Assembly: GCA_947497475.1 (NCBI GenBank) | Contig: CANMGS010000002.1 | Location: forward strand, 372,001-436,000 | Length of the DNA: 64,000 nucleotides | Origin: an uncultured Amylibacter sp. | GTDB taxonomy: Bacteria; Pseudomonadota; Alphaproteobacteria; Rhodobacterales; Rhodobacteraceae | Direction: 5' to 3' | Part shown: in pieces, positions 1 through 64,000 of the stretch | Layout of the letters: every line of letters starts with the position of its first letter | Position numbering within the stretch: the first letter of the stretch is position 1 | Translations under genes and position numbers: made by a program | Notes under the pieces: generated by a model | Told to the model about the DNA's origin: nothing | The model's database searches: none | The model's input: only the letters and a program-made list of their open reading frames with translations

Positions 1-1857
1 GATAATTTGCCACAAGGGGCAAATGAAATACTGCCACGTCTAGATAAGTCAGCTGACCTCCTTTTACCTGACGGCCGTGAAATTAGTATACATCCAGATT
101 CTAGAACTGCTGCGGGCACCATTGGGTCACAATTCTTCCATAGACCAATTAACGCGTTCATTACAGTAAGTGATAGTAAGCACGGACACGCCATTATTCA
201 TGATAAATATGAAGATGAGACACATGTTTATATTGCAATTAGGTTGGCTGTCTCAACTCCAACATTTAGAGAGCTTAGCCGTGGCGCTGTAATAGAAGAG
301 GATCCTGCTGTTCGCCTAATAAAACCAGAAATAGAAGATCGAGAGATTGATGTGAGGCGTTGGCCTTTGAAGCTATATCGATTAGAAGCAAAACACGCGC
401 TTACAGGAAAACGATACAGTGAAGCTTCCGATCTAGAATCTCTTCGTTCTAGGGGGGATGAGCTGCCAATGATCATTAAAATACCTTCTGATGAATATGA
501 AGAATTTTTAATAAACCTAAAAGCAGATCGAATTAATTTTTATCCATCCTATACTTTTAATAATGCTATTATTGCATTCGGGCAATCAGCGACAACACTC
601 TCAGGTGAAGTATCAATTGCAATCAGCAATGCTTTATCCAGCCAGCAGCTAGAAGAAGGCGGCGCCATTTTTCAGGAAGATGCAAGTAAACTTGAAAATT
701 TGATTGAGCAAAATATAGTTACAACTATTAGGGCAACTGATCAAAGTGTTTTGGCACATATAACGCCAAAAGATGTATCTAGTAAAATTATTCAAGCAGA
801 AAGTTTAAAATTTAATTCTCTTGGCGGAGATGAAGCCTTGTTAAGCAGCGTTTCCGAGTACTTAGTACCTATAGTTAGAAAAATGAAAGAAGAATACCAT
901 GATGAAACAACTACAAGTAGCACAGACGAACAAAATGATGATCTTACAATTAAATTAGGAGCAAATGCTACGCCAACTACTATAGGGAATATGCTTAAAA
1001 CTGGTCTTGGTATTAGTGGCGATTTGACGCTTACGAAAAAACAAGTCCAGACCTTAACGAATGTACATAACGTTAAATTTAATGAAACCGAAGAAAAAGA
1101 TGTTATTGAGCCGCATAGCATCAGCATCAGTACTATTCGTAATGGTTGGCAGAATGACCTTCTAAATATCTTTCAGACAATTTATCTGGCCGTCGGTCGA
1201 GACAATTCATTTCAACAGGATTCGTCGTTTCGAGCTAGTTTTACATTACAGGTTTTGGGCGAGGCAATAGGTGAAAACCAGATTGTTGTGTCACCATACA
1301 GTGGTGTCCCTAAAGGTGTGCCAATGATTAGTTTCCGTTCTGATATCCCCAAAGGCTGGGTAGCTCTGGATGGTAAAGCTATCTGGCCTAATGAGAACTG
1401 GGTACCAAAACATCTACGTAGTAAACATGTACCAGATATGAGAGGAGCATTTGCACGTGGAGCTATGCCAAATGAGTTAATCGGGCAAATGTTGCTTGAA
1501 AACACGATTAAAATCCCTTCTAAAACTATTAAAGGTGCTGATTTTATTTTAGATGGGCAAGGTGATGTCTCTGCATTAAACAGCCGAAGGCAGATAACTC
1601 AATATATCGCTGAAGAAGATAATCAACAAGGCACCGGTAACCTTACTGGATGGTATAATCGTAAAGCGCATGGTAGCTTATTTTATGATGTCGGTAAACG
1701 AGTACAGGGTAAGCCACCACAAGTATTCACTGTAGATATCTATAAAGATTATACCATTAAAGGTACTCATGTTATTCCTGAAGAAAACATCGATTTGGCT
1801 GATCCAAAGCACCAGCCGCCCCACAATGTTGGGCTTTGGATTATGAGGATCAAGTAG
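1..1857 (+). CDS. Phage tail-collar/fibre-like protein, probably 5'-truncated by the window
   Basis: The reading frame is open from the first base, so the true start probably lies upstream; the first possible in-window start is a TTG at 7. At least 616 residues are encoded. Most of the protein is not recognisable. Near residues 440-490 it has the pattern of a phage tail-collar domain: IPKGWVALDGK followed by VPDMRGAFARGA, as in short tail fibres, and the end PPHNVGLWIMRIK also fits that fold. Collar domains normally sit at the distal end of tail fibres and contact the host surface. Its position inside an element ending in a serine recombinase and tRNA-Arg supports a prophage or phage-derived origin. 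No other structural phage gene is visible here. Confidence 0.6.
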   Translation, partial: DNLPQGANEILPRLDKSADLLLPDGREISIHPDSRTAAGTIGSQFFHRPINAFITVSDSKHGHAIIHDKYEDETHVYIAIRLAVSTPTFRELSRGAVIEEDPAVRLIKPEIEDREIDVRRWPLKLYRLEAKHALTGKRYSEASDLESLRSRGDELPMIIKIPSDEYEEFLINLKADRINFYPSYTFNNAIIAFGQSATTLSGEVSIAISNALSSQQLEEGGAIFQEDASKLENLIEQNIVTTIRATDQSVLAHITPKDVSSKIIQAESLKFNSLGGDEALLSSVSEYLVPIVRKMKEEYHDETTTSSTDEQNDDLTIKLGANATPTTIGNMLKTGLGISGDLTLTKKQVQTLTNVHNVKFNETEEKDVIEPHSISISTIRNGWQNDLLNIFQTIYLAVGRDNSFQQDSSFRASFTLQVLGEAIGENQIVVSPYSGVPKGVPMISFRSDIPKGWVALDGKAIWPNENWVPKHLRSKHVPDMRGAFARGAMPNELIGQMLLENTIKIPSKTIKGADFILDGQGDVSALNSRRQITQYIAEEDNQQGTGNLTGWYNRKAHGSLFYDVGKRVQGKPPQVFTVDIYKDYTIKGTHVIPEENIDLADPKHQPPHNVGLWIMRIK

Positions 1858-2063
1858 AAAAGAATGTATTTTACTCTCTGAAATAGTGGTTCTCTGTTTT
1901 CGGAGCCGACTTCGTGATGCGTCATTCAGATATGCCATGGCTCTTGTGACCATAAAAATAGGAACTGCTGTACCGCATTTTTGTTGTCTCAAGGTTCTGC
2001 ATGTCTGATTGTAAGTGATGAAGTTGGCCTAATAGGAAACAATCCTGTTTTTGGTGAGGCTCT

Positions 2064-2795
2064 TTATTCCTTCACTGTAAAATTAACTTTGACCAGATAG
2101 ACACGCGTATTATCATTTACTGCTGGTGGGAACTTGTTCGTCATTTCCTTTGGGTTCACTACAAAGACAAATTGATGAAGCCCTAAGTCCTCATCCTCAG
2201 ACATTTGCACAGGCTGGTTTTGTGGTGTTTTAGGTAAAAGCTGTACGCCGCTGGTGACCGTTGTCGGCATAGCGGTTCCATCTTGCCCCAATGGAATAGG
2301 GTGCCATCCATCTTGATAGCCTTGAAACGCAATCATTGTGCCATCAACATCGCTATCCAGTTCAAAACAGAAGGGCTGCCCAAGTTTCATATGATGACTG
2401 GCGTCATTATCTTCACCGACACGCCTTATCAAAGATTTACTTTGTGATAGAGAAACTAGCCTAAGCTTTCCTTTGATGGCGTGTGTTTCTAAAAACGCTT
2501 CCCAATCTCGCTTATCTGGTGCAGGGAAGAGGTGAGGCGCAATCGTATAGGCTGTTTCATTGTGATGTTCAATAATCCAAGCATGAATAAGCTTGGCTTT
2601 GGGTTTTGCAATCTTGCCTTGCCTAAAGTTCGCCAAATAATCTGCACCTGTTAACAACTTATTTCCGAAAGCCTCCTCCATCATGTTTTCAACAGGGTTG
2701 CCCGTAAGTTCGGATATAGACCTTAAAACGCGATATAAAGTTGCACGATCTGCCTTTGTGACGTTAAGCCAATCAATTTCTTCAAAAAAATTCAT
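2064..2795 (-). CDS. Hypothetical protein, divergent from the recombinase operon
   Basis: A 243-residue soluble protein with no signal peptide or membrane segment. I do not recognise the family with confidence. The first 90 residues are helical and basic. The middle (about residues 135-175, GQPFCFELDSDVDG and following) loosely resembles DUF4384-type beta domains, which is a weak match. It is transcribed away from the small gene and recombinase at 3000-4897. The shared 200-bp gap contains a perfect 20-bp palindrome at 2857-2876, so the protein could be a regulator of the element, but no clear helix-turn-helix was identified. It is probably part of the mobile element. Confidence 0.6.
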   Translation of the reverse strand: MNFFEEIDWLNVTKADRATLYRVLRSISELTGNPVENMMEEAFGNKLLTGADYLANFRQGKIAKPKAKLIHAWIIEHHNETAYTIAPHLFPAPDKRDWEAFLETHAIKGKLRLVSLSQSKSLIRRVGEDNDASHHMKLGQPFCFELDSDVDGTMIAFQGYQDGWHPIPLGQDGTAMPTTVTSGVQLLPKTPQNQPVQMSEDEDLGLHQFVFVVNPKEMTNKFPPAVNDNTRVYLVKVNFTVKE

Positions 2796-2856
2796 TCTTG
2801 GTAATACCTGCTGAGAACCGCCCAGTACCTAGGGACGTGCCGATAATTGCACCTTA

Positions 2857-2876
2857 ACTTGTCGATATCGACAAGT
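2857..2876. promoter_or_regulatory. Perfect 20-bp palindrome in the divergent intergenic region
   Basis: ACTTGTCGATATCGACAAGT is a perfect inverted repeat with no spacer. It lies 62 bp from the start of the leftward gene (2795) and 124 bp before the small gene at 3000. Such symmetry between divergent genes of a mobile element is typical of a dimeric repressor operator. The protein that binds it is unknown. Confidence 0.55.
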
Positions 2877-2999
2877 GCAAAGAGAAAATATCGCTTTGGG
2901 AAATAGGACTTTTATCCTATATTGTTCTACTTATGTTCTCTCAAGGTGAGAGGCGCAAAAAGGAGACAAAGCGATAACAAACTGAAAGGCAAGAAAGAC

Positions 3000-3283
3000 A
3001 TGACCAAAATATCGGCACAGAACTCAACACAACCACCAACCCTGTCGATAGATTGGGAGGCATATCTGCCATACCTCGAAAACGAAGATATTTCTGAGGA
3101 AAAGAAGCGCGAATTAATAGAAACATTGTGGTCTATCATGGTAACATTTGTAGACCTTGGATTTGGCATTGAACCTACACAACAGGCTATGGATGCCAAA
3201 GGTATAGTAGAGGCCAGCCAATCATTTCTGTCTGCTGCCCAAATGCAAAACAAAACCAAAGCCCAACAGAAAGAAGACACACA

Positions 3284-3287
<4 letters not shown>
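3000..3287 (+). CDS. Small hypothetical protein co-transcribed with the recombinase
   Basis: Encodes 95 residues from the ATG at 3000. A TTG 78 bp upstream would give a longer form, but its extra residues are basic and low in information, so I prefer the ATG. The product is hydrophilic and acidic in the middle ([20 protein letters not shown]) with no known domain. Its stop overlaps the recombinase start in an ATGA arrangement (3284-3287), so the two genes are translationally coupled. A role as a partner or directionality factor of the recombinase is conceivable from position only. Confidence 0.6.
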
Positions 3288-4897
<1,610 letters not shown>

Positions 4898-4975
4898 GGG
4901 CGGTATAGGGGAATGCTTAAGTGGGTTCAATCTTGATTTCTCTATGAGTGAAGATTGATAGTGCTGGGGTAAATG

Positions 4976-5728
4976 TCAGTTGGCTTTTTTGGTTTTCTTT
5001 GCTGCGCGCTGCTCTCGAACTTGATCAGCCAATGTGATTGTATAATCAGCCAGTTTTGTAAGTTCTGCCTCCGCCTTTTGCGCATCGCCAACTTCGATCG
5101 CATCAGCGATGGCTGTGTGCAACTCAATGATTACAGCGCGATCACGTGCCGAATAAGTGATCATGTTCATCAAGGATTGCATTGATTCAATAGCGCTGGC
5201 GGATTGGAAATTTAGAACAGGATTGCCAGCCCCCTCGATCAGAGCTTTGTGAAATGTGATATCTGATGTGCAGAAGCTTTCATCACTTAGACCTTCTTGG
5301 CCTTGGCGGTGTATTTCTGCGCGCATCGTTGCCATTTGGTCTGCAGAGCATCTTTTTGCTGAGAGTGGAATACAAGCACGCTCTGCCGCGAAACGTGCTT
5401 CGCAGGCTGTTTCAAAGCTGACTTCGTTCATTGATAACAACAAACTAGATGTGGTCATCTGATTTGGGTACGCGTCTTCAAAACTGACTTTTTTGATGAA
5501 AGCGCCACCATATGCGCCGCGCTGGGTACGGATAAGATTTTGTGCAGCAAGGCGGTTCAACGCTTCGCGGACTGTAGAGCGCGATACTTCAAAGCGTTCG
5601 CACAGCTCGTTTTCTGATGGCAAGCGTTCATTAACCATAAGCGTACCATCCATAATCGCTTCGCGAATGGCCTCGGCAATTTGTGTGGATAATTCACGGT
5701 CTTGGTTCAGTGTGTATTTCATCGTCAT
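4976..5728 (-). CDS. GntR-family (FadR/FCD type) transcriptional regulator
   Basis: About 250 residues from ATG 5728 (MTMKYTLNQDRELS). The frame extends to 5776, but that would run through the operator at 5741-5755, so I prefer the inner start. The N-terminal winged helix-turn-helix is clear: LPSENELCERFEVSRSTVREALNRLAAQNLI. The C-terminal all-helical part has the spacing of an FCD ligand-binding domain, which usually binds a small carboxylate with a metal. The C-terminus is lysine-rich. The gene is divergent from acuI; a FadR-type palindrome lies 13 bp before its start codon, so it probably controls itself and acuI. An 8-bp inverted repeat at 4927-4958 downstream may help end transcription. 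Confidence 0.88.
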   Translation of the reverse strand: MTMKYTLNQDRELSTQIAEAIREAIMDGTLMVNERLPSENELCERFEVSRSTVREALNRLAAQNLIRTQRGAYGGAFIKKVSFEDAYPNQMTTSSLLLSMNEVSFETACEARFAAERACIPLSAKRCSADQMATMRAEIHRQGQEGLSDESFCTSDITFHKALIEGAGNPVLNFQSASAIESMQSLMNMITYSARDRAVIIELHTAIADAIEVGDAQKAEAELTKLADYTITLADQVREQRAAKKTKKAN

Positions 5729-5740
5729 CTTATGTATCTT

Positions 5741-5755
5741 AATTGTCAGACAATT
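5741..5755. promoter_or_regulatory. FadR/GntR-type operator
   Basis: AATTGTCAGACAATT has 7-bp arms around one central base and matches the TTGT-N3-ACAA form known for FCD-type GntR regulators. It lies between the regulator at 4976-5728 and acuI at 5841, close to the regulator's start. It fits autoregulation and control of acuI. Confidence 0.65.
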
Positions 5756-5840
5756 AAATGTCTGATATCCACACATGACACAAAGATTCCCGAAAGACTA
5801 GGGGATTAGGCAATTCAGATCGCTTCTGCGAAAGGATAAA

Positions 5841-6836
5841 ATGATGACGTTTAATGCATTAATGGTAGAAAAAGATGAAGACGGCAAAACGAACGCATCT
5901 GTACAGCAAATTATAGAAGATCAGTTACCAGAGGGTAATGTGACAGTTGCTGTTGAGTATTCTACGGTCAATTACAAAGATGGCCTATGCATAGGACCTG
6001 GTGGTGGGTTGGTTCGGAACTATCCGCATATTCCAGGTATTGATATGGCGGGTGTTGTCGAAAGCTCCTCTGACAGTCGGTACAAAGCTGGCGACAAAGT
6101 TGTGCTAACGGGATGGCGCTATGGCGAAATGCACTGGGGTGGATATGCACAAAAGACGCGCGTGAATGCCGATTGGTTGGTTGGATTGCCTGATGGTATT
6201 ACCACGAAACAAGCTATGGCAGTTGGGACGGCTGGGTTTACGGCAATGTTATCTGTAATGGCATTGGAAGAGCATGGTTTGAAACCTGACCAAGGGCCTG
6301 TTTTGGTGACGGGTGCAGCAGGCGGTGTTGGGTCTGTTGCGACGGCGATATTGGCACACCTTGGTTATGAGGTTGCAGGGGTGACGGGGCGCCCTGATGC
6401 AGCGGATTATTTGAAATCATTAGGGGCAACACAAATCGTAGCACGCGAAGAGATAAATGAGACTGTGAAACGACCGCTAGAGGCTGAAACTTGGGCTGGT
6501 TGTGTTGATGCAGTTGGCGGTGAAATGTTGGCGCGTGTTCTAGGGCAAATGAAGTACGGCGCTTCTGTTGCTGCTGTTGGTTTGGCAGGCGGTGCAGGCT
6601 TGCCAGCGACGGTAATTCCATTCCTTTTGCGCGGTGTGAATTTGCTGGGTATTGATAGTGTTATGCGCCCTTATGAAAACCGACTCGCTGCATGGAAACG
6701 CGTCGCAACTGACTTGCCAATGGCGAAATTGGACCAAATGATTGTTCCTGCAACCTTGTCTGATTTGCCGAAGTTAGGCGCGGATATTTTAAAGGGTCAA
6801 ATTCAGGGCAGAGTGGTCGTTGACGTAAATAAATAA
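5841..6836 (+). CDS. acuI: AcuI/YhdH-type acryloyl-CoA reductase (NADPH)
   Basis: A 331-residue MDR-family oxidoreductase with the YhdH/AcuI signature: VNYKDGLCI near residue 45, HIPGIDMAGVV near 62-72, and the nucleotide-binding VTGAAGGVGSVA near 155. It lacks the zinc ligands of true alcohol dehydrogenases, and its length is exactly usual for AcuI. This family reduces toxic acryloyl-CoA to propionyl-CoA with NADPH, in marine bacteria during growth on DMSP or acrylate. An AAAGGA ribosome site precedes the ATG; a second ATG follows at once. The partner regulator here is GntR-type instead of the AcuR (TetR) repressor known in Rhodobacter. The BCCT transporter downstream could carry a related substrate. 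Confidence 0.85.
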   Translation: MMTFNALMVEKDEDGKTNASVQQIIEDQLPEGNVTVAVEYSTVNYKDGLCIGPGGGLVRNYPHIPGIDMAGVVESSSDSRYKAGDKVVLTGWRYGEMHWGGYAQKTRVNADWLVGLPDGITTKQAMAVGTAGFTAMLSVMALEEHGLKPDQGPVLVTGAAGGVGSVATAILAHLGYEVAGVTGRPDAADYLKSLGATQIVAREEINETVKRPLEAETWAGCVDAVGGEMLARVLGQMKYGASVAAVGLAGGAGLPATVIPFLLRGVNLLGIDSVMRPYENRLAAWKRVATDLPMAKLDQMIVPATLSDLPKLGADILKGQIQGRVVVDVNK

Positions 6837-6954
6837 GGGTTTTTTAGCGTTAATCTTTGTTTAGAATCGTGAGGTTAAAACCGTGTCATGGGCCGTCTTG
6901 ATTCATATTTTTTTGAATTTTTTCCTTTCCTTCGTCGGATATTCGGGTGTTACT

Positions 6955-6967
6955 GTCGTATAACGAC
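6955..6967. promoter_or_regulatory. Small inverted repeat upstream of the BCCT gene
   Basis: GTCGT-ATA-ACGAC lies 64 bp before the BCCT start codon in a 194-bp intergenic region. It may be an operator or part of a leader hairpin. No regulator can be assigned. Confidence 0.3.
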
Positions 6968-7030
6968 CCTGCCGAAAATGTGGGGACGGGCAGAATACAA
7001 CGATAATTGATATTAATCTTGGGAGGGAAT

Positions 7031-8683
7031 ATGTCATTACAATCACCACTAACTGATCTACCGATCGAAACTGCTGACGAGGGCTTTTACCGCGGCTTCA
7101 GTAAGATCGTTACGGTCACTTCAAAAATTGCGATTGGGGGTCTCGTCGTTTGGGCGATCGCGTTCCCAGAGCAATCTGGTGCCGTTCTTAACGGTATCAA
7201 CGCCTATATCTTGGCGAAATTTAACTACTGGTACATCTGGTCCGTTACGCTATTCGTACTGGTGTGTATTGCTCTTGCAATCTGGCCAACAGCTGGCCGC
7301 CTAAAATTAGGTACTGCAGACGATCAACCAGAATTCTCAAACTTCTCATGGTTCTCTATGATGTTTGGTGCTGGTATTGGTGTGGGCATGCTCACATGGG
7401 CCGTTGCTGAACCTGTATATCACTTCCAGAACAACCCTGAAGTTATCCAAGGTATTACAGAAGGTAGTACTGAAGGTAACGTACGTAGCGCCTATAAATG
7501 GTCTTTCGTACACTGGGGATTGGGCGCTTGGGCGTGTTACGCGATTGCTGGCCTTGCACTAGGCTTCTTTAGCTATCGTCGTGGTTTGCCTTTAACAATG
7601 CGGTCTTCATTGACGCCATTGTTTGGTTCAAAACTATCTGGTTCTATCGGTCACGTAGTAGACATCGTTGCTGTTGTTGCAACAATTCTTGGTGTTGCTC
7701 AAACACTTGGTTTTGGTGTTGAACAGTTCGTATCTGGTCTGACACGTATCGGTATCGGTGGTCTGACGAATGAAGCAGGGACAGCGAATACAGCTGGTAT
7801 CCTTGTTGCAATTATCGTGATCATGTGTGCTTCAACACTGTCAGCTTTGTCAGGTGTTGGTAAAGGCATTAAATGGCTATCAAACATCAATATGGTTCTA
7901 AGTATTGCTTTGCTTGGTTTCTTCTTGATCTTCGGTTCTACATTCTTTGGTCTAACAGCGTTGTTCGTAGGTATCTGGGATTATGTTATCACATTGCCAC
8001 AAACATTGTTCGTTGTTTGGTCATCAGACGGTGTTGAAGGTTCTGTTGCTTCTAAACTAGAAGGCTGGCAGGGCGGTTGGTCCGTATTCTACTGGGCTTG
8101 GTGGATCGCATTTGCTCCATTCGTGGGCTTGTTCCTAGCACGTATTTCTAAAGGTCGTACGATCCGTGAATTCGTTCTTGGTGCGATGATTGTTCCATCT
8201 CTAATGTGTTTCGTATGGTTCACATGGGCTGGTGGTACTGCTATCGATCTTACAATGACTGGCGGCGCTGGTGAAACAATCTTTGGTGTGCCAGATGGCG
8301 ACAAAATCTTCGCTATGGTTCAGTACATGCTTTCACCATTCTTGGGCTGGGCTATGTCTGTAATGATCGTTGTCTTGTTGATGACTTACCTTGTTACAAC
8401 TGCTGACTCTGCTGTATTGATCGTGAACACAATCAATGCTGCTGGTGACGAAGGTCCAAAAGCACGTCCACATATCATCTTCTGGGGTGTAGCACTTGGT
8501 GCAGTTGTGGCGGCTCTATTGTTGGTGGGTGGCTTAAAAGCTATTCAAACCGCAATGGTGATCGGCGCACTTCCATTCTCAGTCGTGATGGTTCTTCAGT
8601 GTGTTGCACTGATCAAAGCTATCTACAATGATGGTAAACGTGAAGCAGCTGGTATCGAAACAGTTGTGAATAGTGAGCAATAA
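7031..8683 (+). CDS. BCCT-family transporter (betaine/choline/DMSP-type uptake)
   Basis: About 550 residues with about 12 hydrophobic helices. I chose the ATG at 7031, behind a GGGAGGGA ribosome site, over the upstream ATG at 7007. The BCCT signature helix reads WFSMMFGAGIGVGMLTWAVAEPVYHF, and later FAPFVGLFLARISKGRTIREF is the conserved TM8 and loop segment. The family takes up quaternary ammonium or sulfonium compounds by Na+ or H+ symport. Substrate cannot be read from sequence; glycine betaine, choline, carnitine and DMSP are all possible. The acuI neighbour makes DMSP worth testing. The gene is monocistronic, with a strong terminator at 8710-8740. Confidence 0.9.
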   Translation: MSLQSPLTDLPIETADEGFYRGFSKIVTVTSKIAIGGLVVWAIAFPEQSGAVLNGINAYILAKFNYWYIWSVTLFVLVCIALAIWPTAGRLKLGTADDQPEFSNFSWFSMMFGAGIGVGMLTWAVAEPVYHFQNNPEVIQGITEGSTEGNVRSAYKWSFVHWGLGAWACYAIAGLALGFFSYRRGLPLTMRSSLTPLFGSKLSGSIGHVVDIVAVVATILGVAQTLGFGVEQFVSGLTRIGIGGLTNEAGTANTAGILVAIIVIMCASTLSALSGVGKGIKWLSNINMVLSIALLGFFLIFGSTFFGLTALFVGIWDYVITLPQTLFVVWSSDGVEGSVASKLEGWQGGWSVFYWAWWIAFAPFVGLFLARISKGRTIREFVLGAMIVPSLMCFVWFTWAGGTAIDLTMTGGAGETIFGVPDGDKIFAMVQYMLSPFLGWAMSVMIVVLLMTYLVTTADSAVLIVNTINAAGDEGPKARPHIIFWGVALGAVVAALLLVGGLKAIQTAMVIGALPFSVVMVLQCVALIKAIYNDGKREAAGIETVVNSEQ

Positions 8684-8709
8684 TCACAAAAGACTACCTT
8701 TCTAAGCTT

Positions 8710-8740
8710 AAGGCCCTCGTGTTTCGCACGAGGGCCTTTT
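8710..8740 (+). terminator. Rho-independent terminator after the BCCT gene
   Basis: A 12-bp perfect stem (AAGGCCCTCGTG/CACGAGGGCCTT) with a TTTCG loop is followed by a short T-run. Confidence 0.9.
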
Positions 8741-8831
8741 GCTGTTTAGGCAGCGTTTACGTAAGGTTATATTAGCTTTTTGAAGAACTATGCAGCAGTC
8801 TTTTTGAAGGTTTAAAACAAGGAAGTCTATT

Positions 8832-9998
8832 ATGAAACGCTTTGGCCGTATTTTTGCGAAAACTCTGCTAGTTCTATTAATCATTGTGGTTGTTGCAGGT
8901 ATTTGGAAACGCGAAGAAATCACGCGGCTTATGGCAGTAAATAGTTTGTTTACAGAAGATAAGATCGTTCAGAACTTTAGTAATATGAACCAAGCATTTT
9001 TGAACGTGCCTGTTCCAAAAGGAGAGGCTGAAGCTACATTAATCCCGACTGGTAATACGATTGAACTTAGTCCTGAGGTGCAAACGTGGCTCCAAGATAG
9101 GGCCGTTACTGGGCTTATCGTTTTGAAAAATGGTAACCTGCGATATGAAGATTATTATTTAGGTACATCGCCAGATGATTTGCGAATTTCATGGTCTGTT
9201 GCGAAAAGTTTTTTATCAGCACTTGTTGGTGTGTTGATTGATGAAGGTGCGATTGCTTCTATTGATGATCCTGTTGTGAAATATGCTCCATCATTAAAAG
9301 ACAGTGCATATGAAAACGCGAGTTTGAAAGATGTATTACAAATGTCTAGTGGTGTAACCTTTGATGAAGATTACCTAGACAAAAAATCTGACATTAACCG
9401 TATGGGGCGAGAGATCGCATTGGGCGGTACATTAGATGGGTTTGCAACCAATCTATCTGAAACATTCGTTGAGCCTGGATCTGTTATGCAATACGTATCC
9501 ATTGATACACATGTTGTGGGCATGGTTGTGCGCGGTGCAACAGGGCGTTCGATTGCAGAGTTGTTGTCGGAAAAAATCATAAGGCCACTTGGGCTTGAAA
9601 AAGAGCCATATTATTTGACTGATGGCGAGGGCGTTGCTTTTGTTTTAGGGGGCTTGAATTTAACGACACGAGACTATGCAAGATTTGGTCAAATGGTCTT
9701 GCAAGACGGATTATATAATGGCCAACAGATTGTTCCCAAAGATTGGATTAGAGCATCTACGCGGGCAAGCGCTAATACAGAAACTGGCAAGAACGGATAT
9801 GGTTATCAGTGGTGGATACCAATCGTTAACCCTGTCGAAGGTGAGTTTTTTGCACGTGGTATTTATGGGCAGTATATATATATCAATCGAGATTTAGGTG
9901 TGGTGATTGCTGTAAATAGTGCAGATCGCGGATTTCGCGGCGAAGGTGTTGCAGTCAATAACATTGCAATATTGCGGGCAATTGCTGATCAGTTATGA
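8832..9998 (+). CDS. Serine hydrolase of the beta-lactamase/class C esterase family
   Basis: A 388-residue protein with an N-terminal membrane segment (about residues 9-24) and a periplasmic beta-lactamase-fold domain. The nucleophile motif SVAK (Ser122 to Lys125) lies in RISWSVAKSFLSALVGVLIDEG. Downstream blocks DVLQMSSGVTFDEDY, YVSIDTHVVGMVVRGATGRS and GYGYQWWIP are typical of the family of EstB-like esterases and penicillin-binding-protein homologues. It probably hydrolyses an ester or amide at the cell envelope; the substrate is unknown and true beta-lactamase activity is unlikely. It is alone between the BCCT terminator and the next gene. Confidence 0.85.
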   Translation: MKRFGRIFAKTLLVLLIIVVVAGIWKREEITRLMAVNSLFTEDKIVQNFSNMNQAFLNVPVPKGEAEATLIPTGNTIELSPEVQTWLQDRAVTGLIVLKNGNLRYEDYYLGTSPDDLRISWSVAKSFLSALVGVLIDEGAIASIDDPVVKYAPSLKDSAYENASLKDVLQMSSGVTFDEDYLDKKSDINRMGREIALGGTLDGFATNLSETFVEPGSVMQYVSIDTHVVGMVVRGATGRSIAELLSEKIIRPLGLEKEPYYLTDGEGVAFVLGGLNLTTRDYARFGQMVLQDGLYNGQQIVPKDWIRASTRASANTETGKNGYGYQWWIPIVNPVEGEFFARGIYGQYIYINRDLGVVIAVNSADRGFRGEGVAVNNIAILRAIADQL

Positions 9999-10159
9999 TA
10001 TTTTTGGCAAAAATTTCATGGTTGATATGTAAAGCCTAATGTATTTCAGCTTAAAGTTGTAACTTTCCGCTGAGTAATAAAATGCTCTTGCATTAAGCAA
10101 TTATTACTACAAACTGTTTTGTGTAACGAGTTATATTTACACGAGCAAGGTGTCCATTA

Positions 10160-11383
10160 ATGTTAAATATCGATTTTGTGCGCAGGCAATTTCCTGCGTT
10201 TTCAAGTACGCCTCTAACGGATCAAGCTTTCTTTGAAAATGCTGGCGGATCTTACACTTGCAAGCAAGTTATCGACCGTTTGTCTCGCTATTATATTGAA
10301 CGTAAAGTTCAACCTTATAGCGCCTATAAAGCTAGTCGTTTAGCTGGTGAGGAAATGGATGAGGCGCGGTTGCGTCTATCTGCTATTATGGGCATTGATA
10401 ATGACGAGTTAAGTTTTGGCCCATCAACGACGCAAAATACATATGTCTTAGCACAAGCTTTTGCGGATTATCTGCAACCTGGAAATGCTATTGTTGTAAC
10501 GAACCAAGATCATGAAGCGAACTCTGGGCCTTGGCGTAGATTGGATGACCGTGGAATTGAAGTGCGCGAATGGAAGATTGATCCAGAAACTGGGCATCTT
10601 GATCTTTTGGATTTGATCAGCCTGTTAGATGACAACGTTAAGCTGGTTTGTTTTCCACATTGTTCGAACGTTGTTGGCGAAGTAAATGATGTGCCGTCCA
10701 TATGCCGTGTTGTTCATGCAGCAGGAGCTGTAACTTGCGTGGATGGTGTAAGCTATGCACCACATGGTATTCCTGATGTTGGGGCATTAGGCACTGATAT
10801 TTATCTCTTTTCAGCATATAAAACATATGGCCCGCACCAAGGCATTATGGCAATCAAGCGTGAACTTGGGGAGAAACTACCTAATCAAGGTCATTATTTT
10901 AATGCAGGATCACTTTACAAACGGTTTACGCCTGCTGGGCCTGATCATGCGCAAATAGCGGCCTGTGCAGGCATGGCTGATTATGTGGATGCACTATACA
11001 AACACCATGAACCATCTGGGACTGCGGATGCAAAGGGACGAGGGGTTTATGTGCATAATCTTATGCGGGAACAAGAAATAAGGCTTTTGCAGCCTTTGCT
11101 GGATTATTTGGGTGATAAGAATTCGGTTCGTTTATTAGGCCCTAGGGATGCTGAAATTAAAGCGCCAACGGTTGCAGTCCATTTGCAAAAACGCGGTGAC
11201 GAAGTTGCAGCTGAGCTTGCAAATCATGGTATCATGGCAGGTGGAGGAGACTTTTATGGTGTGCGTTGTTTAGAGGGCCAAGGTATTGACCCCGATCATG
11301 GTGTTTTACGGTTAAGCTTTGTGCATTATACGCATGAAGATGAGGTTCAGAAATTAATCACAACTTTGGATAAAATATTGTAA
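10160..11383 (+). CDS. Class V aminotransferase / cysteine desulfurase-like (VC1184 family)
   Basis: A 407-residue PLP enzyme of fold type I. The start FVRRQFPAF and FFENAGGSYTCKQV match the cysteine-desulfurase-like VC1184 family. The PLP lysine is Lys221 in YLFSAYKTYGPHQG, and the PLP-binding aspartate is in VDGVSYAPHG. It lacks the Cys-containing loop typical of NifS or IscS, so the reaction may not be cysteine desulfuration; family members remain poorly characterised. The gene ends 48 bp before the photolyase start, and its stop codon overlaps a possible ECF sigma promoter for the photolyase. Confidence 0.82.
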   Translation: MLNIDFVRRQFPAFSSTPLTDQAFFENAGGSYTCKQVIDRLSRYYIERKVQPYSAYKASRLAGEEMDEARLRLSAIMGIDNDELSFGPSTTQNTYVLAQAFADYLQPGNAIVVTNQDHEANSGPWRRLDDRGIEVREWKIDPETGHLDLLDLISLLDDNVKLVCFPHCSNVVGEVNDVPSICRVVHAAGAVTCVDGVSYAPHGIPDVGALGTDIYLFSAYKTYGPHQGIMAIKRELGEKLPNQGHYFNAGSLYKRFTPAGPDHAQIAACAGMADYVDALYKHHEPSGTADAKGRGVYVHNLMREQEIRLLQPLLDYLGDKNSVRLLGPRDAEIKAPTVAVHLQKRGDEVAAELANHGIMAGGGDFYGVRCLEGQGIDPDHGVLRLSFVHYTHEDEVQKLITTLDKIL

Positions 11384-11410
11384 TCCAATAAAATATCTCC
11401 TGCGTATAAG
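11381..11410 (+). promoter_or_regulatory. Possible ECF (RpoE-ChrR type) promoter for the photolyase gene
   Basis: TAATCC (11381-11386) and TATAAG (11405-11410) are separated by 18 bp and lie just before the photolyase start at 11432. Rhodobacter RpoE promoters have a TGATCC-like -35 element, and photolyase and cfa genes are known members of that singlet-oxygen regulon. One -35 base differs, so this is a suggestion. Confidence 0.35.
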
Positions 11411-11431
11411 ATACATATTCGTGGGGGCATA

Positions 11432-12844
11432 ATGACGACTACATCACCTATAATTCTATGGTTTCGACGTGACTTGCGTTTAAGTGACCATCCTGCGCTT
11501 TATACGGCGGCCCAAACAGGGCGCCCCATCATCCCAGTATGGATACATGATGAATGTGTTGAGACACTTGGCGCTGCCCCTAAATGGCGGATGGGTTTAT
11601 CCGTTGAGAAGTTTGGCGAAACTCTAAAGGGTATAGGGTCAAAGCTGATCTTACGTCGTGGCAAAGCTGCAGATGTTCTAAAGGATTTGGTTAAAGAAAC
11701 AGGCGCATCGACTGTTTATTGGTCGCGTGCATATGACCCAGAGGCAATAAAACGCGATACAGCTGTTAAAACGTCATTACGCGAAATGGGATTGAAAGCG
11801 GACAGTTTCAAAGGACATTTATTGTTTGAACCTTGGGTGGCGCAAACCAAGGCAGGAGGTTTCTTTAAAGTTTACACACCATTTTGGAATTGCGTCCGTC
11901 AAATACCTGTGACGGATTGTTTACCAGTACCAACAAACATCACGCCCCCTATAACTTGGCCTAAAACAGATAATATTGCCGATTGGGAAATGGGGCGTGC
12001 GATGAATCGCGGTGCCAATGTGGTTGCCAAACATGTCTGTGTTGGTGAACAGGCGGCATCAGAGCGTTTAGCACATTTTATAGATGCGGCAGTGGATCGT
12101 TATAAAGAGGATCGTGATTTTGCAGGTTTGCCCGCCACATCGCGTTTATCTGAAAACCTGACATATGGTGAGATTTCACCACGTGCGCTATATCATGCGG
12201 GACGTGCAGCTATGGAGCGGGGTGCAAAAGGGGCAGAGCATTTCATTAAAGAAGTGGTTTGGCGTGAATTTGCTTATCACCTAATTTATCACACACCTCA
12301 GATCACTAAATCGAATTGGCGTTCCGAATGGGATCGTTTCCCGTGGCGAGATGATAATCCAGATGCAGAGTTATGGCGCCAAGGCATGACTGGTGAGCCG
12401 TTTATTGATGCAGGTATGCGTGAGCTCTATGTCACAGGTATAATGCACAATCGCGTTCGGATGTTGGCGGGATCGTATTTGACCAAACACCTGATGACGC
12501 ATTGGAAAGTTGGTCTGGATTGGTTCTCCGAAACTTTGATAGATTGGGATCCAGCGTCCAATGCAATGGGTTGGCAGTGGATCGCAGGGTGCGGTCCAGA
12601 TGCGGCACTTTATTTCCGCGTGTTTAATCCTGAGACGCAAGCCGAGAAATTTGATGGAGATCGTTCTTATAGAAATAGATTTATCCCATCGGGCGAAAAT
12701 CCACATCAAGATGCCATGTCTTTTTATCAGGCTATTCCGCGATCTTGGGGGCTAAAAACAGGGCAAAAACAAGAAGAGCCGATCATATCTTTAAAAGTAG
12801 GGCGGGAACGGGCTTTAACGGCATATTCGGCCCAAAAAGCCTGA
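11432..12844 (+). CDS. phrB: Deoxyribodipyrimidine photo-lyase
   Basis: A 470-residue cryptochrome/photolyase. The N-terminal antenna domain begins ILWFRRDLRLSDHPAL. The C-terminal FAD domain contains REFAYHLIYHTP, MRELYVTGIMHNRVRM and WDPASNAMGWQWIAGCGPD, the conserved FAD- and DNA-lesion-binding blocks. It splits cyclobutane pyrimidine dimers using blue light. The length is usual for class I CPD photolyases. A cyclopropane-synthase-like gene follows 66 bp downstream, a pairing seen in light-stress loci of Rhodobacteraceae. Confidence 0.95.
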   Translation: MTTTSPIILWFRRDLRLSDHPALYTAAQTGRPIIPVWIHDECVETLGAAPKWRMGLSVEKFGETLKGIGSKLILRRGKAADVLKDLVKETGASTVYWSRAYDPEAIKRDTAVKTSLREMGLKADSFKGHLLFEPWVAQTKAGGFFKVYTPFWNCVRQIPVTDCLPVPTNITPPITWPKTDNIADWEMGRAMNRGANVVAKHVCVGEQAASERLAHFIDAAVDRYKEDRDFAGLPATSRLSENLTYGEISPRALYHAGRAAMERGAKGAEHFIKEVVWREFAYHLIYHTPQITKSNWRSEWDRFPWRDDNPDAELWRQGMTGEPFIDAGMRELYVTGIMHNRVRMLAGSYLTKHLMTHWKVGLDWFSETLIDWDPASNAMGWQWIAGCGPDAALYFRVFNPETQAEKFDGDRSYRNRFIPSGENPHQDAMSFYQAIPRSWGLKTGQKQEEPIISLKVGRERALTAYSAQKA

Positions 12845-12910
12845 ATAAGACTACAAACTTGGCAAAAACATCAGAATCATCGTAACATTTATGTGAATAA
12901 GGAGGCCACA

Positions 12911-14119
12911 ATGGCTGTATTGACCTCAACAAAAGGGCAAGAGAATTTGCCTAGATATTTCGCACTGGTTTTCCAGTCGTTGAAAAGCTTGCAAAGAGGT
13001 GCGTTAGAACTTGAGCTTACTGATGGTCGAGTCTTTCGGGTGGATGGTCCTGATGCAGGTCATTATGCACGTGTGGTTTCGCGAGATGATACCGTGTGGG
13101 CGCGCTTGATCCGCGAAGGCGACATGGGATTTTCGGATGCCTATTTAGATCAGCAATGGTCTACACCTGATTTAATGGCATTCATGGACTTAGTGTTTGA
13201 TAATTATCACGAAATTGGCCACTCATACCCTGGCGCAGGACTTTTGCGTATGTATGAACGTTTCCGTCATTGGATGAATAGAAATACCAAAGAGCAAGCA
13301 AAGAAAAACATCTCATATCATTATGATTTAGGGAATGATTTCTATTCAAAATGGCTTGATGACACTATGACTTACTCGTCTGCTTTGTTTAAAACTGGCC
13401 AAGAGAGTTTAGAAAAAGCACAAACCCAGAAATATGCATCTATTTGCGACTTAATGGGGGTCAAAAAAGGCGACCATATATTAGAAATTGGTTGTGGTTG
13501 GGGTGGTTTTGCCGAATATGCTGCCAGTCAACGTGGTGTGCGATTGAAATGTTTGACTATTTCTCAAGAGCAACATGATTTTGCTACAGAAAGAATGGCC
13601 AAAGCTGGTTTGTCCAACCAGGTTGAAATTGTCATGCAAGATTACCGTGATGAGACAGGAACATATGACGGCATTGCATCAATCGAAATGTTTGAAGCCG
13701 TTGGTGAGAAATTCTGGCCATCTTATTTTGATACGATCAACAAATGTTTGAAGCCAGGGAAGCAAGCGACAATCCAAGTGATTACAATTGCTGATAGCTT
13801 ATTTGAGAATTATCGTAAGACTGTTGATTTTATTCAAAAACACATTTTTCCTGGGGGCATGTTGCCAAGCCCAACTGTGTTACAGCATCAGATTGAGAAG
13901 GCTGGCTTGTCTTATAAGGGATCAATGGAGTTTGGCAAAAGCTACTCTTTAACCCTGCGCCGTTGGTATGAAGATTTTAATGCAGTATGGGGACATATTG
14001 CGGATGAACACTTTGATGATCGTTTTCGAAATATGTGGAATTTTTATTTAACTTCTTGCGCGGCAGGATTCGAATACGCTACGACTGATGTCACACAAGT
14101 CACAATGCGTAAGGAATAA
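12911..14119 (+). CDS. Cyclopropane-fatty-acyl-phospholipid synthase family methyltransferase
   Basis: 402 residues from ATG 12911, chosen because GGAGG sits 10 bp upstream; a GTG 18 bp earlier is less likely. The SAM-binding motif LEIGCGWGGFAEYA lies at about 191-204, preceded by SYHYDLGNDFYSKWLDDTMTYSS, a hallmark of Cfa enzymes, and followed by EMFEAVGEKFWPSYF. Such enzymes methylate unsaturated acyl chains of membrane phospholipids to cyclopropane or related methylated lipids. In Rhodobacter the singlet-oxygen regulon contains cfa-like genes beside photolyase, which fits the layout here. trgA follows after 3 bp. Confidence 0.87.
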   Translation: MAVLTSTKGQENLPRYFALVFQSLKSLQRGALELELTDGRVFRVDGPDAGHYARVVSRDDTVWARLIREGDMGFSDAYLDQQWSTPDLMAFMDLVFDNYHEIGHSYPGAGLLRMYERFRHWMNRNTKEQAKKNISYHYDLGNDFYSKWLDDTMTYSSALFKTGQESLEKAQTQKYASICDLMGVKKGDHILEIGCGWGGFAEYAASQRGVRLKCLTISQEQHDFATERMAKAGLSNQVEIVMQDYRDETGTYDGIASIEMFEAVGEKFWPSYFDTINKCLKPGKQATIQVITIADSLFENYRKTVDFIQKHIFPGGMLPSPTVLQHQIEKAGLSYKGSMEFGKSYSLTLRRWYEDFNAVWGHIADEHFDDRFRNMWNFYLTSCAAGFEYATTDVTQVTMRKE

Positions 14120-14122
14120 AAC

Positions 14123-14560
14123 ATGCCAACAGCAGCAAAATTGTCAGCGGGTATATTTCTCGCGCTTACGGCTGTTGTAGCATCATATGTTTTCATTGAA
14201 ATGACGCCAACAATTCGATTGGGCAGTAAGTTTTATTTGACCAATTCCGCAATTGGTTTTTTCGTTGGTTGGAAAACCATTGGTGCAACGCCTCCAGAAA
14301 GCATTTATCGGTGTTTCGCTAAGGGGCTGCAATCGGCTATTGCTTTGGCTTTTGTAACACTTATGACGTTTTCTGTTTGGGATGTAGTCGAGAAATTAAA
14401 ACAGTTTATCATAAAAGATATGATAGGTGTTCCGCAAAGTTTTATGGAGGCGGTGATTGATTTTTCAGAATATTTTTTAAACCCAACACTAATAGCTGTC
14501 TTGTTTATTGGCGGATTTATCACGTCTATTTTTACTCTAATGGCGAAACGCTATAGATAA
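14123..14560 (+). CDS. trgA: TrgA-family integral membrane protein
   Basis: A 145-residue membrane protein with about four hydrophobic segments (about residues 7-25, 38-52, 68-85, 117-138). The N-terminus MPTAAKLSAGIFLALTA and the FFVGWKTIG segment match TrgA, first found in Rhodobacter sphaeroides as part of a tellurite-resistance locus that also includes cysK. Here cysK lies 97 bp downstream, so the association is kept. The molecular role of TrgA is not established. It is 3 bp from the preceding cfa-like gene, so probably in the same transcript. Confidence 0.75.
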   Translation: MPTAAKLSAGIFLALTAVVASYVFIEMTPTIRLGSKFYLTNSAIGFFVGWKTIGATPPESIYRCFAKGLQSAIALAFVTLMTFSVWDVVEKLKQFIIKDMIGVPQSFMEAVIDFSEYFLNPTLIAVLFIGGFITSIFTLMAKRYR

Positions 14561-14657
14561 TAATATTGTGCTTGATGCTTTAAACATTCGTATTGGGTGT
14601 TGATGCGCTTTCATAAGCGGCGTATCAATTAGGAAACACTAACGAAATGGACCCGCA

Positions 14658-15692
14658 ATGAACGTTTATTCCGATCTTCCTAATGCAGTAGGCAACACAC
14701 CTTTGATCCGTTTGCGTAAAGCATCTGAAATTACAGGATGTGAAATTTACGGCAAGGCGGAATTTATGAACCCTGGCCAATCTGTTAAAGACCGCGCAGC
14801 TTTGGGTATTATCAAAGATGCAATCAAATCGGGTAAGCTGCAACCTGGTGGAACGATTGTTGAAGGCACAGCTGGTAACACGGGAATTGGGCTTGCTCTT
14901 GTTGGAGCTGCTTTGGGATTTAAAACGGTTATCGTTATTCCAGAAACACAAAGCCAAGAGAAAAAAGATATGATCCGTCTGGCTGGCGCACAGTTGGTTC
15001 AAGTGCCCGCGAAGCCTTATAAAGACCCAAACAACTATGTTAAATACTCTGCGCGCTTGGCTGAAAAACTTGCAAAAACAGAGCCAAATGGCGCGATATG
15101 GGCCAATCAGTTTGATAATGTCGCAAACCGCGAAGCACATGTTGTCAGCACTGCTCCTGAAATCTGGGAGCAAACAGATGGCAAAGTAGACGGTTTTATT
15201 TGTGCTGTTGGGTCTGGGGGTACATTAGCAGGTGTCGCTAAAGGATTGCGTACAAAGAATAAAGACATCAAAATTGGTATCGCTGATCCAGATGGTGCAG
15301 CTCTTTTCAACTACTACAAAAATGGTGAATTGAAATCGTCTGGCGACTCTATCGCTGAGGGTGTCGGGCAAGGTCGCATCACTGCGAACCTTGAAGGCTT
15401 GAATGTCGACATGCCGTTTAATATTCCTGATGCTGAAGCATTACCTATCGTCTTTGATCTATTACAAGACGAAGGCTTATGCATGGGGTGCTCTACAGGC
15501 ATCAACATTGCTGGTGCTATTCGTATGGCCAAAGAGATGGGGCCAGGGCATAAAATCGTAACGATCCTTTGTGATTATGGCAATCGTTATCAATCTAAAA
15601 TCTTTAACCCGACGTTCTTAAAAGCAATGAATTTACCCGTTCCTGAATGGTTGGATAAAGCGGAAACAGACATTCCGTCTGTATTTGAATAG
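14658..15692 (+). CDS. cysK: Cysteine synthase A (O-acetylserine sulfhydrylase)
   Basis: A 344-residue PLP enzyme. Lys44 in GQSVKDRAALG is the Schiff-base lysine, EGTAGNTGIG (about 74-83) binds the substrate carboxylate, and GSGGTLAG binds the PLP phosphate. It converts O-acetylserine and sulfide to cysteine and acetate. The protein is about 30 residues longer than typical CysK, with an extended C-terminus (FLKAMNLPVPEWLDKAETD), as common in this family of alphaproteobacterial forms. Linkage to trgA suggests a thiol or oxyanion stress role besides biosynthesis. Confidence 0.93.
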   Translation: MNVYSDLPNAVGNTPLIRLRKASEITGCEIYGKAEFMNPGQSVKDRAALGIIKDAIKSGKLQPGGTIVEGTAGNTGIGLALVGAALGFKTVIVIPETQSQEKKDMIRLAGAQLVQVPAKPYKDPNNYVKYSARLAEKLAKTEPNGAIWANQFDNVANREAHVVSTAPEIWEQTDGKVDGFICAVGSGGTLAGVAKGLRTKNKDIKIGIADPDGAALFNYYKNGELKSSGDSIAEGVGQGRITANLEGLNVDMPFNIPDAEALPIVFDLLQDEGLCMGCSTGINIAGAIRMAKEMGPGHKIVTILCDYGNRYQSKIFNPTFLKAMNLPVPEWLDKAETDIPSVFE

Positions 15693-15701
15693 GCTTTAAA
15701 T

Positions 15702-18071
15702 ATGACATGGCTTCTGAAAAGGCTAACCATTGCATTGGGCGTGGTGGCCTTTATCAGTTGTGCTGCTTTTGCACAAAATTCTGATAATAATTTTGATATT
15801 GAACAATTCCGTGAACTTGCTTCACGTGCCGAAAGTGTTGTCTCGAGTGGGCAAGCATCGACTGAAGCTCTGGAGATTTTGAGATCGGATCTTGTAAAAT
15901 ACAGAGCGCAGGCTTTGTCATCCCAAGAGGCACGCGCACGTCGAGTCGCTACAGTTCAAAAGCAGATTGCGGTATTAGGAGATGCTCCTGAAGAGGGGCA
16001 ACAAGAAACGGAACAGGTAACGGCGAGACGTACAGAATTAAATGGCCAATTGGCCGAAGCACGTGCGCCTTTAATCGTATCTCAAGAGGCATATCGCAGA
16101 GCAGGCGGTTTAATCAGTGAAATTGATAAAATCATTCGTGCTCGTAATACGACAGCTCTACTTCAATTAGATGGTAGCCCGTTAAATCCGACGCTTTGGC
16201 CAAATGCATTAGCTGCCGTAACAAAATACATCGGTGAAATTAGCACCGAAGTTAAGACACAATGGCAGAGCGCTACTCAAGCGAAGGTTAGAAAACAGAA
16301 CGGTCCAGTCATTTTCATCTTAATTGCACTTAGTCTTATTTTGATAATTCCTGCACGACATTGGGTCACTCGCAGCTTGGAAAATGCAAGCGATGATAGC
16401 TTGCGATCTACTGGCGATATACCACGGTTGTTAGCATCTTTAGCTGTATTTTTATTGCCTATGTTTGGACTGTTGTTGCTCGTCGTTGCAATTGAACTTT
16501 CAGAGTTGTTTGCCTTGCGTGGTGATTTATTGATGCGCTCAATTCCGATAATGGGGCTTTCATTTTTCGGGGCTAATTGGTTGGCGCGAAACCTACCACA
16601 GGGTAAAATTTACAGTGGTGATAATTTAGGTGAAGGCTCAGGCTTATTAGTGGGCGGGCAACGCACTATCGTTTCTATCGGTGTGGTTATGGCTGTTTAC
16701 TATTTTGTAGATGGCATGTCCAAAGGCGCTGAATGGCCAACAGAGATCCTATCCGTTATTCGCTTTCCATTTATTGTACTTCTTGGGTACGGCGTGTTTC
16801 GTTTGGGGCGTAAAGTTCACAAGGTCCAAGCGCTTTTGAATGCAAGTGAGCAACAAACTGGCATACGCGAGAATATCTCGAAACTTTTATATGGCGCTTG
16901 TTATATTTCTGGTTTTGGTGGCCCACTGCTTGCTGCATTCGGGTATTCGAATGCAGGTGCGAAATTAGTTTTTGCTATGGTGCTTACCTTGGCATTATTG
17001 GGTGCGCTGTTCTTTATGTACATATTGCTCGTACGTTTGATGATCTCTGGTTTGTCAAAGGTGTCAAAGACACAAGATGAAACGCCTACAGGTGGCCTAT
17101 ATAAAGTCCTGTTAGCCTTTATCTTAATTTGCGCTGCAATCCCCTTATTGGCTCTTATTTGGGGCGCGCGTGTCAGTGACCTGACAAATGTCTGGTTTAC
17201 ATTGAATGAAGGCTTTTCATTTGGCGATGCGCGAATTTCTGTGTCTCACTTCTTAATCTTTATTCCGATCTTCTTTATTGGCTATACGATTACTAGGTTG
17301 ATGCAGACAGCGCTTCGGACAGCAGTATTACCAAATACAAAAATTGAAAGCGGCGCACAGAATGCACTTGTGACTGGATTTGGTTATGTCGGTATTTTCC
17401 TATCTGCATTGATTGCGATTATGACGACAGGCTTGGATTTATCTAATCTTGCTATTGTGGCTGGTGCGTTGTCAGTTGGTATTGGTTTTGGTCTGCAAGC
17501 GATCGTGTCGAACTTCGTATCTGGGATCATCTTGCTAATCGAACGCCCGGTAAAGATTGGGGATTGGGTCGAAATTGGTGCCAATTCGGGAAATATTTCT
17601 AAAATATCAGTGCGCTCGACAAGCATAGAAACATTTGACCGTGCGACCGTTATAATTCCAAATGCAGACCTTATCGCAGGCACAGTGACTAACTGGACAC
17701 ATGATAATCTTAGGGGACGTGTAAAAGCACCTGTTGGCGTGGCTTATGGAACGGACCCAAGATTGGTGGAAGAGGTTCTATTATCTATTGCGGCAGATCA
17801 TTCAAATGTTTTGAAGCTACCAAAGCCATGGGTCGTCTTTATGGGATTTGGTGCAGACTCTATGGATTTTGAATTGCGGGCCATAATTCGAGACGTGAAC
17901 GATGTTTTGGGAACACGCTCTGATTTCAATTATGAAATTGTGAAACGCTTTGCCGAAGAAAACATTGAAATTCCATTCGCACAACGTGATGTCCGGATTA
18001 AGAATGTCCATGATTTTCTACCTCCTGCGCCTAAAGGAACCAGTAGAGCACCGGCAAAGCCAAAGAAATAA
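15702..18071 (+). CDS. DUF3772/MscS-type mechanosensitive channel protein
   Basis: A 789-residue inner-membrane protein. A signal peptide (residues 1-24, ending CAAFAQ) precedes a periplasmic coiled-coil region with the DUF3772 pattern (about 30-190). About ten hydrophobic segments follow from residue 200. The C-terminal MscS domain has the pore helix ALSVGIGFGLQAIVSNFVSG and the beta domain ERPVKIGDWVEIGANSGNISKISVRST. MscS channels release solutes on hypo-osmotic shock; the long N-terminus probably adds periplasmic sensing. The C-terminus is basic. It starts 9 bp after cysK, so may share its transcript. Confidence 0.88.
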   Translation: MTWLLKRLTIALGVVAFISCAAFAQNSDNNFDIEQFRELASRAESVVSSGQASTEALEILRSDLVKYRAQALSSQEARARRVATVQKQIAVLGDAPEEGQQETEQVTARRTELNGQLAEARAPLIVSQEAYRRAGGLISEIDKIIRARNTTALLQLDGSPLNPTLWPNALAAVTKYIGEISTEVKTQWQSATQAKVRKQNGPVIFILIALSLILIIPARHWVTRSLENASDDSLRSTGDIPRLLASLAVFLLPMFGLLLLVVAIELSELFALRGDLLMRSIPIMGLSFFGANWLARNLPQGKIYSGDNLGEGSGLLVGGQRTIVSIGVVMAVYYFVDGMSKGAEWPTEILSVIRFPFIVLLGYGVFRLGRKVHKVQALLNASEQQTGIRENISKLLYGACYISGFGGPLLAAFGYSNAGAKLVFAMVLTLALLGALFFMYILLVRLMISGLSKVSKTQDETPTGGLYKVLLAFILICAAIPLLALIWGARVSDLTNVWFTLNEGFSFGDARISVSHFLIFIPIFFIGYTITRLMQTALRTAVLPNTKIESGAQNALVTGFGYVGIFLSALIAIMTTGLDLSNLAIVAGALSVGIGFGLQAIVSNFVSGIILLIERPVKIGDWVEIGANSGNISKISVRSTSIETFDRATVIIPNADLIAGTVTNWTHDNLRGRVKAPVGVAYGTDPRLVEEVLLSIAADHSNVLKLPKPWVVFMGFGADSMDFELRAIIRDVNDVLGTRSDFNYEIVKRFAEENIEIPFAQRDVRIKNVHDFLPPAPKGTSRAPAKPKK

Positions 18072-18128
18072 TCTAGCGTAGTTTTTGCCCTTGCTTGCCT
18101 AAAACGCATTGTGTAAACGAGCCTCTAC

Positions 18129-18218
18129 GGACAGGTGGCCGAGTGGTCGAAGGCGCACGCCTGGAAAGTGTGTAGGCGGGTGACCGTCTCCAGGGTTCGA
18201 ATCCCTGTCTGTCCGCCA
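18129..18218 (+). tRNA. tRNA-Ser (anticodon GGA)
   Basis: A 90-nt class II tRNA with acceptor stem GGACAGG/TCTGTCC (one weak pair), anticodon loop CTGGAAA (GGA), a long variable arm, T-loop GGTTCGAATCC, discriminator G and encoded CCA. Confidence 0.96.
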
Positions 18219-18316
18219 TTCTCCTACTTATTTATTCCCATAATAAACTTACCTTGCCATTGAGTGTGGGTTGGTTAAGCTTCGCCAATGTAAAATGAAT
18301 GTAACAGGAGAGTACA

Positions 18317-18553
18317 ATGAATGTGATTTTTGTACAGTTGCGCTGCAAACCTGGGACGGCTTATGAAGTGGCCGATGCTTTGTATGAAAAAGAGATCGTA
18401 TCTCAGCTGTATTCGACAAGCGGCGAGTGGGATTTATTGGCGCAGTTTTACCCTCCAGAAAACGTTGATGTTGGCAAATGGGTAAATGATAATGTTCTGA
18501 CGATTGAAGGTATTGAGCGGTCTTTAACGACACTCACATTCAAAGCGTTTTAA
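18317..18553 (+). CDS. Stand-alone Lrp/AsnC ligand-binding (RAM) domain protein
   Basis: A 78-residue protein that consists only of the alpha-beta RAM domain of Lrp/AsnC regulators (VIFVQLRCKPGTAYEVADALYE ... TSGEWDLLAQF), with no helix-turn-helix. Stand-alone RAM proteins bind amino acids or form oligomers with Lrp paralogues. It lies 55 bp upstream of a Liv-type ABC transporter operon, so a role in sensing the transported amino acid is plausible from position. An AGGAGA ribosome site lies at 18306-18311. Confidence 0.82.
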   Translation: MNVIFVQLRCKPGTAYEVADALYEKEIVSQLYSTSGEWDLLAQFYPPENVDVGKWVNDNVLTIEGIERSLTTLTFKAF

Positions 18554-18608
18554 AAAGATAAAAGACGAACGGTGGTAAGCATCGGAAAATCAACAAGGGA
18601 GAGATTGA

Positions 18609-19745
18609 ATGTTGAAAAAATTAACACAATTGGCGGCTGCAACAGCGATGATTACAACACCCGTTTTCGCGGATGAAGCGAAGGTGAAAGTAGGAATGAT
18701 CACCACATTATCAGGTGGGGGCTCTGGGTTGGGCATTGATGTTCGTGATGGTTTTATGCTGGCAGTAAAAGGCAATGACAGCATTGAAGTTGTTGTTGAA
18801 GATGACCAGCGTAAGCCTGACATTGCCGTTCAACTTGCTGATAAGATGATACAATCTGAAAAGGTTGATGTTTTAACGGGTATCATTTGGTCAAACCTAG
18901 CTATGGCGGTTGTACCTGCAGCGGTGAACCAAGGTAAGTTCTATCTATCCCCAAATGCCGGCCCATCAGCTTTGGCTGGTAAAGGCTGCCATAAGAACTA
19001 TTTTAACGTCGCATGGCAGAACGATAACCTGCATGAAGCTGCAGGTGGATATGCAAACAGCACAGGGTATAAAAACTCGTTCATTCTAGCTCCAAATTAT
19101 CCAGCAGGTAAGGATGCGCTGACGGGCTACAAGCGGTTCTTCGAAGGTGATCTTGCAGGTGAAGTTTATACAAAACTTGGCCAGAAAGATTATGCCGCAG
19201 AGATTGCCCAAATTCGTGCGTCAGATGCGGATAGCATCTTTTTCTTCTTACCTGGTGGTATGGGAATTGCGTTTATGAAACAGCTTGCGCAATCTGGTAT
19301 CGATTTGCCAGTTGTCGGTCCTGCGTTTTCGTTCGACCAAGGTATTTTACAAGCGGTTGGTGATGCAGCATTGGGTGTGAAAAACACATCCCAATGGTCA
19401 AAAGACATCGATAATGCCGCAAACAACAAGTTTGTAGCTGATTTCCAAGCAGAATATGGACGTCTTCCATCGCTTTATGCATCCCAAGGGTATGACACTG
19501 CAAATCTATTGATATCTGCCATGGATAAAGCTGGTGTAAGTGATGCCGATGCGTTCCGTGCTGCTTTAAAGGCAGCTGACTTTGCGTCTACGCGCGGTGA
19601 TTTTGCGTTCGATAAAAACCATCACCCAATCCAAGATATCTATGTTCGTGAAGTGATTAAAGAAGGTGATGTTCTGACCAATAAAATTGTTGCTGTTGGC
19701 TTGGAAAATCGTTCAAACGCTTACGTTGACGAATGTAAAATGTAA
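18609..19745 (+). CDS. Liv-type ABC transporter substrate-binding protein
   Basis: A 378-residue periplasmic binding protein with a signal peptide (residues 1-21, cleavage after VFADE-like region). VKVGMITTLSGGGSGLGIDVRDGFMLAVK is the typical start of the LivJ/AmiC-like type 1 fold, and NAGPSALAGKGC contributes to ligand binding. It is followed by LivH, LivM, LivG and LivF-type genes in one operon. Such systems import branched-chain amino acids, amides, urea or aromatic acids; the ligand cannot be read from sequence. A hairpin at 19750-19782 separates it from the permease genes and probably raises its relative expression. Confidence 0.9.
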   Translation: MLKKLTQLAAATAMITTPVFADEAKVKVGMITTLSGGGSGLGIDVRDGFMLAVKGNDSIEVVVEDDQRKPDIAVQLADKMIQSEKVDVLTGIIWSNLAMAVVPAAVNQGKFYLSPNAGPSALAGKGCHKNYFNVAWQNDNLHEAAGGYANSTGYKNSFILAPNYPAGKDALTGYKRFFEGDLAGEVYTKLGQKDYAAEIAQIRASDADSIFFFLPGGMGIAFMKQLAQSGIDLPVVGPAFSFDQGILQAVGDAALGVKNTSQWSKDIDNAANNKFVADFQAEYGRLPSLYASQGYDTANLLISAMDKAGVSDADAFRAALKAADFASTRGDFAFDKNHHPIQDIYVREVIKEGDVLTNKIVAVGLENRSNAYVDECKM

Positions 19746-19749
19746 GCGA

Positions 19750-19782
19750 ATATTAGGCGGGCTTTTTTGCCTCGCCTAATAT
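19750..19782 (+). terminator. Intercistronic hairpin after the binding-protein gene
   Basis: ATATTAGGCG (19750-19759) pairs with CGCCTAATAT (19773-19782). There is no T-run after it, so it is likely a 3'-stabilising or attenuating hairpin that lets the binding protein be made in excess over the permeases. Confidence 0.65.
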
Positions 19783-19796
19783 ATTAAGGTCCCCCG

Positions 19797-20717
19797 ATGA
19801 GTATTACTCTATTCATAGAGCAGGTTTTAAATGGCCTGCAGTTCGGTTTTATGCTGTTCTTAATGTCTGCTGGGCTAACGCTGGTTTTTGGGGTGATGGG
19901 GCTGATCAATCTTGCGCATGGCTCGTTTTATATGATTGGAGCCTTTGCTGCAGCAGCAATTGCCAGTTGGACTGGTTCGTTTTGGTTGGGGCTTCTTGCA
20001 AGCTTGATGGCTGCTGCAATTGCTGGAGCTCTTGTCGAAATGGTTGTAATCCGTCGCCTCTATAAGCGAGACCATCTTGATCAGGTTTTGGCGACTTTTG
20101 CGTTGATCTTATTATTTTCAGAAGCAACGCGTTGGCTTTTTGGAGCCTTTCCCTTGTATCTGGATGTTCCCGCGATTTTATCTGGATCGCTGACATTACC
20201 GATGGGGATTGTGTATTCGAAATACCGTTTGTTTATAATTATAGTTGGTATTCTAATAGCTATTGGTCTGTTTCTACTTATCTCTAAAACACGGTTAGGG
20301 GTTCGTATCAGGGCAGGGGAAAGCGATCGCGAAATGATTGCTGCACTTGGTGTGAATATTTCTAAACTTTACACAATAGTTTTCGCTTTAGGGGCCGCTT
20401 TGGCTGGTTTAGCTGGCGCATTGATCGGCTCTATACAATCGGTTGAGGTTGGTATGGGAGAGCCCGTATTGATCTTGGCTTTTGTTGTGATCGTAATTGG
20501 CGGGATTGGTTCTATAAAGGGTGCTTTGATTGGGGCGCTATTAGTGGGTTTAACTGATACATTAGGCCGTTTTTTACTGCCTGCTCTATTTGGCGCATTT
20601 CTAGATCCCGCTAGTGCAACTTCTATTGGTTCAGCCATTGCTTCGATGTTGATTTATATCCTGATGGCAGCTGTGTTGATTTATCGCCCATCTGGACTTT
20701 ATGGGAAAATGGCCTGA
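19797..20717 (+). CDS. Branched-chain amino acid-type ABC permease (LivH)
   Basis: 306 residues with about eight membrane helices. The start LNGLQFGFMLFLMSAGLTLVFGVMGLINLAHGSFYMIGAF is the classical LivH signature, and LGVRIRAGESDREMIAALGVN is the cytoplasmic coupling (EAA-like) loop that contacts the ATPases. Its stop overlaps the start of the next permease (20717), so the two subunits are made together. Confidence 0.92.
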   Translation: MSITLFIEQVLNGLQFGFMLFLMSAGLTLVFGVMGLINLAHGSFYMIGAFAAAAIASWTGSFWLGLLASLMAAAIAGALVEMVVIRRLYKRDHLDQVLATFALILLFSEATRWLFGAFPLYLDVPAILSGSLTLPMGIVYSKYRLFIIIVGILIAIGLFLLISKTRLGVRIRAGESDREMIAALGVNISKLYTIVFALGAALAGLAGALIGSIQSVEVGMGEPVLILAFVVIVIGGIGSIKGALIGALLVGLTDTLGRFLLPALFGAFLDPASATSIGSAIASMLIYILMAAVLIYRPSGLYGKMA

Positions 20718-21694
20718 TGCAAGAACGCCATTTTAATCTTTTATGTATTTTCTTTTTATTGGCCATTCCAATAGCTGGCCTTGTCTTAGATGAGCCTTAT
20801 TACATAACACTCGCAACAAAGGTTACTATTCTGGCAATAGCAGGTGTCGGTCTTAATCTGGCACTTGGTTATGGTGGGTTAATATCATTTGGCCATGCCG
20901 CATTTTTTGGTGTTGGCGGATACGTTGCAGGGATCATCGCCAGTCACGCATTGAATTATGATCCTATTCTTGAATGGCCATTCCTGATCGAAGGGACAAC
21001 ACAGATGCTCATCTTATGGCCATTGGCCATTGTGATATCTGCATTCTTTGCATTGATAATTGGGCTGCTGTCTTTGCGAACAAATGGTGTGTATTTTATT
21101 ATGATTACTTTGGCTTTTGCACAGATGATCTATTATTTCGCAATCAGCTGGCCCAGTTATGGTGGCGAGGATGGGTTATCTGTCTATCTGCGTAGTAGTT
21201 TTCCTGGCTTGAATACGATGGATGGACTTACATTCTTTGGAATTTGTTTTGTTTGGCTCATGTTTGCAGTTTGGCTGAGTTCCCGAATGACAAACTCTGG
21301 ATTTGGACTGGCTTTACAAGCCTCAAAACAAAACGCAGTTCGTGTGGCTGCTGTGGGTATAAAACCCTTTAAAGTACAGTTAATTGCCTTTGTCTTATCT
21401 GGTGCGATCACTGGTCTTGCTGGCGCTCTTTATACTGATTTAAACCGTTTTGTGAGCCCATCAGTGCTAAGCTGGCATACATCTGGCGAAATTATGATCT
21501 TTGTCATTTTAGGGGGCGTTGCACGGCTTTATGGACCGCTTGTTGGGGCTGCTGTATTTATAGTATTAGAACAAACCTTGGGTGGAGTGACTGAAAACTG
21601 GCAGTTTTGGTTGGGGCTGATACTGATAATCGTTGTCCTATTTGCACGTGGTGGTGTCATTGGCTTGCTCACGAAAGAGGTGCGTAATGAGTGA
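20717..21694 (+). CDS. Branched-chain amino acid-type ABC permease (LivM)
   Basis: 325 residues and about nine membrane helices. GLNLALGYGGLISFGHAAFFGVGGY matches LivM, and FGLALQASKQNAVRVAAVGIKPFKVQL is the coupling loop. The start shares a base with the LivH stop, and the end overlaps the LivG start by 8 bp (21687-21694), a tightly coupled operon. Confidence 0.92.
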   Translation: MQERHFNLLCIFFLLAIPIAGLVLDEPYYITLATKVTILAIAGVGLNLALGYGGLISFGHAAFFGVGGYVAGIIASHALNYDPILEWPFLIEGTTQMLILWPLAIVISAFFALIIGLLSLRTNGVYFIMITLAFAQMIYYFAISWPSYGGEDGLSVYLRSSFPGLNTMDGLTFFGICFVWLMFAVWLSSRMTNSGFGLALQASKQNAVRVAAVGIKPFKVQLIAFVLSGAITGLAGALYTDLNRFVSPSVLSWHTSGEIMIFVILGGVARLYGPLVGAAVFIVLEQTLGGVTENWQFWLGLILIIVVLFARGGVIGLLTKEVRNE

Positions 21695-22439
21695 CAGTAT
21701 TCTTTCAATCCAAAACCTTTCTAAAAGTTTTGGTGCTATCCGTGCCAGCGAAGATATTTCACTCGATTTACATGCTGGCGAGATTCATGCGCTAATTGGC
21801 CCAAATGGTGCAGGAAAATCAACATTGATCGCACAGCTTGCAGGTGAAATACCCCAAGATCACGGGGCAATCTTTCTAGGTGGGCAGGAGATATCAAATC
21901 TTGATACTGTTGCACGTGCTAATGCAGGTCTTGCGCGGAGCTTTCAGGTGTCTTCGGTTGTCCCGAATTTTTCAGCGTTACAAAATGTAATGCTGGCCGT
22001 TCAAGGCAACCAAGGACGTACATTCACATTCTTTAAGCCTGTTTTAAGGGATGTAGAATTGGTTGATAACGCCCGTACTTATTTACAACAGGTAGAATTG
22101 GAAGGGCGCGCGAATGTATCAGCATCAGATCTAAGTCATGGAGAGAGACGTAAATTAGAATTGGCTATGGCATTGGCATTAGAACCAAAAGTGTTTTTGC
22201 TGGATGAGCCAATGGCTGGTTTAGGTGCGGAAGGGTCGAAAGCGATGACAGCACTATTGGCCGACTTAAAGCATAAAGCGCCAATACTCTTGGTTGAACA
22301 TGATATGGATGCCGTTTTTGCATTGGCAGATCGTATCTCTGTTCTGGTTTATGGCCGTATTATTGCCACGGGTACGGTTGAGGATATTCGTAACAATCCA
22401 GATGTGCGTGAAGCTTATCTAGGGAGTGAAAGCTTATGA
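21687..22439 (+). CDS. Liv-type ABC transporter ATP-binding protein (LivG)
   Basis: 250 residues from the ATG at 21687, inside the end of livM; the longer frame from 21633 is an overlap artefact. Walker A is GPNGAGKSTLIAQ, the signature LSHGERRKLELAMALAL, Walker B FLLDEP, and the H-loop VEHDMDAVF. The C-terminal extension GTVEDIRNNPDVREAYLG is diagnostic of LivG. It powers uptake by the LivHM pore. Its stop overlaps the next start (ATGA at 22436-22439). Confidence 0.93.
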   Translation: MSDSILSIQNLSKSFGAIRASEDISLDLHAGEIHALIGPNGAGKSTLIAQLAGEIPQDHGAIFLGGQEISNLDTVARANAGLARSFQVSSVVPNFSALQNVMLAVQGNQGRTFTFFKPVLRDVELVDNARTYLQQVELEGRANVSASDLSHGERRKLELAMALALEPKVFLLDEPMAGLGAEGSKAMTALLADLKHKAPILLVEHDMDAVFALADRISVLVYGRIIATGTVEDIRNNPDVREAYLGSESL

Positions 22440-23125
22440 AAACACTCTTGAAAGTGGCTGACCTAACAGCCTCATACGGTAAAATCCAAGCTTTGTTTGG
22501 TGTCGAATTGGAAATTAAATCCGGCGAAGTTGTTGCTTTGATGGGCCGTAATGGCATGGGTAAAACGACCACAATTAAGTCTATCTGTGGGATGATGTCT
22601 GGATGTACTGGCCAGATTGAATTTGCTGGTACATCACTCATTGGACTACCATCTTTCAAAGCCGCCCGTATGGGGTTGGGACTTGTTCCCGAAGGACGGC
22701 GTGTTTTTCCAAACTTGAGTGTAAGGGAAAACCTTACTGCGGCAGCGATTGACGGCGCATGGGGTTTACCACAAGTTTATAACCTGTTTCCGCGGCTGTC
22801 AGAAAGAGAACATCAATCAGCGTCAACATTATCAGGTGGTGAGCAGCAAATGCTGGTGATTGGGCGTGCCTTGATGACCAATCCAAAGTTGTTGATCCTA
22901 GACGAAGCAACCGAAGGCTTAGCACCTGTTATCAGACAAGAGATATGGGCCGCTATTCATAAATTAAAGGCTGAAGGTATGTCGATCTTGATCGTTGATA
23001 AAACTTTAAAGGAGTTGTTATCCTTAGTGGATCAATGCGCCATTTTAGAACGTGGTAGAACCGTTTGGAATGGCGCCCCTAATGATTTAACGGATGAAAT
23101 TGCCAATCAATACTTAGGGGTTTGA
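22436..23125 (+). CDS. Liv-type ABC transporter ATP-binding protein (LivF)
   Basis: 229 residues. Walker A GRNGMGKTTTIKS, signature TLSGGEQQMLVIGRAL, Walker B LLILDEATEGLAP, and the LivF-type end ANQYLGV. The usual H-loop histidine is replaced: the sequence reads LIVDKTLKEL where most LivF proteins have VEQ. That switch is seen in some members and the other subunit still carries His. Last gene of the operon; the next gene converges from 13 bp away. Confidence 0.92.
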   Translation: MKTLLKVADLTASYGKIQALFGVELEIKSGEVVALMGRNGMGKTTTIKSICGMMSGCTGQIEFAGTSLIGLPSFKAARMGLGLVPEGRRVFPNLSVRENLTAAAIDGAWGLPQVYNLFPRLSEREHQSASTLSGGEQQMLVIGRALMTNPKLLILDEATEGLAPVIRQEIWAAIHKLKAEGMSILIVDKTLKELLSLVDQCAILERGRTVWNGAPNDLTDEIANQYLGV

Positions 23126-23137
23126 TCCACAGGTCGG

Positions 23138-23524
23138 TTACTCTTGCTCGTCGAACACTTTTTTTGCGGCTCTGAAACACTCCAACGCTTGTGGGACACC
23201 ACAGTAAATTCCGATAACATGGATGACCGCACGAACCTCTTCTTTGGTTACGCCATTTCTGATTGCGCCGCGGCAATGCAGTTCCCATTCGTGCATTTTC
23301 CCTAAAGCACCGATCATAGACAAATTCATCATAGAGCGTGTCTTTACATCAATCACATCATCGCCCCAACCAAATCCCCAACACCATGCGGTCATGGCTT
23401 CTTGAAAAGGGCGGGTGAAGTCATCTGCAGCAGCTAAATTCTTTTCAACATATTCATCACCCAAAGTGGATTTGCGCTTTTCCAATCCTTTTAGAAATAA
23501 GTCTTCATCGAATGTATCTGCCAT
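23138..23524 (-). CDS. Carboxymuconolactone decarboxylase (CMD) family protein
   Basis: 128 residues of the AhpD-like CMD fold. LNLSMIGALGKMHEWELHCRGAIRNGVTKEEVRAVIHVIGIYCGVPQALECFRAAKKVF carries the core of 4-carboxymuconolactone decarboxylase-like enzymes. It lacks the CxxC of AhpD. The true substrate may be a lactone in aromatic or other catabolism. It is transcribed towards the Liv operon and away from the MDR oxidoreductase at 23760, with a long hairpin-like repeat in the shared 235-bp gap. Confidence 0.8.
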   Translation of the reverse strand: MADTFDEDLFLKGLEKRKSTLGDEYVEKNLAAADDFTRPFQEAMTAWCWGFGWGDDVIDVKTRSMMNLSMIGALGKMHEWELHCRGAIRNGVTKEEVRAVIHVIGIYCGVPQALECFRAAKKVFDEQE

Positions 23525-23583
23525 TGCATTGCCCTTTAGTTCGTATTTTTATGATGCACATAATTTACTATATGCATGTTAAC

Positions 23584-23620
23584 TTGTTGCACGTGATTAA
23601 AAACATCACAAGTGCAACAA
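23584..23620. promoter_or_regulatory. Long inverted repeat in a divergent promoter region
   Basis: TTGTTGCAC (23584-23592) is complementary to GTGCAACAA (23612-23620), and the inner GTGAT/ATCAC also pair. It lies between the CMD gene and the MDR oxidoreductase gene. Either a two-site operator or an RNA hairpin; nothing here shows which. Confidence 0.4.
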
Positions 23621-23759
23621 CAGCAGGCGAAAAATCCAGTTTTGAGTGAATTTATTTCACATAAGTCTAATAATAAAATACTGGCTTTGTCATAAATCAA
23701 ACCTCATGCTGCACCTTAACGACCTATAATCCGAATCCAATAATTATGAGGATAAATTT

Positions 23760-24851
23760 ATGATACCTGAGACAATGAAAGCCTATGTTTTGATGGGCCA
23801 TGGCGATTTGGATGCTTTGGAATATAAAACAGATTGGCCAACACCAAAACCGGATGCAGGCGAGGTTTTGATTAAAGTTGCCGCTTGCGGGATGAACAAC
23901 ACTGATATCAACACACGATCTGGCTGGTATTCTAAGGCTGTTGATAAAGCAACTACTGGCGGTGCCTATGAAACGATTTCAGAAGAGGATCCAGCATGGG
24001 GAGGATCGCCGATTGTTTTTCCGCGGATACAAGGTGCTGATGTTTGTGGGTATGTGGTCGCTGTTGGTACCGGTGTTGATAATACACTGATTGGTCAACG
24101 TGTTATTACAGACAATTGGCTTCGAAATTGGGATGACCCATTGAATAAGGATACCACAGGATATTACGGCTCTGAATGTGATGGGGGGTATGCAGAGTAC
24201 ACCAAAACAGATGCACGCAATGTAAAAACCGTAAACAGCACTTTGTCTGATGCAGAACTGGCAACATTTTCATGCTCGTATTCTACCGCCGAAGGCATGT
24301 TATCACGTGCAAATGTTGGCAAAGGTGATCGCGTCTTAATTACAGGCGCATCTGGTGGAGTTGGGTCGGCTTTGATCCAATTGGCTAAGCGCCGTGGTGC
24401 GTATGTCATTGCAATGGCCTCAGAGGCAAAGCACGAGAAAATTTCTCATTTACAACCAGATGCGATTTTACCACGTGGTCCGGAAAACCTTGCCAAAGCT
24501 TTGAAAAAGGCGACAGGTAGTGAAAAAGTAAGTGTCGTGGCTGACATCGTTGGTGGCGATTATTTTGGTTCATTGATTGACGTTCTTGAACGTGGCGGAC
24601 GATATACATGTTCTGGTGCGATTGCAGGTCCTATTGTGTCATTGGATTTGCGTACGTTTTATCTGAATGATTTAACGTTTTCTGGGTCTACTGTGATACC
24701 GCCGCATGTCATTGATGACTTGGTTGGATATATCGAACGTGGAGAAATAAAGCCAATGTTGGCTGCGACTTATACTCTGGCAGACCTGCATGATGCACAA
24801 CGTGCTTTCATTGCAAAAGAACACACTGGAAATATTGTGGTCTGTCCGTAG
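23760..24851 (+). CDS. Zinc-independent MDR-family alcohol dehydrogenase-like oxidoreductase
   Basis: 363 residues. The GroES-like N-terminal domain contains AGEVLIKVAACGMNNTDINTRSGWY and PRIQGADVCGYVVAVG. The Rossmann part has VLITGASGGVGSALIQLAKRRGA (about 196-218). The long insertion near residues 60-80 is typical of a subgroup of alcohol-dehydrogenase-like MDR proteins with unknown substrates. The conserved Cys/His zinc set of classical ADH is not complete. It is divergent from the CMD gene and convergent with the LysR gene. Confidence 0.82.
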   Translation: MIPETMKAYVLMGHGDLDALEYKTDWPTPKPDAGEVLIKVAACGMNNTDINTRSGWYSKAVDKATTGGAYETISEEDPAWGGSPIVFPRIQGADVCGYVVAVGTGVDNTLIGQRVITDNWLRNWDDPLNKDTTGYYGSECDGGYAEYTKTDARNVKTVNSTLSDAELATFSCSYSTAEGMLSRANVGKGDRVLITGASGGVGSALIQLAKRRGAYVIAMASEAKHEKISHLQPDAILPRGPENLAKALKKATGSEKVSVVADIVGGDYFGSLIDVLERGGRYTCSGAIAGPIVSLDLRTFYLNDLTFSGSTVIPPHVIDDLVGYIERGEIKPMLAATYTLADLHDAQRAFIAKEHTGNIVVCP

Positions 24852-24864
24852 TCTAGGATGTGAC

Positions 24865-25731
24865 TTATCGGTTTTTCTGTAACCAATTGTTAAATGCCAT
24901 TACAGCTGGTGTGGCTTTTGCACCTTCTGGAAATGCTAAGTAGTAACCATAATCGGTAAGCTCATATTTAGATAATCGGAACAATGTACCTTTGCCGATC
25001 TCTTCTTCTACAAGGATGTCATTTAAAGCGATGCCCTGACCATCAATAACAGCTTGAACACGAACATTAGGGTCGGGAATAATCAATGTATCACTGCGTG
25101 TATTCTCTGTTAGTTTAGCAACGCCAAACCAGTCAGACCATGCATTGCTATCATCGTGATCACGTAAAAGCGTGAAATTCTTGAAAGCTTTTTCAAGACC
25201 AAGGTTATTTACTTTTTCAGCTGCCTCGTGGTTGCCAACAGGCCAGGCAGGGCAGGGTAAGAACTGTTCAATTTCAACATCACTCCAACAACCATTCCCC
25301 CATCTGATGGCCAGATCAATGCCTTGGGATTTCAAGTCAAAAGGATTTACGATAGGTTGAATGCGCAATTGTATTTCTGGGTACATTTGCATGAAGGTCA
25401 TCAACCTAGGTGAAAGCCAACGAGATGCAAAATATGTAGACATGCCAATGGTTAGTGTTTGTGGCGCTGGTTTTTGTAGTTGTAGAAGTTTTGCTTCGAT
25501 ATCTTCAAAATCAGTACGGCATGTTTCCAATAAATCTTGACCACTCTGACTAAGTGAAACGCCACGCGAGTTCCGATCAAACAAGCGGATGCCTAAGTCG
25601 TTTTCTAAAGTTTTGATCTGATAACTGATCGCGCCTTTTGTCATGTTTAAAATATCAGCAGCCTCAGAGAAGCTAGAGAATTTGGCTGTTTCTACAAAGA
25701 GACGTAAGGCATCATAACGTTTGAAATACAT
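24865..25731 (-). CDS. LysR-family transcriptional regulator (GcvA-like)
   Basis: 288 residues. The N-terminal helix-turn-helix reads LRLFVETAKFSSFSEAADILNMTKGAISYQIKTLENDLGIRLFDRNSRGVSLSQSG. The effector domain (about 90-288) resembles the GcvA group. LysR proteins usually regulate the divergent neighbour, here the MttB-family gene at 25784 or 25835, with a 50-100-bp AT-rich intergenic region. Confidence 0.9.
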   Translation of the reverse strand: MYFKRYDALRLFVETAKFSSFSEAADILNMTKGAISYQIKTLENDLGIRLFDRNSRGVSLSQSGQDLLETCRTDFEDIEAKLLQLQKPAPQTLTIGMSTYFASRWLSPRLMTFMQMYPEIQLRIQPIVNPFDLKSQGIDLAIRWGNGCWSDVEIEQFLPCPAWPVGNHEAAEKVNNLGLEKAFKNFTLLRDHDDSNAWSDWFGVAKLTENTRSDTLIIPDPNVRVQAVIDGQGIALNDILVEEEIGKGTLFRLSKYELTDYGYYLAFPEGAKATPAVMAFNNWLQKNR

Positions 25732-25783
25732 ATATAATGTTTAAATTTTTTATACGCTAAGTGCAAAATAATTCGATTGCTTT

Positions 25784-27385
25784 GTGAAAAGTAAAGTTAA
25801 AAACTATATTATAACTCTAAAGGCGTTAACAGCGTTGGAAAATACAGACCTAAAAAATAAAGAAATAAGCCCTAAACGCACACGGGGCAGTCGTGGTCGG
25901 CGTACTGATGCTATGGAAGCTGTACCAGTTTTTAAGCAGAGGAAAATTCCGAAGTATGATCTGTTATCTGATGAAAACCTTGATGCGATTGATGCACAAG
26001 CTGATTGGATTTTGGCCGAAATTGGTATTGAATTTCGTGGAGATACAGTTGCTCTTGATTTGTTTCGCCAAGCGGGGGCCGATATTGATGGTGAGCGTGT
26101 AAGATTTAAAAATGGCTTGGCGCGGGAGCTTTGTTCATCTGCTCCATCACAGTTTAAATTGTATGCACGCGATCCAGAAAACACTGTAATATTGGGGGGG
26201 GACAATATCGTCTTAATGCCGGGTTATGGATCGCCATTCGTAACAGATCTTGAGTTTGGACGGCGGTATGCAACACTGCAAGATTTTCATAATTTCGTAA
26301 AAATAACAGCTCTGACGCCTTGGTTACATCATTCTGGTGGTACGGTTTGTGAACCAACAGATGTGCCTGTGAATAAGCGTCATCTGGATATGGTGCTTGC
26401 GCATCTAACTTTATCTTCAAAGCCTTTTATGGGAGGCGTAACATCACCTGAACGTGCGCAAGATAGCATTGATATGGCGCGCTTGGTGTTTGGTGCTAAG
26501 TTTATGGAAACACATGCGGTTATGCAGGGCAACATTAACGTAAACTCGCCCTTAATTTACGATGATACAATGTCAGGGGCTTTACGTGTATATGCAAAGG
26601 CCAATCAATGTGTCGCTGTATCGCCAGCTATATTTGCAGGTGCGATGGGGCCATTGCCACCCGCAGCCGTTGCGGCTCAAACACTGGCAGAAGGTATGGT
26701 CGGTATTGCTTTGGCACAATTGGTGCGAAAGGGATGTCCCGTTGTCTTTGGAAGCTTTCATTCCACAATGAACCTGAAAAGTGGTGCTTTGACATTTGGA
26801 TCGCCAGAAGCAAACTTAATCACTATGGCCCTATCTCAGTTAGGTCATAGATTAGGCGTACCTGTACGTTCTGGAGGCGGGCAAATTAGCGCTTCTAACA
26901 CCCCTGATGGACAAGCGATGCAGGACAGTGTTGGTGCTATGTGGTCAACGCTTTTGTCTGGAGCACATCAAGTGTGGCATGCTGCAGGTTGGTTAGAAGG
27001 TGGCCTTACAATGTCTTATGAAAAATTCATCATGGATTTGGATCATTGCGGTATGATGATGACAATGTTGCAAGGGTTTGGAACTGATGCCGAAGCCTTT
27101 GGGCAAGATGCTTATTATGAAACGGGCCCTGGCGAGAATTTCCTGTCTACAGCCCATACATTGCGCCATTATAAAACCGCTAATTTTCAACCTGACATTC
27201 TGGAAGCTGGCCCTTTTGAAACTTGGGAAGAAAACGGATCACAAACATATGCGCAAAGAGCAACGGCGCGGTGGAAACAAATGCTTAGAGATCACACCAA
27301 ACCGCAAATGGAACCACAGACACGTGCTGCATTAGAAAAATTTGTGGCAGAACGCAAAGCATCTATGCCCGATGAGTGGTACTGA
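25784..27385 (+). CDS. MttB-family (trimethylamine methyltransferase-like) corrinoid methyltransferase, non-pyrrolysine
   Basis: Up to 533 residues. The start is uncertain: GTG at 25784 or TTG at 25835, the latter leaving a more normal gap to the LysR gene. The core matches COG5598: ADWILAEIGIEFRGD, VILMPGYGSPFVTD-like region, GGVTSPERAQDSIDMARLVFG, and AGAMGPLPPAAVAAQTLAEGMVG. No in-frame TAG is present, so it does not contain pyrrolysine and belongs to the wider group that includes glycine betaine and carnitine demethylases. It probably moves a methyl group from a quaternary amine or similar compound to a corrinoid protein. It precedes a TAXI-TRAP transporter by 192 bp. A second paralogue lies at 31772-33313. 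Confidence 0.83.
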   Translation: MKSKVKNYIITLKALTALENTDLKNKEISPKRTRGSRGRRTDAMEAVPVFKQRKIPKYDLLSDENLDAIDAQADWILAEIGIEFRGDTVALDLFRQAGADIDGERVRFKNGLARELCSSAPSQFKLYARDPENTVILGGDNIVLMPGYGSPFVTDLEFGRRYATLQDFHNFVKITALTPWLHHSGGTVCEPTDVPVNKRHLDMVLAHLTLSSKPFMGGVTSPERAQDSIDMARLVFGAKFMETHAVMQGNINVNSPLIYDDTMSGALRVYAKANQCVAVSPAIFAGAMGPLPPAAVAAQTLAEGMVGIALAQLVRKGCPVVFGSFHSTMNLKSGALTFGSPEANLITMALSQLGHRLGVPVRSGGGQISASNTPDGQAMQDSVGAMWSTLLSGAHQVWHAAGWLEGGLTMSYEKFIMDLDHCGMMMTMLQGFGTDAEAFGQDAYYETGPGENFLSTAHTLRHYKTANFQPDILEAGPFETWEENGSQTYAQRATARWKQMLRDHTKPQMEPQTRAALEKFVAERKASMPDEWY

Positions 27386-27577
27386 AAAAGTAAGATAATA
27401 TTCGAAGGGTTAAGCTACATATTCGCCTTTCACACTATCCAATTACAATTATTGCACACGTATAAAGTATAATAACGAGCGTTTTTAACTTGATAATATG
27501 TGGGTAATGTTTTTTGGTGAACGTCTCATACCGCCTAGACGGTAGTATTCATATATGTCCAACTTGGGAGAGACTTC

Positions 27578-28588
27578 ATGAAATTTACAAAAAATCTAAA
27601 GACATTGGCGATTGGTGCGTCATTGGCTGTTGCGATGGGCACATCTGCAATTGCTGCTGATCTTAAGTTCTTTACAATTGGTACAGGCGGTACAGCCTAT
27701 ACGTATTATCCTGTGGGCGGTGTGATCGCGAATGCGATTTCTAAACCACCAGGCTCGCGTGAGTGTGACGCAGGCGGTAGCTGCGGTGTGGAAGGTCTGA
27801 TTGCATCAGCTGTTTCATCTCGTGGTTCTGTTGATAACGTGAATGCGATCACTTCTGGTCTGCGTAACTCTGGGTTTGCACAATCTGATGTAGCTTATTG
27901 GGCTTACACAGGTACAGGCACTATGGAAGGCAAAGAACCTGCCAAAGATTTGCGCACAATTGCTGCTTTGTTCGAAGAGCATATTCATCTAGTTGCACTT
28001 GCTGATAGCGGTATCAACTCTGTAGCTGATCTGAAGGGTAAGCGCGTTTCATTGGATGAGCCTGGTTCAGGTACATATGTAGATGCAAATCTAATCATGG
28101 AAGCTAATGGTCTGAGCGTTGATGATGTTACGGCCGAAGCTCTTAAAGGTGGCGCTGCATCCGAAGCACTTCGCAACGGTAAAATCGATGCGTTCTTTGT
28201 TGTTGCGGGTTACCCAACAGGGTCATTGGTCGAACTGGCATCAGCTGCAAAAATCAAATTGGTTCCAATCGCAGGGGATGCCGCTAAAGCATTGTCAGAG
28301 AAATATGGTTTCTTTGGCCTAAGCGATATTCCAGCGGGCACATATGAAGGTGTTGATGCAACGGCAACTGTGGCTGTTGGTGCGCAATGGTTCACATCTG
28401 CAAAAGAAGATGACGATTTGATCTATAACATCACAAAAGCATTGTGGAACGAGAAATCACGCAAATTGTTAGACGTTGGTCACGCCAAAGGTAAAACAAT
28501 CACGACTGACAGTGCTTTGAACGGTATTGGTGTTCCTTTGCACGCTGGTGCAGAGCGTTTCTATAAAGAAGTTGGCCTGCTTAAATAA
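27578..28588 (+). CDS. TAXI-family TRAP transporter solute-binding protein
   Basis: 336 residues with a signal peptide (1-26, ending SAIAADL). FFTIGTGGTAYTYYPVGGVIANAIS is the TAXI-family N-terminus and SGVRNSG-like and GVDNVNAIT regions follow the usual fold. It binds a substrate in the periplasm and passes it to the fused permease encoded next. TAXI ligands are often dicarboxylates or other small acids; here the MttB neighbours suggest a methylated compound or its product. A GGGAGA ribosome site precedes the ATG. TACCG-CCTAGA-CGGTA at 27529-27544 is a small inverted repeat in the leader. Confidence 0.93.
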   Translation: MKFTKNLKTLAIGASLAVAMGTSAIAADLKFFTIGTGGTAYTYYPVGGVIANAISKPPGSRECDAGGSCGVEGLIASAVSSRGSVDNVNAITSGLRNSGFAQSDVAYWAYTGTGTMEGKEPAKDLRTIAALFEEHIHLVALADSGINSVADLKGKRVSLDEPGSGTYVDANLIMEANGLSVDDVTAEALKGGAASEALRNGKIDAFFVVAGYPTGSLVELASAAKIKLVPIAGDAAKALSEKYGFFGLSDIPAGTYEGVDATATVAVGAQWFTSAKEDDDLIYNITKALWNEKSRKLLDVGHAKGKTITTDSALNGIGVPLHAGAERFYKEVGLLK

Positions 28589-28605
28589 GCACTAAAAGAA
28601 AAATT

Positions 28606-28636
28606 AAAGCCCAAGTGTATCTCACGCTTGGGCTTT
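28606..28636 (+). terminator. Intercistronic hairpin between TAXI binding protein and permease
   Basis: AAAGCCCAAG pairs with CTTGGGCTTT around an 11-nt loop, with only a few Ts after it. It is probably a partial terminator or stabiliser that favours the binding protein over the permease, like the hairpin at 19750. Confidence 0.75.
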
Positions 28637-28661
28637 ATGCGTTATTGGGGGAGGGCATATT

Positions 28662-30701
28662 ATGTCTGCAGGAACAGAAAAAGAATTATCAGCGGAAGAA
28701 CTAGCCGAGATTGAACGTAAGTTTGATCCAGAAACAGCATTTCGCCCAACAGGGAAAACTCTGGCAATCATTATCACAACGGCATTGGTCGCAATGTCAG
28801 TTTATCATTTTTACGCATCAGGTTTCGCCCTGATCCGCGAATTGCTGCACCGTGGTATCCACTTGGCCTTTGTTCTGGGCTTGGTGTTCTTGCTATTTGG
28901 TATACGCAAAGCGAATACTTTAGAGCCAGCAGCACCAGCTTGGTATCGTATCAGCGGTGTCCCAATATGGGATGTTGCATTGGCAATTCTTGCGGTAGGG
29001 GCGTCTTTATATCTGCCGCTTTTACCCCCAGAAGTGGTTGCTGAACGAGTGGGCAACCCATCACAAAGTGATGTCCTAATGGGTACTGCATTGCTGGTGC
29101 TGACATTAGAAGCCTCACGCCGTTCTGTTGGTCCAACATTACCTATTATTGGTTTGATTTTTATAGCTTTTGCTATCTTTGGCCCATGGGCTCCAGGTGC
29201 CTTAAAACACGGTGGCACAAGTTGGTTAGGCTTAATTAACCACCTATATATGACCAACCAAGGTATCTACGGCATCGCAATCGGTGTGATGGCGCAGTAT
29301 GTTTTCCTGTTTATCCTATTTGGTGTTCTGGCAACCCGTATCGGTTTAGGGCAATTGTTCATTGATCTGGCGATGGTTATCGCTGGCCGTTATTCTGGTG
29401 GCCCTGCTAAAGTAGCTATTTTCTCATCAGCCTTTATGGGGACGATTTCGGGCTCCTCTATCGCAAACACGGTGACGACAGGGGCGTTGACAATTCCTGC
29501 AATGAAACGTGTTGGATATCCAGCTCATTTCTCTGGCGCGGTTGAGGCAACAGCATCAACTGGTGGTCAGATCACACCACCGATCTTAGGGGCGGCAGCC
29601 TTTATCATGGTCGAGTATTTGGAAATCCCACTGCGCGATGTTTTGGCAGCGGCTTTGTTTCCAGCCTTGTTACACTACTTTGGCATCTTCATCATGGTGC
29701 ACCTAGAGGCCAAAAAGCTTGGTTTAAAAGGTCTAAGTGCTGCGGAGTTGCCAAAAGCTGGCATTGTTTTGCGCCAACACTGGCTGTCGATCATACCATT
29801 AGCGATTTTAGTCTATCTGATTTTGAATGGATATACTCCAGATTTTGCAGCTGTATATGGCATTATCGCCTGTGTGGTGGTTGGCTTCTTAAATCCTGTA
29901 AACCGCCTGACGATACCTGATTTATGGACTGCTTTAGCATCGGGCGCTAAGAATACACTGGCAGTTGGTGCTGCTGCTGCAACAGTTGGTGTTGTCGTTG
30001 GTGTTGTGACACTAACAGGTGTTGGGTTCCGTCTGGGATATGTGGTTGTGCAAACAGCAAATGACATTGGCGGTTTTTTAAGCGAAATGCCAATTTTATC
30101 GTATTTCACCATTGAACAATGGGCGTTATTCGTATCGCTGATCCTGATTGCGATTTCCTGTATCATCATGGGGGCAGGGATACCGACAACAGCAACCTAC
30201 ATCATCTTGGTGGCAGTCGCCGCGCCTGCCTTGGCGCAACTGCAAGTCGAACCCTTGGTGTCGCACTTCTTCGTCTTCTATTACGGCGTACTTGCGGATA
30301 TTACCCCACCTGTGGCTTTGGCGGCTTATGCGGCGGCTGGTATAGCAGGATCAAACCCATTCCAAACTGGGAACACAGCATTCAGACTTGGGATTGCCAA
30401 AGCTTTGGTGCCATTCGTATTCGTCTATTCACCGGCACTCCTGTTGGTAGCGGATGGCTTCACATGGTATCTGTTCACAATCACATTGGCTGGAGCCATG
30501 TTGGGTATAGCCAGTCTTGGCGTTGCTTTCTCGGGCTTCCTTATGGCGCCCTTAAACAAAGCGGAACGGTGGTATGTTGGATTGGTAGCCTTCCTATTTA
30601 TCGCACCTGGTTTGATCACAACTTTGATCGGCTTAGGGTTGATGGTACCAATTATCATCCGTCAGATTGCTCTAAAAAACTCCAGCGGCGCGAAAGCTTA
30701 G
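28662..30701 (+). CDS. TRAP transporter fused permease (4TM/12TM, TAXI type)
   Basis: 679 residues with about 16-18 membrane helices, the fused DctQ-DctM form typical of TAXI systems. The DctM part contains KVAIFSSAFMGTISGSSIANTVTTGALTIPAMKR, GAVEATASTGGQITPPILGAAAFIM and ADITPPVALAAYAAAGIAGSNPFQTG, the conserved Na+-coupled transport core. The start ATG at 28662 has GGGGGAGGG close upstream. It works with the binding protein encoded before it. Confidence 0.94.
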   Translation: MSAGTEKELSAEELAEIERKFDPETAFRPTGKTLAIIITTALVAMSVYHFYASGFALIRELLHRGIHLAFVLGLVFLLFGIRKANTLEPAAPAWYRISGVPIWDVALAILAVGASLYLPLLPPEVVAERVGNPSQSDVLMGTALLVLTLEASRRSVGPTLPIIGLIFIAFAIFGPWAPGALKHGGTSWLGLINHLYMTNQGIYGIAIGVMAQYVFLFILFGVLATRIGLGQLFIDLAMVIAGRYSGGPAKVAIFSSAFMGTISGSSIANTVTTGALTIPAMKRVGYPAHFSGAVEATASTGGQITPPILGAAAFIMVEYLEIPLRDVLAAALFPALLHYFGIFIMVHLEAKKLGLKGLSAAELPKAGIVLRQHWLSIIPLAILVYLILNGYTPDFAAVYGIIACVVVGFLNPVNRLTIPDLWTALASGAKNTLAVGAAAATVGVVVGVVTLTGVGFRLGYVVVQTANDIGGFLSEMPILSYFTIEQWALFVSLILIAISCIIMGAGIPTTATYIILVAVAAPALAQLQVEPLVSHFFVFYYGVLADITPPVALAAYAAAGIAGSNPFQTGNTAFRLGIAKALVPFVFVYSPALLLVADGFTWYLFTITLAGAMLGIASLGVAFSGFLMAPLNKAERWYVGLVAFLFIAPGLITTLIGLGLMVPIIIRQIALKNSSGAKA

Positions 30702-30726
30702 CGTTCCACTGGACAATCAATAAATT

Positions 30727-30760
30727 AACGCTACTTATCAATGCCATGATAAGTAGCGTT
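30727..30760 (+). terminator. Strong hairpin after the TRAP permease
   Basis: A perfect 14-bp stem, AACGCTACTTATCA/TGATAAGTAGCGTT, with a 6-nt loop lies 25 bp after the permease stop and 12 bp before the next start. It lacks a T-run, so it may be a terminator, an RNA-stabilising end or an operator for the following small gene. Confidence 0.6.
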
Positions 30761-30772
30761 AAAGGTCAAAAT

Positions 30773-31186
30773 ATGTTTCGCAATAGCACCGCGGCACTCG
30801 CCATTATTTCTCTAAGCAGCATCAGTGCGTTTGCGAATGAGGATGACCATGTTGTAACACCTGATACTGTGCTGGCCTCGGTTACTCAGGTGGTTGTTGA
30901 CCCTAATAACGCTAAAAAATCATTGGCTTATATGAGCATTACAAACAACCTATCTGTTGCCATCGTTTTGCGCGATGTCAAAACTGATACTGGTAGGGCG
31001 TTTATGTATAAAATGGCTAAAATATTTGGGACGACAGTTCAGAAAAACGTAGATTTCTTAAACATTAACCCTGGCAAAACTGTAACCTTTCAAGCGGAGC
31101 CATATCGTTTGAATATGCCGAAAGGCTCCACTCAGATTGAGTTAAACTTTGGCCCCAAAGGGGATCTTAGTGTTGCTGTGAACTAG
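30773..31186 (+). CDS. PCuAC-like periplasmic protein with degenerate copper site
   Basis: 137 residues from ATG 30773 with a signal peptide (MFRNSTAALAIISLSSISAFA). The longer open frame to 30119 overlaps the TRAP permease and is a shadow. The mature part, KKSLAYMSITNNLSVAIVLRDVK ... MYKMAKIFG ... NPGKTVTFQAEPYRLNMPKG, follows the PCu(A)C (DUF461) fold used to load copper into cytochrome oxidase. The usual His and Met ligands are changed: the first His is absent and the second block reads YRLNM instead of YHLM-like. It may have lost copper binding. It converges on the HupE gene with an 8-bp gap. Confidence 0.55.
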   Translation: MFRNSTAALAIISLSSISAFANEDDHVVTPDTVLASVTQVVVDPNNAKKSLAYMSITNNLSVAIVLRDVKTDTGRAFMYKMAKIFGTTVQKNVDFLNINPGKTVTFQAEPYRLNMPKGSTQIELNFGPKGDLSVAVN

Positions 31187-31194
31187 GTGCGAAT

Positions 31195-31761
31195 TTATAC
31201 CAAGCCGTACGTCAAAAGGATCATGTGAAGGCCAATACCTGCGCAACCTGCACCTATCAGTGACCGTACACGCGCGCTTTTAAATATAAAGCCCATGAAA
31301 ACACCAATCAGATGCAGAACGGCACTCGCAATTAAGAAACCAATCACATAGGTTGTTGGATCGTCAAGCGATGGCACTTCTTGTCCATGTGCGTGCCCAT
31401 GAAAGATCGCAAAAACACCCACCATTGGATAAGCGATGAAAATGCCAAGCTTGGCACCTGTCGCAATAGCCAAACCAAGGAGTAAGACTGATAGGGCGAT
31501 AATGCCTTCAACTTGTGGCAACCCAATACCAACCAAACCAAAAACTCCACCAACAGCAAGGAATATCACAAAGGCTGCGGGGAGGGACCAAATGTGTTTA
31601 TGCCCTAACTGAACGGATAGAAGGCCGACAGAAATCATTGCTAAAAGGTGGTCAAACCCCAAAACGGGATGCAAGAGGCCTGAAACAAGGCCACTTGCAC
31701 CAGCCACGGCTGGTAATGGTGTCAATAAAGCGGGGACATTAGTCATTAAGTGCGTAATCAT
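31195..31761 (-). CDS. HupE/UreJ-family nickel/cobalt permease-like membrane protein
   Basis: 188 residues with about six membrane helices. HPVLGFDHLLAMISVGLLS and FAIFHGHAHGQE are the two histidine motifs of the HupE/UreJ family, thought to bind Ni2+ or Co2+ during uptake. It lies 10 bp downstream of an MttB-family gene on the same strand and probably shares its transcript. That pairing suggests cobalt supply for the corrinoid used by the methyltransferase, since no urease or hydrogenase is present here. Confidence 0.85.
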   Translation of the reverse strand: MITHLMTNVPALLTPLPAVAGASGLVSGLLHPVLGFDHLLAMISVGLLSVQLGHKHIWSLPAAFVIFLAVGGVFGLVGIGLPQVEGIIALSVLLLGLAIATGAKLGIFIAYPMVGVFAIFHGHAHGQEVPSLDDPTTYVIGFLIASAVLHLIGVFMGFIFKSARVRSLIGAGCAGIGLHMILLTYGLV

Positions 31762-31771
31762 ACGCGGGACG

Positions 31772-33313
31772 TTATTGAGCCTTTAAATGAATTGCAAACT
31801 TTTCGCGTATAGCTGCGTCAATTTGTGGATCAAGAGAGGCTTTTGATTTTTCGCTCAAGAATTCATTCTTCATTTTAATCGCTTTTTCGATCAAATCAGG
31901 CTTATCGTTTTCAGCCCATTCCTTGGGTGAAGTTCGATCGCCAAGTGTAGGATACACGTGATCAGATTGCATACGGCTTAGCGTTTGGTCTGTACCCAAG
32001 TAATGACCCGGCCCATTCAAACAAACGTCTTCAATTTGATCTAATGCCAATGTTTCGTCATTGACTTCAATACCGCGAACACAACGAAGAGCCTGACCAA
32101 TCACATCATCAGCAAGAATTAACGATTCAAAACAGAAGCCCAGCAATGATGCATGCATGCCAGCAGCTTCATATACCATATTCATACCAGACAGACCTGC
32201 CATGACGTTTGAACACATTTGTTCCCAGCCTGCTTGCATATCTGGCATTTTGGAATCCGATGCGCCTGCTGCTGCGCCACCTGGAAGGCCGTAATATTTA
32301 TGCATCTGGGCGGATGCTGCGGATAAAAGTGCTTGTTCACCAGACCCAACCGACATCGCACCCGTACGCAAATCCAAACCAAACGGCCATGTGCCAAAGA
32401 TGGCAGGGTGACCAGGGGCGATTGCATTGACATAAACCATACCAGCCAAACATTCTGCTGTGGCTTGTGCAATTGCACCCGCAATTGTGGATGGTGCTGT
32501 TGCACCCGCCATGCCTGCAGATAAAAGCAGCACAGGCATACCGCCCCGAATACAATGTTCCATGACCTCACATGATTCAGTTGCGAATTTCATGGGCGGA
32601 ACGACGAAACAGTTTGAATTGGATACAAACGGACGCTCACGATAAGCCGCTTCACTGCCTGCAATTTCATAAAGCATTTCAAATGCACCAGCTACAAAGT
32701 CAGGTTCTGTAAAACTCGTGCCGATATGTTTGGTTGTTCCAGAGCAAGAGGCATAAATCGTATTTAAATCCATCTCGTAATTGTCTGGAATATCACGACA
32801 AACCATTGGGCGTTGGAAGAAATGTACATTGTCCAAGCGGTCTACGATTTTCGCCGCGTCATATAAATCTTGCACATAGCATTCACGGTATTCGTTCTTT
32901 TCAACGTCAACCATATTCACAGCAGCACCCGCTGTTCCGTAATGTACACGGTTGCCATAAAGCTCTAGATCATTTTTGCCGTCACGACTGTGTAAAGTGA
33001 TCTTTTTGGCTGCAACGGCCAAAGCATCTTCTACAACAGAACGCGGGAAACGCAAACGACCATCTTCGCCTAAAATAGCACCAGCTTTGGTCAATATTTC
33101 CACACCAGATGGCGGAGCATCGGCCATGCCAATAGTTTCAAGCGCTTTTAGTGCCGCTTCGTGTATCTTTGCCATATCGCTGTCGGATAAGGGCTTATAT
33201 GTACCACCTTCCATACCTGCGCGAATTGGGCGTGTATCTTCGGTTAAAGGGGCTGCACGCATGGCTTGGCGGGCTGCACGGCCCCCTGATCTACGTGTTC
33301 TATTCTCTGACAT
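31772..33313 (-). CDS. MttB-family corrinoid methyltransferase, second paralogue, non-pyrrolysine
   Basis: 513 residues from ATG 33313 with AAGGAAC upstream. The N-terminus is basic (RTRRSGGRAARQAMRAAP), then the TMA-methyltransferase fold: IHEAALKALETIGMADAP, YELYGNRVHYGTAGAAVNMVD, and GAIAQATAECLAGMVYVNAIAPGHPAIFGTWPFGLDLRTGAMSVGSGEQAL. No in-frame TAG, so no pyrrolysine. The two paralogues in this window share the fold but differ in many positions and probably act on different methylated substrates. It is co-directional with hupE. Confidence 0.85.
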   Translation of the reverse strand: MSENRTRRSGGRAARQAMRAAPLTEDTRPIRAGMEGGTYKPLSDSDMAKIHEAALKALETIGMADAPPSGVEILTKAGAILGEDGRLRFPRSVVEDALAVAAKKITLHSRDGKNDLELYGNRVHYGTAGAAVNMVDVEKNEYRECYVQDLYDAAKIVDRLDNVHFFQRPMVCRDIPDNYEMDLNTIYASCSGTTKHIGTSFTEPDFVAGAFEMLYEIAGSEAAYRERPFVSNSNCFVVPPMKFATESCEVMEHCIRGGMPVLLLSAGMAGATAPSTIAGAIAQATAECLAGMVYVNAIAPGHPAIFGTWPFGLDLRTGAMSVGSGEQALLSAASAQMHKYYGLPGGAAAGASDSKMPDMQAGWEQMCSNVMAGLSGMNMVYEAAGMHASLLGFCFESLILADDVIGQALRCVRGIEVNDETLALDQIEDVCLNGPGHYLGTDQTLSRMQSDHVYPTLGDRTSPKEWAENDKPDLIEKAIKMKNEFLSEKSKASLDPQIDAAIREKFAIHLKAQ

Positions 33314-33370
33314 TCTTATTTGTTCCTTGATTTTGCGTGAATTTAGTGAAAGTCAGCAAAATAAGGGGAA

Positions 33371-33406
33371 CCACGCGCGGCGCGTCCACGATTGGCACCA
33401 ATCGTG
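33371..33406 (-). promoter_or_regulatory. Two adjacent GC-rich hairpins upstream of the second MttB gene
   Basis: CACGATTGG-CA-CCAATCGTG (33387-33406) is a perfect 9-bp hairpin, beside ACGCG/CGCGT (about 33373-33385). They stand out in an AT-rich 293-bp gap between the divergent mttB-like and psd genes, 58 bp from the mttB-like start. Possible leader structure, operator or remnant terminator. Confidence 0.4.
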
Positions 33407-33606
33407 AGCGAAATTAAAACAGTCATCCAGTTTACATTTATCATGTGATAATGGTGGGCTGAAACCTACTGTTACCGCTATCACATAAGCGGCAATAATG
33501 TCGTTTTTGGTGGTTTCAAAAAGCCCTATTGCCTTAGGGGAAAGATAGAAGTATTGCGTCGCTATAGGATTTAAAGCGTCGCTTTTGTTACGAAGGAAAA
33601 ACATTC

Positions 33607-34305
33607 ATGTCAGTCAGCATGTTAAGCACGTTTGTAAAACCTATGCATAAGGAAGGCATAAAATTTGTCGCGATATTCGCTGCAGTCACTTTGGTTCTTT
33701 TCCTGATTGCAGATTTTCTGGGATGGATCGGAGTGGGGCTAACCATTTGGTGTTACTACTTTTTCCGCGACCCTAAACGCTCCACACCGACACGCGAAGG
33801 ATTAATCGTCAGCCCAGCAGATGGTATTGTTTCCTTGATCGAAAAAGCTACGCCACCAGAAGAATTAGGTTGCGGAAACCAGCCTTTGACCCGTGTCAGT
33901 GTTTTCATGAGCGTTTTCAATTGCCACGTGAATCGCGCACCAGTTGCTGGAACAATCAAAGCAATGGCCTATCGTCCTGGTAAATTCTTTAATGCTGCAT
34001 TGGACAAAGCAAGTTCTGACAATGAACGCAACTCGCTTTGCATCGAAATGGCGGATGGTCGCGAAGTGGTTGTTGTACAAATCGCTGGATTGGTCGCCCG
34101 CCGTATCCTTGGTTTCGTGCAAAAAGGTCAAACATTACGAACAGGCGAACGTTTCGGCCTGATCCGCTTTGGTTCTCGCTTAGATGTGTATTTACCTGAC
34201 GGTGTAAAACCAATGGTTGCCTTGGGGCAAACGATGATTGCGGGCGAAACAGTTTTAGCAGATCTCACATCTGACGAAGCACAACGTACAGCACGAGAAG
34301 AATAA
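33607..34305 (+). CDS. psd: Phosphatidylserine decarboxylase (archaetidylserine-type)
   Basis: 232 residues. A hydrophobic segment lies at about 20-50. Key blocks are FFRDPKR (residues about 55), [31 protein letters not shown] and [14 protein letters not shown]; the GS there is the self-cleavage site that makes the pyruvoyl group. The short form is the one usual in alphaproteobacteria. It makes phosphatidylethanolamine from phosphatidylserine. The operon continues with pssA and pmtA at 2-bp spacings, so the order of genes covers PS synthesis, PE formation and methylation to PC. Confidence 0.93.
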
Positions 34306-34307
34306 TC

Positions 34308-35057
34308 ATGCTCGTTGAACCAGATAAAACCGACCGCAAACTCCCGATTTGGACACTCTTGCCGAATGTCATGACTGTAGGTGCTATTTGTGCGGGGCTG
34401 ACTGCCATCAGATTTTCCTTTCAGGGTAACTTTGAAATTGCCGTACAACTGATCCTATTGGCTTGTGTGCTTGATGGTTTGGATGGGCGTGTGGCGCGCA
34501 TGATGAAATCCGAAAGTAAAATGGGCGCAGAGCTGGACAGCCTTGCCGATTTTGCGAACTTTGGTATGGCACCAGGCCTGATGCTGTATGCATGGGCGCT
34601 GCAAGACGCACGCGGATATGGCTGGATTGCTGTACTGTTCTATGCCGTATGTTGTGTGCTGCGCTTGGCGCGTTTCAATGTTGGAAACAAAGCTGACGGA
34701 GATGAGGGGCCTGCGGATTTCTTCGTTGGTGTGCCATCACCATTGGGCGCACTTTTGGTACTTTTACCGATGTTCTTGTCTTTCTTATGGTGGGACAGTT
34801 TGGTAGATTACGACGTATTGATTGCCCTTTATATGGCAGCAATCGGCCTATTATTGGTCAGTCGCATCCCAACCTATTCATTTAAGACAACAACTGTTTA
34901 CAGTAGCAACATCAAGTTCATCTTGATTGGCTTTGCTGCATCTATGGCCATTCTAATGACCTATCCTTGGCTCAGCCTTGTGATCATTGATCTGGGTTAT
35001 TTCGGGGTCATGATCTGGTCGATTTATAAATACAAAGCTTTGAACAAAAAGGAATAA
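34308..35057 (+). CDS. pssA: CDP-diacylglycerol-serine O-phosphatidyltransferase
   Basis: 249 residues with about seven membrane helices. The CDP-alcohol phosphatidyltransferase motif DG-x2-AR-x8-G-x3-D-x3-D is seen as DGLDGRVARMMKSESKMGAE followed by LDSLAD. It forms phosphatidylserine from CDP-diacylglycerol and serine, the substrate for Psd encoded just upstream. Confidence 0.94.
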   Translation: MLVEPDKTDRKLPIWTLLPNVMTVGAICAGLTAIRFSFQGNFEIAVQLILLACVLDGLDGRVARMMKSESKMGAELDSLADFANFGMAPGLMLYAWALQDARGYGWIAVLFYAVCCVLRLARFNVGNKADGDEGPADFFVGVPSPLGALLVLLPMFLSFLWWDSLVDYDVLIALYMAAIGLLLVSRIPTYSFKTTTVYSSNIKFILIGFAASMAILMTYPWLSLVIIDLGYFGVMIWSIYKYKALNKKE

Positions 35058-35059
35058 AC

Positions 35060-35680
35060 ATGGAATTATCCGCCGTTAGCTCATCATATGCCCGTTGGGC
35101 GCCAATTTATGACAAAACATTTGGTGTTCTAACCAGCCAAGGACGGCGCCGTGCGGTGGATTATATCAATGGACGTGGTGGTAAAGTCCTAGAAGTGGGC
35201 GTCGGTACTGGATTATCCCTACCAAGTTATATGGATACAGTTGAAGTGACTGGGATCGATTACAGCCCAGAAATGCTGGAAAAGGCTGTTAAAAAGAATG
35301 AAGGAAAAAACCTTAACCATGTAAAAGCATTGTTGCAAATGGATGCACGTGAACTGTCTTTTCCAGACAATACATTTGATACGGTTGCTGCGATGCATAT
35401 CCTATCTGTGGTACCAGAACCTGAAAAAGTCATGGCTGAAATTGCGCGGGTTCTAAAACCAGGCGGAGAGGTCGTGATCACCAATCACTTCGCACGTAAT
35501 AAAGGCTTCTTAGCGTTTATCGAAAAGCTGACGGCCCCCTTGGATAACCTTTTGGGATGGCATTCAGATTTCGAAAAAGATCGCATCATGGGGCAAGATG
35601 CCTTAATGCTAAAGGTAGAACGACAAATTCCACCCTTAGGCATGATGACATTTATGGTGCTTAAAAAACGCGATTTGTAA
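35060..35680 (+). CDS. pmtA: Phosphatidylethanolamine N-methyltransferase (PmtA type)
   Basis: 206 residues, a soluble SAM methyltransferase. WAPIYDKTFGVLTSQGRRRAVDYI and KVLEVGVGTGLSLPSY (motif I) are typical of the Rhodobacter-type PmtA; NTFDTVAAMHILSVVPEP is the post-motif region. It makes phosphatidylcholine from PE by three methylations. Last gene of the psd-pssA-pmtA operon; the TPM gene converges 11 bp away. Confidence 0.9.
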   Translation: MELSAVSSSYARWAPIYDKTFGVLTSQGRRRAVDYINGRGGKVLEVGVGTGLSLPSYMDTVEVTGIDYSPEMLEKAVKKNEGKNLNHVKALLQMDARELSFPDNTFDTVAAMHILSVVPEPEKVMAEIARVLKPGGEVVITNHFARNKGFLAFIEKLTAPLDNLLGWHSDFEKDRIMGQDALMLKVERQIPPLGMMTFMVLKKRDL

Positions 35681-35691
35681 GGAAAGGCGGC

Positions 35692-36456
35692 TTACCAACC
35701 GCCACCACCACCGCCGCCAGATGATCCGCCACCACCTCCGCCATTGCCGCCAGAGCCACCACAGTCGTGGCGGCCACCATCATTGCGGTCATTGTTGTTA
35801 TTCATCATTGTTGTGGATGCAGCCGTAGAACCATCAGCACGTCTGCGACGACGCTTTGTAATGATCCCGATAATGACACGCAAACCAGCAAATGCGATAA
35901 AACCAATAACAGAGTAATGGAAAAACTTGTTTATGATGCTGTCTTCTTCGCGTGGTTCAACGAAGTCTGCTTTGCTGCGTTTGATGGTTTCTAAAACACC
36001 AACTTCAATGCCTTGAGCATAGTCTTCTGATTTGAAATAAGGTTTTACATGGTATTCAAACACACGGTCCATACGGTCATCATAAACGGGTGTGTACCCA
36101 GAGCCCAAGCCAATGAACATCTCACGATCACCTACAGATGTTAGGAATAAAATGCCATCATTGCGCGATGCATCGCCAATACCCCATGTGTTGATCATAC
36201 CTGTCGTGAAATCAGGAACGGATATGTTCGTATTGTAATCTGCAACACGGTTGATTGTGACCACACGCATTTCAACGCCATTCTCCGTTTTTAAGGATTG
36301 CAAAACCTGCGTAATCCGCGCTTCTGTTTCAGCATCAATCACATCGGCATAATCACTGACATATGGTGAAAGAGAGGGCGGGTAATTTTGCGCAAAGGCC
36401 ATGCTAGATGTGCAAAAAGCCAAGAGTGAAGCCAATTTTAGGAATTCTTTTATCAT
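35692..36456 (-). CDS. TPM-domain (YgcG-like) exported protein
   Basis: 254 residues with a signal peptide (1-22, ending MAFAQ). NYPPSLSPYVSDYADVIDAETEARITQVLQSL opens the TPM_phosphatase domain (about 25-150), followed by a membrane segment near 175-195 and a very glycine-rich tail (GGSGGNGGGGGGSSGGGGGGGW). TPM proteins of this layout occur widely, some linked to membrane-protein assembly or phosphatase activity, but the role in bacteria is unclear. Its start overlaps the end of the upstream lyase gene (ATGA at 36453-36456). Confidence 0.87.
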   Translation of the reverse strand: MIKEFLKLASLLAFCTSSMAFAQNYPPSLSPYVSDYADVIDAETEARITQVLQSLKTENGVEMRVVTINRVADYNTNISVPDFTTGMINTWGIGDASRNDGILFLTSVGDREMFIGLGSGYTPVYDDRMDRVFEYHVKPYFKSEDYAQGIEVGVLETIKRSKADFVEPREEDSIINKFFHYSVIGFIAFAGLRVIIGIITKRRRRRADGSTAASTTMMNNNNDRNDGGRHDCGGSGGNGGGGGGSSGGGGGGGW

Positions 36457-37283
36457 GCGCCAGATCCTTTTATCAAAAGATGATCAATATCATTACCACG
36501 CGCGCCTTTTGTCAATTGGTTGAAATTCCCATCTTCAAATATTGGGCCGGCGCCATCTATGATCGCTTGGTGTATGCACCGTGATAAGGCAGAGCCTAAT
36601 GATATACGCGCTATGCTGATATCTGCATATTGTGCACGGCTAAATTGGGTATATTCGCCCGCAGCCAATGCATTCACTGGGGCGGTTGTATTGGCACATA
36701 TGCGCATTAGATCACCAAAAGAGGCTGTCATAGGCGCATAAAGACAATCAGCACCAGCCGCTTCAAAGGCTTGCAAACGTTTAAGAGCCTCATCAATATC
36801 ATACTGATGGTTCATTATACCATCTGCACGCGCCACCAGCACGAAATCACGTGGCAAAGCACGCGCAGCCGCAGCTGCGGCTTTGATGCGTTCCACGGCA
36901 AGATCAAAATCATAGGCGTGATGTGTTGGCAATTGGGTATCTTCGATGGAACACCCAGCAAGACCAGCCTCACAGGCAAGGCGCACAGTTTCGGCAACTG
37001 TTTCAGGATCATCACCAAACCCGTTTTCAAAATCACCAGAAACGGGCAAGGGCGTGGCTGCAACCAATTCCGCCGCATGTGCCAAGGATTGATCGCGTGT
37101 CAGATACCCCATGTCAGGAATACCTTGTGTAAACCCATAACCTGCAGACGTCGTGCCAATCGCTTGTGCGCCTAAGGCAGATAAAAGACGGGCACTGCCC
37201 ACATCCCATGCATTGGCAAGCACGAAGGGATTGCCACGTTGGTGTAGGGCGCGAAAAGCGGGGCCTGGGTCATGTCTGTTCAT
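36453..37283 (-). CDS. Isocitrate lyase/phosphoenolpyruvate mutase-family protein
   Basis: 276 residues of the ICL/PEPM TIM-barrel family: NPFVLANAWDVGSARLLSALGAQAIGTTSAGYGFTQG, DFENGFGDDPETVAETVR, and GCSIEDTQLP with the Mg-binding acidic residues. It lacks the KKCGH motif of true isocitrate lyase, so it is more like the oxaloacetate decarboxylase or carboxy-PEP lyase-like members. The substrate is unknown. Upstream of, and coupled to, the TPM gene. Confidence 0.85.
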   Translation of the reverse strand: MNRHDPGPAFRALHQRGNPFVLANAWDVGSARLLSALGAQAIGTTSAGYGFTQGIPDMGYLTRDQSLAHAAELVAATPLPVSGDFENGFGDDPETVAETVRLACEAGLAGCSIEDTQLPTHHAYDFDLAVERIKAAAAAARALPRDFVLVARADGIMNHQYDIDEALKRLQAFEAAGADCLYAPMTASFGDLMRICANTTAPVNALAAGEYTQFSRAQYADISIARISLGSALSRCIHQAIIDGAGPIFEDGNFNQLTKGARGNDIDHLLIKGSGA

Positions 37284-37483
37284 ACTGCGAGCTCCTTTTA
37301 GAGAAGCCTAACGGAATAATACCTTGCATCAAGTCGTATTCAGCCGCTACAAAGCTATCATGAGAACGAATTGCATCATCTGCTGCATTATTATTACCTG
37401 CTGATATATCACGCGGGCTGTTCTTTTATTTCCAAAACCGTAAGTAACTGATAAGTCCGCAATGGAAACGCGCGAGACTGACT

Positions 37484-38863
37484 ATGACTGAGATCAAACT
37501 ATATAACACCAAGACACGCAAAAAAGAGGTTTTCAGCCCTTTGGATGCTGATAAGGTGCGCATGTATGTCTGTGGCCCAACAGTTTACGATCGCGCCCAT
37601 ATAGGTAATGCACGTCCTGTGGTGGTGTTTGACACGTTGTATCGCCTGTTGCGGCATGTTTACGGTGCAGATCATGTGACTTACGCGCGTAATTTCACAG
37701 ATGTGGATGATAAGATTAATGCGAAAGCAGCCGAAACAGGCCGCTCTATTCGCGATATCACAGATGAAACCATTGGCTGGTATCTGGATGATATGGGCGC
37801 ATTAGGCGCTATGGAGCCAGATGAAGCGCCACGCGCGACGGAATATATACCCGAGATGGTCGCGATGATCGAGGAATTGATCGAGAAAGGTCATGCCTAT
37901 GCGGCAGAAGGTCATGTGCTGTTTGCTGTAGACAGTTGGAAAGAGCATTATGGCAAACTGTCAGGCCGTTCCGTGGATGACATGATCGCAGGTGCGCGTG
38001 TTGAGGTTGCTCCATACAAACGCAATCCAATGGATTTTGTAATGTGGAAACCTTCGAAAGGCGATCAACCTGGCTGGGAGAGCCCATGGGGCTATGGCCG
38101 CCCAGGCTGGCATATTGAGTGTTCCGCTATGTCGCGCAAGCTGTTTGGCGAAAAATTCGACATTCATGGCGGCGGGCTGGATTTACAATTCCCGCATCAT
38201 GAGAATGAGATCGCGCAAAGCTGCGCGTGTTGCGGCGAGGATACATTCGCCCAAGTCTGGATGCACAACGAGATGCTTCAGGTGGAAGGCAAGAAAATGT
38301 CCAAATCCTTGGGCAACTTCTTTTCTGTGCGCGATTTGTTGGATCAAGGCTATGCGGGTGAAGTGATCCGCTTTGTCTATCTGAGTACACATTATTCCAA
38401 GCCAATGGATTGGACAGAGAAGAAAGCGAAAGAAGCTGAAGCAACACTGCGTAAGTGGCGTGCACTCACAGATGGCATCGAGCCATCAATGAGTGCTGCA
38501 TCCACAGTGGTGGATGCTTTGGCGGATGATTTGAACACGGCAGGGGCGATTGCAGTCTTGCACGAGCTTGCTGGAAAAGGTGATGCAGCAGGTTTAAAAG
38601 CATCGGCTGCTTTACTTGGACTTCTTAGCGATGATTTAGGCGGCTGGGATGCGGCTATTGAAACCTCTGGCGATGTGGCAAGTTTGATCGAAAACTTGCT
38701 TGAGGCGCGCAAAGAGGCGCGTGCGAATAAAGATTTCGCGCGGGCTGACGCCCTGCGTGACGGTTTTGCTGCTGCGGGTGTCTTAGTCACAGACACAGCG
38801 GAAGGGGTTGTTTGGGAATTGGCCTCTGATTTCGATGCATCCAAATTGGAGGCATTACAATGA
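37484..38863 (+). CDS. cysS: Cysteinyl-tRNA synthetase
   Basis: 459 residues. [24 protein letters not shown] contains a zinc-binding Cys and the HIGH-type motif (HIGN), [42 protein letters not shown] holds the other zinc ligands, and KKMSKSLGN is the KMSKS loop. It charges tRNA-Cys. Normal length. The stop overlaps the cimA start (ATGA at 38860-38863). Confidence 0.97.
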
Positions 38864-40482
38864 CCAAAGAACGCCTCTATCTTTTCGACACAACTCTGCG
38901 TGATGGCCAACAAACCCAAGGCGTGGATTTCACCGCTGACGATAAAACCCGCATTGCCAATGCGTTAGATGATCTTGGTCTTGATTATATCGAGGGTGGC
39001 TGGCCAGGTGCCAACCCAACCGACAGCGATTTTTTCAATGCAGCGCCCAAGTTAAAAGCAACTTTCACAGCTTTCGGCATGACCAAGCGCGCTGGGCGCT
39101 CTGCGGCCAATGACGATGTTTTGGCAGCGGTATTAAACGCCAATACACCGGCCGTGTGCCTTGTGGGAAAAACCAGTGATTTCCATGTCACTGATGCGTT
39201 GGGCATCACATTAGAAGAAAACCTTGAGAGCATCACAGACTCGATCAAACATATCGTCGCTCAAGGTCGCGAAGCGCTGTTTGATTGCGAACATTTCTTT
39301 GATGGTTACCGTTCTGATCCCGAATACACCTTAAAGGCTGCCAAAGCCGCCTATGACGCGGGTGCGCGCTGGGTGGTGCTATGCGATACCAATGGCGGGG
39401 CATTGCCTGCACAGGTGCATATGGCCACGCGTGCTGCGATTGATGCGGGTATTCCTGGCGACCATCTGGGCATTCACACACATAATGACACCGAACATGC
39501 TGTGGCAAATACTTTGGCAGCTGTGGATGCAGGTGTGCGCCATATCCAAGGCACGCTTAATGGTTTGGGCGAACGCTGTGGAAATGCAAATCTGACGACC
39601 ATTATCCCGACGCTGTTGACGAAAGAGCCGTACGCCAGCCTTTATGAAACAAATATAAGTTTCGAAAAACTCAAAGAGCTTACCGCACTCAGTCGTATGT
39701 TGGATGATATTCTAAACCGTGTACCGCAAAAACAAGCGGCCTACGTGGGAGCATCTGCCTTTACGCATAAAGCTGGGTTACATGCGTCTGCAATCTTAAA
39801 AGATCCAACAACATACGAACACATCGACCCTGAAATCGTTGGTAATCAACGGATTATCCCAATGTCTAACCAAGCTGGGCAATCTAACCTGCGCCGTCGC
39901 CTATCTGATGCTGGGCTGAAGGTAGAAAAAGGTGACCCACGTCTGGGTCAAATCCTTGAAAAGGTGAAACAACGTGAAGATGGGGGATATGCTTATGACA
40001 CTGCACAAGCCTCTTTTGAACTGCTTGCACGTAAAGTGTTGGGTGAACTGCCGACTTTTTTTAAAATAAAGCGCTACCGCGTGACTGTGGAGCGCCGCAA
40101 AAATAAATATAATAAAATGATTTCCATATCCGAAGCCGTTGTTGTGACGAAGTTCGGAAAGCAAAAAGTCATGTCAGCGACGCACAGCATAGATGAAAAT
40201 GGCATCGACAGTGGCCCTGTGAATGCTTTGGATAAAGCTTTGTCAAAAGATTTTGGCCCTTATCAAGACATCATCGATGATATGAAGCTTGTGGATTTCC
40301 GCGTACGGATAACCAATGGCGGTACAGATGCTGTGACGCGTGTTATCATCGATTCCGAAGATGGGCAGGGGCGCCGTTGGTCCACTGTTGGTGTTTCTGC
40401 AAATATAGTAGATGCGTCTTTTGAAGCACTCTTGGATGCGATCAATTGGAAGCTTATCCGTGACGGAGCCAATCCACAGTGA
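38860..40482 (+). CDS. cimA: (R)-citramalate synthase
   Basis: 540 residues. [22 protein letters not shown] is the HMGL-like catalytic start and [20 protein letters not shown] is the metal-binding HxH region. The C-terminal LeuA allosteric dimer domain begins near residue 395. The length fits CimA of the LeuA2 group rather than LeuA. It condenses pyruvate and acetyl-CoA to citramalate for isoleucine synthesis. It overlaps cysS before it and the squalene/phytoene synthase-like gene after it by 4 bp each. Confidence 0.9.
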
Positions 40483-41255
40483 GTATTGAGGCCTGTGCAG
40501 ATCTCGTAGAACGCGGTGATCCAGACCGTTTCTTATCTGCTATGACAGCACCTTTGGCGGATCGCGGCCATCTGATGGTGCTTTATGCCTTTAATCTCGA
40601 GGTGGTTCGTGCACCTTGGATAACAGCAGAAGCCATGATTGCAGAGATGCGATTGCAATGGTGGGCGGATGTAATCGCCGAAATTTATGAGGGTAAAGAG
40701 GTGCGCCGACATGAGGTTGTGACGCCTCTAGCGGCATTGATAGCTGAAAAAGGCTTGGATCGCAGTGCATTTGATGCGCTGATCGAGGCCCGCCGTTGGG
40801 ATATATACAAAGAACCACACGCAGATCAGGCGGCTATGGATCAGTATATTATGGATACATCTGCCAATTTGCTGTGGTTGTCTGCACAAGTTATGGGCGC
40901 GACGGATGCTCATAAAGGCTTCATTATGGATTATGGGTATGGGATGGGGATTGCATCGCTGCTAAAGGCCATTCCCGCGTTGGAAAACGCCCAAAAATAT
41001 CCGCTTGTTGATGGCACATTAGAAGGCGTCGCCACTTTGGCACATAGCGCCTTTGAACGGCTGCGTTATGCACGTCGTAATTTGCAGGCGATACCAAAGC
41101 CAATCAGAGCAGCATTGCGCAGCGGATGGACTGCAATGGATGTTTTGAAGCTCGCGTTAAGACAGCCAGAATTGGTTGCAGAAGGTGGTTTAGAAAAACC
41201 AGAATTTCACAGAAAAACCAAACTCTTGTGGAAAACTCTTACATCACGCTTTTAA
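40479..41255 (+). CDS. Squalene/phytoene synthase-family protein (NDUFAF6-like)
   Basis: 258 residues starting with GTG at 40479, inside the cimA end (GTGA). DRFLSAMTAPLADRGHLMVLYAFNLEVVR and MRLQWWADVIAEIYEGKEVRRHEVVTPLAALI match the trans-isoprenyl synthase fold, but the second DxxxD metal motif of active squalene and phytoene synthases is not evident. It resembles the NDUFAF6-like group, linked in mitochondria to complex I assembly. Enzyme activity is doubtful. The 3' end overlaps the convergent MFS gene by 12 bp. Confidence 0.75.
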   Translation: MSIEACADLVERGDPDRFLSAMTAPLADRGHLMVLYAFNLEVVRAPWITAEAMIAEMRLQWWADVIAEIYEGKEVRRHEVVTPLAALIAEKGLDRSAFDALIEARRWDIYKEPHADQAAMDQYIMDTSANLLWLSAQVMGATDAHKGFIMDYGYGMGIASLLKAIPALENAQKYPLVDGTLEGVATLAHSAFERLRYARRNLQAIPKPIRAALRSGWTAMDVLKLALRQPELVAEGGLEKPEFHRKTKLLWKTLTSRF

Positions 41256-42449
41256 GCGTTCTTGTCTGACCAACCAAACCAATGATCCGCCTGCTAATGC
41301 AAGGAATGGAACCATTGCTATGTTCACTGCAATCCAGCCTTCTACAGGGGAGCCACCAGAACAATTCATCAGTGTGCCAGAGGCTAAAGATGCCAATGTG
41401 ACCATGCCGAAAACCATAAAGTCATTCATGCCTTGAACTGTTCCACGTTCTTCTGGTGTATGTGCTGTTGCCAACATGGCTGTTGCACCGATAAAGCCAA
41501 AGTTCCAACCAATGCCCAGCAAAATCAAACCACCAAAGAAGTTGGTTAAAGTCACACCTGCCAGATCAACGATTCCAGCAGCGGCTAAGATGACCAAGCC
41601 AAGAGCGACGATTTTTTCAACACCAAAGCGGCTGATCAAATGGCCTGTGAAAAAGCTTGGGATGAACATTCCTAAAACGTGTAACATCACCACGTCAGCT
41701 GCGACTTCTTTACTGAACCCACATCCTACAACAGCCAACGGTGTGGATGTCATGACTAAATTCATCAAAGAATAGGATACCATCCCACATATAATCGCCA
41801 CAGCAATGCGCGGTGTTTTTAACAATTCCAATTTTGTGCGCCCTTTGGCGCTGTTTGCCGTTGGCTTGGGTGGCTTTGGAATGTCTAGGAATAATATTAG
41901 GAAGCTACCGATAACATTCAGTGTAAAAATTGCAAAATAGGTTCCAAGGAAAGGAATGACGAAGCTGTCAGATGTCAATTTGACCAATTGGGGGCCAATA
42001 ATAGCTGCTAACAAGCCGCCTGCCATCACGTATGAAATGGCTTTTGGGCGAAACTCTTCAGAGGCAGTATCTGTGGCTGCAAAGCGGTAAAACCCTTGCG
42101 CTGACATGTAAATACCAAAGAAATAACTGCCAACAAGGAACAGACCAAAGGATTGGATGTATAAAGCATATGCGGAAACACCAGCTCCTGTTGCACCGCC
42201 CAAGATGCCAATCAAAAAGCCAGCTTTACGTCCATATTTCTGCATAAATGGGCTGATCCATGGCGCCGTCGTCATCGAGCCAAAGACGATCATGGAAATG
42301 GGAACCGTGGCCCAACAGATGTTCGAAGCCAAAGATTGACCGATCAAACCGCCCATCACAAAGATCATAGGCATTTGCGCGCCGAGGAAGGCTTGGGCAA
42401 GAACAAGGATTAAAACGTTACGTTTTGCTAAGGCATCTGAATGAGACAT
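41244..42449 (-). CDS. Major facilitator superfamily transporter
   Basis: 401 residues with about 12 membrane helices. The cytoplasmic loop after helix 2 reads PFMQKYGRKAGFLIGILGG, a version of the MFS GxxxDRxGRR motif, and HTPEERGTVQGMNDFMVFG lies in the second half. Substrate unknown. It is convergent with the squalene/phytoene synthase-like gene and 41 bp from cobB on the same strand. Confidence 0.85.
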   Translation of the reverse strand: MSHSDALAKRNVLILVLAQAFLGAQMPMIFVMGGLIGQSLASNICWATVPISMIVFGSMTTAPWISPFMQKYGRKAGFLIGILGGATGAGVSAYALYIQSFGLFLVGSYFFGIYMSAQGFYRFAATDTASEEFRPKAISYVMAGGLLAAIIGPQLVKLTSDSFVIPFLGTYFAIFTLNVIGSFLILFLDIPKPPKPTANSAKGRTKLELLKTPRIAVAIICGMVSYSLMNLVMTSTPLAVVGCGFSKEVAADVVMLHVLGMFIPSFFTGHLISRFGVEKIVALGLVILAAAGIVDLAGVTLTNFFGGLILLGIGWNFGFIGATAMLATAHTPEERGTVQGMNDFMVFGMVTLASLASGTLMNCSGGSPVEGWIAVNIAMVPFLALAGGSLVWLVRQERLKA

Positions 42450-42490
42450 GGAGGCATCTTTAAATATTGAATGCCCAATCGGTAGACCTG

Positions 42491-43753
42491 TTAATCCGCG
42501 CGGTCAATGATATGTGCGAAACTTCCTGAATGTTTTCCATCGATCAATCCCATATGAGGCAGGTGCGTGCCTTCTGCATCCGTTGCATGGAACAATGGCT
42601 GTCCTTCGGATTTCAGCGTTGTCGCATAGTGAAACTCATGCCCATTCAACGGAATGTCCCATAAACCACCTTGCGGGGACAGGTTTCGATACCCCAAATG
42701 CAGCTTCCGCTTTGCAAAGCTGGTTTCAAGCTTTAACAGCCCCAACATCTCATGGGGATGCCCATCTGCATCAATCAACACTTCACCCATGGTCATATAA
42801 CCACCACATTCCCCGTAAACAGCTTCTGCGGATCGAAGAGCGTTTATAAAAGTCTGATTGGATGCAAGCTTTCCCGCGTGCAACTCTGGATATCCACCTG
42901 GCAGAATAACCAAGTCAGACTGTTCTGGTGCCTCATCTGCGAGTGGAGAAAAGAACGACAGGCTTGCCCCTGATTTCTTCCACGCATCCAACAAGTGAGG
43001 GTACGCAAAAGCGAAAGCTTCATCCGATGCAATCGCAATAGATTGCGCGGGTGGTAGCAATGTTTTAGGTTTTGCTTGGTTTTGCGATAAATGTTCGAAT
43101 AGTGATGTTAATTTGTCAATATTTACGGATTTACCAATAATATTACCTGAATAATCTATGAAGCTTTCAAGGTCGTTCCGCTCATTTGCCTGTACCAACC
43201 CCAAATGCCGCGATGGCGTCTCCAGCTTTGCGTCCCGATAAACCGCCCCAAGTACAGGCAATCCAACAGGCTCCAAAGCACCGCGCAACATAGCCTCGTG
43301 TCGAGGGCTGCCAACCTTGTTCAGGATCACACCCACAACATTTACATCCGCCGCATGCCGTGAAAATCCTTCGACAACTGCTGCCACAGATTGCGATTGT
43401 TTGGACACATCACAAATCAACACACAGGGCAGGTTCAACGCTCGTGCCACATCCGCAGTGGCCCCTTTACCCATCGGGGGGGCACCATCAAACAGCCCCA
43501 TAGCACCTTCAATCAACAAAGGGGCATCTCCAGCTGCAAGTTCTTGCAAACGTCCCACAGACATCGACCATGCATCCAAATTCACACAGGTCTCACCACT
43601 CGCAGCTTCATGAAACCGTGGATCAATATAATCAGGCCCGCTTTTAGCTGATCGAATGGCAAAGCCACGGTCGCGCAAAGCCCGCAATAATCCCAATGTA
43701 ATGGTTGTTTTACCGCCACCAGAATTGGGTGCCGTAATGATCAAGCCTTTCAT
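42491..43753 (-). CDS. cobB: Cobyrinate/hydrogenobyrinate a,c-diamide synthase
   Basis: 420 residues. P-loop-like APNSGGGKTTITLGLLRALRDRG at the N-terminus and AKSGPDYIDPRFHEAASG follow the CobB/CbiA dethiobiotin-synthase-like ATPase domain. The C-terminal type 1 glutamine amidotransferase domain has the nucleophile in VYGECGGYMTMGE and the later His. It amidates the a and c side chains of the corrin ring. Its start overlaps the cobA stop by 4 bp. Confidence 0.94.
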   Translation of the reverse strand: MKGLIITAPNSGGGKTTITLGLLRALRDRGFAIRSAKSGPDYIDPRFHEAASGETCVNLDAWSMSVGRLQELAAGDAPLLIEGAMGLFDGAPPMGKGATADVARALNLPCVLICDVSKQSQSVAAVVEGFSRHAADVNVVGVILNKVGSPRHEAMLRGALEPVGLPVLGAVYRDAKLETPSRHLGLVQANERNDLESFIDYSGNIIGKSVNIDKLTSLFEHLSQNQAKPKTLLPPAQSIAIASDEAFAFAYPHLLDAWKKSGASLSFFSPLADEAPEQSDLVILPGGYPELHAGKLASNQTFINALRSAEAVYGECGGYMTMGEVLIDADGHPHEMLGLLKLETSFAKRKLHLGYRNLSPQGGLWDIPLNGHEFHYATTLKSEGQPLFHATDAEGTHLPHMGLIDGKHSGSFAHIIDRAD

Positions 43754-44604
43754 GAGGCTTCAGCAGGGCGTCCTCGGCCCAATGGATCTAAATTGCGGGG
43801 TGCTTCACCTGCCATCATAGACTGCCAATCCAGAACTTGGCGCATCTCCACAGAACGGCCCACACAGATAATGGCAGGCGGGGCCATACCAGCCGCCTCT
43901 AAATCCTGTGTGATTGTGCCCAAAGTGGTTTCTAAAACGCGTTGATCAGGGGTCGTCGCTTGCGTCACCACTGCTACAGGTTCATTCGCAGGACGGCCAG
44001 CGGCTAACAATTCACCCGTAATCCGTTCCACATGTTTCATACCCATATAGATCACCAAAACCTGTGACCCTTCGGAAATCGCACGCCAATTCAAGGAACT
44101 TGGTGTCTGACCACTTTGATCGTGACCCGTCACAAAAGTCACCGATTGGTTCACATCGCGGTGCGTCACAGGAATGCCAGCATAGGCCAAACCACCAATA
44201 CCTGCGGAAATACCTGGGATAATCCGCACTGGTATGCCGTGCTGTACAAGTGTTTGCGCTTCTTCACCGCCACGCCCAAAAACAAACGGATCACCACCTT
44301 TCAGGCGCAACACACGTTTTCCAGCCTTTGCCAATTCAACCAAATGCAATGAAATATCGCGTTGTTTCGCGGATGGCTTACCGCCACGTTTCCCTGCATA
44401 GATCAATTCAGCGTCTGATCTGGCCCAATCCATGATACGGCTATCCACCAAAGCGTCGTAAATGATCACGTCAGCCTGACGCAAAGCATTTAAAGCATGA
44501 AGTGTCAGCAACCCCGGATCACCCGGGCCAGCGCCACACAGCCATACCCAACCAGCCTGTAGTTCAGGCCAATCATTTGGGGGAAGGGGATTCGTATCGT
44601 TCAT
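43750..44604 (-). CDS. cobA: Uroporphyrinogen-III C-methyltransferase (SUMT)
   Basis: 284 residues from ATG 44604 (MNDTNPLPPNDW). The frame is open to 44820, but that would overlap cbiD and adds no family residues. GWVWLCGAGPGDPGLLTLHALNALRQADVIIYDALV and LRLKGGDPFVFGRGGEEAQTL are the SUMT motifs. It methylates uroporphyrinogen III at C2 and C7 to precorrin-2, the first step toward siroheme and cobalamin. Divergent from cbiD across 97 bp. Confidence 0.94.
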   Translation of the reverse strand: MNDTNPLPPNDWPELQAGWVWLCGAGPGDPGLLTLHALNALRQADVIIYDALVDSRIMDWARSDAELIYAGKRGGKPSAKQRDISLHLVELAKAGKRVLRLKGGDPFVFGRGGEEAQTLVQHGIPVRIIPGISAGIGGLAYAGIPVTHRDVNQSVTFVTGHDQSGQTPSSLNWRAISEGSQVLVIYMGMKHVERITGELLAAGRPANEPVAVVTQATTPDQRVLETTLGTITQDLEAAGMAPPAIICVGRSVEMRQVLDWQSMMAGEAPRNLDPLGRGRPAEAS

Positions 44605-44701
44605 TCTTATCTTATGACCCAGCTTGCCAGCGAAGCCAAGTATACTGGCGACCCAATTTGGACGATTGGCGTCAGGCAAACACATCCCTATAGTCGCACG
44701 C

Positions 44702-45757
44702 ATGACTCGCAAACCAACAGGTGATTTGCGCCGTGGCTGGACCACAGGTGCCTGTGCAACCGCTGCCACAAAGGCAGCGTTGGATGCATTGTGGGGCAAT
44801 GGCTTTCCTAAAGAGGTCACAATTACCTTGCCAAAAGGGGAAACACCAACATTTCCATTGGCACATCAACAGCTTGGCGATGGCTGGGCTGAGGTTGGCA
44901 TTACAAAAGATGCAGGGGATGATCCTGATGTCACACATGGCGCATTGATCATTGCGCGTGTTGAACGCAGCCCATCTGGCATTGTGTTCAAAGCAGGGTC
45001 TGGTGTGGGTGTTGTCACCAAAGCAGGGCTGCCGATTGATGTGGGTGAACCTGCGATCAATCCTGTACCCCGCCAGATGATTTCAGGTGTGGTAACTGAA
45101 CAGGCAGCGGTTTATGGGCAAACAGCTGATATTCAAGTGACCGTATCGGTACCTGGTGGTGAAGATTTGGCATTGAAAACATGGAACCCACGCCTTGGGA
45201 TTAAGGGCGGTATTTCCATTCTGGGCACCACGGGCATCGTACGCCCGTTTTCTTGCGCTGCATGGATTGCCTCTATTCACCGTGGTGTGGATGTTGCGGT
45301 GGCTGATGGCTTGCCCCATGTGGCGGGCTGCACGGGATCAACGTCGGAAAAAGTGGTGCAGGATATGTATGGCCTTCCTGATCACGCGATGTTGGACATG
45401 GGGGATTTCTCGGGCGGTTTGTTGAAATATGTAGCCAAACACCCTTTACCACGGATCACCATAGGTGGCGGCATTGGTAAGATTACAAAGCTTGCACAAG
45501 GGGCAGTAGATTTACATTCATCACGCTCTCAAGTGGATTTCGAAACGTTAAACGCACTCTCCTTATCCCTTGGTCTACCTGATGTCTCTGATGCGAATAC
45601 GGCATTAGAAGCGGTAACACGCACAGGGAATAAACTGGCTCAAGCGATTGCAGAACAAGCGCAAGAACGTGTAAAAAAACAATTAAAGAACGCAGTACAA
45701 GATGTTGATATCATTGTGATAGATAGATCAGGAACTGTTTTAGGAAAAACTGAATGA
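44702..45757 (+). CDS. cbiD: Cobalt-precorrin-5B C1-methyltransferase
   Basis: 351 residues from ATG 44702 (MTRKPTGDLRRGWTTGACATAATKAAL); the ORF from 44624 adds an unlikely extension. RRGWTTGACATAA and the SVPGGEDLALKTWNPRLGIKGGISILGTTGIVRPFS block are CbiD signatures. CbiD methylates C1 of cobalt-precorrin-5B in the oxygen-independent route. Its presence beside cobB and cobK means the C1 methylation step is of the CbiD kind. The stop overlaps cobK by ATGA (45754-45757). Confidence 0.93.
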   Translation: MTRKPTGDLRRGWTTGACATAATKAALDALWGNGFPKEVTITLPKGETPTFPLAHQQLGDGWAEVGITKDAGDDPDVTHGALIIARVERSPSGIVFKAGSGVGVVTKAGLPIDVGEPAINPVPRQMISGVVTEQAAVYGQTADIQVTVSVPGGEDLALKTWNPRLGIKGGISILGTTGIVRPFSCAAWIASIHRGVDVAVADGLPHVAGCTGSTSEKVVQDMYGLPDHAMLDMGDFSGGLLKYVAKHPLPRITIGGGIGKITKLAQGAVDLHSSRSQVDFETLNALSLSLGLPDVSDANTALEAVTRTGNKLAQAIAEQAQERVKKQLKNAVQDVDIIVIDRSGTVLGKTE

Positions 45758-46476
45758 CACGATTGGTTTTGGCAGGCACATCCGATGCAAGACTGCTGTT
45801 GGAACGCATGGATACCACCGATGTAATTGCCTCTTTGGCGGGTGCCACGCGTGCGCCAGCCGATTTGCCATGCGAAACCCGTATTGGTGGCTTTGGCGGT
45901 GCCGATGGGTTTCGGGATTACTTGCAAAAAGCGGGGATAACGGCGGTGATAGATGCCACGCATCCGTTCGCTGCTCAAATGACACATACTGCGGCAGCTG
46001 TCTGTCAGACCCTAGATTTACCACATATGATTTTACAACGCCCAAAATGGGTCGCGGGTGAGATGGATGATTGGCGTTTTGTTGAACGTATCGATGAAAT
46101 CCCCAACATTATCCCACAAGGGGCAACTGTGTTTCTTGGAACTGGGCGTCAGACACTTGATCAATTTAGCTGTCTTAAGGGGCGGCACTTATTAGCACGT
46201 GTGATTGATGAACCTACAAAGCCATTCCCCCATGAAGATGGGTCTTTTTTGGTCGGCACGCCGCCGTTCTCTATTGAGGAAGAGGTCGCTTTGTTCACAG
46301 AAAAAGGTATCGAATGGCTGGTTGTCAAAAATGCGGGTGGTGAGAAAAGCAAATCCAAACTGGATGCTGCTGCTCAATTGGGGCTACCTGTGGTGATGAT
46401 AAACCGCCCAAAATTGCCAGATGCCACAATCTTGGGCACTGTAGATGAGGCCCTTAATTGGGTGCAGGCATTGTAA
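45754..46476 (+). CDS. cobK: Precorrin-6A/cobalt-precorrin-6A reductase
   Basis: 240 residues. LVLAGTSDARLLLERM is the N-terminal NADPH-binding segment of CobK/CbiJ and DATHPFAAQMTHTAAAVCQ is the central family block. It reduces the macrocycle at C18-C19 after the CbiD or CobF step. Its stop overlaps the next start (TAATG at 46474-46478), which couples it to an unrelated DNA glycosylase gene. Confidence 0.9.
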   Translation: MTRLVLAGTSDARLLLERMDTTDVIASLAGATRAPADLPCETRIGGFGGADGFRDYLQKAGITAVIDATHPFAAQMTHTAAAVCQTLDLPHMILQRPKWVAGEMDDWRFVERIDEIPNIIPQGATVFLGTGRQTLDQFSCLKGRHLLARVIDEPTKPFPHEDGSFLVGTPPFSIEEEVALFTEKGIEWLVVKNAGGEKSKSKLDAAAQLGLPVVMINRPKLPDATILGTVDEALNWVQAL

Positions 46477-47108
46477 TGGTCGGGCGTATTATCACATCAG
46501 ATGCTTGTGTTGCCGAAGGAGCAGCATTTTTGGCCGATCTTGACCCTAAGTTTGCATATGCGCTTGGCAAAACGGGGCCATTGCCCTTGCGATTGCGCAA
46601 AGACGGCTTTGACGCCGTACTCAGCGCCATAGTCAGCCAGCAAATTTCTGTGTCTGCCGCAGCCAGTATTTGGAAACGTCTGGAAGAGGGCGGTATGATC
46701 ACACCAAAGGCTATTCTTGCGGCGTCCGATGATGAACTACGCTCTTTTGGACTGTCACGCCCCAAGGTAAAATATGCACGCGCTTTATCTGAAAGTGGTA
46801 TTGATTTCAAAGCACTAAGGGAATGTCCCAACGAGGACGTTATTGCGAAATTGATCACTGTTAAAGGGGTCGGGCGCTGGACAGCCGAAATTTACGCGAT
46901 GTTTTCATTAGGGCGCGCAGATGTCTTTGCCGCCAATGATTTAGCCCTGCAAGAAGCCGCTCGTATCTTGTTTGAACTGCCCGAACGTCCCAAAGAAAAA
47001 GAACTGGCTGAAATGGCCAAAGCATGGTCGCCGTGGCGCGCAGTTGCAGCCCGTTTACTGTTTCGCTACTACCATGTTGTGAAAGACCGAGAAGGAATAC
47101 GAACGTGA
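46476..47108 (+). CDS. DNA-3-methyladenine glycosylase II (AlkA-like)
   Basis: 210 residues from ATG 46476. A helix-hairpin-helix reads ITVKGVGRWTAEIYAMFSLGRADVF, followed by the catalytic Asp in AANDLALQ. The short length (no N-terminal TBP-like domain) is the form usual in alphaproteobacteria. It removes alkylated purines from DNA. Coupled to cobK upstream, and GTGA overlap with the esterase downstream. Confidence 0.9.
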   Translation: MVGRIITSDACVAEGAAFLADLDPKFAYALGKTGPLPLRLRKDGFDAVLSAIVSQQISVSAAASIWKRLEEGGMITPKAILAASDDELRSFGLSRPKVKYARALSESGIDFKALRECPNEDVIAKLITVKGVGRWTAEIYAMFSLGRADVFAANDLALQEAARILFELPERPKEKELAEMAKAWSPWRAVAARLLFRYYHVVKDREGIRT

Positions 47109-47755
47109 CTTTAGAAGTTGAAAAGCGCGCCGCCAAATCAGGCCGCGCAGACAGTTTGGTGATCTTTGTGCACGGCTACGGTGCGGATGGGCACGATTTA
47201 ATCGGTCTTGCTGATCCTTTGGCTGAGCACATGCCAAATACTACGTTCCTATCTCCACATGCCCCCAACCCTTGTACCATGAGCCCAATGGGTCGCGAAT
47301 GGTTCCCAATCCCGATGATTGATAATAGCTCGGTTGAACAGATGCGGGCAGGGATGCAAGCCTCTGTCGCGCGCTTTAATGAATGGATGGATGCAGAGTT
47401 CGTGGCAGAAGGTATAACACCTGATCGCACGGTTTTGGTCGGGTTTTCCCAAGGCACAATGATGTCATTACATGTCGGTCCACGTCGTCAACATCAACTA
47501 GCAGGCATTGTCGGGTTTTCGGGACGTTTGTTAGAACCTGAAAGCTTAACCGAAGAAGTCGTTACGAAACCGCCTGTACTCCTTGTTCATGGTGATATGG
47601 ATATGGTCGTTCCACCAAGTGATATGCCAAAAGCAGAAACTGCATTAAAAACTGCAGGCTTTGATGTACAGACACATGTATCGCAGGGTACAGGGCATGG
47701 AATTGCGCCAGATGGCTTAGGATTAGCACTACAATTCATGAAAAAGTGGCTCTAA
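47105..47755 (+). CDS. Phospholipase/carboxylesterase family alpha/beta hydrolase
   Basis: 216 residues from GTG 47105, overlapping the glycosylase stop. SLVIFVHGYGADGHDLIGLADPL forms the oxyanion-hole strand, GFSQGTMMSLH carries the nucleophile Ser, LLVHGDMDMVVPP the acid and GTGHGIAPDG the His. It belongs to the LYPLA/YpfH-like esterase group; the natural ester is unknown. Confidence 0.88.
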   Translation: MTLEVEKRAAKSGRADSLVIFVHGYGADGHDLIGLADPLAEHMPNTTFLSPHAPNPCTMSPMGREWFPIPMIDNSSVEQMRAGMQASVARFNEWMDAEFVAEGITPDRTVLVGFSQGTMMSLHVGPRRQHQLAGIVGFSGRLLEPESLTEEVVTKPPVLLVHGDMDMVVPPSDMPKAETALKTAGFDVQTHVSQGTGHGIAPDGLGLALQFMKKWL

Positions 47756-47851
47756 AGCCGTAATTTCACAATTTAGACAAATACCGAGTTCATTTTTGCC
47801 ATAAACACAGGCAATTATTACATCAGATATGTAAGCGTAGGTGGTGTAAAT

Positions 47852-48136
47852 ATGGCGAATTCTATTTGGGTTGATGTTTTAAAAACTGTTGTAAAGACCA
47901 GCTTTACAAGTGTGTTTACAGCTATAGCAATTATTCGCCTTGGTATGATGATTTACCCCACCCATGAAGTGGCAGCGAATACGCAAACTGCATATCAAGT
48001 GGAAGAAGGTACCGTGCAGATACCTGCTAAGACGGATGCGGACGTTGATGCAGGTGGTCCCAAAACCATAGCAAAGAATGCACCGCGCGTAGTGTTTGGA
48101 CAGAATTCGATCGAGAATTTAAAAGACCGCAACTGA
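47852..48136 (+). CDS. Small membrane-anchored hypothetical protein
   Basis: 94 residues with one hydrophobic segment near residues 17-35 and a hydrophilic tail (GTVQIPAKTDADVDAGGPKT). No family recognised. A weak ribosome site (GTAGGTGG) precedes the ATG. Located between an esterase and an HNH gene, with structured RNA elements downstream. Confidence 0.6.
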   Translation: MANSIWVDVLKTVVKTSFTSVFTAIAIIRLGMMIYPTHEVAANTQTAYQVEEGTVQIPAKTDADVDAGGPKTIAKNAPRVVFGQNSIENLKDRN

Positions 48137-48177
48137 TCGGATATTTTATAATTCTGTTTCAAAACACATGTAGATAT

Positions 48178-48286
48178 CCCCTATCATGATATAGGGGGTT
48201 GTCAGCTTTTAACCCCTCTATATAGTGGTTCGTATATTGGGACGGGCAAGTCCCGTTCTGGTGTTTATGAATTAACACAACAGAAC
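48178..48286 (+). promoter_or_regulatory. Structured leader upstream of the HNH gene
   Basis: Several hairpins occur in series: CCCCTAT/ATAGGGG (48178-48197), GGGGTT/AACCCC (48195-48216) which competes with the first, ACGGG/CCCGT (48242-48256), and GTTCTG+GTGTT pairing with AACAC+CAGAAC (48255-48286). The HNH start codon is at 48305. The mutually exclusive first two stems are suggestive of a regulatory leader. No known riboswitch class was recognised. Confidence 0.4.
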
Positions 48287-48304
48287 AGGGGTCGTTTTGC
48301 TAAA

Positions 48305-48889
48305 ATGAATACCGAATTTTCTGAAAGTTTTGTGCGTAACCCATCAAGCTTACGTCATTATCCATCACTTGTTTTAAATGCTGATTTTCGTCCTTTATCG
48401 TATTTCCCGCTCTCTTTATGGAGCTGGCAAGACACTATAAAAGCTGTCTATTCTGACAGAGTTGCTATTGTAGCTGAATATGACCAAGTTGTTCATTCGC
48501 CCTCAACCGAAATCAATATTCCATCGGTGATCGTATTAAAAGATTACGTAAAACCTGTGAAATCCACAGCTTTTACACGTTTTAACTTATTTCTGCGCGA
48601 TGAGTTTACCTGCCAATACTGTGGTTCCAAAGGTGATATGACATTCGACCATGTATTGCCCCGTGCACGAGGAGGTAAGACCACATGGCAAAATGTTGTG
48701 GCGTCTTGCAGCCCATGTAATCTGCGGAAAGGATCAAAGCTTGTGAAAGAGGCTGGTATGCGTTTGCGCAATGTGCCCAAAGAACCAACCGCTTCACAAT
48801 TGATGAATGCAGGCCGTAAGTTTCCACCAAACTTTATGCATGAAAGCTGGATGGATTATTTGTACTGGGATGCAGAGCTAGAAGCATAA
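48305..48889 (+). CDS. HNH endonuclease family protein
   Basis: 194 residues. The HNH motif is complete: TCQYCGSKGDMTFDHVLPRARGG ... WQNVVASCSPCNLRKGSK, with two CxxC zinc pairs around the catalytic His. The N-terminal region PSLVLNADFRPLSYFPLSLWSWQDTIKAVYSDRV is conserved in a widespread alphaproteobacterial HNH family of unknown role, usually single-copy and chromosomal, so it is not evidently a mobile-element gene. A leader with multiple hairpins precedes it. Confidence 0.88.
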   Translation: MNTEFSESFVRNPSSLRHYPSLVLNADFRPLSYFPLSLWSWQDTIKAVYSDRVAIVAEYDQVVHSPSTEINIPSVIVLKDYVKPVKSTAFTRFNLFLRDEFTCQYCGSKGDMTFDHVLPRARGGKTTWQNVVASCSPCNLRKGSKLVKEAGMRLRNVPKEPTASQLMNAGRKFPPNFMHESWMDYLYWDAELEA

Positions 48890-49002
48890 AACCGCCTATT
48901 TATTGTTTTGGTACTGGAAATATGATTTCGGCCTCATATATCTAGAGGAGGACAGGTTGAATTATCAACCTTGCACACCCTAGGACTGGCCTCGGTGACG
49001 CA

Positions 49003-49043
49003 GATGCTGCAATCTATCCCCCCCCTTTATGAGTTGCAGCATC
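49003..49043 (+). repeat. Inverted repeat / stem-loop upstream of a small exported-protein gene
   Basis: GATGCTGCAA (49003-49012) pairs perfectly with TTGCAGCATC (49034-49043). It lies 28 bp before the ATG at 49072, close to the CGGAGGG ribosome site. An RBS-preceded TTG at 48957 could start an 8-codon leader peptide; both are weak indications of 5' UTR control. Confidence 0.4.
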
Positions 49044-49071
49044 GTCCATCCTTAAATCTCGGAGGGTTTTC

Positions 49072-49536
49072 ATGAAACGTCGGACATTTTTATCGGGTTT
49101 AACCTCGCTTGGTATATTGCCGAATATACCTTTACCCGCTCTTGCAACCGCACCTGCATCTACAGCAGCACTTGAAAGTGTGAAAGCTGCCGAAATTATT
49201 GTACGCGCCCATAATTCTTGCTCAATACCCATGCTACAACGTTTGCTTCGTGTTGAGGCAGCAATCGCACAAGAGGTGCAGGGGCTTTTGATAAAACGTG
49301 GGGCAATTACAGCGCCCAGCGTTGCTGGAGTGTCACAAGCCGTGAACCCTTCAAATCTAGATGTGTTTTTGCCAGGCAGTTCTGCACGGAGCGGTTTGGA
49401 CGCCAAGATAAAAGAAGCTGTTAAAGATAAGGTAAAGCAATATCTTACCGGAGATGACTCAGCGTCTGATCCCAGCGATGAGCCAGAACAAAGCGCAGAG
49501 GGACGACAAGACGGCATTCCAAGCAGCCATACTTAA
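49072..49536 (+). CDS. Exported hypothetical protein (possible Tat signal)
   Basis: 154 residues. The N-terminus MKRRTFLSGLTSLGILPNIPLPALATA looks like a Tat-type or Sec signal peptide (RRTFLSG). The middle is helical (AQEVQGLLIKRGAI) and the C-terminus is acidic and disordered. No family recognised. A good ribosome site CGGAGGG precedes the ATG. The 3' 78 bp overlap the convergent DsbB gene, which is unusual, so the C-terminal tail should be regarded with caution. Confidence 0.6.
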   Translation: MKRRTFLSGLTSLGILPNIPLPALATAPASTAALESVKAAEIIVRAHNSCSIPMLQRLLRVEAAIAQEVQGLLIKRGAITAPSVAGVSQAVNPSNLDVFLPGSSARSGLDAKIKEAVKDKVKQYLTGDDSASDPSDEPEQSAEGRQDGIPSSHT

Positions 49537-49917
49537 GCCCCATAAAGACCAAGCGATTTCATCACAGCGAACCAATGGCGCATTCATAATCTTGTCTAAA
49601 AGGTCATCGACATCCATACCCACAGTTGATCCAGATGTGCAGCTGTTTGGACCTTCCCACCATAATTGCTCAACGCCTGTGTGATATAACCCAATACCTG
49701 CAGTCGCCATGGCTGCAATAAAGCCAAGCCATGCTAACTTATGTTGTCCTGTTGCCATTGCAATCAAGCCAATTGCTATAGCTGCAACATGTGGCCAGCG
49801 TTGCCATAAGCACATTTTACAAGGGTGAAGCCCGCCTAAATGTTGAAACGCATAAGCGCCGCCCAATAAGGCAATAGAGCCAAGTGTTGCTAGGGCGATC
49901 AGACGGTGGGTTGTCAT
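49459..49917 (-). CDS. dsbB: Disulfide bond formation protein B (DsbB-like)
   Basis: 152 residues, about four membrane helices. The first periplasmic loop has LHPCKMCLWQRWPH with the CxxC pair; the second has PNSCTSGST and later VRCDEIAW, the other redox cysteines. It reoxidises a DsbA-like protein and passes electrons to quinone. It overlaps the YqaA-type gene by 4 bp (49914-49917) and is probably co-transcribed with it. Confidence 0.88.
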   Translation of the reverse strand: MTTHRLIALATLGSIALLGGAYAFQHLGGLHPCKMCLWQRWPHVAAIAIGLIAMATGQHKLAWLGFIAAMATAGIGLYHTGVEQLWWEGPNSCTSGSTVGMDVDDLLDKIMNAPLVRCDEIAWSLWGLSMAAWNAVLSSLCALFWLIAGIRR

Positions 49918-50492
49918 AAATATCTCACTAAATAAAAGGCGCCAAACAAGAGGACGATGAACAATGTGAACATTAAGCCGAGACGTTTTTCAATGAAGTC
50001 TTTGATAGGTGTGCCAAATTTCCACAGCAAAGCCGCTACGATAAAGAAGCGTAACGCGCGCGCAATCAAAGACCAAAGTAAAAACTGCCCTAGTGGCAGA
50101 CCCGTTGCGCCAGAGGTGATAGTGATCACTTTATAAGGGAAGGGTGTGATGCCCGCAGTTAAAACTGCCCAATGCCCATAAGCATTAAAACGTTCTTTGA
50201 ATACGTCGAAATCATCTAGTTTATGATAAAACTCTAAAACAGGCTTGCCTATTAGATCAAACAATTCCGCACCAATGTAATACCCTAAACCACCGCCTAA
50301 AACGCTAGCGATCGTGCAGACACCTGCAATGAGCCAAGCTCGGTGAGGGGCTGCAATTACTAATGGAATTAACAAAATGTCTGGTGGGATTGGGAAAACA
50401 GAGCTTTCCACAAAAGCAACAATGGCCAATGCTGCCAACGCGTATTTTGTCTGCGCCAATGATAGCGTCCAATTGTATAATTTATGCAGCAC
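49914..50492 (-). CDS. YqaA/DedA-like (VTT domain) membrane protein
   Basis: 192 residues with about five hydrophobic segments. VESSVFPIPPDILLIPLVIAAPHRAWLIAGVCTIASVLGGGLGYYIG and TPFPYKVITITSGATGLPLGQFLLWSLIARALRFFIVAALL are the SNARE-associated/VTT pattern of YqaA, a DedA relative thought to help membrane-lipid or proton-dependent transport. First gene of a two-gene unit with dsbB, divergent from the metallopeptidase gene. Confidence 0.87.
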   Translation of the reverse strand: MLHKLYNWTLSLAQTKYALAALAIVAFVESSVFPIPPDILLIPLVIAAPHRAWLIAGVCTIASVLGGGLGYYIGAELFDLIGKPVLEFYHKLDDFDVFKERFNAYGHWAVLTAGITPFPYKVITITSGATGLPLGQFLLWSLIARALRFFIVAALLWKFGTPIKDFIEKRLGLMFTLFIVLLFGAFYLVRYL

Positions 50493-50616
50493 GTATCCCG
50501 CCCTTTTTTGCCCTATGCATCATGACCAGCGCGATAGGTCAAGGAAAACGTATATCTTGCGCACAACCCAAGGGCTGTTATCATATCTGTAATAAGCTCA
50601 ATAGGGGAGTAAGCTC

Positions 50617-51462
50617 ATGAAATGGCGTGGTCGTCGCGGAAGCAGAAACATTGAAGATCGCAGACGTATGTCCAAGGGCAAAGCTGGTGGCATGGGCATC
50701 GGTGGCGTGATCGTCGTTATGCTGTTGGGGATGGTCTTTGGTGTGGATGTGAGTTCTCTTCTGGATAACAGTGGCGGTCGTTCCGTTTCAAGCGGTTCTG
50801 GGACAATAACACAGGCAGATAAGGACCAAGGCCAGTTCGTAAGCGTAACTTTGGCTGATACAGAAGAGGTTTGGTCAGAGATATTCCGCGAACAAGTTGG
50901 GCGTGCTTATCGTCCTGTGACAATGGTGCTTTTCAAAGGTGTTACACAATCACCATGTGGTAATGCATCTGGTGCAACAGGCCCTTTCTATTGTCCTGGG
51001 GATAAAAAAGCTTACTTAGATACTGATTTTTTTACGACTTTATCGAAACGTATGGGGGCAAAGGGTGACTTTGCTGCGGCTTATGTTGTGGCGCATGAAG
51101 TGGCACATCACGTACAAAATGAATTGGGTACTTTAGGTAAAGCCAATGACGCACGTCGCCGTATGAGCAAAGAAGACAGCAACCGTGTTTCTGTGATGAT
51201 TGAGCTGCAGGCGGATTGCTATTCTGGGGTATGGGCGCGCCGTGTTGAGCAGAGGTTTGGATCTATTGAACAAGGTGATTTGCGCGAGGCTATAAATGCC
51301 GCCAAACAAATCGGTGACGACACTTTGCAACGTAATGCAGGGCAACGTCCCATGCCGCATACGTATACACATGGTACATCAGAACAACGCCAACAGTGGT
51401 TTGTGCGTGGGTATAAGACAAATGATATCCGTCAATGCGATACGTTTGCTGCATTAAATTAA
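50617..51462 (+). CDS. YpfJ-type neutral zinc metallopeptidase
   Basis: 281 residues. After the start MKWRGRRGSRNIEDRR a membrane segment lies near residues 25-45. YVVAHEVAHHVQNELG carries the HExxH zinc motif (HEVAHH), with ELQADCYSGVWA supplying the third ligand. This matches the KPN_02809/YpfJ putative metalloprotease family, whose substrates are unknown. Single gene upstream of tRNA-Leu. Confidence 0.92.
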   Translation: MKWRGRRGSRNIEDRRRMSKGKAGGMGIGGVIVVMLLGMVFGVDVSSLLDNSGGRSVSSGSGTITQADKDQGQFVSVTLADTEEVWSEIFREQVGRAYRPVTMVLFKGVTQSPCGNASGATGPFYCPGDKKAYLDTDFFTTLSKRMGAKGDFAAAYVVAHEVAHHVQNELGTLGKANDARRRMSKEDSNRVSVMIELQADCYSGVWARRVEQRFGSIEQGDLREAINAAKQIGDDTLQRNAGQRPMPHTYTHGTSEQRQQWFVRGYKTNDIRQCDTFAALN

Positions 51463-51548
51463 GCGGGGTAATATTTTTTGCAATTCAGCGTCTTATTGTG
51501 ATTGACGATAGTGTTACAGGGCGGTAAACGAGCCCTCACGTGATATCT

Positions 51549-51633
51549 GCCCGAGTGGTGGAATTGGTAGACACGTTGGATTCAAAATCCAATGCTTCAC
51601 GGCGTGCCGGTTCGAGTCCGGCCTCGGGTACCA
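51549..51633 (+). tRNA. tRNA-Leu (anticodon CAA)
   Basis: 85 nt, class II. Acceptor GCCCGAG/CTCGGGT (terminal G-U), anticodon stem TTGGA/TCCAA with loop TTCAAAA (CAA), variable arm TGCTTCACGGCGT, T-arm GCCGG-TTCGAGT-CCGGC, A discriminator and CCA. Its 3' end is repeated at 53358-53373, which marks an integrated islet. Confidence 0.96.
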
Positions 51634-51635
51634 CG
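51620..51635. repeat. Left att repeat (tRNA-Leu 3' end)
   Basis: GGCCTCGGGTACCACG covers the tRNA acceptor 3' strand, CCA and 2 more bases. The identical 16 bp occur at 53358-53373, and the extra two bases before it differ by one (CCGG versus CTGG). Confidence 0.9.
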
Positions 51636-51637
51636 AA

Positions 51638-51672
51638 AAAATCCTTTTAAATCAATGATTTAAAAGGATTTT
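51638..51672 (+). terminator. Islet-borne hairpin directly after tRNA-Leu
   Basis: AAAATCCTTTTAAATCA (51638-51654) is perfectly complementary to TGATTTAAAAGGATTTT (51656-51672) and followed by CGTCTTTTT. Probably terminates tRNA-Leu transcription now that the original terminator has been pushed 1.7 kb away. Confidence 0.8.
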
Positions 51673-51713
51673 CGTCTTTTTGGAGACTGCAAAATAACCG
51701 TAATTATCAAAAC

Positions 51714-51747
51714 TTGTGATACAATCTGTGATACATTTTGTGATACA
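51714..51747 (+). repeat. Three tandem TTGTGATACA repeats, left end of islet
   Basis: Copies start at 51714, 51726 and 51738 (TTGTGATACA, CTGTGATACA, TTGTGATACA), an exact 12-bp period with 2-bp spacers. The same array in the same orientation occurs at the right end (53229-53262). Fits recombinase arm-type sites. Confidence 0.85.
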
Positions 51748-51759
51748 ACTAGAGAAAAA

Positions 51760-51795
51760 CCATAATTTATTTAAAGTGAACTATATAAATTATGG
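51760..51795 (-). terminator. Rho-independent terminator of the TIR-SLATT operon
   Basis: CCATAATTTAT (51760-51770) and ATAAATTATGG (51785-51795) are complementary, and on the minus strand the stem is followed by TTTTT. It lies 18 bp after the SLATT stop codon. Confidence 0.8.
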
Positions 51796-51812
51796 CTCTT
51801 AAAGTTTCTGGT

Positions 51813-52688
51813 TTAGTTTGCATCCCGCCTTGCTACCCACTGAGTATGCTCTCGAGAGAAGGCTAATTCAGATTCGTTAACAAAATTTGATAAATCAGCT
51901 TCGGTTTTAATGGAATCAGAATTGCTTTTAATAATACCAATTTCGTGAGCGGTTAGATTGTAGCTAGCCATTAACTCACCGTGGCGTTTCATCTGGAGCC
52001 AACCTAATGCTGAGGTGACTAAAACAATCATCGGATCAAACGCTAGAGTTAAACTTGGTAAGCTAAATGAATCTGCGTTTAATGTGATTACCGCCAATAT
52101 ATAAATTACAATTGTTACAATAAACCACATCAATAGCGCACTCTTATTAGCTGCCGACTTTTTAGAGTACCAACGACGTTGGTTATCAATTCTATTAGCA
52201 ACATAATAAGCTAACCGATCTTCAAGAGATTGTTTGCGAATATCAATCATTGAATTTGTTATCTGGTCGGTTTCGTCGGTAGAAAGGTTTATTGCGATGT
52301 GTTTGTTTGCGCGCAATATATCTCGTAATAGATTCCTAAAGTTAGCCTTTGGAATATCGATATTAGATGTATCTTCAAATGGATGTGCTCGCATTGCAAA
52401 ACGCCAAGTCGAGGTTTTCACGGATTCAGCCAGTGCACGACATCTATACCAGTCTTGGTCATGCTTCTTTACCATTCTGAATATGAATAAACCTGCGAGT
52501 ATCACCAACATAATGGTGATAGCCAATGTACTAATGCCAAATAGATTTCGAGTTGCACTCGCAATGCTTACAGAGAACAGAAGGAAATATTCTATTCTAA
52601 TTGTCCATAAAAAAAAGCTTTGTGCCTTTACTGAACCATCGTTTGCACTCTTATATAATGCTGGAAATACTAAATCATGATCTTTCAC
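51813..52688 (-). CDS. SLATT/DUF4231-like membrane protein, predicted effector
   Basis: 291 residues from GTG 52688, preceded by AAGGGA and overlapping the TIR stop as GTGA; a longer frame to 52730 runs into the TIR gene. Two hydrophobic pairs are visible: about residues 25-75 (FFLWTIRIEYFLLFSVSI, LAITIMLVILAGLFIF) and about 200-245 (ALLMWFIVTIVIYILAVITL, PMIVLVTSALGWLQM). Between and around them are WYRCRALAESVKTSTWRFAMRAHPF and YYVANRIDNQRRWYSKKSAAN, the pattern of SLATT (SMODS- and SLOG-associating 2TM) modules. SLATT proteins are predicted to form pores that kill or arrest infected cells. Here it probably responds to the TIR protein. Confidence 0.75.
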   Translation of the reverse strand: MKDHDLVFPALYKSANDGSVKAQSFFLWTIRIEYFLLFSVSIASATRNLFGISTLAITIMLVILAGLFIFRMVKKHDQDWYRCRALAESVKTSTWRFAMRAHPFEDTSNIDIPKANFRNLLRDILRANKHIAINLSTDETDQITNSMIDIRKQSLEDRLAYYVANRIDNQRRWYSKKSAANKSALLMWFIVTIVIYILAVITLNADSFSLPSLTLAFDPMIVLVTSALGWLQMKRHGELMASYNLTAHEIGIIKSNSDSIKTEADLSNFVNESELAFSREHTQWVARRDAN

Positions 52689-53080
52689 GATATTTCCCTT
52701 ATTCCTGCAACAATTGAATCTGAATTCCAATTAACAATTTTATCAGCCTCTAGTGTTATCGCTGCGGGCATTTGTATTGCTCCTCGTGGTCTTACACCAA
52801 GGATAGGTTTATTAATGCTTTTGGCAAATTCTAGTTCAAATTGTATCCAATCACTATAGTTCGCCCACATGCCGCCGATAATGATCACACAATTTACTGG
52901 GCGGATTTGCTCTCGTAGCTCTTCTTTCATTTTATATTTAGCCATATGACCGAAAGCTTTAGTTTCTGGTACAGAATAATTAACCCAAGTGAAAAATAGC
53001 CGATTGTTTAATAAGTTTACCATTGAGTTATAAGGCTCGCTGTACGACCATGAGTGACTGATAAATAGGCGTTTAGCCAT
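52685..53080 (-). CDS. ThsB-like TIR domain protein (DUF1863 type)
   Basis: 131 residues, one domain. It opens with RLFISHSWSYSEPYNSMVNLL, a typical TIR beta-A and alpha-A with the SHSW start seen in ThsB-type and DUF1863 proteins. Residues 76-82 are SDWIQFE, which fits the SxWxxxE motif and gives Glu82 as the candidate NADase catalytic residue; the following KPILGVRPRG is the usual strand and loop. In Thoeris defence such a TIR protein makes a cyclic ADP-ribose-type signal that triggers an effector. A promoter and GAGGAA ribosome site precede the gene, and the SLATT gene follows with a 4-bp overlap. Confidence 0.8.
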   Translation of the reverse strand: MAKRLFISHSWSYSEPYNSMVNLLNNRLFFTWVNYSVPETKAFGHMAKYKMKEELREQIRPVNCVIIIGGMWANYSDWIQFELEFAKSINKPILGVRPRGAIQMPAAITLEADKIVNWNSDSIVAGIREIS

Positions 53081-53112
53081 GCGATAGTTTCCTCGTTAAT
53101 AGTTACAATTTT

Positions 53113-53141
53113 TCTATAGCGCATTTGGAACAAATTGTGAA
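53113..53141 (-). promoter_or_regulatory. Predicted sigma-70 promoter for the TIR-SLATT operon
   Basis: On the minus strand TTCACA (53136-53141) and TATAGA (53113-53118) are spaced by 17 bp. The inverted repeat ATTTG-GAA-CAAAT (53123-53135) lies in the spacer and could be an operator. GAGGAA sits shortly before the TIR start. Confidence 0.5.
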
Positions 53142-53228
53142 CATATAAGTGTTTGTAAATTAAATTCAGATTACCTTAAACATTTTAGAAGTATTTCTAA
53201 ACCGTGATTAATTTTAACTATTTAAAAT

Positions 53229-53262
53229 GTGTGATACAATTTGTGATACTTTTTGTGATACA
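53229..53262 (+). repeat. Three tandem TTGTGATACA-like repeats, right end of islet
   Basis: Copies start at 53229 (GTGTGATACA), 53241 (TTGTGATACT) and 53253 (TTGTGATACA), 12-bp period. It is the same spacing and orientation as the left array. They are 96 bp from the right att repeat. Confidence 0.85.
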
Positions 53263-53335
53263 CGACAGATTTGATCAGCTTTTGGATATTTTTTAACTAT
53301 TTGATTTTTAATGATAAAGTTGCAATTAAGGTTCG

Positions 53336-53351
53336 ATACCGTTAACGGTAT
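53336..53351. repeat. Perfect 16-bp palindrome next to the right att repeat
   Basis: ATACCGTTAACGGTAT lies 6 bp before the right att repeat. It is a candidate core or accessory recombination site. Confidence 0.55.
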
Positions 53352-53357
53352 TACTCT

Positions 53358-53373
53358 GGCCTCGGGTACCACG
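53358..53373. repeat. Right att repeat (duplicate of tRNA-Leu 3' end)
   Basis: Identical to 51620-51635 over 16 bp. It lacks any upstream tRNA body, so it is not a second tRNA gene. Confidence 0.88.
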
Positions 53374-53380
53374 TAACAAA

Positions 53381-53408
53381 AAACGCTCCACTATAGTGGG
53401 GCGTTTTT
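53381..53408. terminator. Bidirectional terminator between the islet and phoR
   Basis: A hairpin ACGCTCCAC/GTGGGGCGT with a TATA loop, with T-runs on both sides (TTTTT on plus, TTTTTT on minus). It probably ends phoR transcription and, before the islet inserted, ended tRNA-Leu transcription too. Confidence 0.85.
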
Positions 53409-53443
53409 GCGTTTTATGGGGTAAATCTAAATGGCTGTAATGC

Positions 53444-54487
53444 TTATTTGGTCTCAACCACGGGCAGAAATACAGAAAAAATACTGCCCAAGCCCAGCTT
53501 GCTATCAATATGTAAATAGGCGCGGTGGCGGATCAGGATGTGTTTCACAATAGCTAAACCAAGCCCTGTGCCGCCCATATCTCGAGAGCGGCCTTTGTCG
53601 ATACGGTAGAAGCGTTCAGTCAGACGGGGTATGTGTTGTGGATCAATGCCTTCGCCTTGGTCACGCACAGAGATGCGTAGCTGGTTTTCATGACTTGGGT
53701 CTGGTTCAGCCACAATGGCCACTTCCGTGCCAGGTTTGCTGTATTTGATGCCATTTTCAATCAGGTTCTGGAACACTTGTGTCAATTCATCCGCATCCCC
53801 CACAACCATTGGTAAGTCATCAGAGACAGTCAAAGCGATTGCTGTGTCTTCAGTGTTTGAAATAGGCTCTAATGAAGCCACAACACGACGCAAAATCGTC
53901 TCAAGATTAACGGTTTCATGCGGTGCAATCCGTTCACTGGCTTGTAGTTTAGACAAAGACAACAGATCACCAATCAAACGGCTCATGCGCTGCGCATCAC
54001 TTAGCATCAGATCAAGGAACCGTTCACGTGCGACAGAATCATCTTTGGCGGGGCCTTGCAGGGTTTCGATAAACCCAGATAGGGATGTGAGCGGCGAGCG
54101 TAATTCGTGACTGACGTTCGCTACGAAATCAATGCGCATTTGTTCGGCTTCGCGAATGTGGCTGATATCTTCTAAGCTAATGATCGCGCGTGCTTTTTTA
54201 CCAGTTAACTCTGCATCAAGCCGTGTGACGATCAAACGAAAGGTTGTGGGAACCACATCTTGTAGGGTTAGTTCCAAAGAGACTGTAGTTTCGCCTTTCA
54301 AAACACGTTCTGCTGCCTTTTCACATTCTTTCGCAGGGATCACGCTGAACAGTTCGTCGTCTTTCCCATCAATGCCAAAACGTTTTTTGGCTGCAATGTT
54401 GCCAAATCGGATAACTTGGTTGGCATCGATTACAAAAACAGCCACTGATAGGCCGTTTAGGATGGTCTGAACGCTTTTTTTCAACAT
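53444..54487 (-). CDS. phoR: Sensor histidine kinase, PhoR-like
   Basis: 347 residues with no clear membrane segment at the N-terminus. A PAS-like domain (about 5-115: GLSVAVFVIDANQVIRFGN) is followed by HisKA (FVANVSHELRSPLTSLSGFIETL, His in SHELRSP) and HATPase with NLIENGIKYS, DQGEGID and GGTGLGLAIVKH. The pattern and length fit the PhoR of alphaproteobacteria that senses phosphate through the Pst system, but phoB and pst are not in this window. Its start is 61 bp from a candidate RNA terminator. Confidence 0.82.
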   Translation of the reverse strand: MLKKSVQTILNGLSVAVFVIDANQVIRFGNIAAKKRFGIDGKDDELFSVIPAKECEKAAERVLKGETTVSLELTLQDVVPTTFRLIVTRLDAELTGKKARAIISLEDISHIREAEQMRIDFVANVSHELRSPLTSLSGFIETLQGPAKDDSVARERFLDLMLSDAQRMSRLIGDLLSLSKLQASERIAPHETVNLETILRRVVASLEPISNTEDTAIALTVSDDLPMVVGDADELTQVFQNLIENGIKYSKPGTEVAIVAEPDPSHENQLRISVRDQGEGIDPQHIPRLTERFYRIDKGRSRDMGGTGLGLAIVKHILIRHRAYLHIDSKLGLGSIFSVFLPVVETK

Positions 54488-54544
54488 GGGTTTAGCCTTT
54501 TATTCTTGGGCGAAGTGTTGGCGTAAATGATACACATATTCAAT

Positions 54545-54735
54545 AAGAAAAAAGCCAGAGAGCATAAAGCATCTCTGGCTGAAAGTTTATGTTATTCAGC
54601 GAGCAGGCTAAATAACGGCAGTGCGGGTTTCGAAAAACCCAGCAGGTATCACAGGCGTGATAAGTGTATGCCGGTTTGGCAAATAAGGCCCAGTGCAGCG
54701 GCGGTCATTTCTCCCGGTTATGACCGCCGCGCTTG
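54545..54735 (-). ncRNA. Candidate structured RNA upstream of phoR
   Basis: Read on the minus strand, three hairpins occur in order: GCGGCGGTCAT/ATGACCGCCGC (54698-54730), GGGTTT-TTCG-AAACCC (about 54626-54641, a UUCG-type tetraloop) and AGCCAGAGA/TCTCTGGCT (54553-54580) followed by TTTTTT. The last is a proper intrinsic terminator. It could be an independent small RNA or an attenuated leader of phoR. The 5' end is not defined and no known RNA family was recognised (not 4.5S, tmRNA or RNase P by motif). Confidence 0.45.
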
Positions 54736-55244
54736 GGATAGCAAATGCAGCTAAAGTGTAGCTAGGGCTGCATATGCAAGCGTGAATAATGTTAAGGTCT
54801 GGATGAGGGCGGTCGACATTGTACAATGTCTTGCAGCGAGTGTTTGTGACTGTAAATCTGACCGAGAATACTTGGAGGGTACAAAGTCAAATTTATGTGT
54901 CATCAGACAGTCAGGTGCCATCATTTACCTTTTTACATTCACGCCGTTTAAGCGTTGTCTTCTTTTCGTTTTGTGGCTTTTAGGCCTGTTTAAGTTCCGA
55001 CGTTATGTCGTGTGCTCGTTTGTTGAGAACAGGTTTACCAATTGTGGCGAAATTGAGAAGAAAAAAATGACAGCTTTCGTAAAACACTCTGTTTCGCACA
55101 TGGAAATTATCCATAAAAACAGTGTTGTACGGCAGTATCTTGTAGTTTTAATGATAGGATGAGGCACATATAGTGGCAAAATTTTTTGCCTTATTTGTGT
55201 CTAAATTGGCCTTATTTGGTGCCTTATTTGCCTTTAGACAGGGT

Positions 55245-55292
55245 GTGAAGGGCGGCTTGTTGCGAATATGCAACGCAAATTCCGCCCCTCAC
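55245..55292 (-). terminator. Long hairpin after the aminotransferase gene
   Basis: GTGAAGGGCGG pairs with CCGCCCCTCAC (one G-U on the minus-strand RNA), with an inner GTTGC/GCAAC stem. It is 12 bp beyond the aminotransferase stop and has no U-tract, so it may be a stabilising 3' end. Confidence 0.6.
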
Positions 55293-55304
55293 GTGAATCA
55301 ATGA

Positions 55305-56681
55305 TTAACCAAATACACGACCCAATGCAGCGTCGATTGCATCAACGATGATATCGATGTCTGCTTTTGTTACGATCAATGCAGGAGATAGGCACAATGT
55401 GTTGTTGTAACCTGGTAGTGAACGGTTTGTTGAACCGATGATCACACCGTTTGCCATACAGTCGCCAACAACCGCTTGAACCAATTTTTCTTCTACTGGT
55501 TCTTTTGTCTCACGGTTTGCAACAAGTTCTGCGCCAAGGAACAAACCTTTGCCGCGTACGTCGCCGATGACTTCGTGCTTTTCTTTCAGCTCTTCCAAAC
55601 GGCCTAGGCAGTATTCACCCATTTTCTGGCAGTTTTCCAAAAGACCTTCTTCTTCGATGATCTGCATGTTTTCGATCGCTGCAGCAGGGCCCGCTGTACA
55701 GCCGCCGAATGTAGATACATCACGGAAGTAGCTCATCGGGTCAGAAGCATCTTCTTTGAACATGTTGAACACTTTTTCAGTTGTCACTGTACAAGAGATA
55801 GCCGCGTAACCAGAAGCAACACCTTTGGCCATCGTTACGAAGTCAGGCTGGATGTCGAAGTGTTGGTAACCGAACCAAGTACCTGTACGGCCGATGCCGC
55901 AAACAACTTCGTCGATGTGAAGTAGGATGTCATACTTCTTACAAAGTGCTTGAATGCCTTCCCAGTAACCTTTTGGTGGAACGATAACACCGCCACCAGC
56001 TGTGATTGGCTCAAGACACATTAGGCCGATTGTTTCTGGACCTTCGCGTAAGATTACTTCTTCTGTCGCACGTACACATGCTGCACCGTAATCTTCTTCG
56101 CCGTATTGGTCGTGATATTCCAAGCAATGTGGAACTTCTACGAAGCCAGGTGTGTAAGGGCCATATTGCGCTTTACGCTGTTCTTGGCCAGTTGCAGACA
56201 ATGTTGTGATTGTTGTGCCGTGGTAATCGCGGTGACGGTAAAGGATTTTATGCTTCTTGCCGTCGTGCTTTGCATGGCTGATTTGGCGAACAATTTTGAA
56301 AACTTTTTCGTTCGCTTCTGAACCAGAGTTTGAATAGTAAACACGGCTCATGCCTGGCATTTTGTCAATCAACATATCCGCAAAGATCGCAGCAGGGATA
56401 GAACCGTTTGTTTGTGCAAAGTAGTTCATTTTCACCAACTGATCGCGCACAGCATCTGCAACACGCTCACGGCCATAGCCGATGTTGACTGTCCAAACAC
56501 CACCAGACACAGCATCAAGATGCTCTTTGCCTTTTTGGTCCCATACACGCATACCTTTGCCTTCAACGATGATACGTGGGTCATTGGTTTCGTATGGTTT
56601 ATGCTGGCTTAGGTGATGCCAAACATGTTCGCGGTCGTTGTCAACGATATCTTGAATATCGTTCGTGGCAAGATAGTCCAT
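55305..56681 (-). CDS. tpa: Class III aminotransferase, probable taurine-pyruvate aminotransferase
   Basis: 458 residues. HLDAVSGGVWTVNIGYGRERVADAVRDQLVKMNYFAQTNGS and HDGKKHKILYRHRDYHGTTITTLSATGQ are typical of omega-amino acid:pyruvate aminotransferases of the Tpa group in Rhodobacteraceae. The PLP lysine is in MAKGVASGYAAI, the aspartate in LLHIDEVVCGIGRTG. It would transfer the taurine amino group to pyruvate, giving sulfoacetaldehyde and alanine. No xsc or tau transport genes are near, so the name is likely but not certain; other beta-alanine-type substrates remain possible. Confidence 0.72.
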   Translation of the reverse strand: MDYLATNDIQDIVDNDREHVWHHLSQHKPYETNDPRIIVEGKGMRVWDQKGKEHLDAVSGGVWTVNIGYGRERVADAVRDQLVKMNYFAQTNGSIPAAIFADMLIDKMPGMSRVYYSNSGSEANEKVFKIVRQISHAKHDGKKHKILYRHRDYHGTTITTLSATGQEQRKAQYGPYTPGFVEVPHCLEYHDQYGEEDYGAACVRATEEVILREGPETIGLMCLEPITAGGGVIVPPKGYWEGIQALCKKYDILLHIDEVVCGIGRTGTWFGYQHFDIQPDFVTMAKGVASGYAAISCTVTTEKVFNMFKEDASDPMSYFRDVSTFGGCTAGPAAAIENMQIIEEEGLLENCQKMGEYCLGRLEELKEKHEVIGDVRGKGLFLGAELVANRETKEPVEEKLVQAVVGDCMANGVIIGSTNRSLPGYNNTLCLSPALIVTKADIDIIVDAIDAALGRVFG

Positions 56682-56907
56682 AAGGAACCTCCATAAAAAT
56701 AAAGATAATCATTTAGCATGATAACGGAATGACAATGTCAGGGAAAATTGAGTCTGTCAGGGGGCTTTTTATCAGTTTCGGGGATTCAATTCACAGTTTC
56801 GGGAAACGTGAAACTTTGCCCTGTTTTTTCACGAAAATTTACCTTGTATCCAACTATAGCTGGGTGAAACAAATTGGGTTTTTTTAAGCTTCGGATTATC
56901 AAAAGCT

Positions 56908-56942
56908 AAAAGCGACACTTTTCCGTTGGAATTGTCGCTTTT
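56908..56942 (-). terminator. Terminator of the alpha/beta hydrolase gene
   Basis: AAAAGCGACA and TGTCGCTTTT are perfect complements around a 15-nt loop. It begins 8 bp after the hydrolase stop codon on the minus strand, followed by AGCTTTTG. Confidence 0.75.
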
Positions 56943-56949
56943 GAAACTT

Positions 56950-57744
56950 TCATTTCAAGTGTGCTTCAATGGCGTGATTTACCGCATCTGGTTGCTCAAT
57001 TGTTGCGGAATGACCTGCCCTTTCTATCAATTGGAACTTGGCGTTCGGAATAGCATCTGCAATGCGTTGCCCTTTAGCAGGTATCGTTGCGACATCCTCT
57101 GTACCGACTGCAACAAGTGTTGGAGTAATAATATCTCCCAACCGATCATAGACAGCGGTACGTTCGATGACACCTGAAACCGCTCGCGTAATCCCTTTGC
57201 GATCATGACTTGCAATATGCTGACGCCAGAAATCACGTTCTGACTTACGATTAGGATCTGTCATAAAGGTACTGCCAAACAATATTGGCATAACTTTAGA
57301 GGTAACAATTTTCAAACCAAACCAACGCGCGACAAAATTCAATGTTCTATAGCTTTTTGCATTCTCCGCAGGCTCTGCATCCGCGCTTGTGTCCAAAAGC
57401 GTAAGAGATTTCAGTATGTCTGGCCTATGTATTGCCAAGCGCATACCCACGAATCCCCCCATAGACAGGCCGACAAAATGACAGGGACCAATATCTAATG
57501 CCGAAATAAGCGCAGCGGCATCATCGGCCAATGTGTCCATATCATAGCCATCAGCCGTGACTTCACTGTTGGCTTGGCCACGGTGATCATATGCAATGCA
57601 TCTGTAGTGTTTTGAGAAATATTCGATCTGGCGCGCAAACATTTCGTTAGACATCAACAATCCATGTGAAAACAGGATTGTTTCGTCACCGGTTCCTGCA
57701 TCCGTATAAAATAAGTCTACGCCGTTTACAGTTATACGAGGCAT
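56950..57744 (-). CDS. Alpha/beta hydrolase (3-oxoadipate enol-lactonase-like)
   Basis: 264 residues. VNGVDLFYTDAGTGDETILFSHGLLMSN gives the oxyanion strand, GLSMGGFVGMRLAIHRP the nucleophile elbow (Ser in GLSMG), DVATIP region the acid and RAGHSATIEQP the His. The family includes PcaD-like enol-lactonases and other esterases. Two genes upstream on the same strand is a DUF2237 protein; no aromatic-ring pathway genes are near. Confidence 0.85.
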   Translation of the reverse strand: MPRITVNGVDLFYTDAGTGDETILFSHGLLMSNEMFARQIEYFSKHYRCIAYDHRGQANSEVTADGYDMDTLADDAAALISALDIGPCHFVGLSMGGFVGMRLAIHRPDILKSLTLLDTSADAEPAENAKSYRTLNFVARWFGLKIVTSKVMPILFGSTFMTDPNRKSERDFWRQHIASHDRKGITRAVSGVIERTAVYDRLGDIITPTLVAVGTEDVATIPAKGQRIADAIPNAKFQLIERAGHSATIEQPDAVNHAIEAHLK

Positions 57745-57762
57745 GTCAGCTCCTGATTTAGA

Positions 57763-58155
57763 TTAATTCACATCTAAAGCTTTTGCGCGCAAAATGGCAA
57801 ATGGAATGGTTTCAAGCGTGTTTATATGCGTGCTTTGCAAAACCACATGTGGTGCTTTATCAAAAGCATCTGCTTCGGCCCAACGATCGGCGCATAGACA
57901 CCAACGATCTCCTGGCTTTAAGCCAGCAAAGCCAAATTCTGGGCGGGGCGTTGATAAATCATTGCCGCGCATTCTGGAAAATTCTAGAAATTCTTCGGTC
58001 ACCTCTACACAAACTGTATGCTTACCTTTGTCATCAGGACCTGTATTGCAACATCCATCGCGGTAAAAGCCTGTGATGGGATCAATAGAGCAGGGCTTAA
58101 GCGGTTCACCAACGACGTTTATGCTCTCGTCTATCTCGATCTTATATTCTGCCAT
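57763..58155 (-). CDS. DUF2237 family protein
   Basis: 130 residues from ATG 58155 (MAEYKIEIDESINVVGEPLKPCS); the frame to 58203 adds an unlikely extension. The Cys-rich core DPITGFYRDGCCNTGPDDKGKHTVCVEVTEEFLEFSRMRGNDLSTPRPEFGFAGLKPGDRWCLCADRW is the DUF2237 signature. Function unknown; conserved cysteines suggest metal or redox chemistry. It lies 18 bp upstream of the alpha/beta hydrolase start on the same strand. Confidence 0.88.
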   Translation of the reverse strand: MAEYKIEIDESINVVGEPLKPCSIDPITGFYRDGCCNTGPDDKGKHTVCVEVTEEFLEFSRMRGNDLSTPRPEFGFAGLKPGDRWCLCADRWAEADAFDKAPHVVLQSTHINTLETIPFAILRAKALDVN

Positions 58156-58213
58156 GGGGTATCTTTCGTGACTTTCGTAGATATCATAACAAATATTAAT
58201 CAATAAATGTGAA

Positions 58214-58247
58214 AAAACCTGCTCAATTTTGGGGTTGAGCAGGTTTT
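58214..58247 (-). terminator. Terminator of the TPR gene
   Basis: AAAACCTGCTCAA and TTGAGCAGGTTTT form a 13-bp stem; on the minus strand it is followed by TTTTTTC. It lies 25 bp after the TPR stop. Confidence 0.88.
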
Positions 58248-58272
58248 CGTGACAGGAGATAGGATTGTTGAA

Positions 58273-58818
58273 TTAGTAATTCAACGTTGTGTCACCTTGG
58301 ATAGCACGTGACAAACTTTCATAGGCCCAGTTATCTGTGCCGCTGATATCTTCGATCAGTGCCAATTGCTCTTTTGCTCCTGCAATATCGCCAACTTGCA
58401 TCTTAGCTTGTCCAAAATATGAACGTGCAAGGATATACTTTGGATCAATTGCCAATGCCTGTTCGTAAAACTCTACTGCACGTTTCGTGTAACCAAGCTT
58501 GCGGTTTGTGAAGCCTTTGTAATTTAAGATACGCGGATCTTGTTGATTGGCAGCTAAATCTAGCAGTTCTAATGCGCCTTCATAACGGCCTGCATATGCC
58601 AATTCGCGCGCGTTTTTATAAATACCATCATCGCTTAATTCGCTCTTTTGGATTTTTACACATTTGCCTTTGGCTTCATCCCAGATTTTGTGCTTCTTAC
58701 ATTTCTGAGTAGTTTCTGTTGGCTTTGGTGGCTCGCTACTATCTGATCCTGCAGCAAACGTCGGTGATGCGATTGCCAATGCTACAGCTGCTGCCGCTAA
58801 AGATGATGATAAATTCAT
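58273..58818 (-). CDS. Exported tetratricopeptide-repeat protein
   Basis: 181 residues from ATG 58818 with a signal peptide (MNLSSSLAAAAVALAIASPTFAAG). The mature part has two to three TPR helices, for example YAGRYEGALELLDLAANQQDPRILNYKGFTNRKLGYTKRAVEFYEQALAIDPKYILARSYFGQAKM. TPR modules mediate protein contacts; a periplasmic scaffold or lipoprotein-like role is possible. No function assigned. Confidence 0.8.
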   Translation of the reverse strand: MNLSSSLAAAAVALAIASPTFAAGSDSSEPPKPTETTQKCKKHKIWDEAKGKCVKIQKSELSDDGIYKNARELAYAGRYEGALELLDLAANQQDPRILNYKGFTNRKLGYTKRAVEFYEQALAIDPKYILARSYFGQAKMQVGDIAGAKEQLALIEDISGTDNWAYESLSRAIQGDTTLNY

Positions 58819-58924
58819 AATGTGCTCCGAGTTGGTTGTTCTATGTATAGTAAACAACTGGAACAGGGATTTATTCTAATCTTTTTTTCATCTTCACGCC
58901 CATGTGAGGTTATGTGAAGTTTTC

Positions 58925-58954
58925 ATAAAAAAGCCCACCAATAATGGCAGGCTT
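58925..58954 (-). terminator. Terminator of the S6-S18-L9 operon
   Basis: AAGCCCACC (58931-58939) pairs with GGCAGGCTT (58946-58954), with two G-U pairs in the minus-strand RNA, followed there by TTTTTTATG. Located 26 bp after the rplI stop. Confidence 0.75.
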
Positions 58955-58980
58955 TAATTTCGTTTGAAGACCGTAAAAGC

Positions 58981-59622
58981 TTATGCTTTTGTCTCTTCTT
59001 CTGATGTTTCTTCAGCAGCTTCTTCTGCAGGAGCTTCATCTGCTTCGTCTGCAAGATCTTCTGCTGCAGCTGCGCCCATATCATCGAACAATTCAGCAAT
59101 TTCGAATTCAGCTTCTGCTTCTGCTTCAGCTGCCAATTCTTGAATTGATTTACCAGAGGCTTGAAGTTCTGCTTCTTCTTGTGAACGTGCAACGTTCACT
59201 TGAATTGTGCAGGAAACTTCTGGGTGAAGGTTCACAGTCATCTCGTGCACACCAAGTTCTTTGATTGGTGCGTCCAAAGCAACTTGCTTTTTCACTAGTG
59301 TAAAGCCAGCTTCTGTTGCAACTTCAGCTGCGTCACGTGTCGTAACAGAGCCGTAAAGTGCGCCAGAATCTGATGCTGAACGAATCACGATGAACTGTTG
59401 ACCGTCCAATTTAGCAGCAACTGCGTCTGCTTCTTTTTTGGTCTCAAGATTCTGTGCTTCTAGTTGAGCTTTTTGAGCTTCGAACTGCGCTTTGTTGCCT
59501 TCAGTTGCACGAAGTGCTTTGCCTTGTGGCAATAGGAAGTTGCGTGCGAAACCTTGTTTCACAGATACAACATCACCCATCTGACCAAGCTTAGCAACGC
59601 GTTCTAGTAGGATAACATCCAT
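58981..59622 (-). CDS. rplI: 50S ribosomal protein L9, with acidic C-terminal extension
   Basis: 213 residues, against about 150 in most bacteria. The conserved N-terminus [36 protein letters not shown] binds 23S rRNA, and the second domain ends near residue 150. The last 60 residues are a run of Glu, Ala and Asp ([35 protein letters not shown]), as commonly seen in alphaproteobacteria. Last gene of the S6-S18-L9 operon. Confidence 0.95.
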
Positions 59623-59633
59623 TGAATTTCTCC

Positions 59634-59861
59634 TTACTTAACTGCGTATGGCAGTAGGGCTAGGAAACGTGCGCGTTTGATTGCTTTTGCAAGCTCGCGT
59701 TGTTTCTTTGCAGACACTGCAGTGATACGTGATGGAACGATTTTGCCGCGCTCAGATACGTAGCGCTGTAGCAATTTAACGTCTTTATAATCGATAGCCG
59801 GAGCATTCTCACCAGAGAATGGGCAGGACTTGCGACGACGGAAAAATGGTTTGTTTGCCAT
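59634..59861 (-). CDS. rpsR: 30S ribosomal protein S18
   Basis: 75 residues with [62 protein letters not shown], the typical S18 sequence. S18 pairs with S6 at the platform of the small subunit. It lies between rpsF and rplI. Confidence 0.97.
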
Positions 59862-59877
59862 GGTTTAAGTCCTTCTC

Positions 59878-60231
59878 TTAACGGTTTCTACGTTTTTCTT
59901 CTTTAGCTGATTTAGCCTGAACAACCACTGAAGGGCCTTCTTCATGCTCATCAACACGGATAGTCATCACGCGCATTACGTCGTCGTGTAGACGCATAAG
60001 GCGTTCCATCTCAGCAACAGCAGGTGCTGGTGCGTCTGATTTAAGGAATGCGTAGTGACCCTTACGGTTTTTGTTAATTTTATAGGCCATTGTTTTAAGA
60101 CCCCAATATTCTTGATCAACAACTTTACCACCGTTGTCAGCAAGAACAGCGCCGAAGTGTTCAATAAGACCTTCAGCTTGCGCGTTGGACAAGTCCTGAC
60201 GCGAGATAAATGTATGCTCGTAGAGCGCCAT
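59878..60231 (-). CDS. rpsF: 30S ribosomal protein S6
   Basis: 117 residues from ATG 60231 (MALYEHTFISRQDLSNAQAEGLIEHF); the open frame to 60300 is only leader. KGHYAFLKSDAPAPAVAEMERLMRLHDDVMRVMTIRVDEHEEGPSVV is the S6 core. It binds S18 on the platform. First gene of the operon; the leader may hold the usual S6:S18 autoregulatory site, but no clear match was checked. Confidence 0.96.
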   Translation of the reverse strand: MALYEHTFISRQDLSNAQAEGLIEHFGAVLADNGGKVVDQEYWGLKTMAYKINKNRKGHYAFLKSDAPAPAVAEMERLMRLHDDVMRVMTIRVDEHEEGPSVVVQAKSAKEEKRRNR

Positions 60232-60458
60232 TATATTCACCATTTTCAAGCGTGCTTCAAAATCTGGGCTATATCTTCCGCACCCAAATACGAGAGGCAA
60301 CCGCGTTTCAATAATTTACGGAAGATGCGCGCTTATACTGCTATGGTAGAAAATGGCAAGGGAAAGCGTCTGTTTTTACAAGAAAACATAGTTTTTGCAC
60401 ATTGCTGAAATACTGTATTCTTAAACATATAAAAACAAGCAGTTTATGGGGCAAAACA

Positions 60459-62147
60459 ATGATCAGGCGCAGACGCCCAAAAGTGACAAGTAAAATACTG
60501 CTTTTTGCTGGATTACTGTTTCTAAGTGCGGGGCTTTTGGCGGCGTTTTTCACAGCGGGCACGATGACATATGGCTATATGAAAGCTGCAAGTTGGACAG
60601 CTGTGCCTGCGCAAATCGATACTCTGGAATATAAAATTAGCTATGGCGACAGCACGACTTATACCGTCGAAGCGCAATATCGTTATGTTGTGGATGGGCA
60701 GGAATACACCAATACACGCGTCGCGCTGAGTACGGGCTATGATAACGTTGGGACGTTTTGGTATGATCTTCACCGCAAACTTAAGCGTGAAAAACAACGC
60801 GATGATGTTTATGCATGGGTGGATTTAGACAACCCACAGAACGCATTATTGGATCGCAGTTTCAGATGGCGCATGGTCGTCTTTGGCTCGATCTTTCTGA
60901 TCATGTTTGGAATGTTTGGCATTGGTATGATTTGGGGGGCGTTTTTACCCGAAAAGACCAAAGAGGACAGAAAAGCAGAGGCCCGATCCGGTATTAAAAG
61001 TGATGAGGCATCCAGCTATAAATTCATTTTTTACTTTGGTTTGCTGTTCTTTCTCGCAGGATCAGGTTTCACTGCTTTGATCATCCCTGATGTGCTGAAA
61101 GGTCAGAACCTTGCGGCTCTTTTGGTTTTGCTATTCCCAGTTATTGGCGCGTTAATAATGGCATTTGCTTGGCGTTCTAAGCGATCATATCAACTGATCG
61201 GAGAAACACTTTTGTTTCCAGACCCCGTAATAGGGGCGATCGGTGGCCAAGCCGGCGGGCATTTCGAAATCAATAGCCGTACAGACGGCAGCCCAGTTAC
61301 TATGCGTTTAACTTGTAGCGAAAGTCGCAAATCTGGTGATGATACGTACACATCTATCATTTGGCAGGACACAACCACAGCTTATGCAAAATCCATTGTT
61401 GACGGATCACGCGTACATTTCGTGTTTGATGTGCCTGCGGAACTTCCCGAAGAGGGTAAAAGCGGTAAGCATCGTAGCGTAGATTGGGAATTAAGCTGTG
61501 ATGCAAAACTGGAAATAAACGGCGAAACAGTTCCAATGACCCGCACTTGGGACATTCCAATGGAAAAAAGCACACGTACCAGCCGTGCGATGGCCTATGT
61601 TCCCAGCCATTTTTCAAGAACTGTTGAGGCAAGGGAAGAAGAGGCTGCTCAAGAAAGCGCTGCCGATCAAATCCCAATCGAAGATTTAGGTGGGGATATC
61701 AGTATCACAAGTGCATCTGCGCGCGATTTGAAACTGACCATTCCGTTTGCTGGGGTTGGGCTGCTCTTTGCTGGTATTGGATACTTCCTGATTGATGAAT
61801 GGTTCGGTGGATATTTCTTCTTAATCTTAGGTCTCGGCTTTGCCATTCCAAGTCTATTCACCATGGGGCGCCGTTTGAATGTTTTGGTGAACACAACGGA
61901 CAAGATCATTTTTATGGGACGCAGTTGGTTCTTTATCCCGCTGTATACGCGCAGATTAACATACTCAGACCCATCAGAATTTTCGATCGTTGAAACCTCA
62001 TCAAGTTCTTCTGACAAAATCCAAACTGTTTATTATGCTTTATATGCAGAGCGTGATGGCAAAAAACTGAAATTGGCAGAGGGTGTTCAGGGGGAAAGAG
62101 CAGCAGAAGCTTTGTTAGCTGCAGTAAAAGAAAAGCTCTTTGGGTAA
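60459..62147 (+). CDS. DUF3592 domain membrane protein
   Basis: 562 residues from ATG 60459. It has about five to seven hydrophobic segments, including near residues 12-30, 140-160, 190-210, 215-235, 430-470. A DUF3592 module reads WTAVPAQIDTLEYKISYGDSTTYTVEAQYRYVVDGQEYTNTRVALSTGYDN, followed by soluble beta-rich regions. Function unknown. It is divergent from the S6 operon and alone before fabD. Confidence 0.8.
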   Translation: MIRRRRPKVTSKILLFAGLLFLSAGLLAAFFTAGTMTYGYMKAASWTAVPAQIDTLEYKISYGDSTTYTVEAQYRYVVDGQEYTNTRVALSTGYDNVGTFWYDLHRKLKREKQRDDVYAWVDLDNPQNALLDRSFRWRMVVFGSIFLIMFGMFGIGMIWGAFLPEKTKEDRKAEARSGIKSDEASSYKFIFYFGLLFFLAGSGFTALIIPDVLKGQNLAALLVLLFPVIGALIMAFAWRSKRSYQLIGETLLFPDPVIGAIGGQAGGHFEINSRTDGSPVTMRLTCSESRKSGDDTYTSIIWQDTTTAYAKSIVDGSRVHFVFDVPAELPEEGKSGKHRSVDWELSCDAKLEINGETVPMTRTWDIPMEKSTRTSRAMAYVPSHFSRTVEAREEEAAQESAADQIPIEDLGGDISITSASARDLKLTIPFAGVGLLFAGIGYFLIDEWFGGYFFLILGLGFAIPSLFTMGRRLNVLVNTTDKIIFMGRSWFFIPLYTRRLTYSDPSEFSIVETSSSSSDKIQTVYYALYAERDGKKLKLAEGVQGERAAEALLAAVKEKLFG

Positions 62148-62222
62148 GCGTTGTTTGTTAAGGCTGGACGTAGCGTCATCAGCATCTTAAAAAGATATGA
62201 ACGCAATTATTAAGAGATATCC

Positions 62223-63161
62223 ATGACACGCGCATTTGTTTTCCCTGGTCAGGGCGCCCAAACCATCGGTATGGGCAAAGAATTGGCTGACGCATACCCA
62301 GCCGCCAAAGCAGTTTTCGAAGCCGTAGACGAGGCTTTAGGTGAAAACTTATCAGGCTTGATCTGGGGTGGTGATATCGCCGATCTTACTTTGACCGAAA
62401 ACGCGCAACCTGCATTGATGGCGACATCGATTGCAGCAATGGAGGCTTTGAAAGCCGAAGGTGTGGGCATTGATGCCGCATCATTCGTGGCTGGTCACTC
62501 ATTGGGCGAATATTCGGCATTATGTGCTGCGGGCTCTCTGTCACTTGCGGATACAGCACGTTTGCTACGTATTCGCGGTAAAGCGATGCAAGAAGCGGTT
62601 CCTGTCGGCATCGGTGCTATGGCGGCATTGTTGGGGCTGGATTTTGAAACAGCCCAAGCCGTTGCGGATGAAGCGGCTCAAGGCGAGGTGTGTCAGGCGG
62701 CGAATGACAATGATCCGACACAGGTTGTTGTATCTGGTCACAAAGAAGCCGTTGAGCGTGCCTGTGACATTGCAAAAGAGAAGGGTGCCAAGCGTGCGAT
62801 GCTATTGCCAGTCTCTGCTCCATTCCACTGCGCATTGATGCAACCAGCCGCTGACCGTATGGCAGAAGCTTTGGCAGAGGTGACAATTTCTGATCCAGCT
62901 GTGCCTGTTGTGGCAAACGTTTTGGCTGCATCTAATGACGATGGCAGTGCGATTGCAGATTTACTGGTTCAGCAGGTCACAGGGTCTGTACGTTGGCGCG
63001 AAAGTGTTGGGTATATGGCAGCACAAGGTGTGACAGAAATTTATGAAATCGGCGCGGGTAAAGCCCTGTCAGGGATGATCCGCCGTATCGAACGCGAGAT
63101 TGCCTGTACGGCCGTCAATAACGCAGATAATGTTGCAGCTGTTGCTGCAGACTTAGCTTAA
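62223..63161 (+). CDS. fabD: Malonyl-CoA:ACP transacylase
   Basis: 312 residues. FVFPGQGAQTIGMGKELADAYPAAK and GHSLGEYSALCAAGSLSLADTARLL hold the active Ser (GHSLG). The later His is in PVSAPFHCALMQPA. It loads malonyl groups on ACP for fatty-acid synthesis. Co-transcribed with fabG, 14 bp downstream. Confidence 0.96.
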   Translation: MTRAFVFPGQGAQTIGMGKELADAYPAAKAVFEAVDEALGENLSGLIWGGDIADLTLTENAQPALMATSIAAMEALKAEGVGIDAASFVAGHSLGEYSALCAAGSLSLADTARLLRIRGKAMQEAVPVGIGAMAALLGLDFETAQAVADEAAQGEVCQAANDNDPTQVVVSGHKEAVERACDIAKEKGAKRAMLLPVSAPFHCALMQPAADRMAEALAEVTISDPAVPVVANVLAASNDDGSAIADLLVQQVTGSVRWRESVGYMAAQGVTEIYEIGAGKALSGMIRRIEREIACTAVNNADNVAAVAADLA

Positions 63162-63175
63162 AGGAAAGCAGATAT

Positions 63176-63913
63176 ATGTTTGATCTAACAGGTAAAAAAG
63201 CACTCGTAACAGGCGCATCTGGCGGTATTGGTGGTGCAATTGCAAAAGCACTTTATGCCCAAGGCGCAACCGTTGCTTTGTCTGGTACACGCGTTGATCC
63301 GCTGAATGCATTGGCTGCTGAATTGGGTGAACGCGCACATGTTGTGCCGTGTAACCTAAGCGATAACGAAGCTGTTTTGGCTTTGGCTGGACAAGCGTCT
63401 GAAGCGATGGGCGGTTTGGATATCTTGGTGAATAACGCAGGTATCACACGCGACAACATCTTTATGCGTATGTCTGACGAAGAATGGCAGCAAGTGATTG
63501 ATGTGAACCTATCGTCCACAATGCGCCTGATGAAATCTGTGATGCGTCCGATGATGAAGCAAAAACACGGCCGCATCATCAATATCACATCCATTGTTGG
63601 TGTGACGGGCAATGCAGGGCAGGTGAACTATGCGGCGTCTAAGGCGGGTATGATCGGTATGACCAAATCATATGCGCAAGAGATTGCAACGCGCGGCATC
63701 ACAGCCAACTGCGTGGCTCCTGGGTTCATCGAAACAGCCATGACAGCCGAGCTGCCAGATGCTGTTAAAGAGAAAATGACAGGCAACATCCCTGCGGGTC
63801 GTATGGGGACACCAGAAGAGATTGCATCAGCTGTATCATACCTCGCTTCAGATGAAGCAAGTTATATCACAGGTCAAACCATTCACGTGAATGGTGGTAT
63901 GGCGATGATTTAA
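63176..63913 (+). CDS. fabG: 3-oxoacyl-ACP reductase
   Basis: 245 residues of the SDR family. NADP-binding ALVTGASGGIGGAIAKALYAQGA, NNAGITRDN, catalytic Ser in NITSIVGVTG, and YAASKAGM with Tyr and Lys. IHVNGGMAMI closes the protein. It reduces 3-oxoacyl-ACP with NADPH. A terminator-like stem begins at 63974, so acpP is probably in a separate transcript outside the window. Confidence 0.96.
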   Translation: MFDLTGKKALVTGASGGIGGAIAKALYAQGATVALSGTRVDPLNALAAELGERAHVVPCNLSDNEAVLALAGQASEAMGGLDILVNNAGITRDNIFMRMSDEEWQQVIDVNLSSTMRLMKSVMRPMMKQKHGRIINITSIVGVTGNAGQVNYAASKAGMIGMTKSYAQEIATRGITANCVAPGFIETAMTAELPDAVKEKMTGNIPAGRMGTPEEIASAVSYLASDEASYITGQTIHVNGGMAMI

Positions 63914-63973
63914 TTGCAATTTTCCAAAGGAAAACTGCAATAAGACTGCGATCAGCAGTCTATAAGCAACCAG

Positions 63974-64000
63974 AGGGCAATTTCGAAAGGAATTGCCCTT
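63974..64000 (+). terminator. Hairpin after fabG, at the window edge
   Basis: AGGGCAATT (63974-63982) pairs with AATTGCCCT (63991-63999) around an 8-nt loop. The window ends in the first T after it, so a T-run could not be checked. Confidence 0.7.

Follow-up and report, generated by a model that had tools for sequence, protein, structure and literature searches.

An integrase-less islet with attP-like ends and a TIR-SLATT gene pair at tRNA-Leu(CAA) in an uncultured Amylibacter sp.

Among described elements, the kind nearest to the locus reported here is the CIME (cis-mobilizable element), which, as defined in PMC5704250, has kept attL and attR while its integration and transfer genes are gone. 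CIMEs arise by decay of an ICE or IME and move in cis once they have accreted with a functional element. MITEs and CALINs, named 'hitcher' elements in the account given by PMC11389934, are moved by an enzyme encoded elsewhere. IMEs have their own integrase, and P4-like satellites carry theirs together with satellite genes. As for gene content, PMC9503650 describes TIR-SLATT neighbourhoods in firmicute phages, with SLATT as a predicted membrane-permeability effector.

The islet analysed here, found in a window of 64,000 nucleotides (the whole stretch of DNA analysed), likewise keeps both attL and attR without integration or transfer genes. Together with two further islets of the same genome, it differs from CIMEs, as delimited in PMC5704250, in holding cargo only, in measuring 1.1-1.7 kb with arm arrays at both ends, in showing no recognisable remnant of a parent and in occurring three times per genome with different arm motifs; no larger parent element (ICE/IME) of the islet was found. 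MITEs and CALINs have terminal inverted repeats or attC sites, whereas the att sites of the islet lie at a tRNA gene and resemble those of tyrosine integrases. An origin as an inverted-repeat transposon or MITE was rejected, since the islet ends are direct repeats and no inverted pair connects them (7 pairs listed). Unlike an IME it has no integrase, and unlike a P4-like satellite it has neither integrase nor satellite genes, just two cargo genes.

The islet spans positions 51620-53373 of the window and is flanked by direct copies of GGCCTCGGGTACCACG, spaced by 1738 bp. These exact 16-bp repeats, proposed in the initial annotation as copies of the tRNA-Leu 3' end and recovered as such, form the attL core (51620..51635, + strand) and the attR core (53358..53373, + strand). 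Fourteen of the 16 nt lie within the intact tRNA-Leu(CAA) gene (51549..51633, + strand; ARAGORN), which is the integration target, and the remaining two beyond the tRNA end. The first 14 nt have no third occurrence in the window, nor, when matched exactly, anywhere in the genome. An empty tRNA-Leu site, which the initial annotation had suggested looking for in relatives, is present in G402, whose sequence is identical to the joined flanks of the islet at 121 of 130 positions; the stretch is therefore a precise site-specific insertion at tRNA-Leu(CAA). The GC content is 35% for the islet cargo vs. 46-48% for the flanks. Directly behind the tRNA, a hairpin with a T tail (51638..51672, + strand; terminator scan) is probably a substitute terminator carried in by the islet (three terminator-like sites were found in 51500-53450 vs. 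1.3 expected), and the native tRNA-Leu terminator hairpin, which abuts the tRNA 3' side in G402, is displaced to 53379..53408 (+ strand).

The insertion is not fixed in the genus: from 32 other genomes of the genus set, 19 tRNA-Leu(CAA) stretches were retrieved, and neither TIR nor SLATT had a match in any of the 19. The initial annotation also suggested looking for other cargo at this site in relatives; two of the 19 stretches (G407 and G410) have P4-type integrases behind the same tRNA-Leu(CAA), with a different repeat. The 3 kb that follow tRNA-Leu in G408 look like ordinary genes. The same comparison bears on the idea that, after an old integrase-made founding insertion, the islet now spreads among roseobacters in gene transfer agent (GTA) particles, by homologous recombination via its conserved flanks. 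A GTA gene lies in the genome at C2:453193 (GTA_TIM, E 6.1e-147), some 28 kb past the islet. With its flanks, the islet would fit into a particle, the capacity of GTA particles being about 4 kb. Such a spread is improbable, however, given that the islet genes are missing from all 19 same-genus stretches, and it leaves the perfection of both arm arrays, described below, unexplained.

Both cargo genes are intact and conserved, as seen from homologue alignments. The first codes for a ThsB-like TIR protein of 131 aa (52685..53080, - strand; ORF and profile match) with a match to ThsB_TIR (PF08937, 1.8e-11), the Glu82 of which is invariant across seven aligned homologues. The second codes for a SLATT (DUF4231-type) membrane protein (51813..52688, - strand; ORF, profile match and homologue alignment) matching SLATT_3 (9.1e-34) and SLATT_1 (1.1e-30), in line with the cargo initially named. 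Because of the homologue alignment, its start is more likely the GTG at 52688, giving 291 aa, than the TTG at 52730 of the mechanical ORF; the two genes overlap, with this GTG overlapping the TIR stop codon. The pair is probably an anti-virus system. As in Thoeris, whose anti-phage activity works through an NAD-derived signal, a ThsB-like TIR gene is joined by a second effector-type gene, but ThsA (SIR2-SLOG or macro) is absent and the partner is SLATT; the phage-borne TIR-SLATT pairs of firmicutes, as described in PMC9503650, display the same pairing.

TIR-SLATT pairs were also found in three other Rhodobacteraceae; their neighbours are a terminase gene in L264, a fragment of an integrase at the contig start in L265 and a large serine recombinase in L266, and the repeats around the pairs gave no clear att sites. 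Their surroundings look as if such pairs normally reside on larger elements, which lends weight to a decay scenario: a larger prophage or island with an integrase at tRNA-Leu would have lost that integrase and nearly all of its interior by deletion, leaving its ends and a useful cargo now stranded, that is, a CIME in the strict sense, as the definition in PMC5704250 has it. The lack of any helper among the genome's genes, as far as the searches went, points the same way. In the phage collection, SLATT had no match, and the sole TIR record proved to be a Salmonella contig. With the whole islet DNA as query, 22 plasmid and 19 phage records matched, none reaching 80% query coverage, and those listed (12) align to the tRNA end of the query.

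Inside each end of the islet, pattern search located an array of three TGTGATAC copies at 12-bp spacing, the left one at 51715..51746 (+ strand) and the right one, in the same orientation, at 53230..53261 (+ strand); all six copies are perfect. With up to three mismatches, the triple has two matches in the window vs. none in 100 shuffles, so the 12-bp repeats noted initially are real. In the genome, it has exactly two matches, both being the islet arms, vs. none for the reversed control pattern. A weaker test, based on the best tandem pair only, was equalled by 18 of 1000 shuffles for the left array and by 1 of 1000 for the right. Chance was rejected as the origin of the islet's repeats on the strength of the shuffle and reversed-pattern controls, together with the tRNA-end controls given below.

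When the islet is circularised, the arms fall at -127/-115/-103 and +96/+108/+120 around the tRNA 3'-end core, and the ends look like a complete tyrosine-integrase attP of the phage type; we infer that the TGTGATAC arrays are integrase arm sites. In the one complete attP compared, that of viral contig L122, the core, again a tRNA 3' end, is likewise flanked on either side by three 12-bp-spaced GTGATAC arms, at similar distances (-106/-94/-82 and +104/+116/+128). L122, however, encodes a DUF6538-class integrase on its 58.7-kb contig and has the end of tRNA-Ser(GCT) as its core, whereas no cognate integrase lies within the islet. The phage P4 record also has 12-bp tandem attP arm repeats annotated on both sides of the core, as in the islet, but the P4-type elements (phage P4, G407 and G410) encode an integrase and their repeats are GGGGGCAT or GGGGGTAT.

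Concerning the integrase itself, the islet's frames of at least 20 codons gave no match to 108 integrase queries at E 0.01, which agrees with the earlier statement that no recombinase gene lies inside, and a looser blastp returned just matches of 11-39 residues, at E 0.006 or worse. Neither transfer genes nor a relaxase-like gene figure among the two cargo genes. Given attP-like arm arrays at the ends and no recombinase gene in between, the enzyme most likely came from elsewhere, and the islet itself is, on balance, probably a non-autonomous integrative element made of attP-like ends and a TIR-SLATT module. The non-autonomous cassette first proposed gains from the arms, the missing recombinase and the two further islets, although a stranded, deletion-derived element could also account for the locus.

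Of the resident integrases, neither a P4-type enzyme of 403 aa behind tRNA-Ser GCT nor one of 427 aa has a TGTGATAC tandem (at most one mismatch per copy) nearby, and the genome has no DUF6538 match at E 1e-6. Between tRNA-Ser GCT and the 403-aa integrase gene, TGTGGTAT occurs twice at 12-bp spacing and resembles TGTGATAC, so that this resident enzyme might be thought to act on the islet. Yet the two motifs differ at two of eight positions, TGTGGTAT is present in two copies instead of three, the tRNA is a different one and islets 2 and 3 have arms of quite another kind; such an action is highly improbable.

For the non-autonomous element favoured here, an integrase from another element would insert the small islet circle into the chromosome and might also cut it out, the helper most likely being a DUF6538-class phage or island that uses the same tRNA. 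A DUF6538 integrase at tRNA-Leu CAA is present in G222. A TGTGATAC triple adjoins a DUF6538 integrase in L146 and stands beside one behind tRNA-Leu TAA in L039 (arms 59 bp past the tRNA), and in L328 such an integrase is neighboured by two exact copies and one variant. Among 30 viral integrases akin to the DUF6538 set, 16 have 12-bp tandems immediately upstream, a count that contains near-identical loci and thus not 16 independent cases, vs. 0.145 expected from shuffles and 0 of 30 in the control within the integrase gene. The motif alone cannot name the integrase class, because the L150 integrase is P4-type and those of L119, L123, L136 and L145 have Arm-DNA-bind_5. In large collections, the triple was found in 155 stretches, 112 genomic and 43 viral. 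Several counts weigh against our explanation: an integrase homologue detectable with the queries used is present in 10 of these 155 stretches, 98 of the 155 lie within reading frames of at least 150 codons, and the islet arms occur in 1 of 394 family genomes, its own. Also against it, the core-constrained viral scan gave, for the pattern used, no autonomous element in which TGTGATAC arms flank a tRNA-Leu(CAA) core. The L122 integrase, searched in viral contigs, matched only itself. Among the papers searched, none combined arm-type, integrase and GTGATAC, and none mentioned DUF6538.

Two further integrase-less islets are present in the same genome, each with its own arm motif and cargo. Islet 2, at tRNA-Leu(TAA), measures 1404 bp and carries a small membrane-type protein and a strongly folding stretch; islet 3, at tRNA-Asp(GTC), measures 1130 bp and carries a HEPN-like protein. 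The last 14 nt are repeated downstream in 3 of the 35 tRNA genes tested, these being the three islet sites, vs. 0 of 35 in two controls; weaker repeats of 11-13 nt at tRNA-Arg(TCT), tRNA-Pro(TGG) and tRNA-Arg(CCT) lie 4-10 kb off and without arm triples. These results favour a class of non-autonomous elements that recurs and is inserted in trans, rather than a single decayed relic. Decay would require three deletions, at three tRNAs with three arm motifs, each leaving the two ends in place and a cargo frame intact; moreover, the 108 integrase queries revealed no trace of an integrase in islets 1, 2 or 3, and none of the six islet-1 arm copies has a mismatch. The decay scenario is accordingly rather unlikely, if still to be reckoned with.

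Arms of islets 2 and 3 were found in 18 and 14 viral stretches, respectively, and several of the islet-2 matches in viral contigs fall inside long, similar frames. Integrase homologues occur in L401 and L403, some 8-9 kb away, and the only close integrase among the 32 stretches is the near-adjacent enzyme of L417, of another class, 170 bp from a TTGTCACGA pair, which also counts against our explanation. Relatives of the islet-2 cargo were absent from plasmids, and the islet-3 protein had two weak plasmid matches and none in viral contigs. Separately, an own-tRNA scan gave, for L363, one weak triple 2.7-4.2 kb behind two tRNAs.

The three islets may represent an undescribed class of ultra-small, cargo-only cassettes, a proposal we advance tentatively, at slightly less than even confidence. 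Each would consist of an attP and one or two genes, would be keyed to a different integrase and would hitch-hike by using the enzymes of temperate phages or islands, carrying single defence-like modules between tRNA sites as an integrase-side counterpart of MITEs. No published account of such islets was recognised in a survey of titles and the opening lines of abstracts, although one may exist. The circle would travel by inserting beside its helper in a shared att site, or in gene transfer agent particles, and, if the class is real, a cassette would be small enough to be carried within its helper or next to it. On infection, following what is known of the two families, the TIR protein would make an NAD-derived signal opening the SLATT membrane effector.

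The routes by which single defence systems move between genomes are often unclear, and islets made of att sites plus cargo would give them a simple one, which a search starting from integrase genes would miss. Their signature, a tRNA end repeated 1-2 kb downstream with matching tandem arms inside both ends and no integrase, is easily searched in any genome. With it, one can test directly how common such cassettes are and which integrases help them, and the cargo found would form a shortlist of candidate defence genes.

Islet 1 (window 51620-53373) is inserted at tRNA-Leu(CAA), located at window 51549-51633. As the initial annotation had it, the islet is bounded by exact 16-bp repeats of the tRNA end, with the downstream copy at window 53358-53373 and a spacing of 1738 bp; this core consists of the 14 nt of the tRNA-Leu(CAA) end followed by CG. 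The interior was likewise correctly described as holding only two genes. These lie on the minus strand and encode a ThsB-like TIR (131 aa; PF08937, 1.8e-11; PADLOC ThsB, 7.7e-13) and a SLATT membrane protein (SLATT_3, 9.1e-34; SLATT_1, 1.1e-30). TIR residue Glu82 is invariant in seven aligned homologues, and the SLATT protein shows two hydrophobic stretches clearly and a third more weakly. Judging by the alignment of homologues, SLATT translation would begin at a GTG that overlaps the stop codon of TIR, which makes translational coupling of the two genes probable. The islet has a GC content of 34.8%, the 10-kb flanks on its two sides 47.9% and 45.6%. A probable hairpin terminator directly 3' of tRNA-Leu(CAA) is supplied by the islet, the native terminator being displaced, and through this replacement the expression of the tRNA was probably kept despite the insertion.

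Within the genus set, the best match at the tRNA region was that of G402, a relative with an empty site (89% identity over 260 bp), where the Zn-peptidase, tRNA-Leu and histidine kinase genes also lie together, with a tRNA-kinase gap of about 80 bp. Once joined at the repeat, the window flanks are identical to G402 at 121 of 130 positions and, on this alignment, islet 1 is a real and precise insertion. The tRNA-Leu(CAA) region was matched in 29 of the 32 other genus-set genomes, of which the stretches of 19 were taken, together with the stretch of G222, a member of the family. None of the 19 same-genus stretches contained a TIR or SLATT homologue, nor a tandem GTGATAC, and two of them, G407 (L222) and G410 (L229), have an integrase with Arm-DNA-bind_3 (P4-type) directly behind the tRNA. 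Behind this tRNA, G410 also carries GGGGGTAT twice with a 12-bp spacing, while copies of GGGGGTAT are present in G407 without a 12-bp tandem by script count. Since cargo homologues are absent from the 19 stretches and other integrases occupy two of them, the site is, as judged from these genomes, used by other elements and islet 1 is not fixed in the genus. Fixation in all relatives, which would speak against the proposed mobility, was thus not seen.

Concerning the cargo, published work (PMC9503650) describes TIR-SLATT neighbourhoods in phages of firmicutes and predicts SLATT to be an ADP-ribose-regulated membrane effector. The TIR-SLATT pair (60-76% identity) was found in three Rhodobacteraceae, where a serine recombinase, a terminase gene or part of an integrase lies in its vicinity. 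The SLATT protein is present in five of 388 genomes (E at most 1e-20), the Amylibacter genome included, one of the five being a partial match without TIR hit. As for plasmids, relatives of SLATT occur in 81 records and relatives of TIR in 99, and the two genes adjoin in the two Vibrio plasmids inspected. Caspase-like genes adjoin TIR relatives in Salmonella houtenae, integrated at tRNA-Leu (L269), and on a Thiolapillus plasmid (L271). Given the family features of the pair and its phage and plasmid neighbourhoods, a defence role is likely for islet 1, as first proposed.

Just inside its ends, islet 1 carries arrays of TGTGATAC, three copies each with 12-bp spacing and in the same orientation, at 51715-51746 (left arm) and 53230-53261 (right arm). 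The triple-arm pattern has two matches in the Amylibacter genome vs. none for the reversed control pattern and, among 394 family genomes (this one included), both the triple and the two-copy form of TGTGATAC were found in this genome only. A looser two-copy pattern occurs in 3 of 33 genus genomes, the other two (G399 and G408) having single matches with another spacing. Read as a circle, islet 1 has its arms at -127, -115, -103 and +96, +108, +120 from the core; those of L122, a 58.7-kb viral contig with a DUF6538-class integrase, lie at -106, -94, -82 and +104, +116, +128 around a 14-nt core corresponding, by eye, to the tRNA-Ser(GCT) end. The islet ends thus look like integrase arm sites. 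The phage P4 record similarly annotates 12-bp "attP arm sequence repeats", as tandem pairs flanking the core on both sides. The resident P4-type integrase at tRNA-Ser(GCT) (L162:8815-10700; contig C1, ca. 1097.3-1099.2 kb) has TGTGGTAT twice with 12-bp spacing, and no second copy of this repeat or of the tRNA-Ser(GCT) end was found within the 11 kb examined.

A genome search for the islet 1 core, one mismatch allowed, yielded islet 2 at tRNA-Leu(TAA) (L359:5753-7170; C1:1493752-1495169), with a repeat spacing of 1404 bp. Its GCATAACAATTT-type arms, three per end with a changed base in one of the six copies, lie at -126, -114, -102 and +81, +93, +105, and its empty site is found in G402 (98% over 101 bp). 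The cargo is a small membrane-type protein of 163 aa, with a hydrophobic start in our reading and no Pfam family above the cut-off. A stretch with pairing ends that folds strongly as RNA (L359:6613-6882; z -6.1, matched by 0 of 100 shuffles) is possibly a new structured RNA adjoining this protein; apart from the tRNA, no Rfam family matched islet 2 at E values up to 1. Islet 3 came from a search of the ca. 12 kb downstream of each remaining tRNA match (the genome has 37; for tRNA-Ala GGC the stretch covered only 1.4 kb) and lies at tRNA-Asp(GTC) (L366:8172-9315; contig C3:44271-45414) with a repeat spacing of 1130 bp. TGTCACGA occurs twice with 12-bp spacing at its left end; its right end has an exact copy and a degenerate one, and close to that end are also five tandem TTGACGCAAC-type repeats. 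The protein it encodes (209 aa) contains a HEPN-type RNAIAH motif, and its match to PF18735 (4.2e-5, 24.0 bits) is under the 28.4-bit cut-off. By eye, its terminator arrangement resembles that of islet 1. All three islets have 36-37% GC, cores included, and blastn at E 0.01 finds nothing in common between their sequences. No integrase remnant was detected in any of them against 108 queries, which upholds the description of islet 1 as devoid of its own recombinase.

Among 35 distinct tRNA genes of this genome followed by 1.3 kb or more of sequence, three, exactly the islet tRNAs, have their final 14 nt repeated within 12 kb downstream, as compared with 0/35 for the last 14 nt upstream and 0/35 for the first 14 nt downstream. 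A wider set of 113 distinct tRNA genes from all loci examined, skipping those with less than 800 bp downstream, gave three repeats of at least 14 nt, all in this genome and all with matching arms. The tRNA genes of other records showed no such repeat, many having short downstream stretches, so that this result is little guide to the frequency elsewhere.

The TGTGATAC triple adjoins a DUF6538-class integrase in four loci, L122 (attP ca. 1.5 kb upstream), L146, L039 (behind tRNA-Leu(TAA)) and L328 (two exact copies and one variant). The link is not exclusive, however, since L150 has a P4-type integrase and L119, L123, L136 and L145 carry Arm-DNA-bind_5. Also against an exclusive link, the queries used found an integrase in only 10 of the 155 stretches that carry the triple, and 98 of the 155 triples lie inside reading frames of at least 150 codons. 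In a Sulfuricurvum element with a P4-type integrase (L109:5859-5965), GTGATAC repeats are found mid-element, behind what we read as a primase- or helicase-like frame, so the repeat may have further functions, for example as an origin. Behind a planctomycete tRNA-Val with GTGATAC arms (L113:587-1995) lies a reading frame in which part of a tyrosine integrase is continued by an IS-like rve domain.

With a profile from five DUF6538-set integrases, the best 80 of 113 viral loci were taken, and 30 of the 31 loci in which 142 bp or more precede the match were analysed, L122 itself being excluded. A 12-bp tandem (at least 10/12 identical) lies within 200 bp upstream of 16 of these 30 integrases, some of whose loci are near-identical to one another, vs. 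0.145 expected from shuffles and 0/30 in an intragenic control region. Such tandems are perhaps a general arm-site signature of DUF6538-related integrases. Their sequence varies across L276-L354, e.g. TTGCTGCACA or AACGTCCTACA, and tandem GTGATAC occurs in two of the best 80 viral loci, one being L122. At E 1e-6, DUF6538 matches are present in 195 of 394 family genomes and absent from the Amylibacter genome; that of G222 sits behind tRNA-Leu(CAA), without GTGATAC nearby. The four Phage_integrase matches of the Amylibacter genome comprise two proteins of 306-309 aa, XerC/XerD-like from their size and domains, one of 427 aa and one of 403 aa. From the associations of the TGTGATAC triples, a DUF6538-class integrase is the best guess for the helper of islet 1, none having been found in its own genome.

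In line with the earlier proposal that transfer depends on a recombinase encoded elsewhere, we infer insertion by an integrase acting in trans: that of a phage or island with this tRNA as its target would bind the islet arms and recombine the islet core with the tRNA end. Excision by such integrases depends on a directionality factor, and that of the islet would require the same integrase together with its factor. Spread could occur via accretion beside the helper or via the gene transfer agent, whose GTA_TIM gene (L273; contig C2:453193-454083) lies about 28 kb beyond islet 1.

MITEs and CALINs are listed as elements moved by the enzymes of others in the hitcher review (PMC11389934), and P2 and P4 carry defence-gene hot spots of about 1-5 kb (PMC9122126). 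The islets differ from known elements in that one or two genes and att sites make up the entire islet, in the arm arrays at both ends, and in the occurrence of three islets, with three arm motifs, in one genome. A lone islet would be classed as a decayed element; because there are three in this genome, a maintained, candidate non-autonomous class is the more likely reading.
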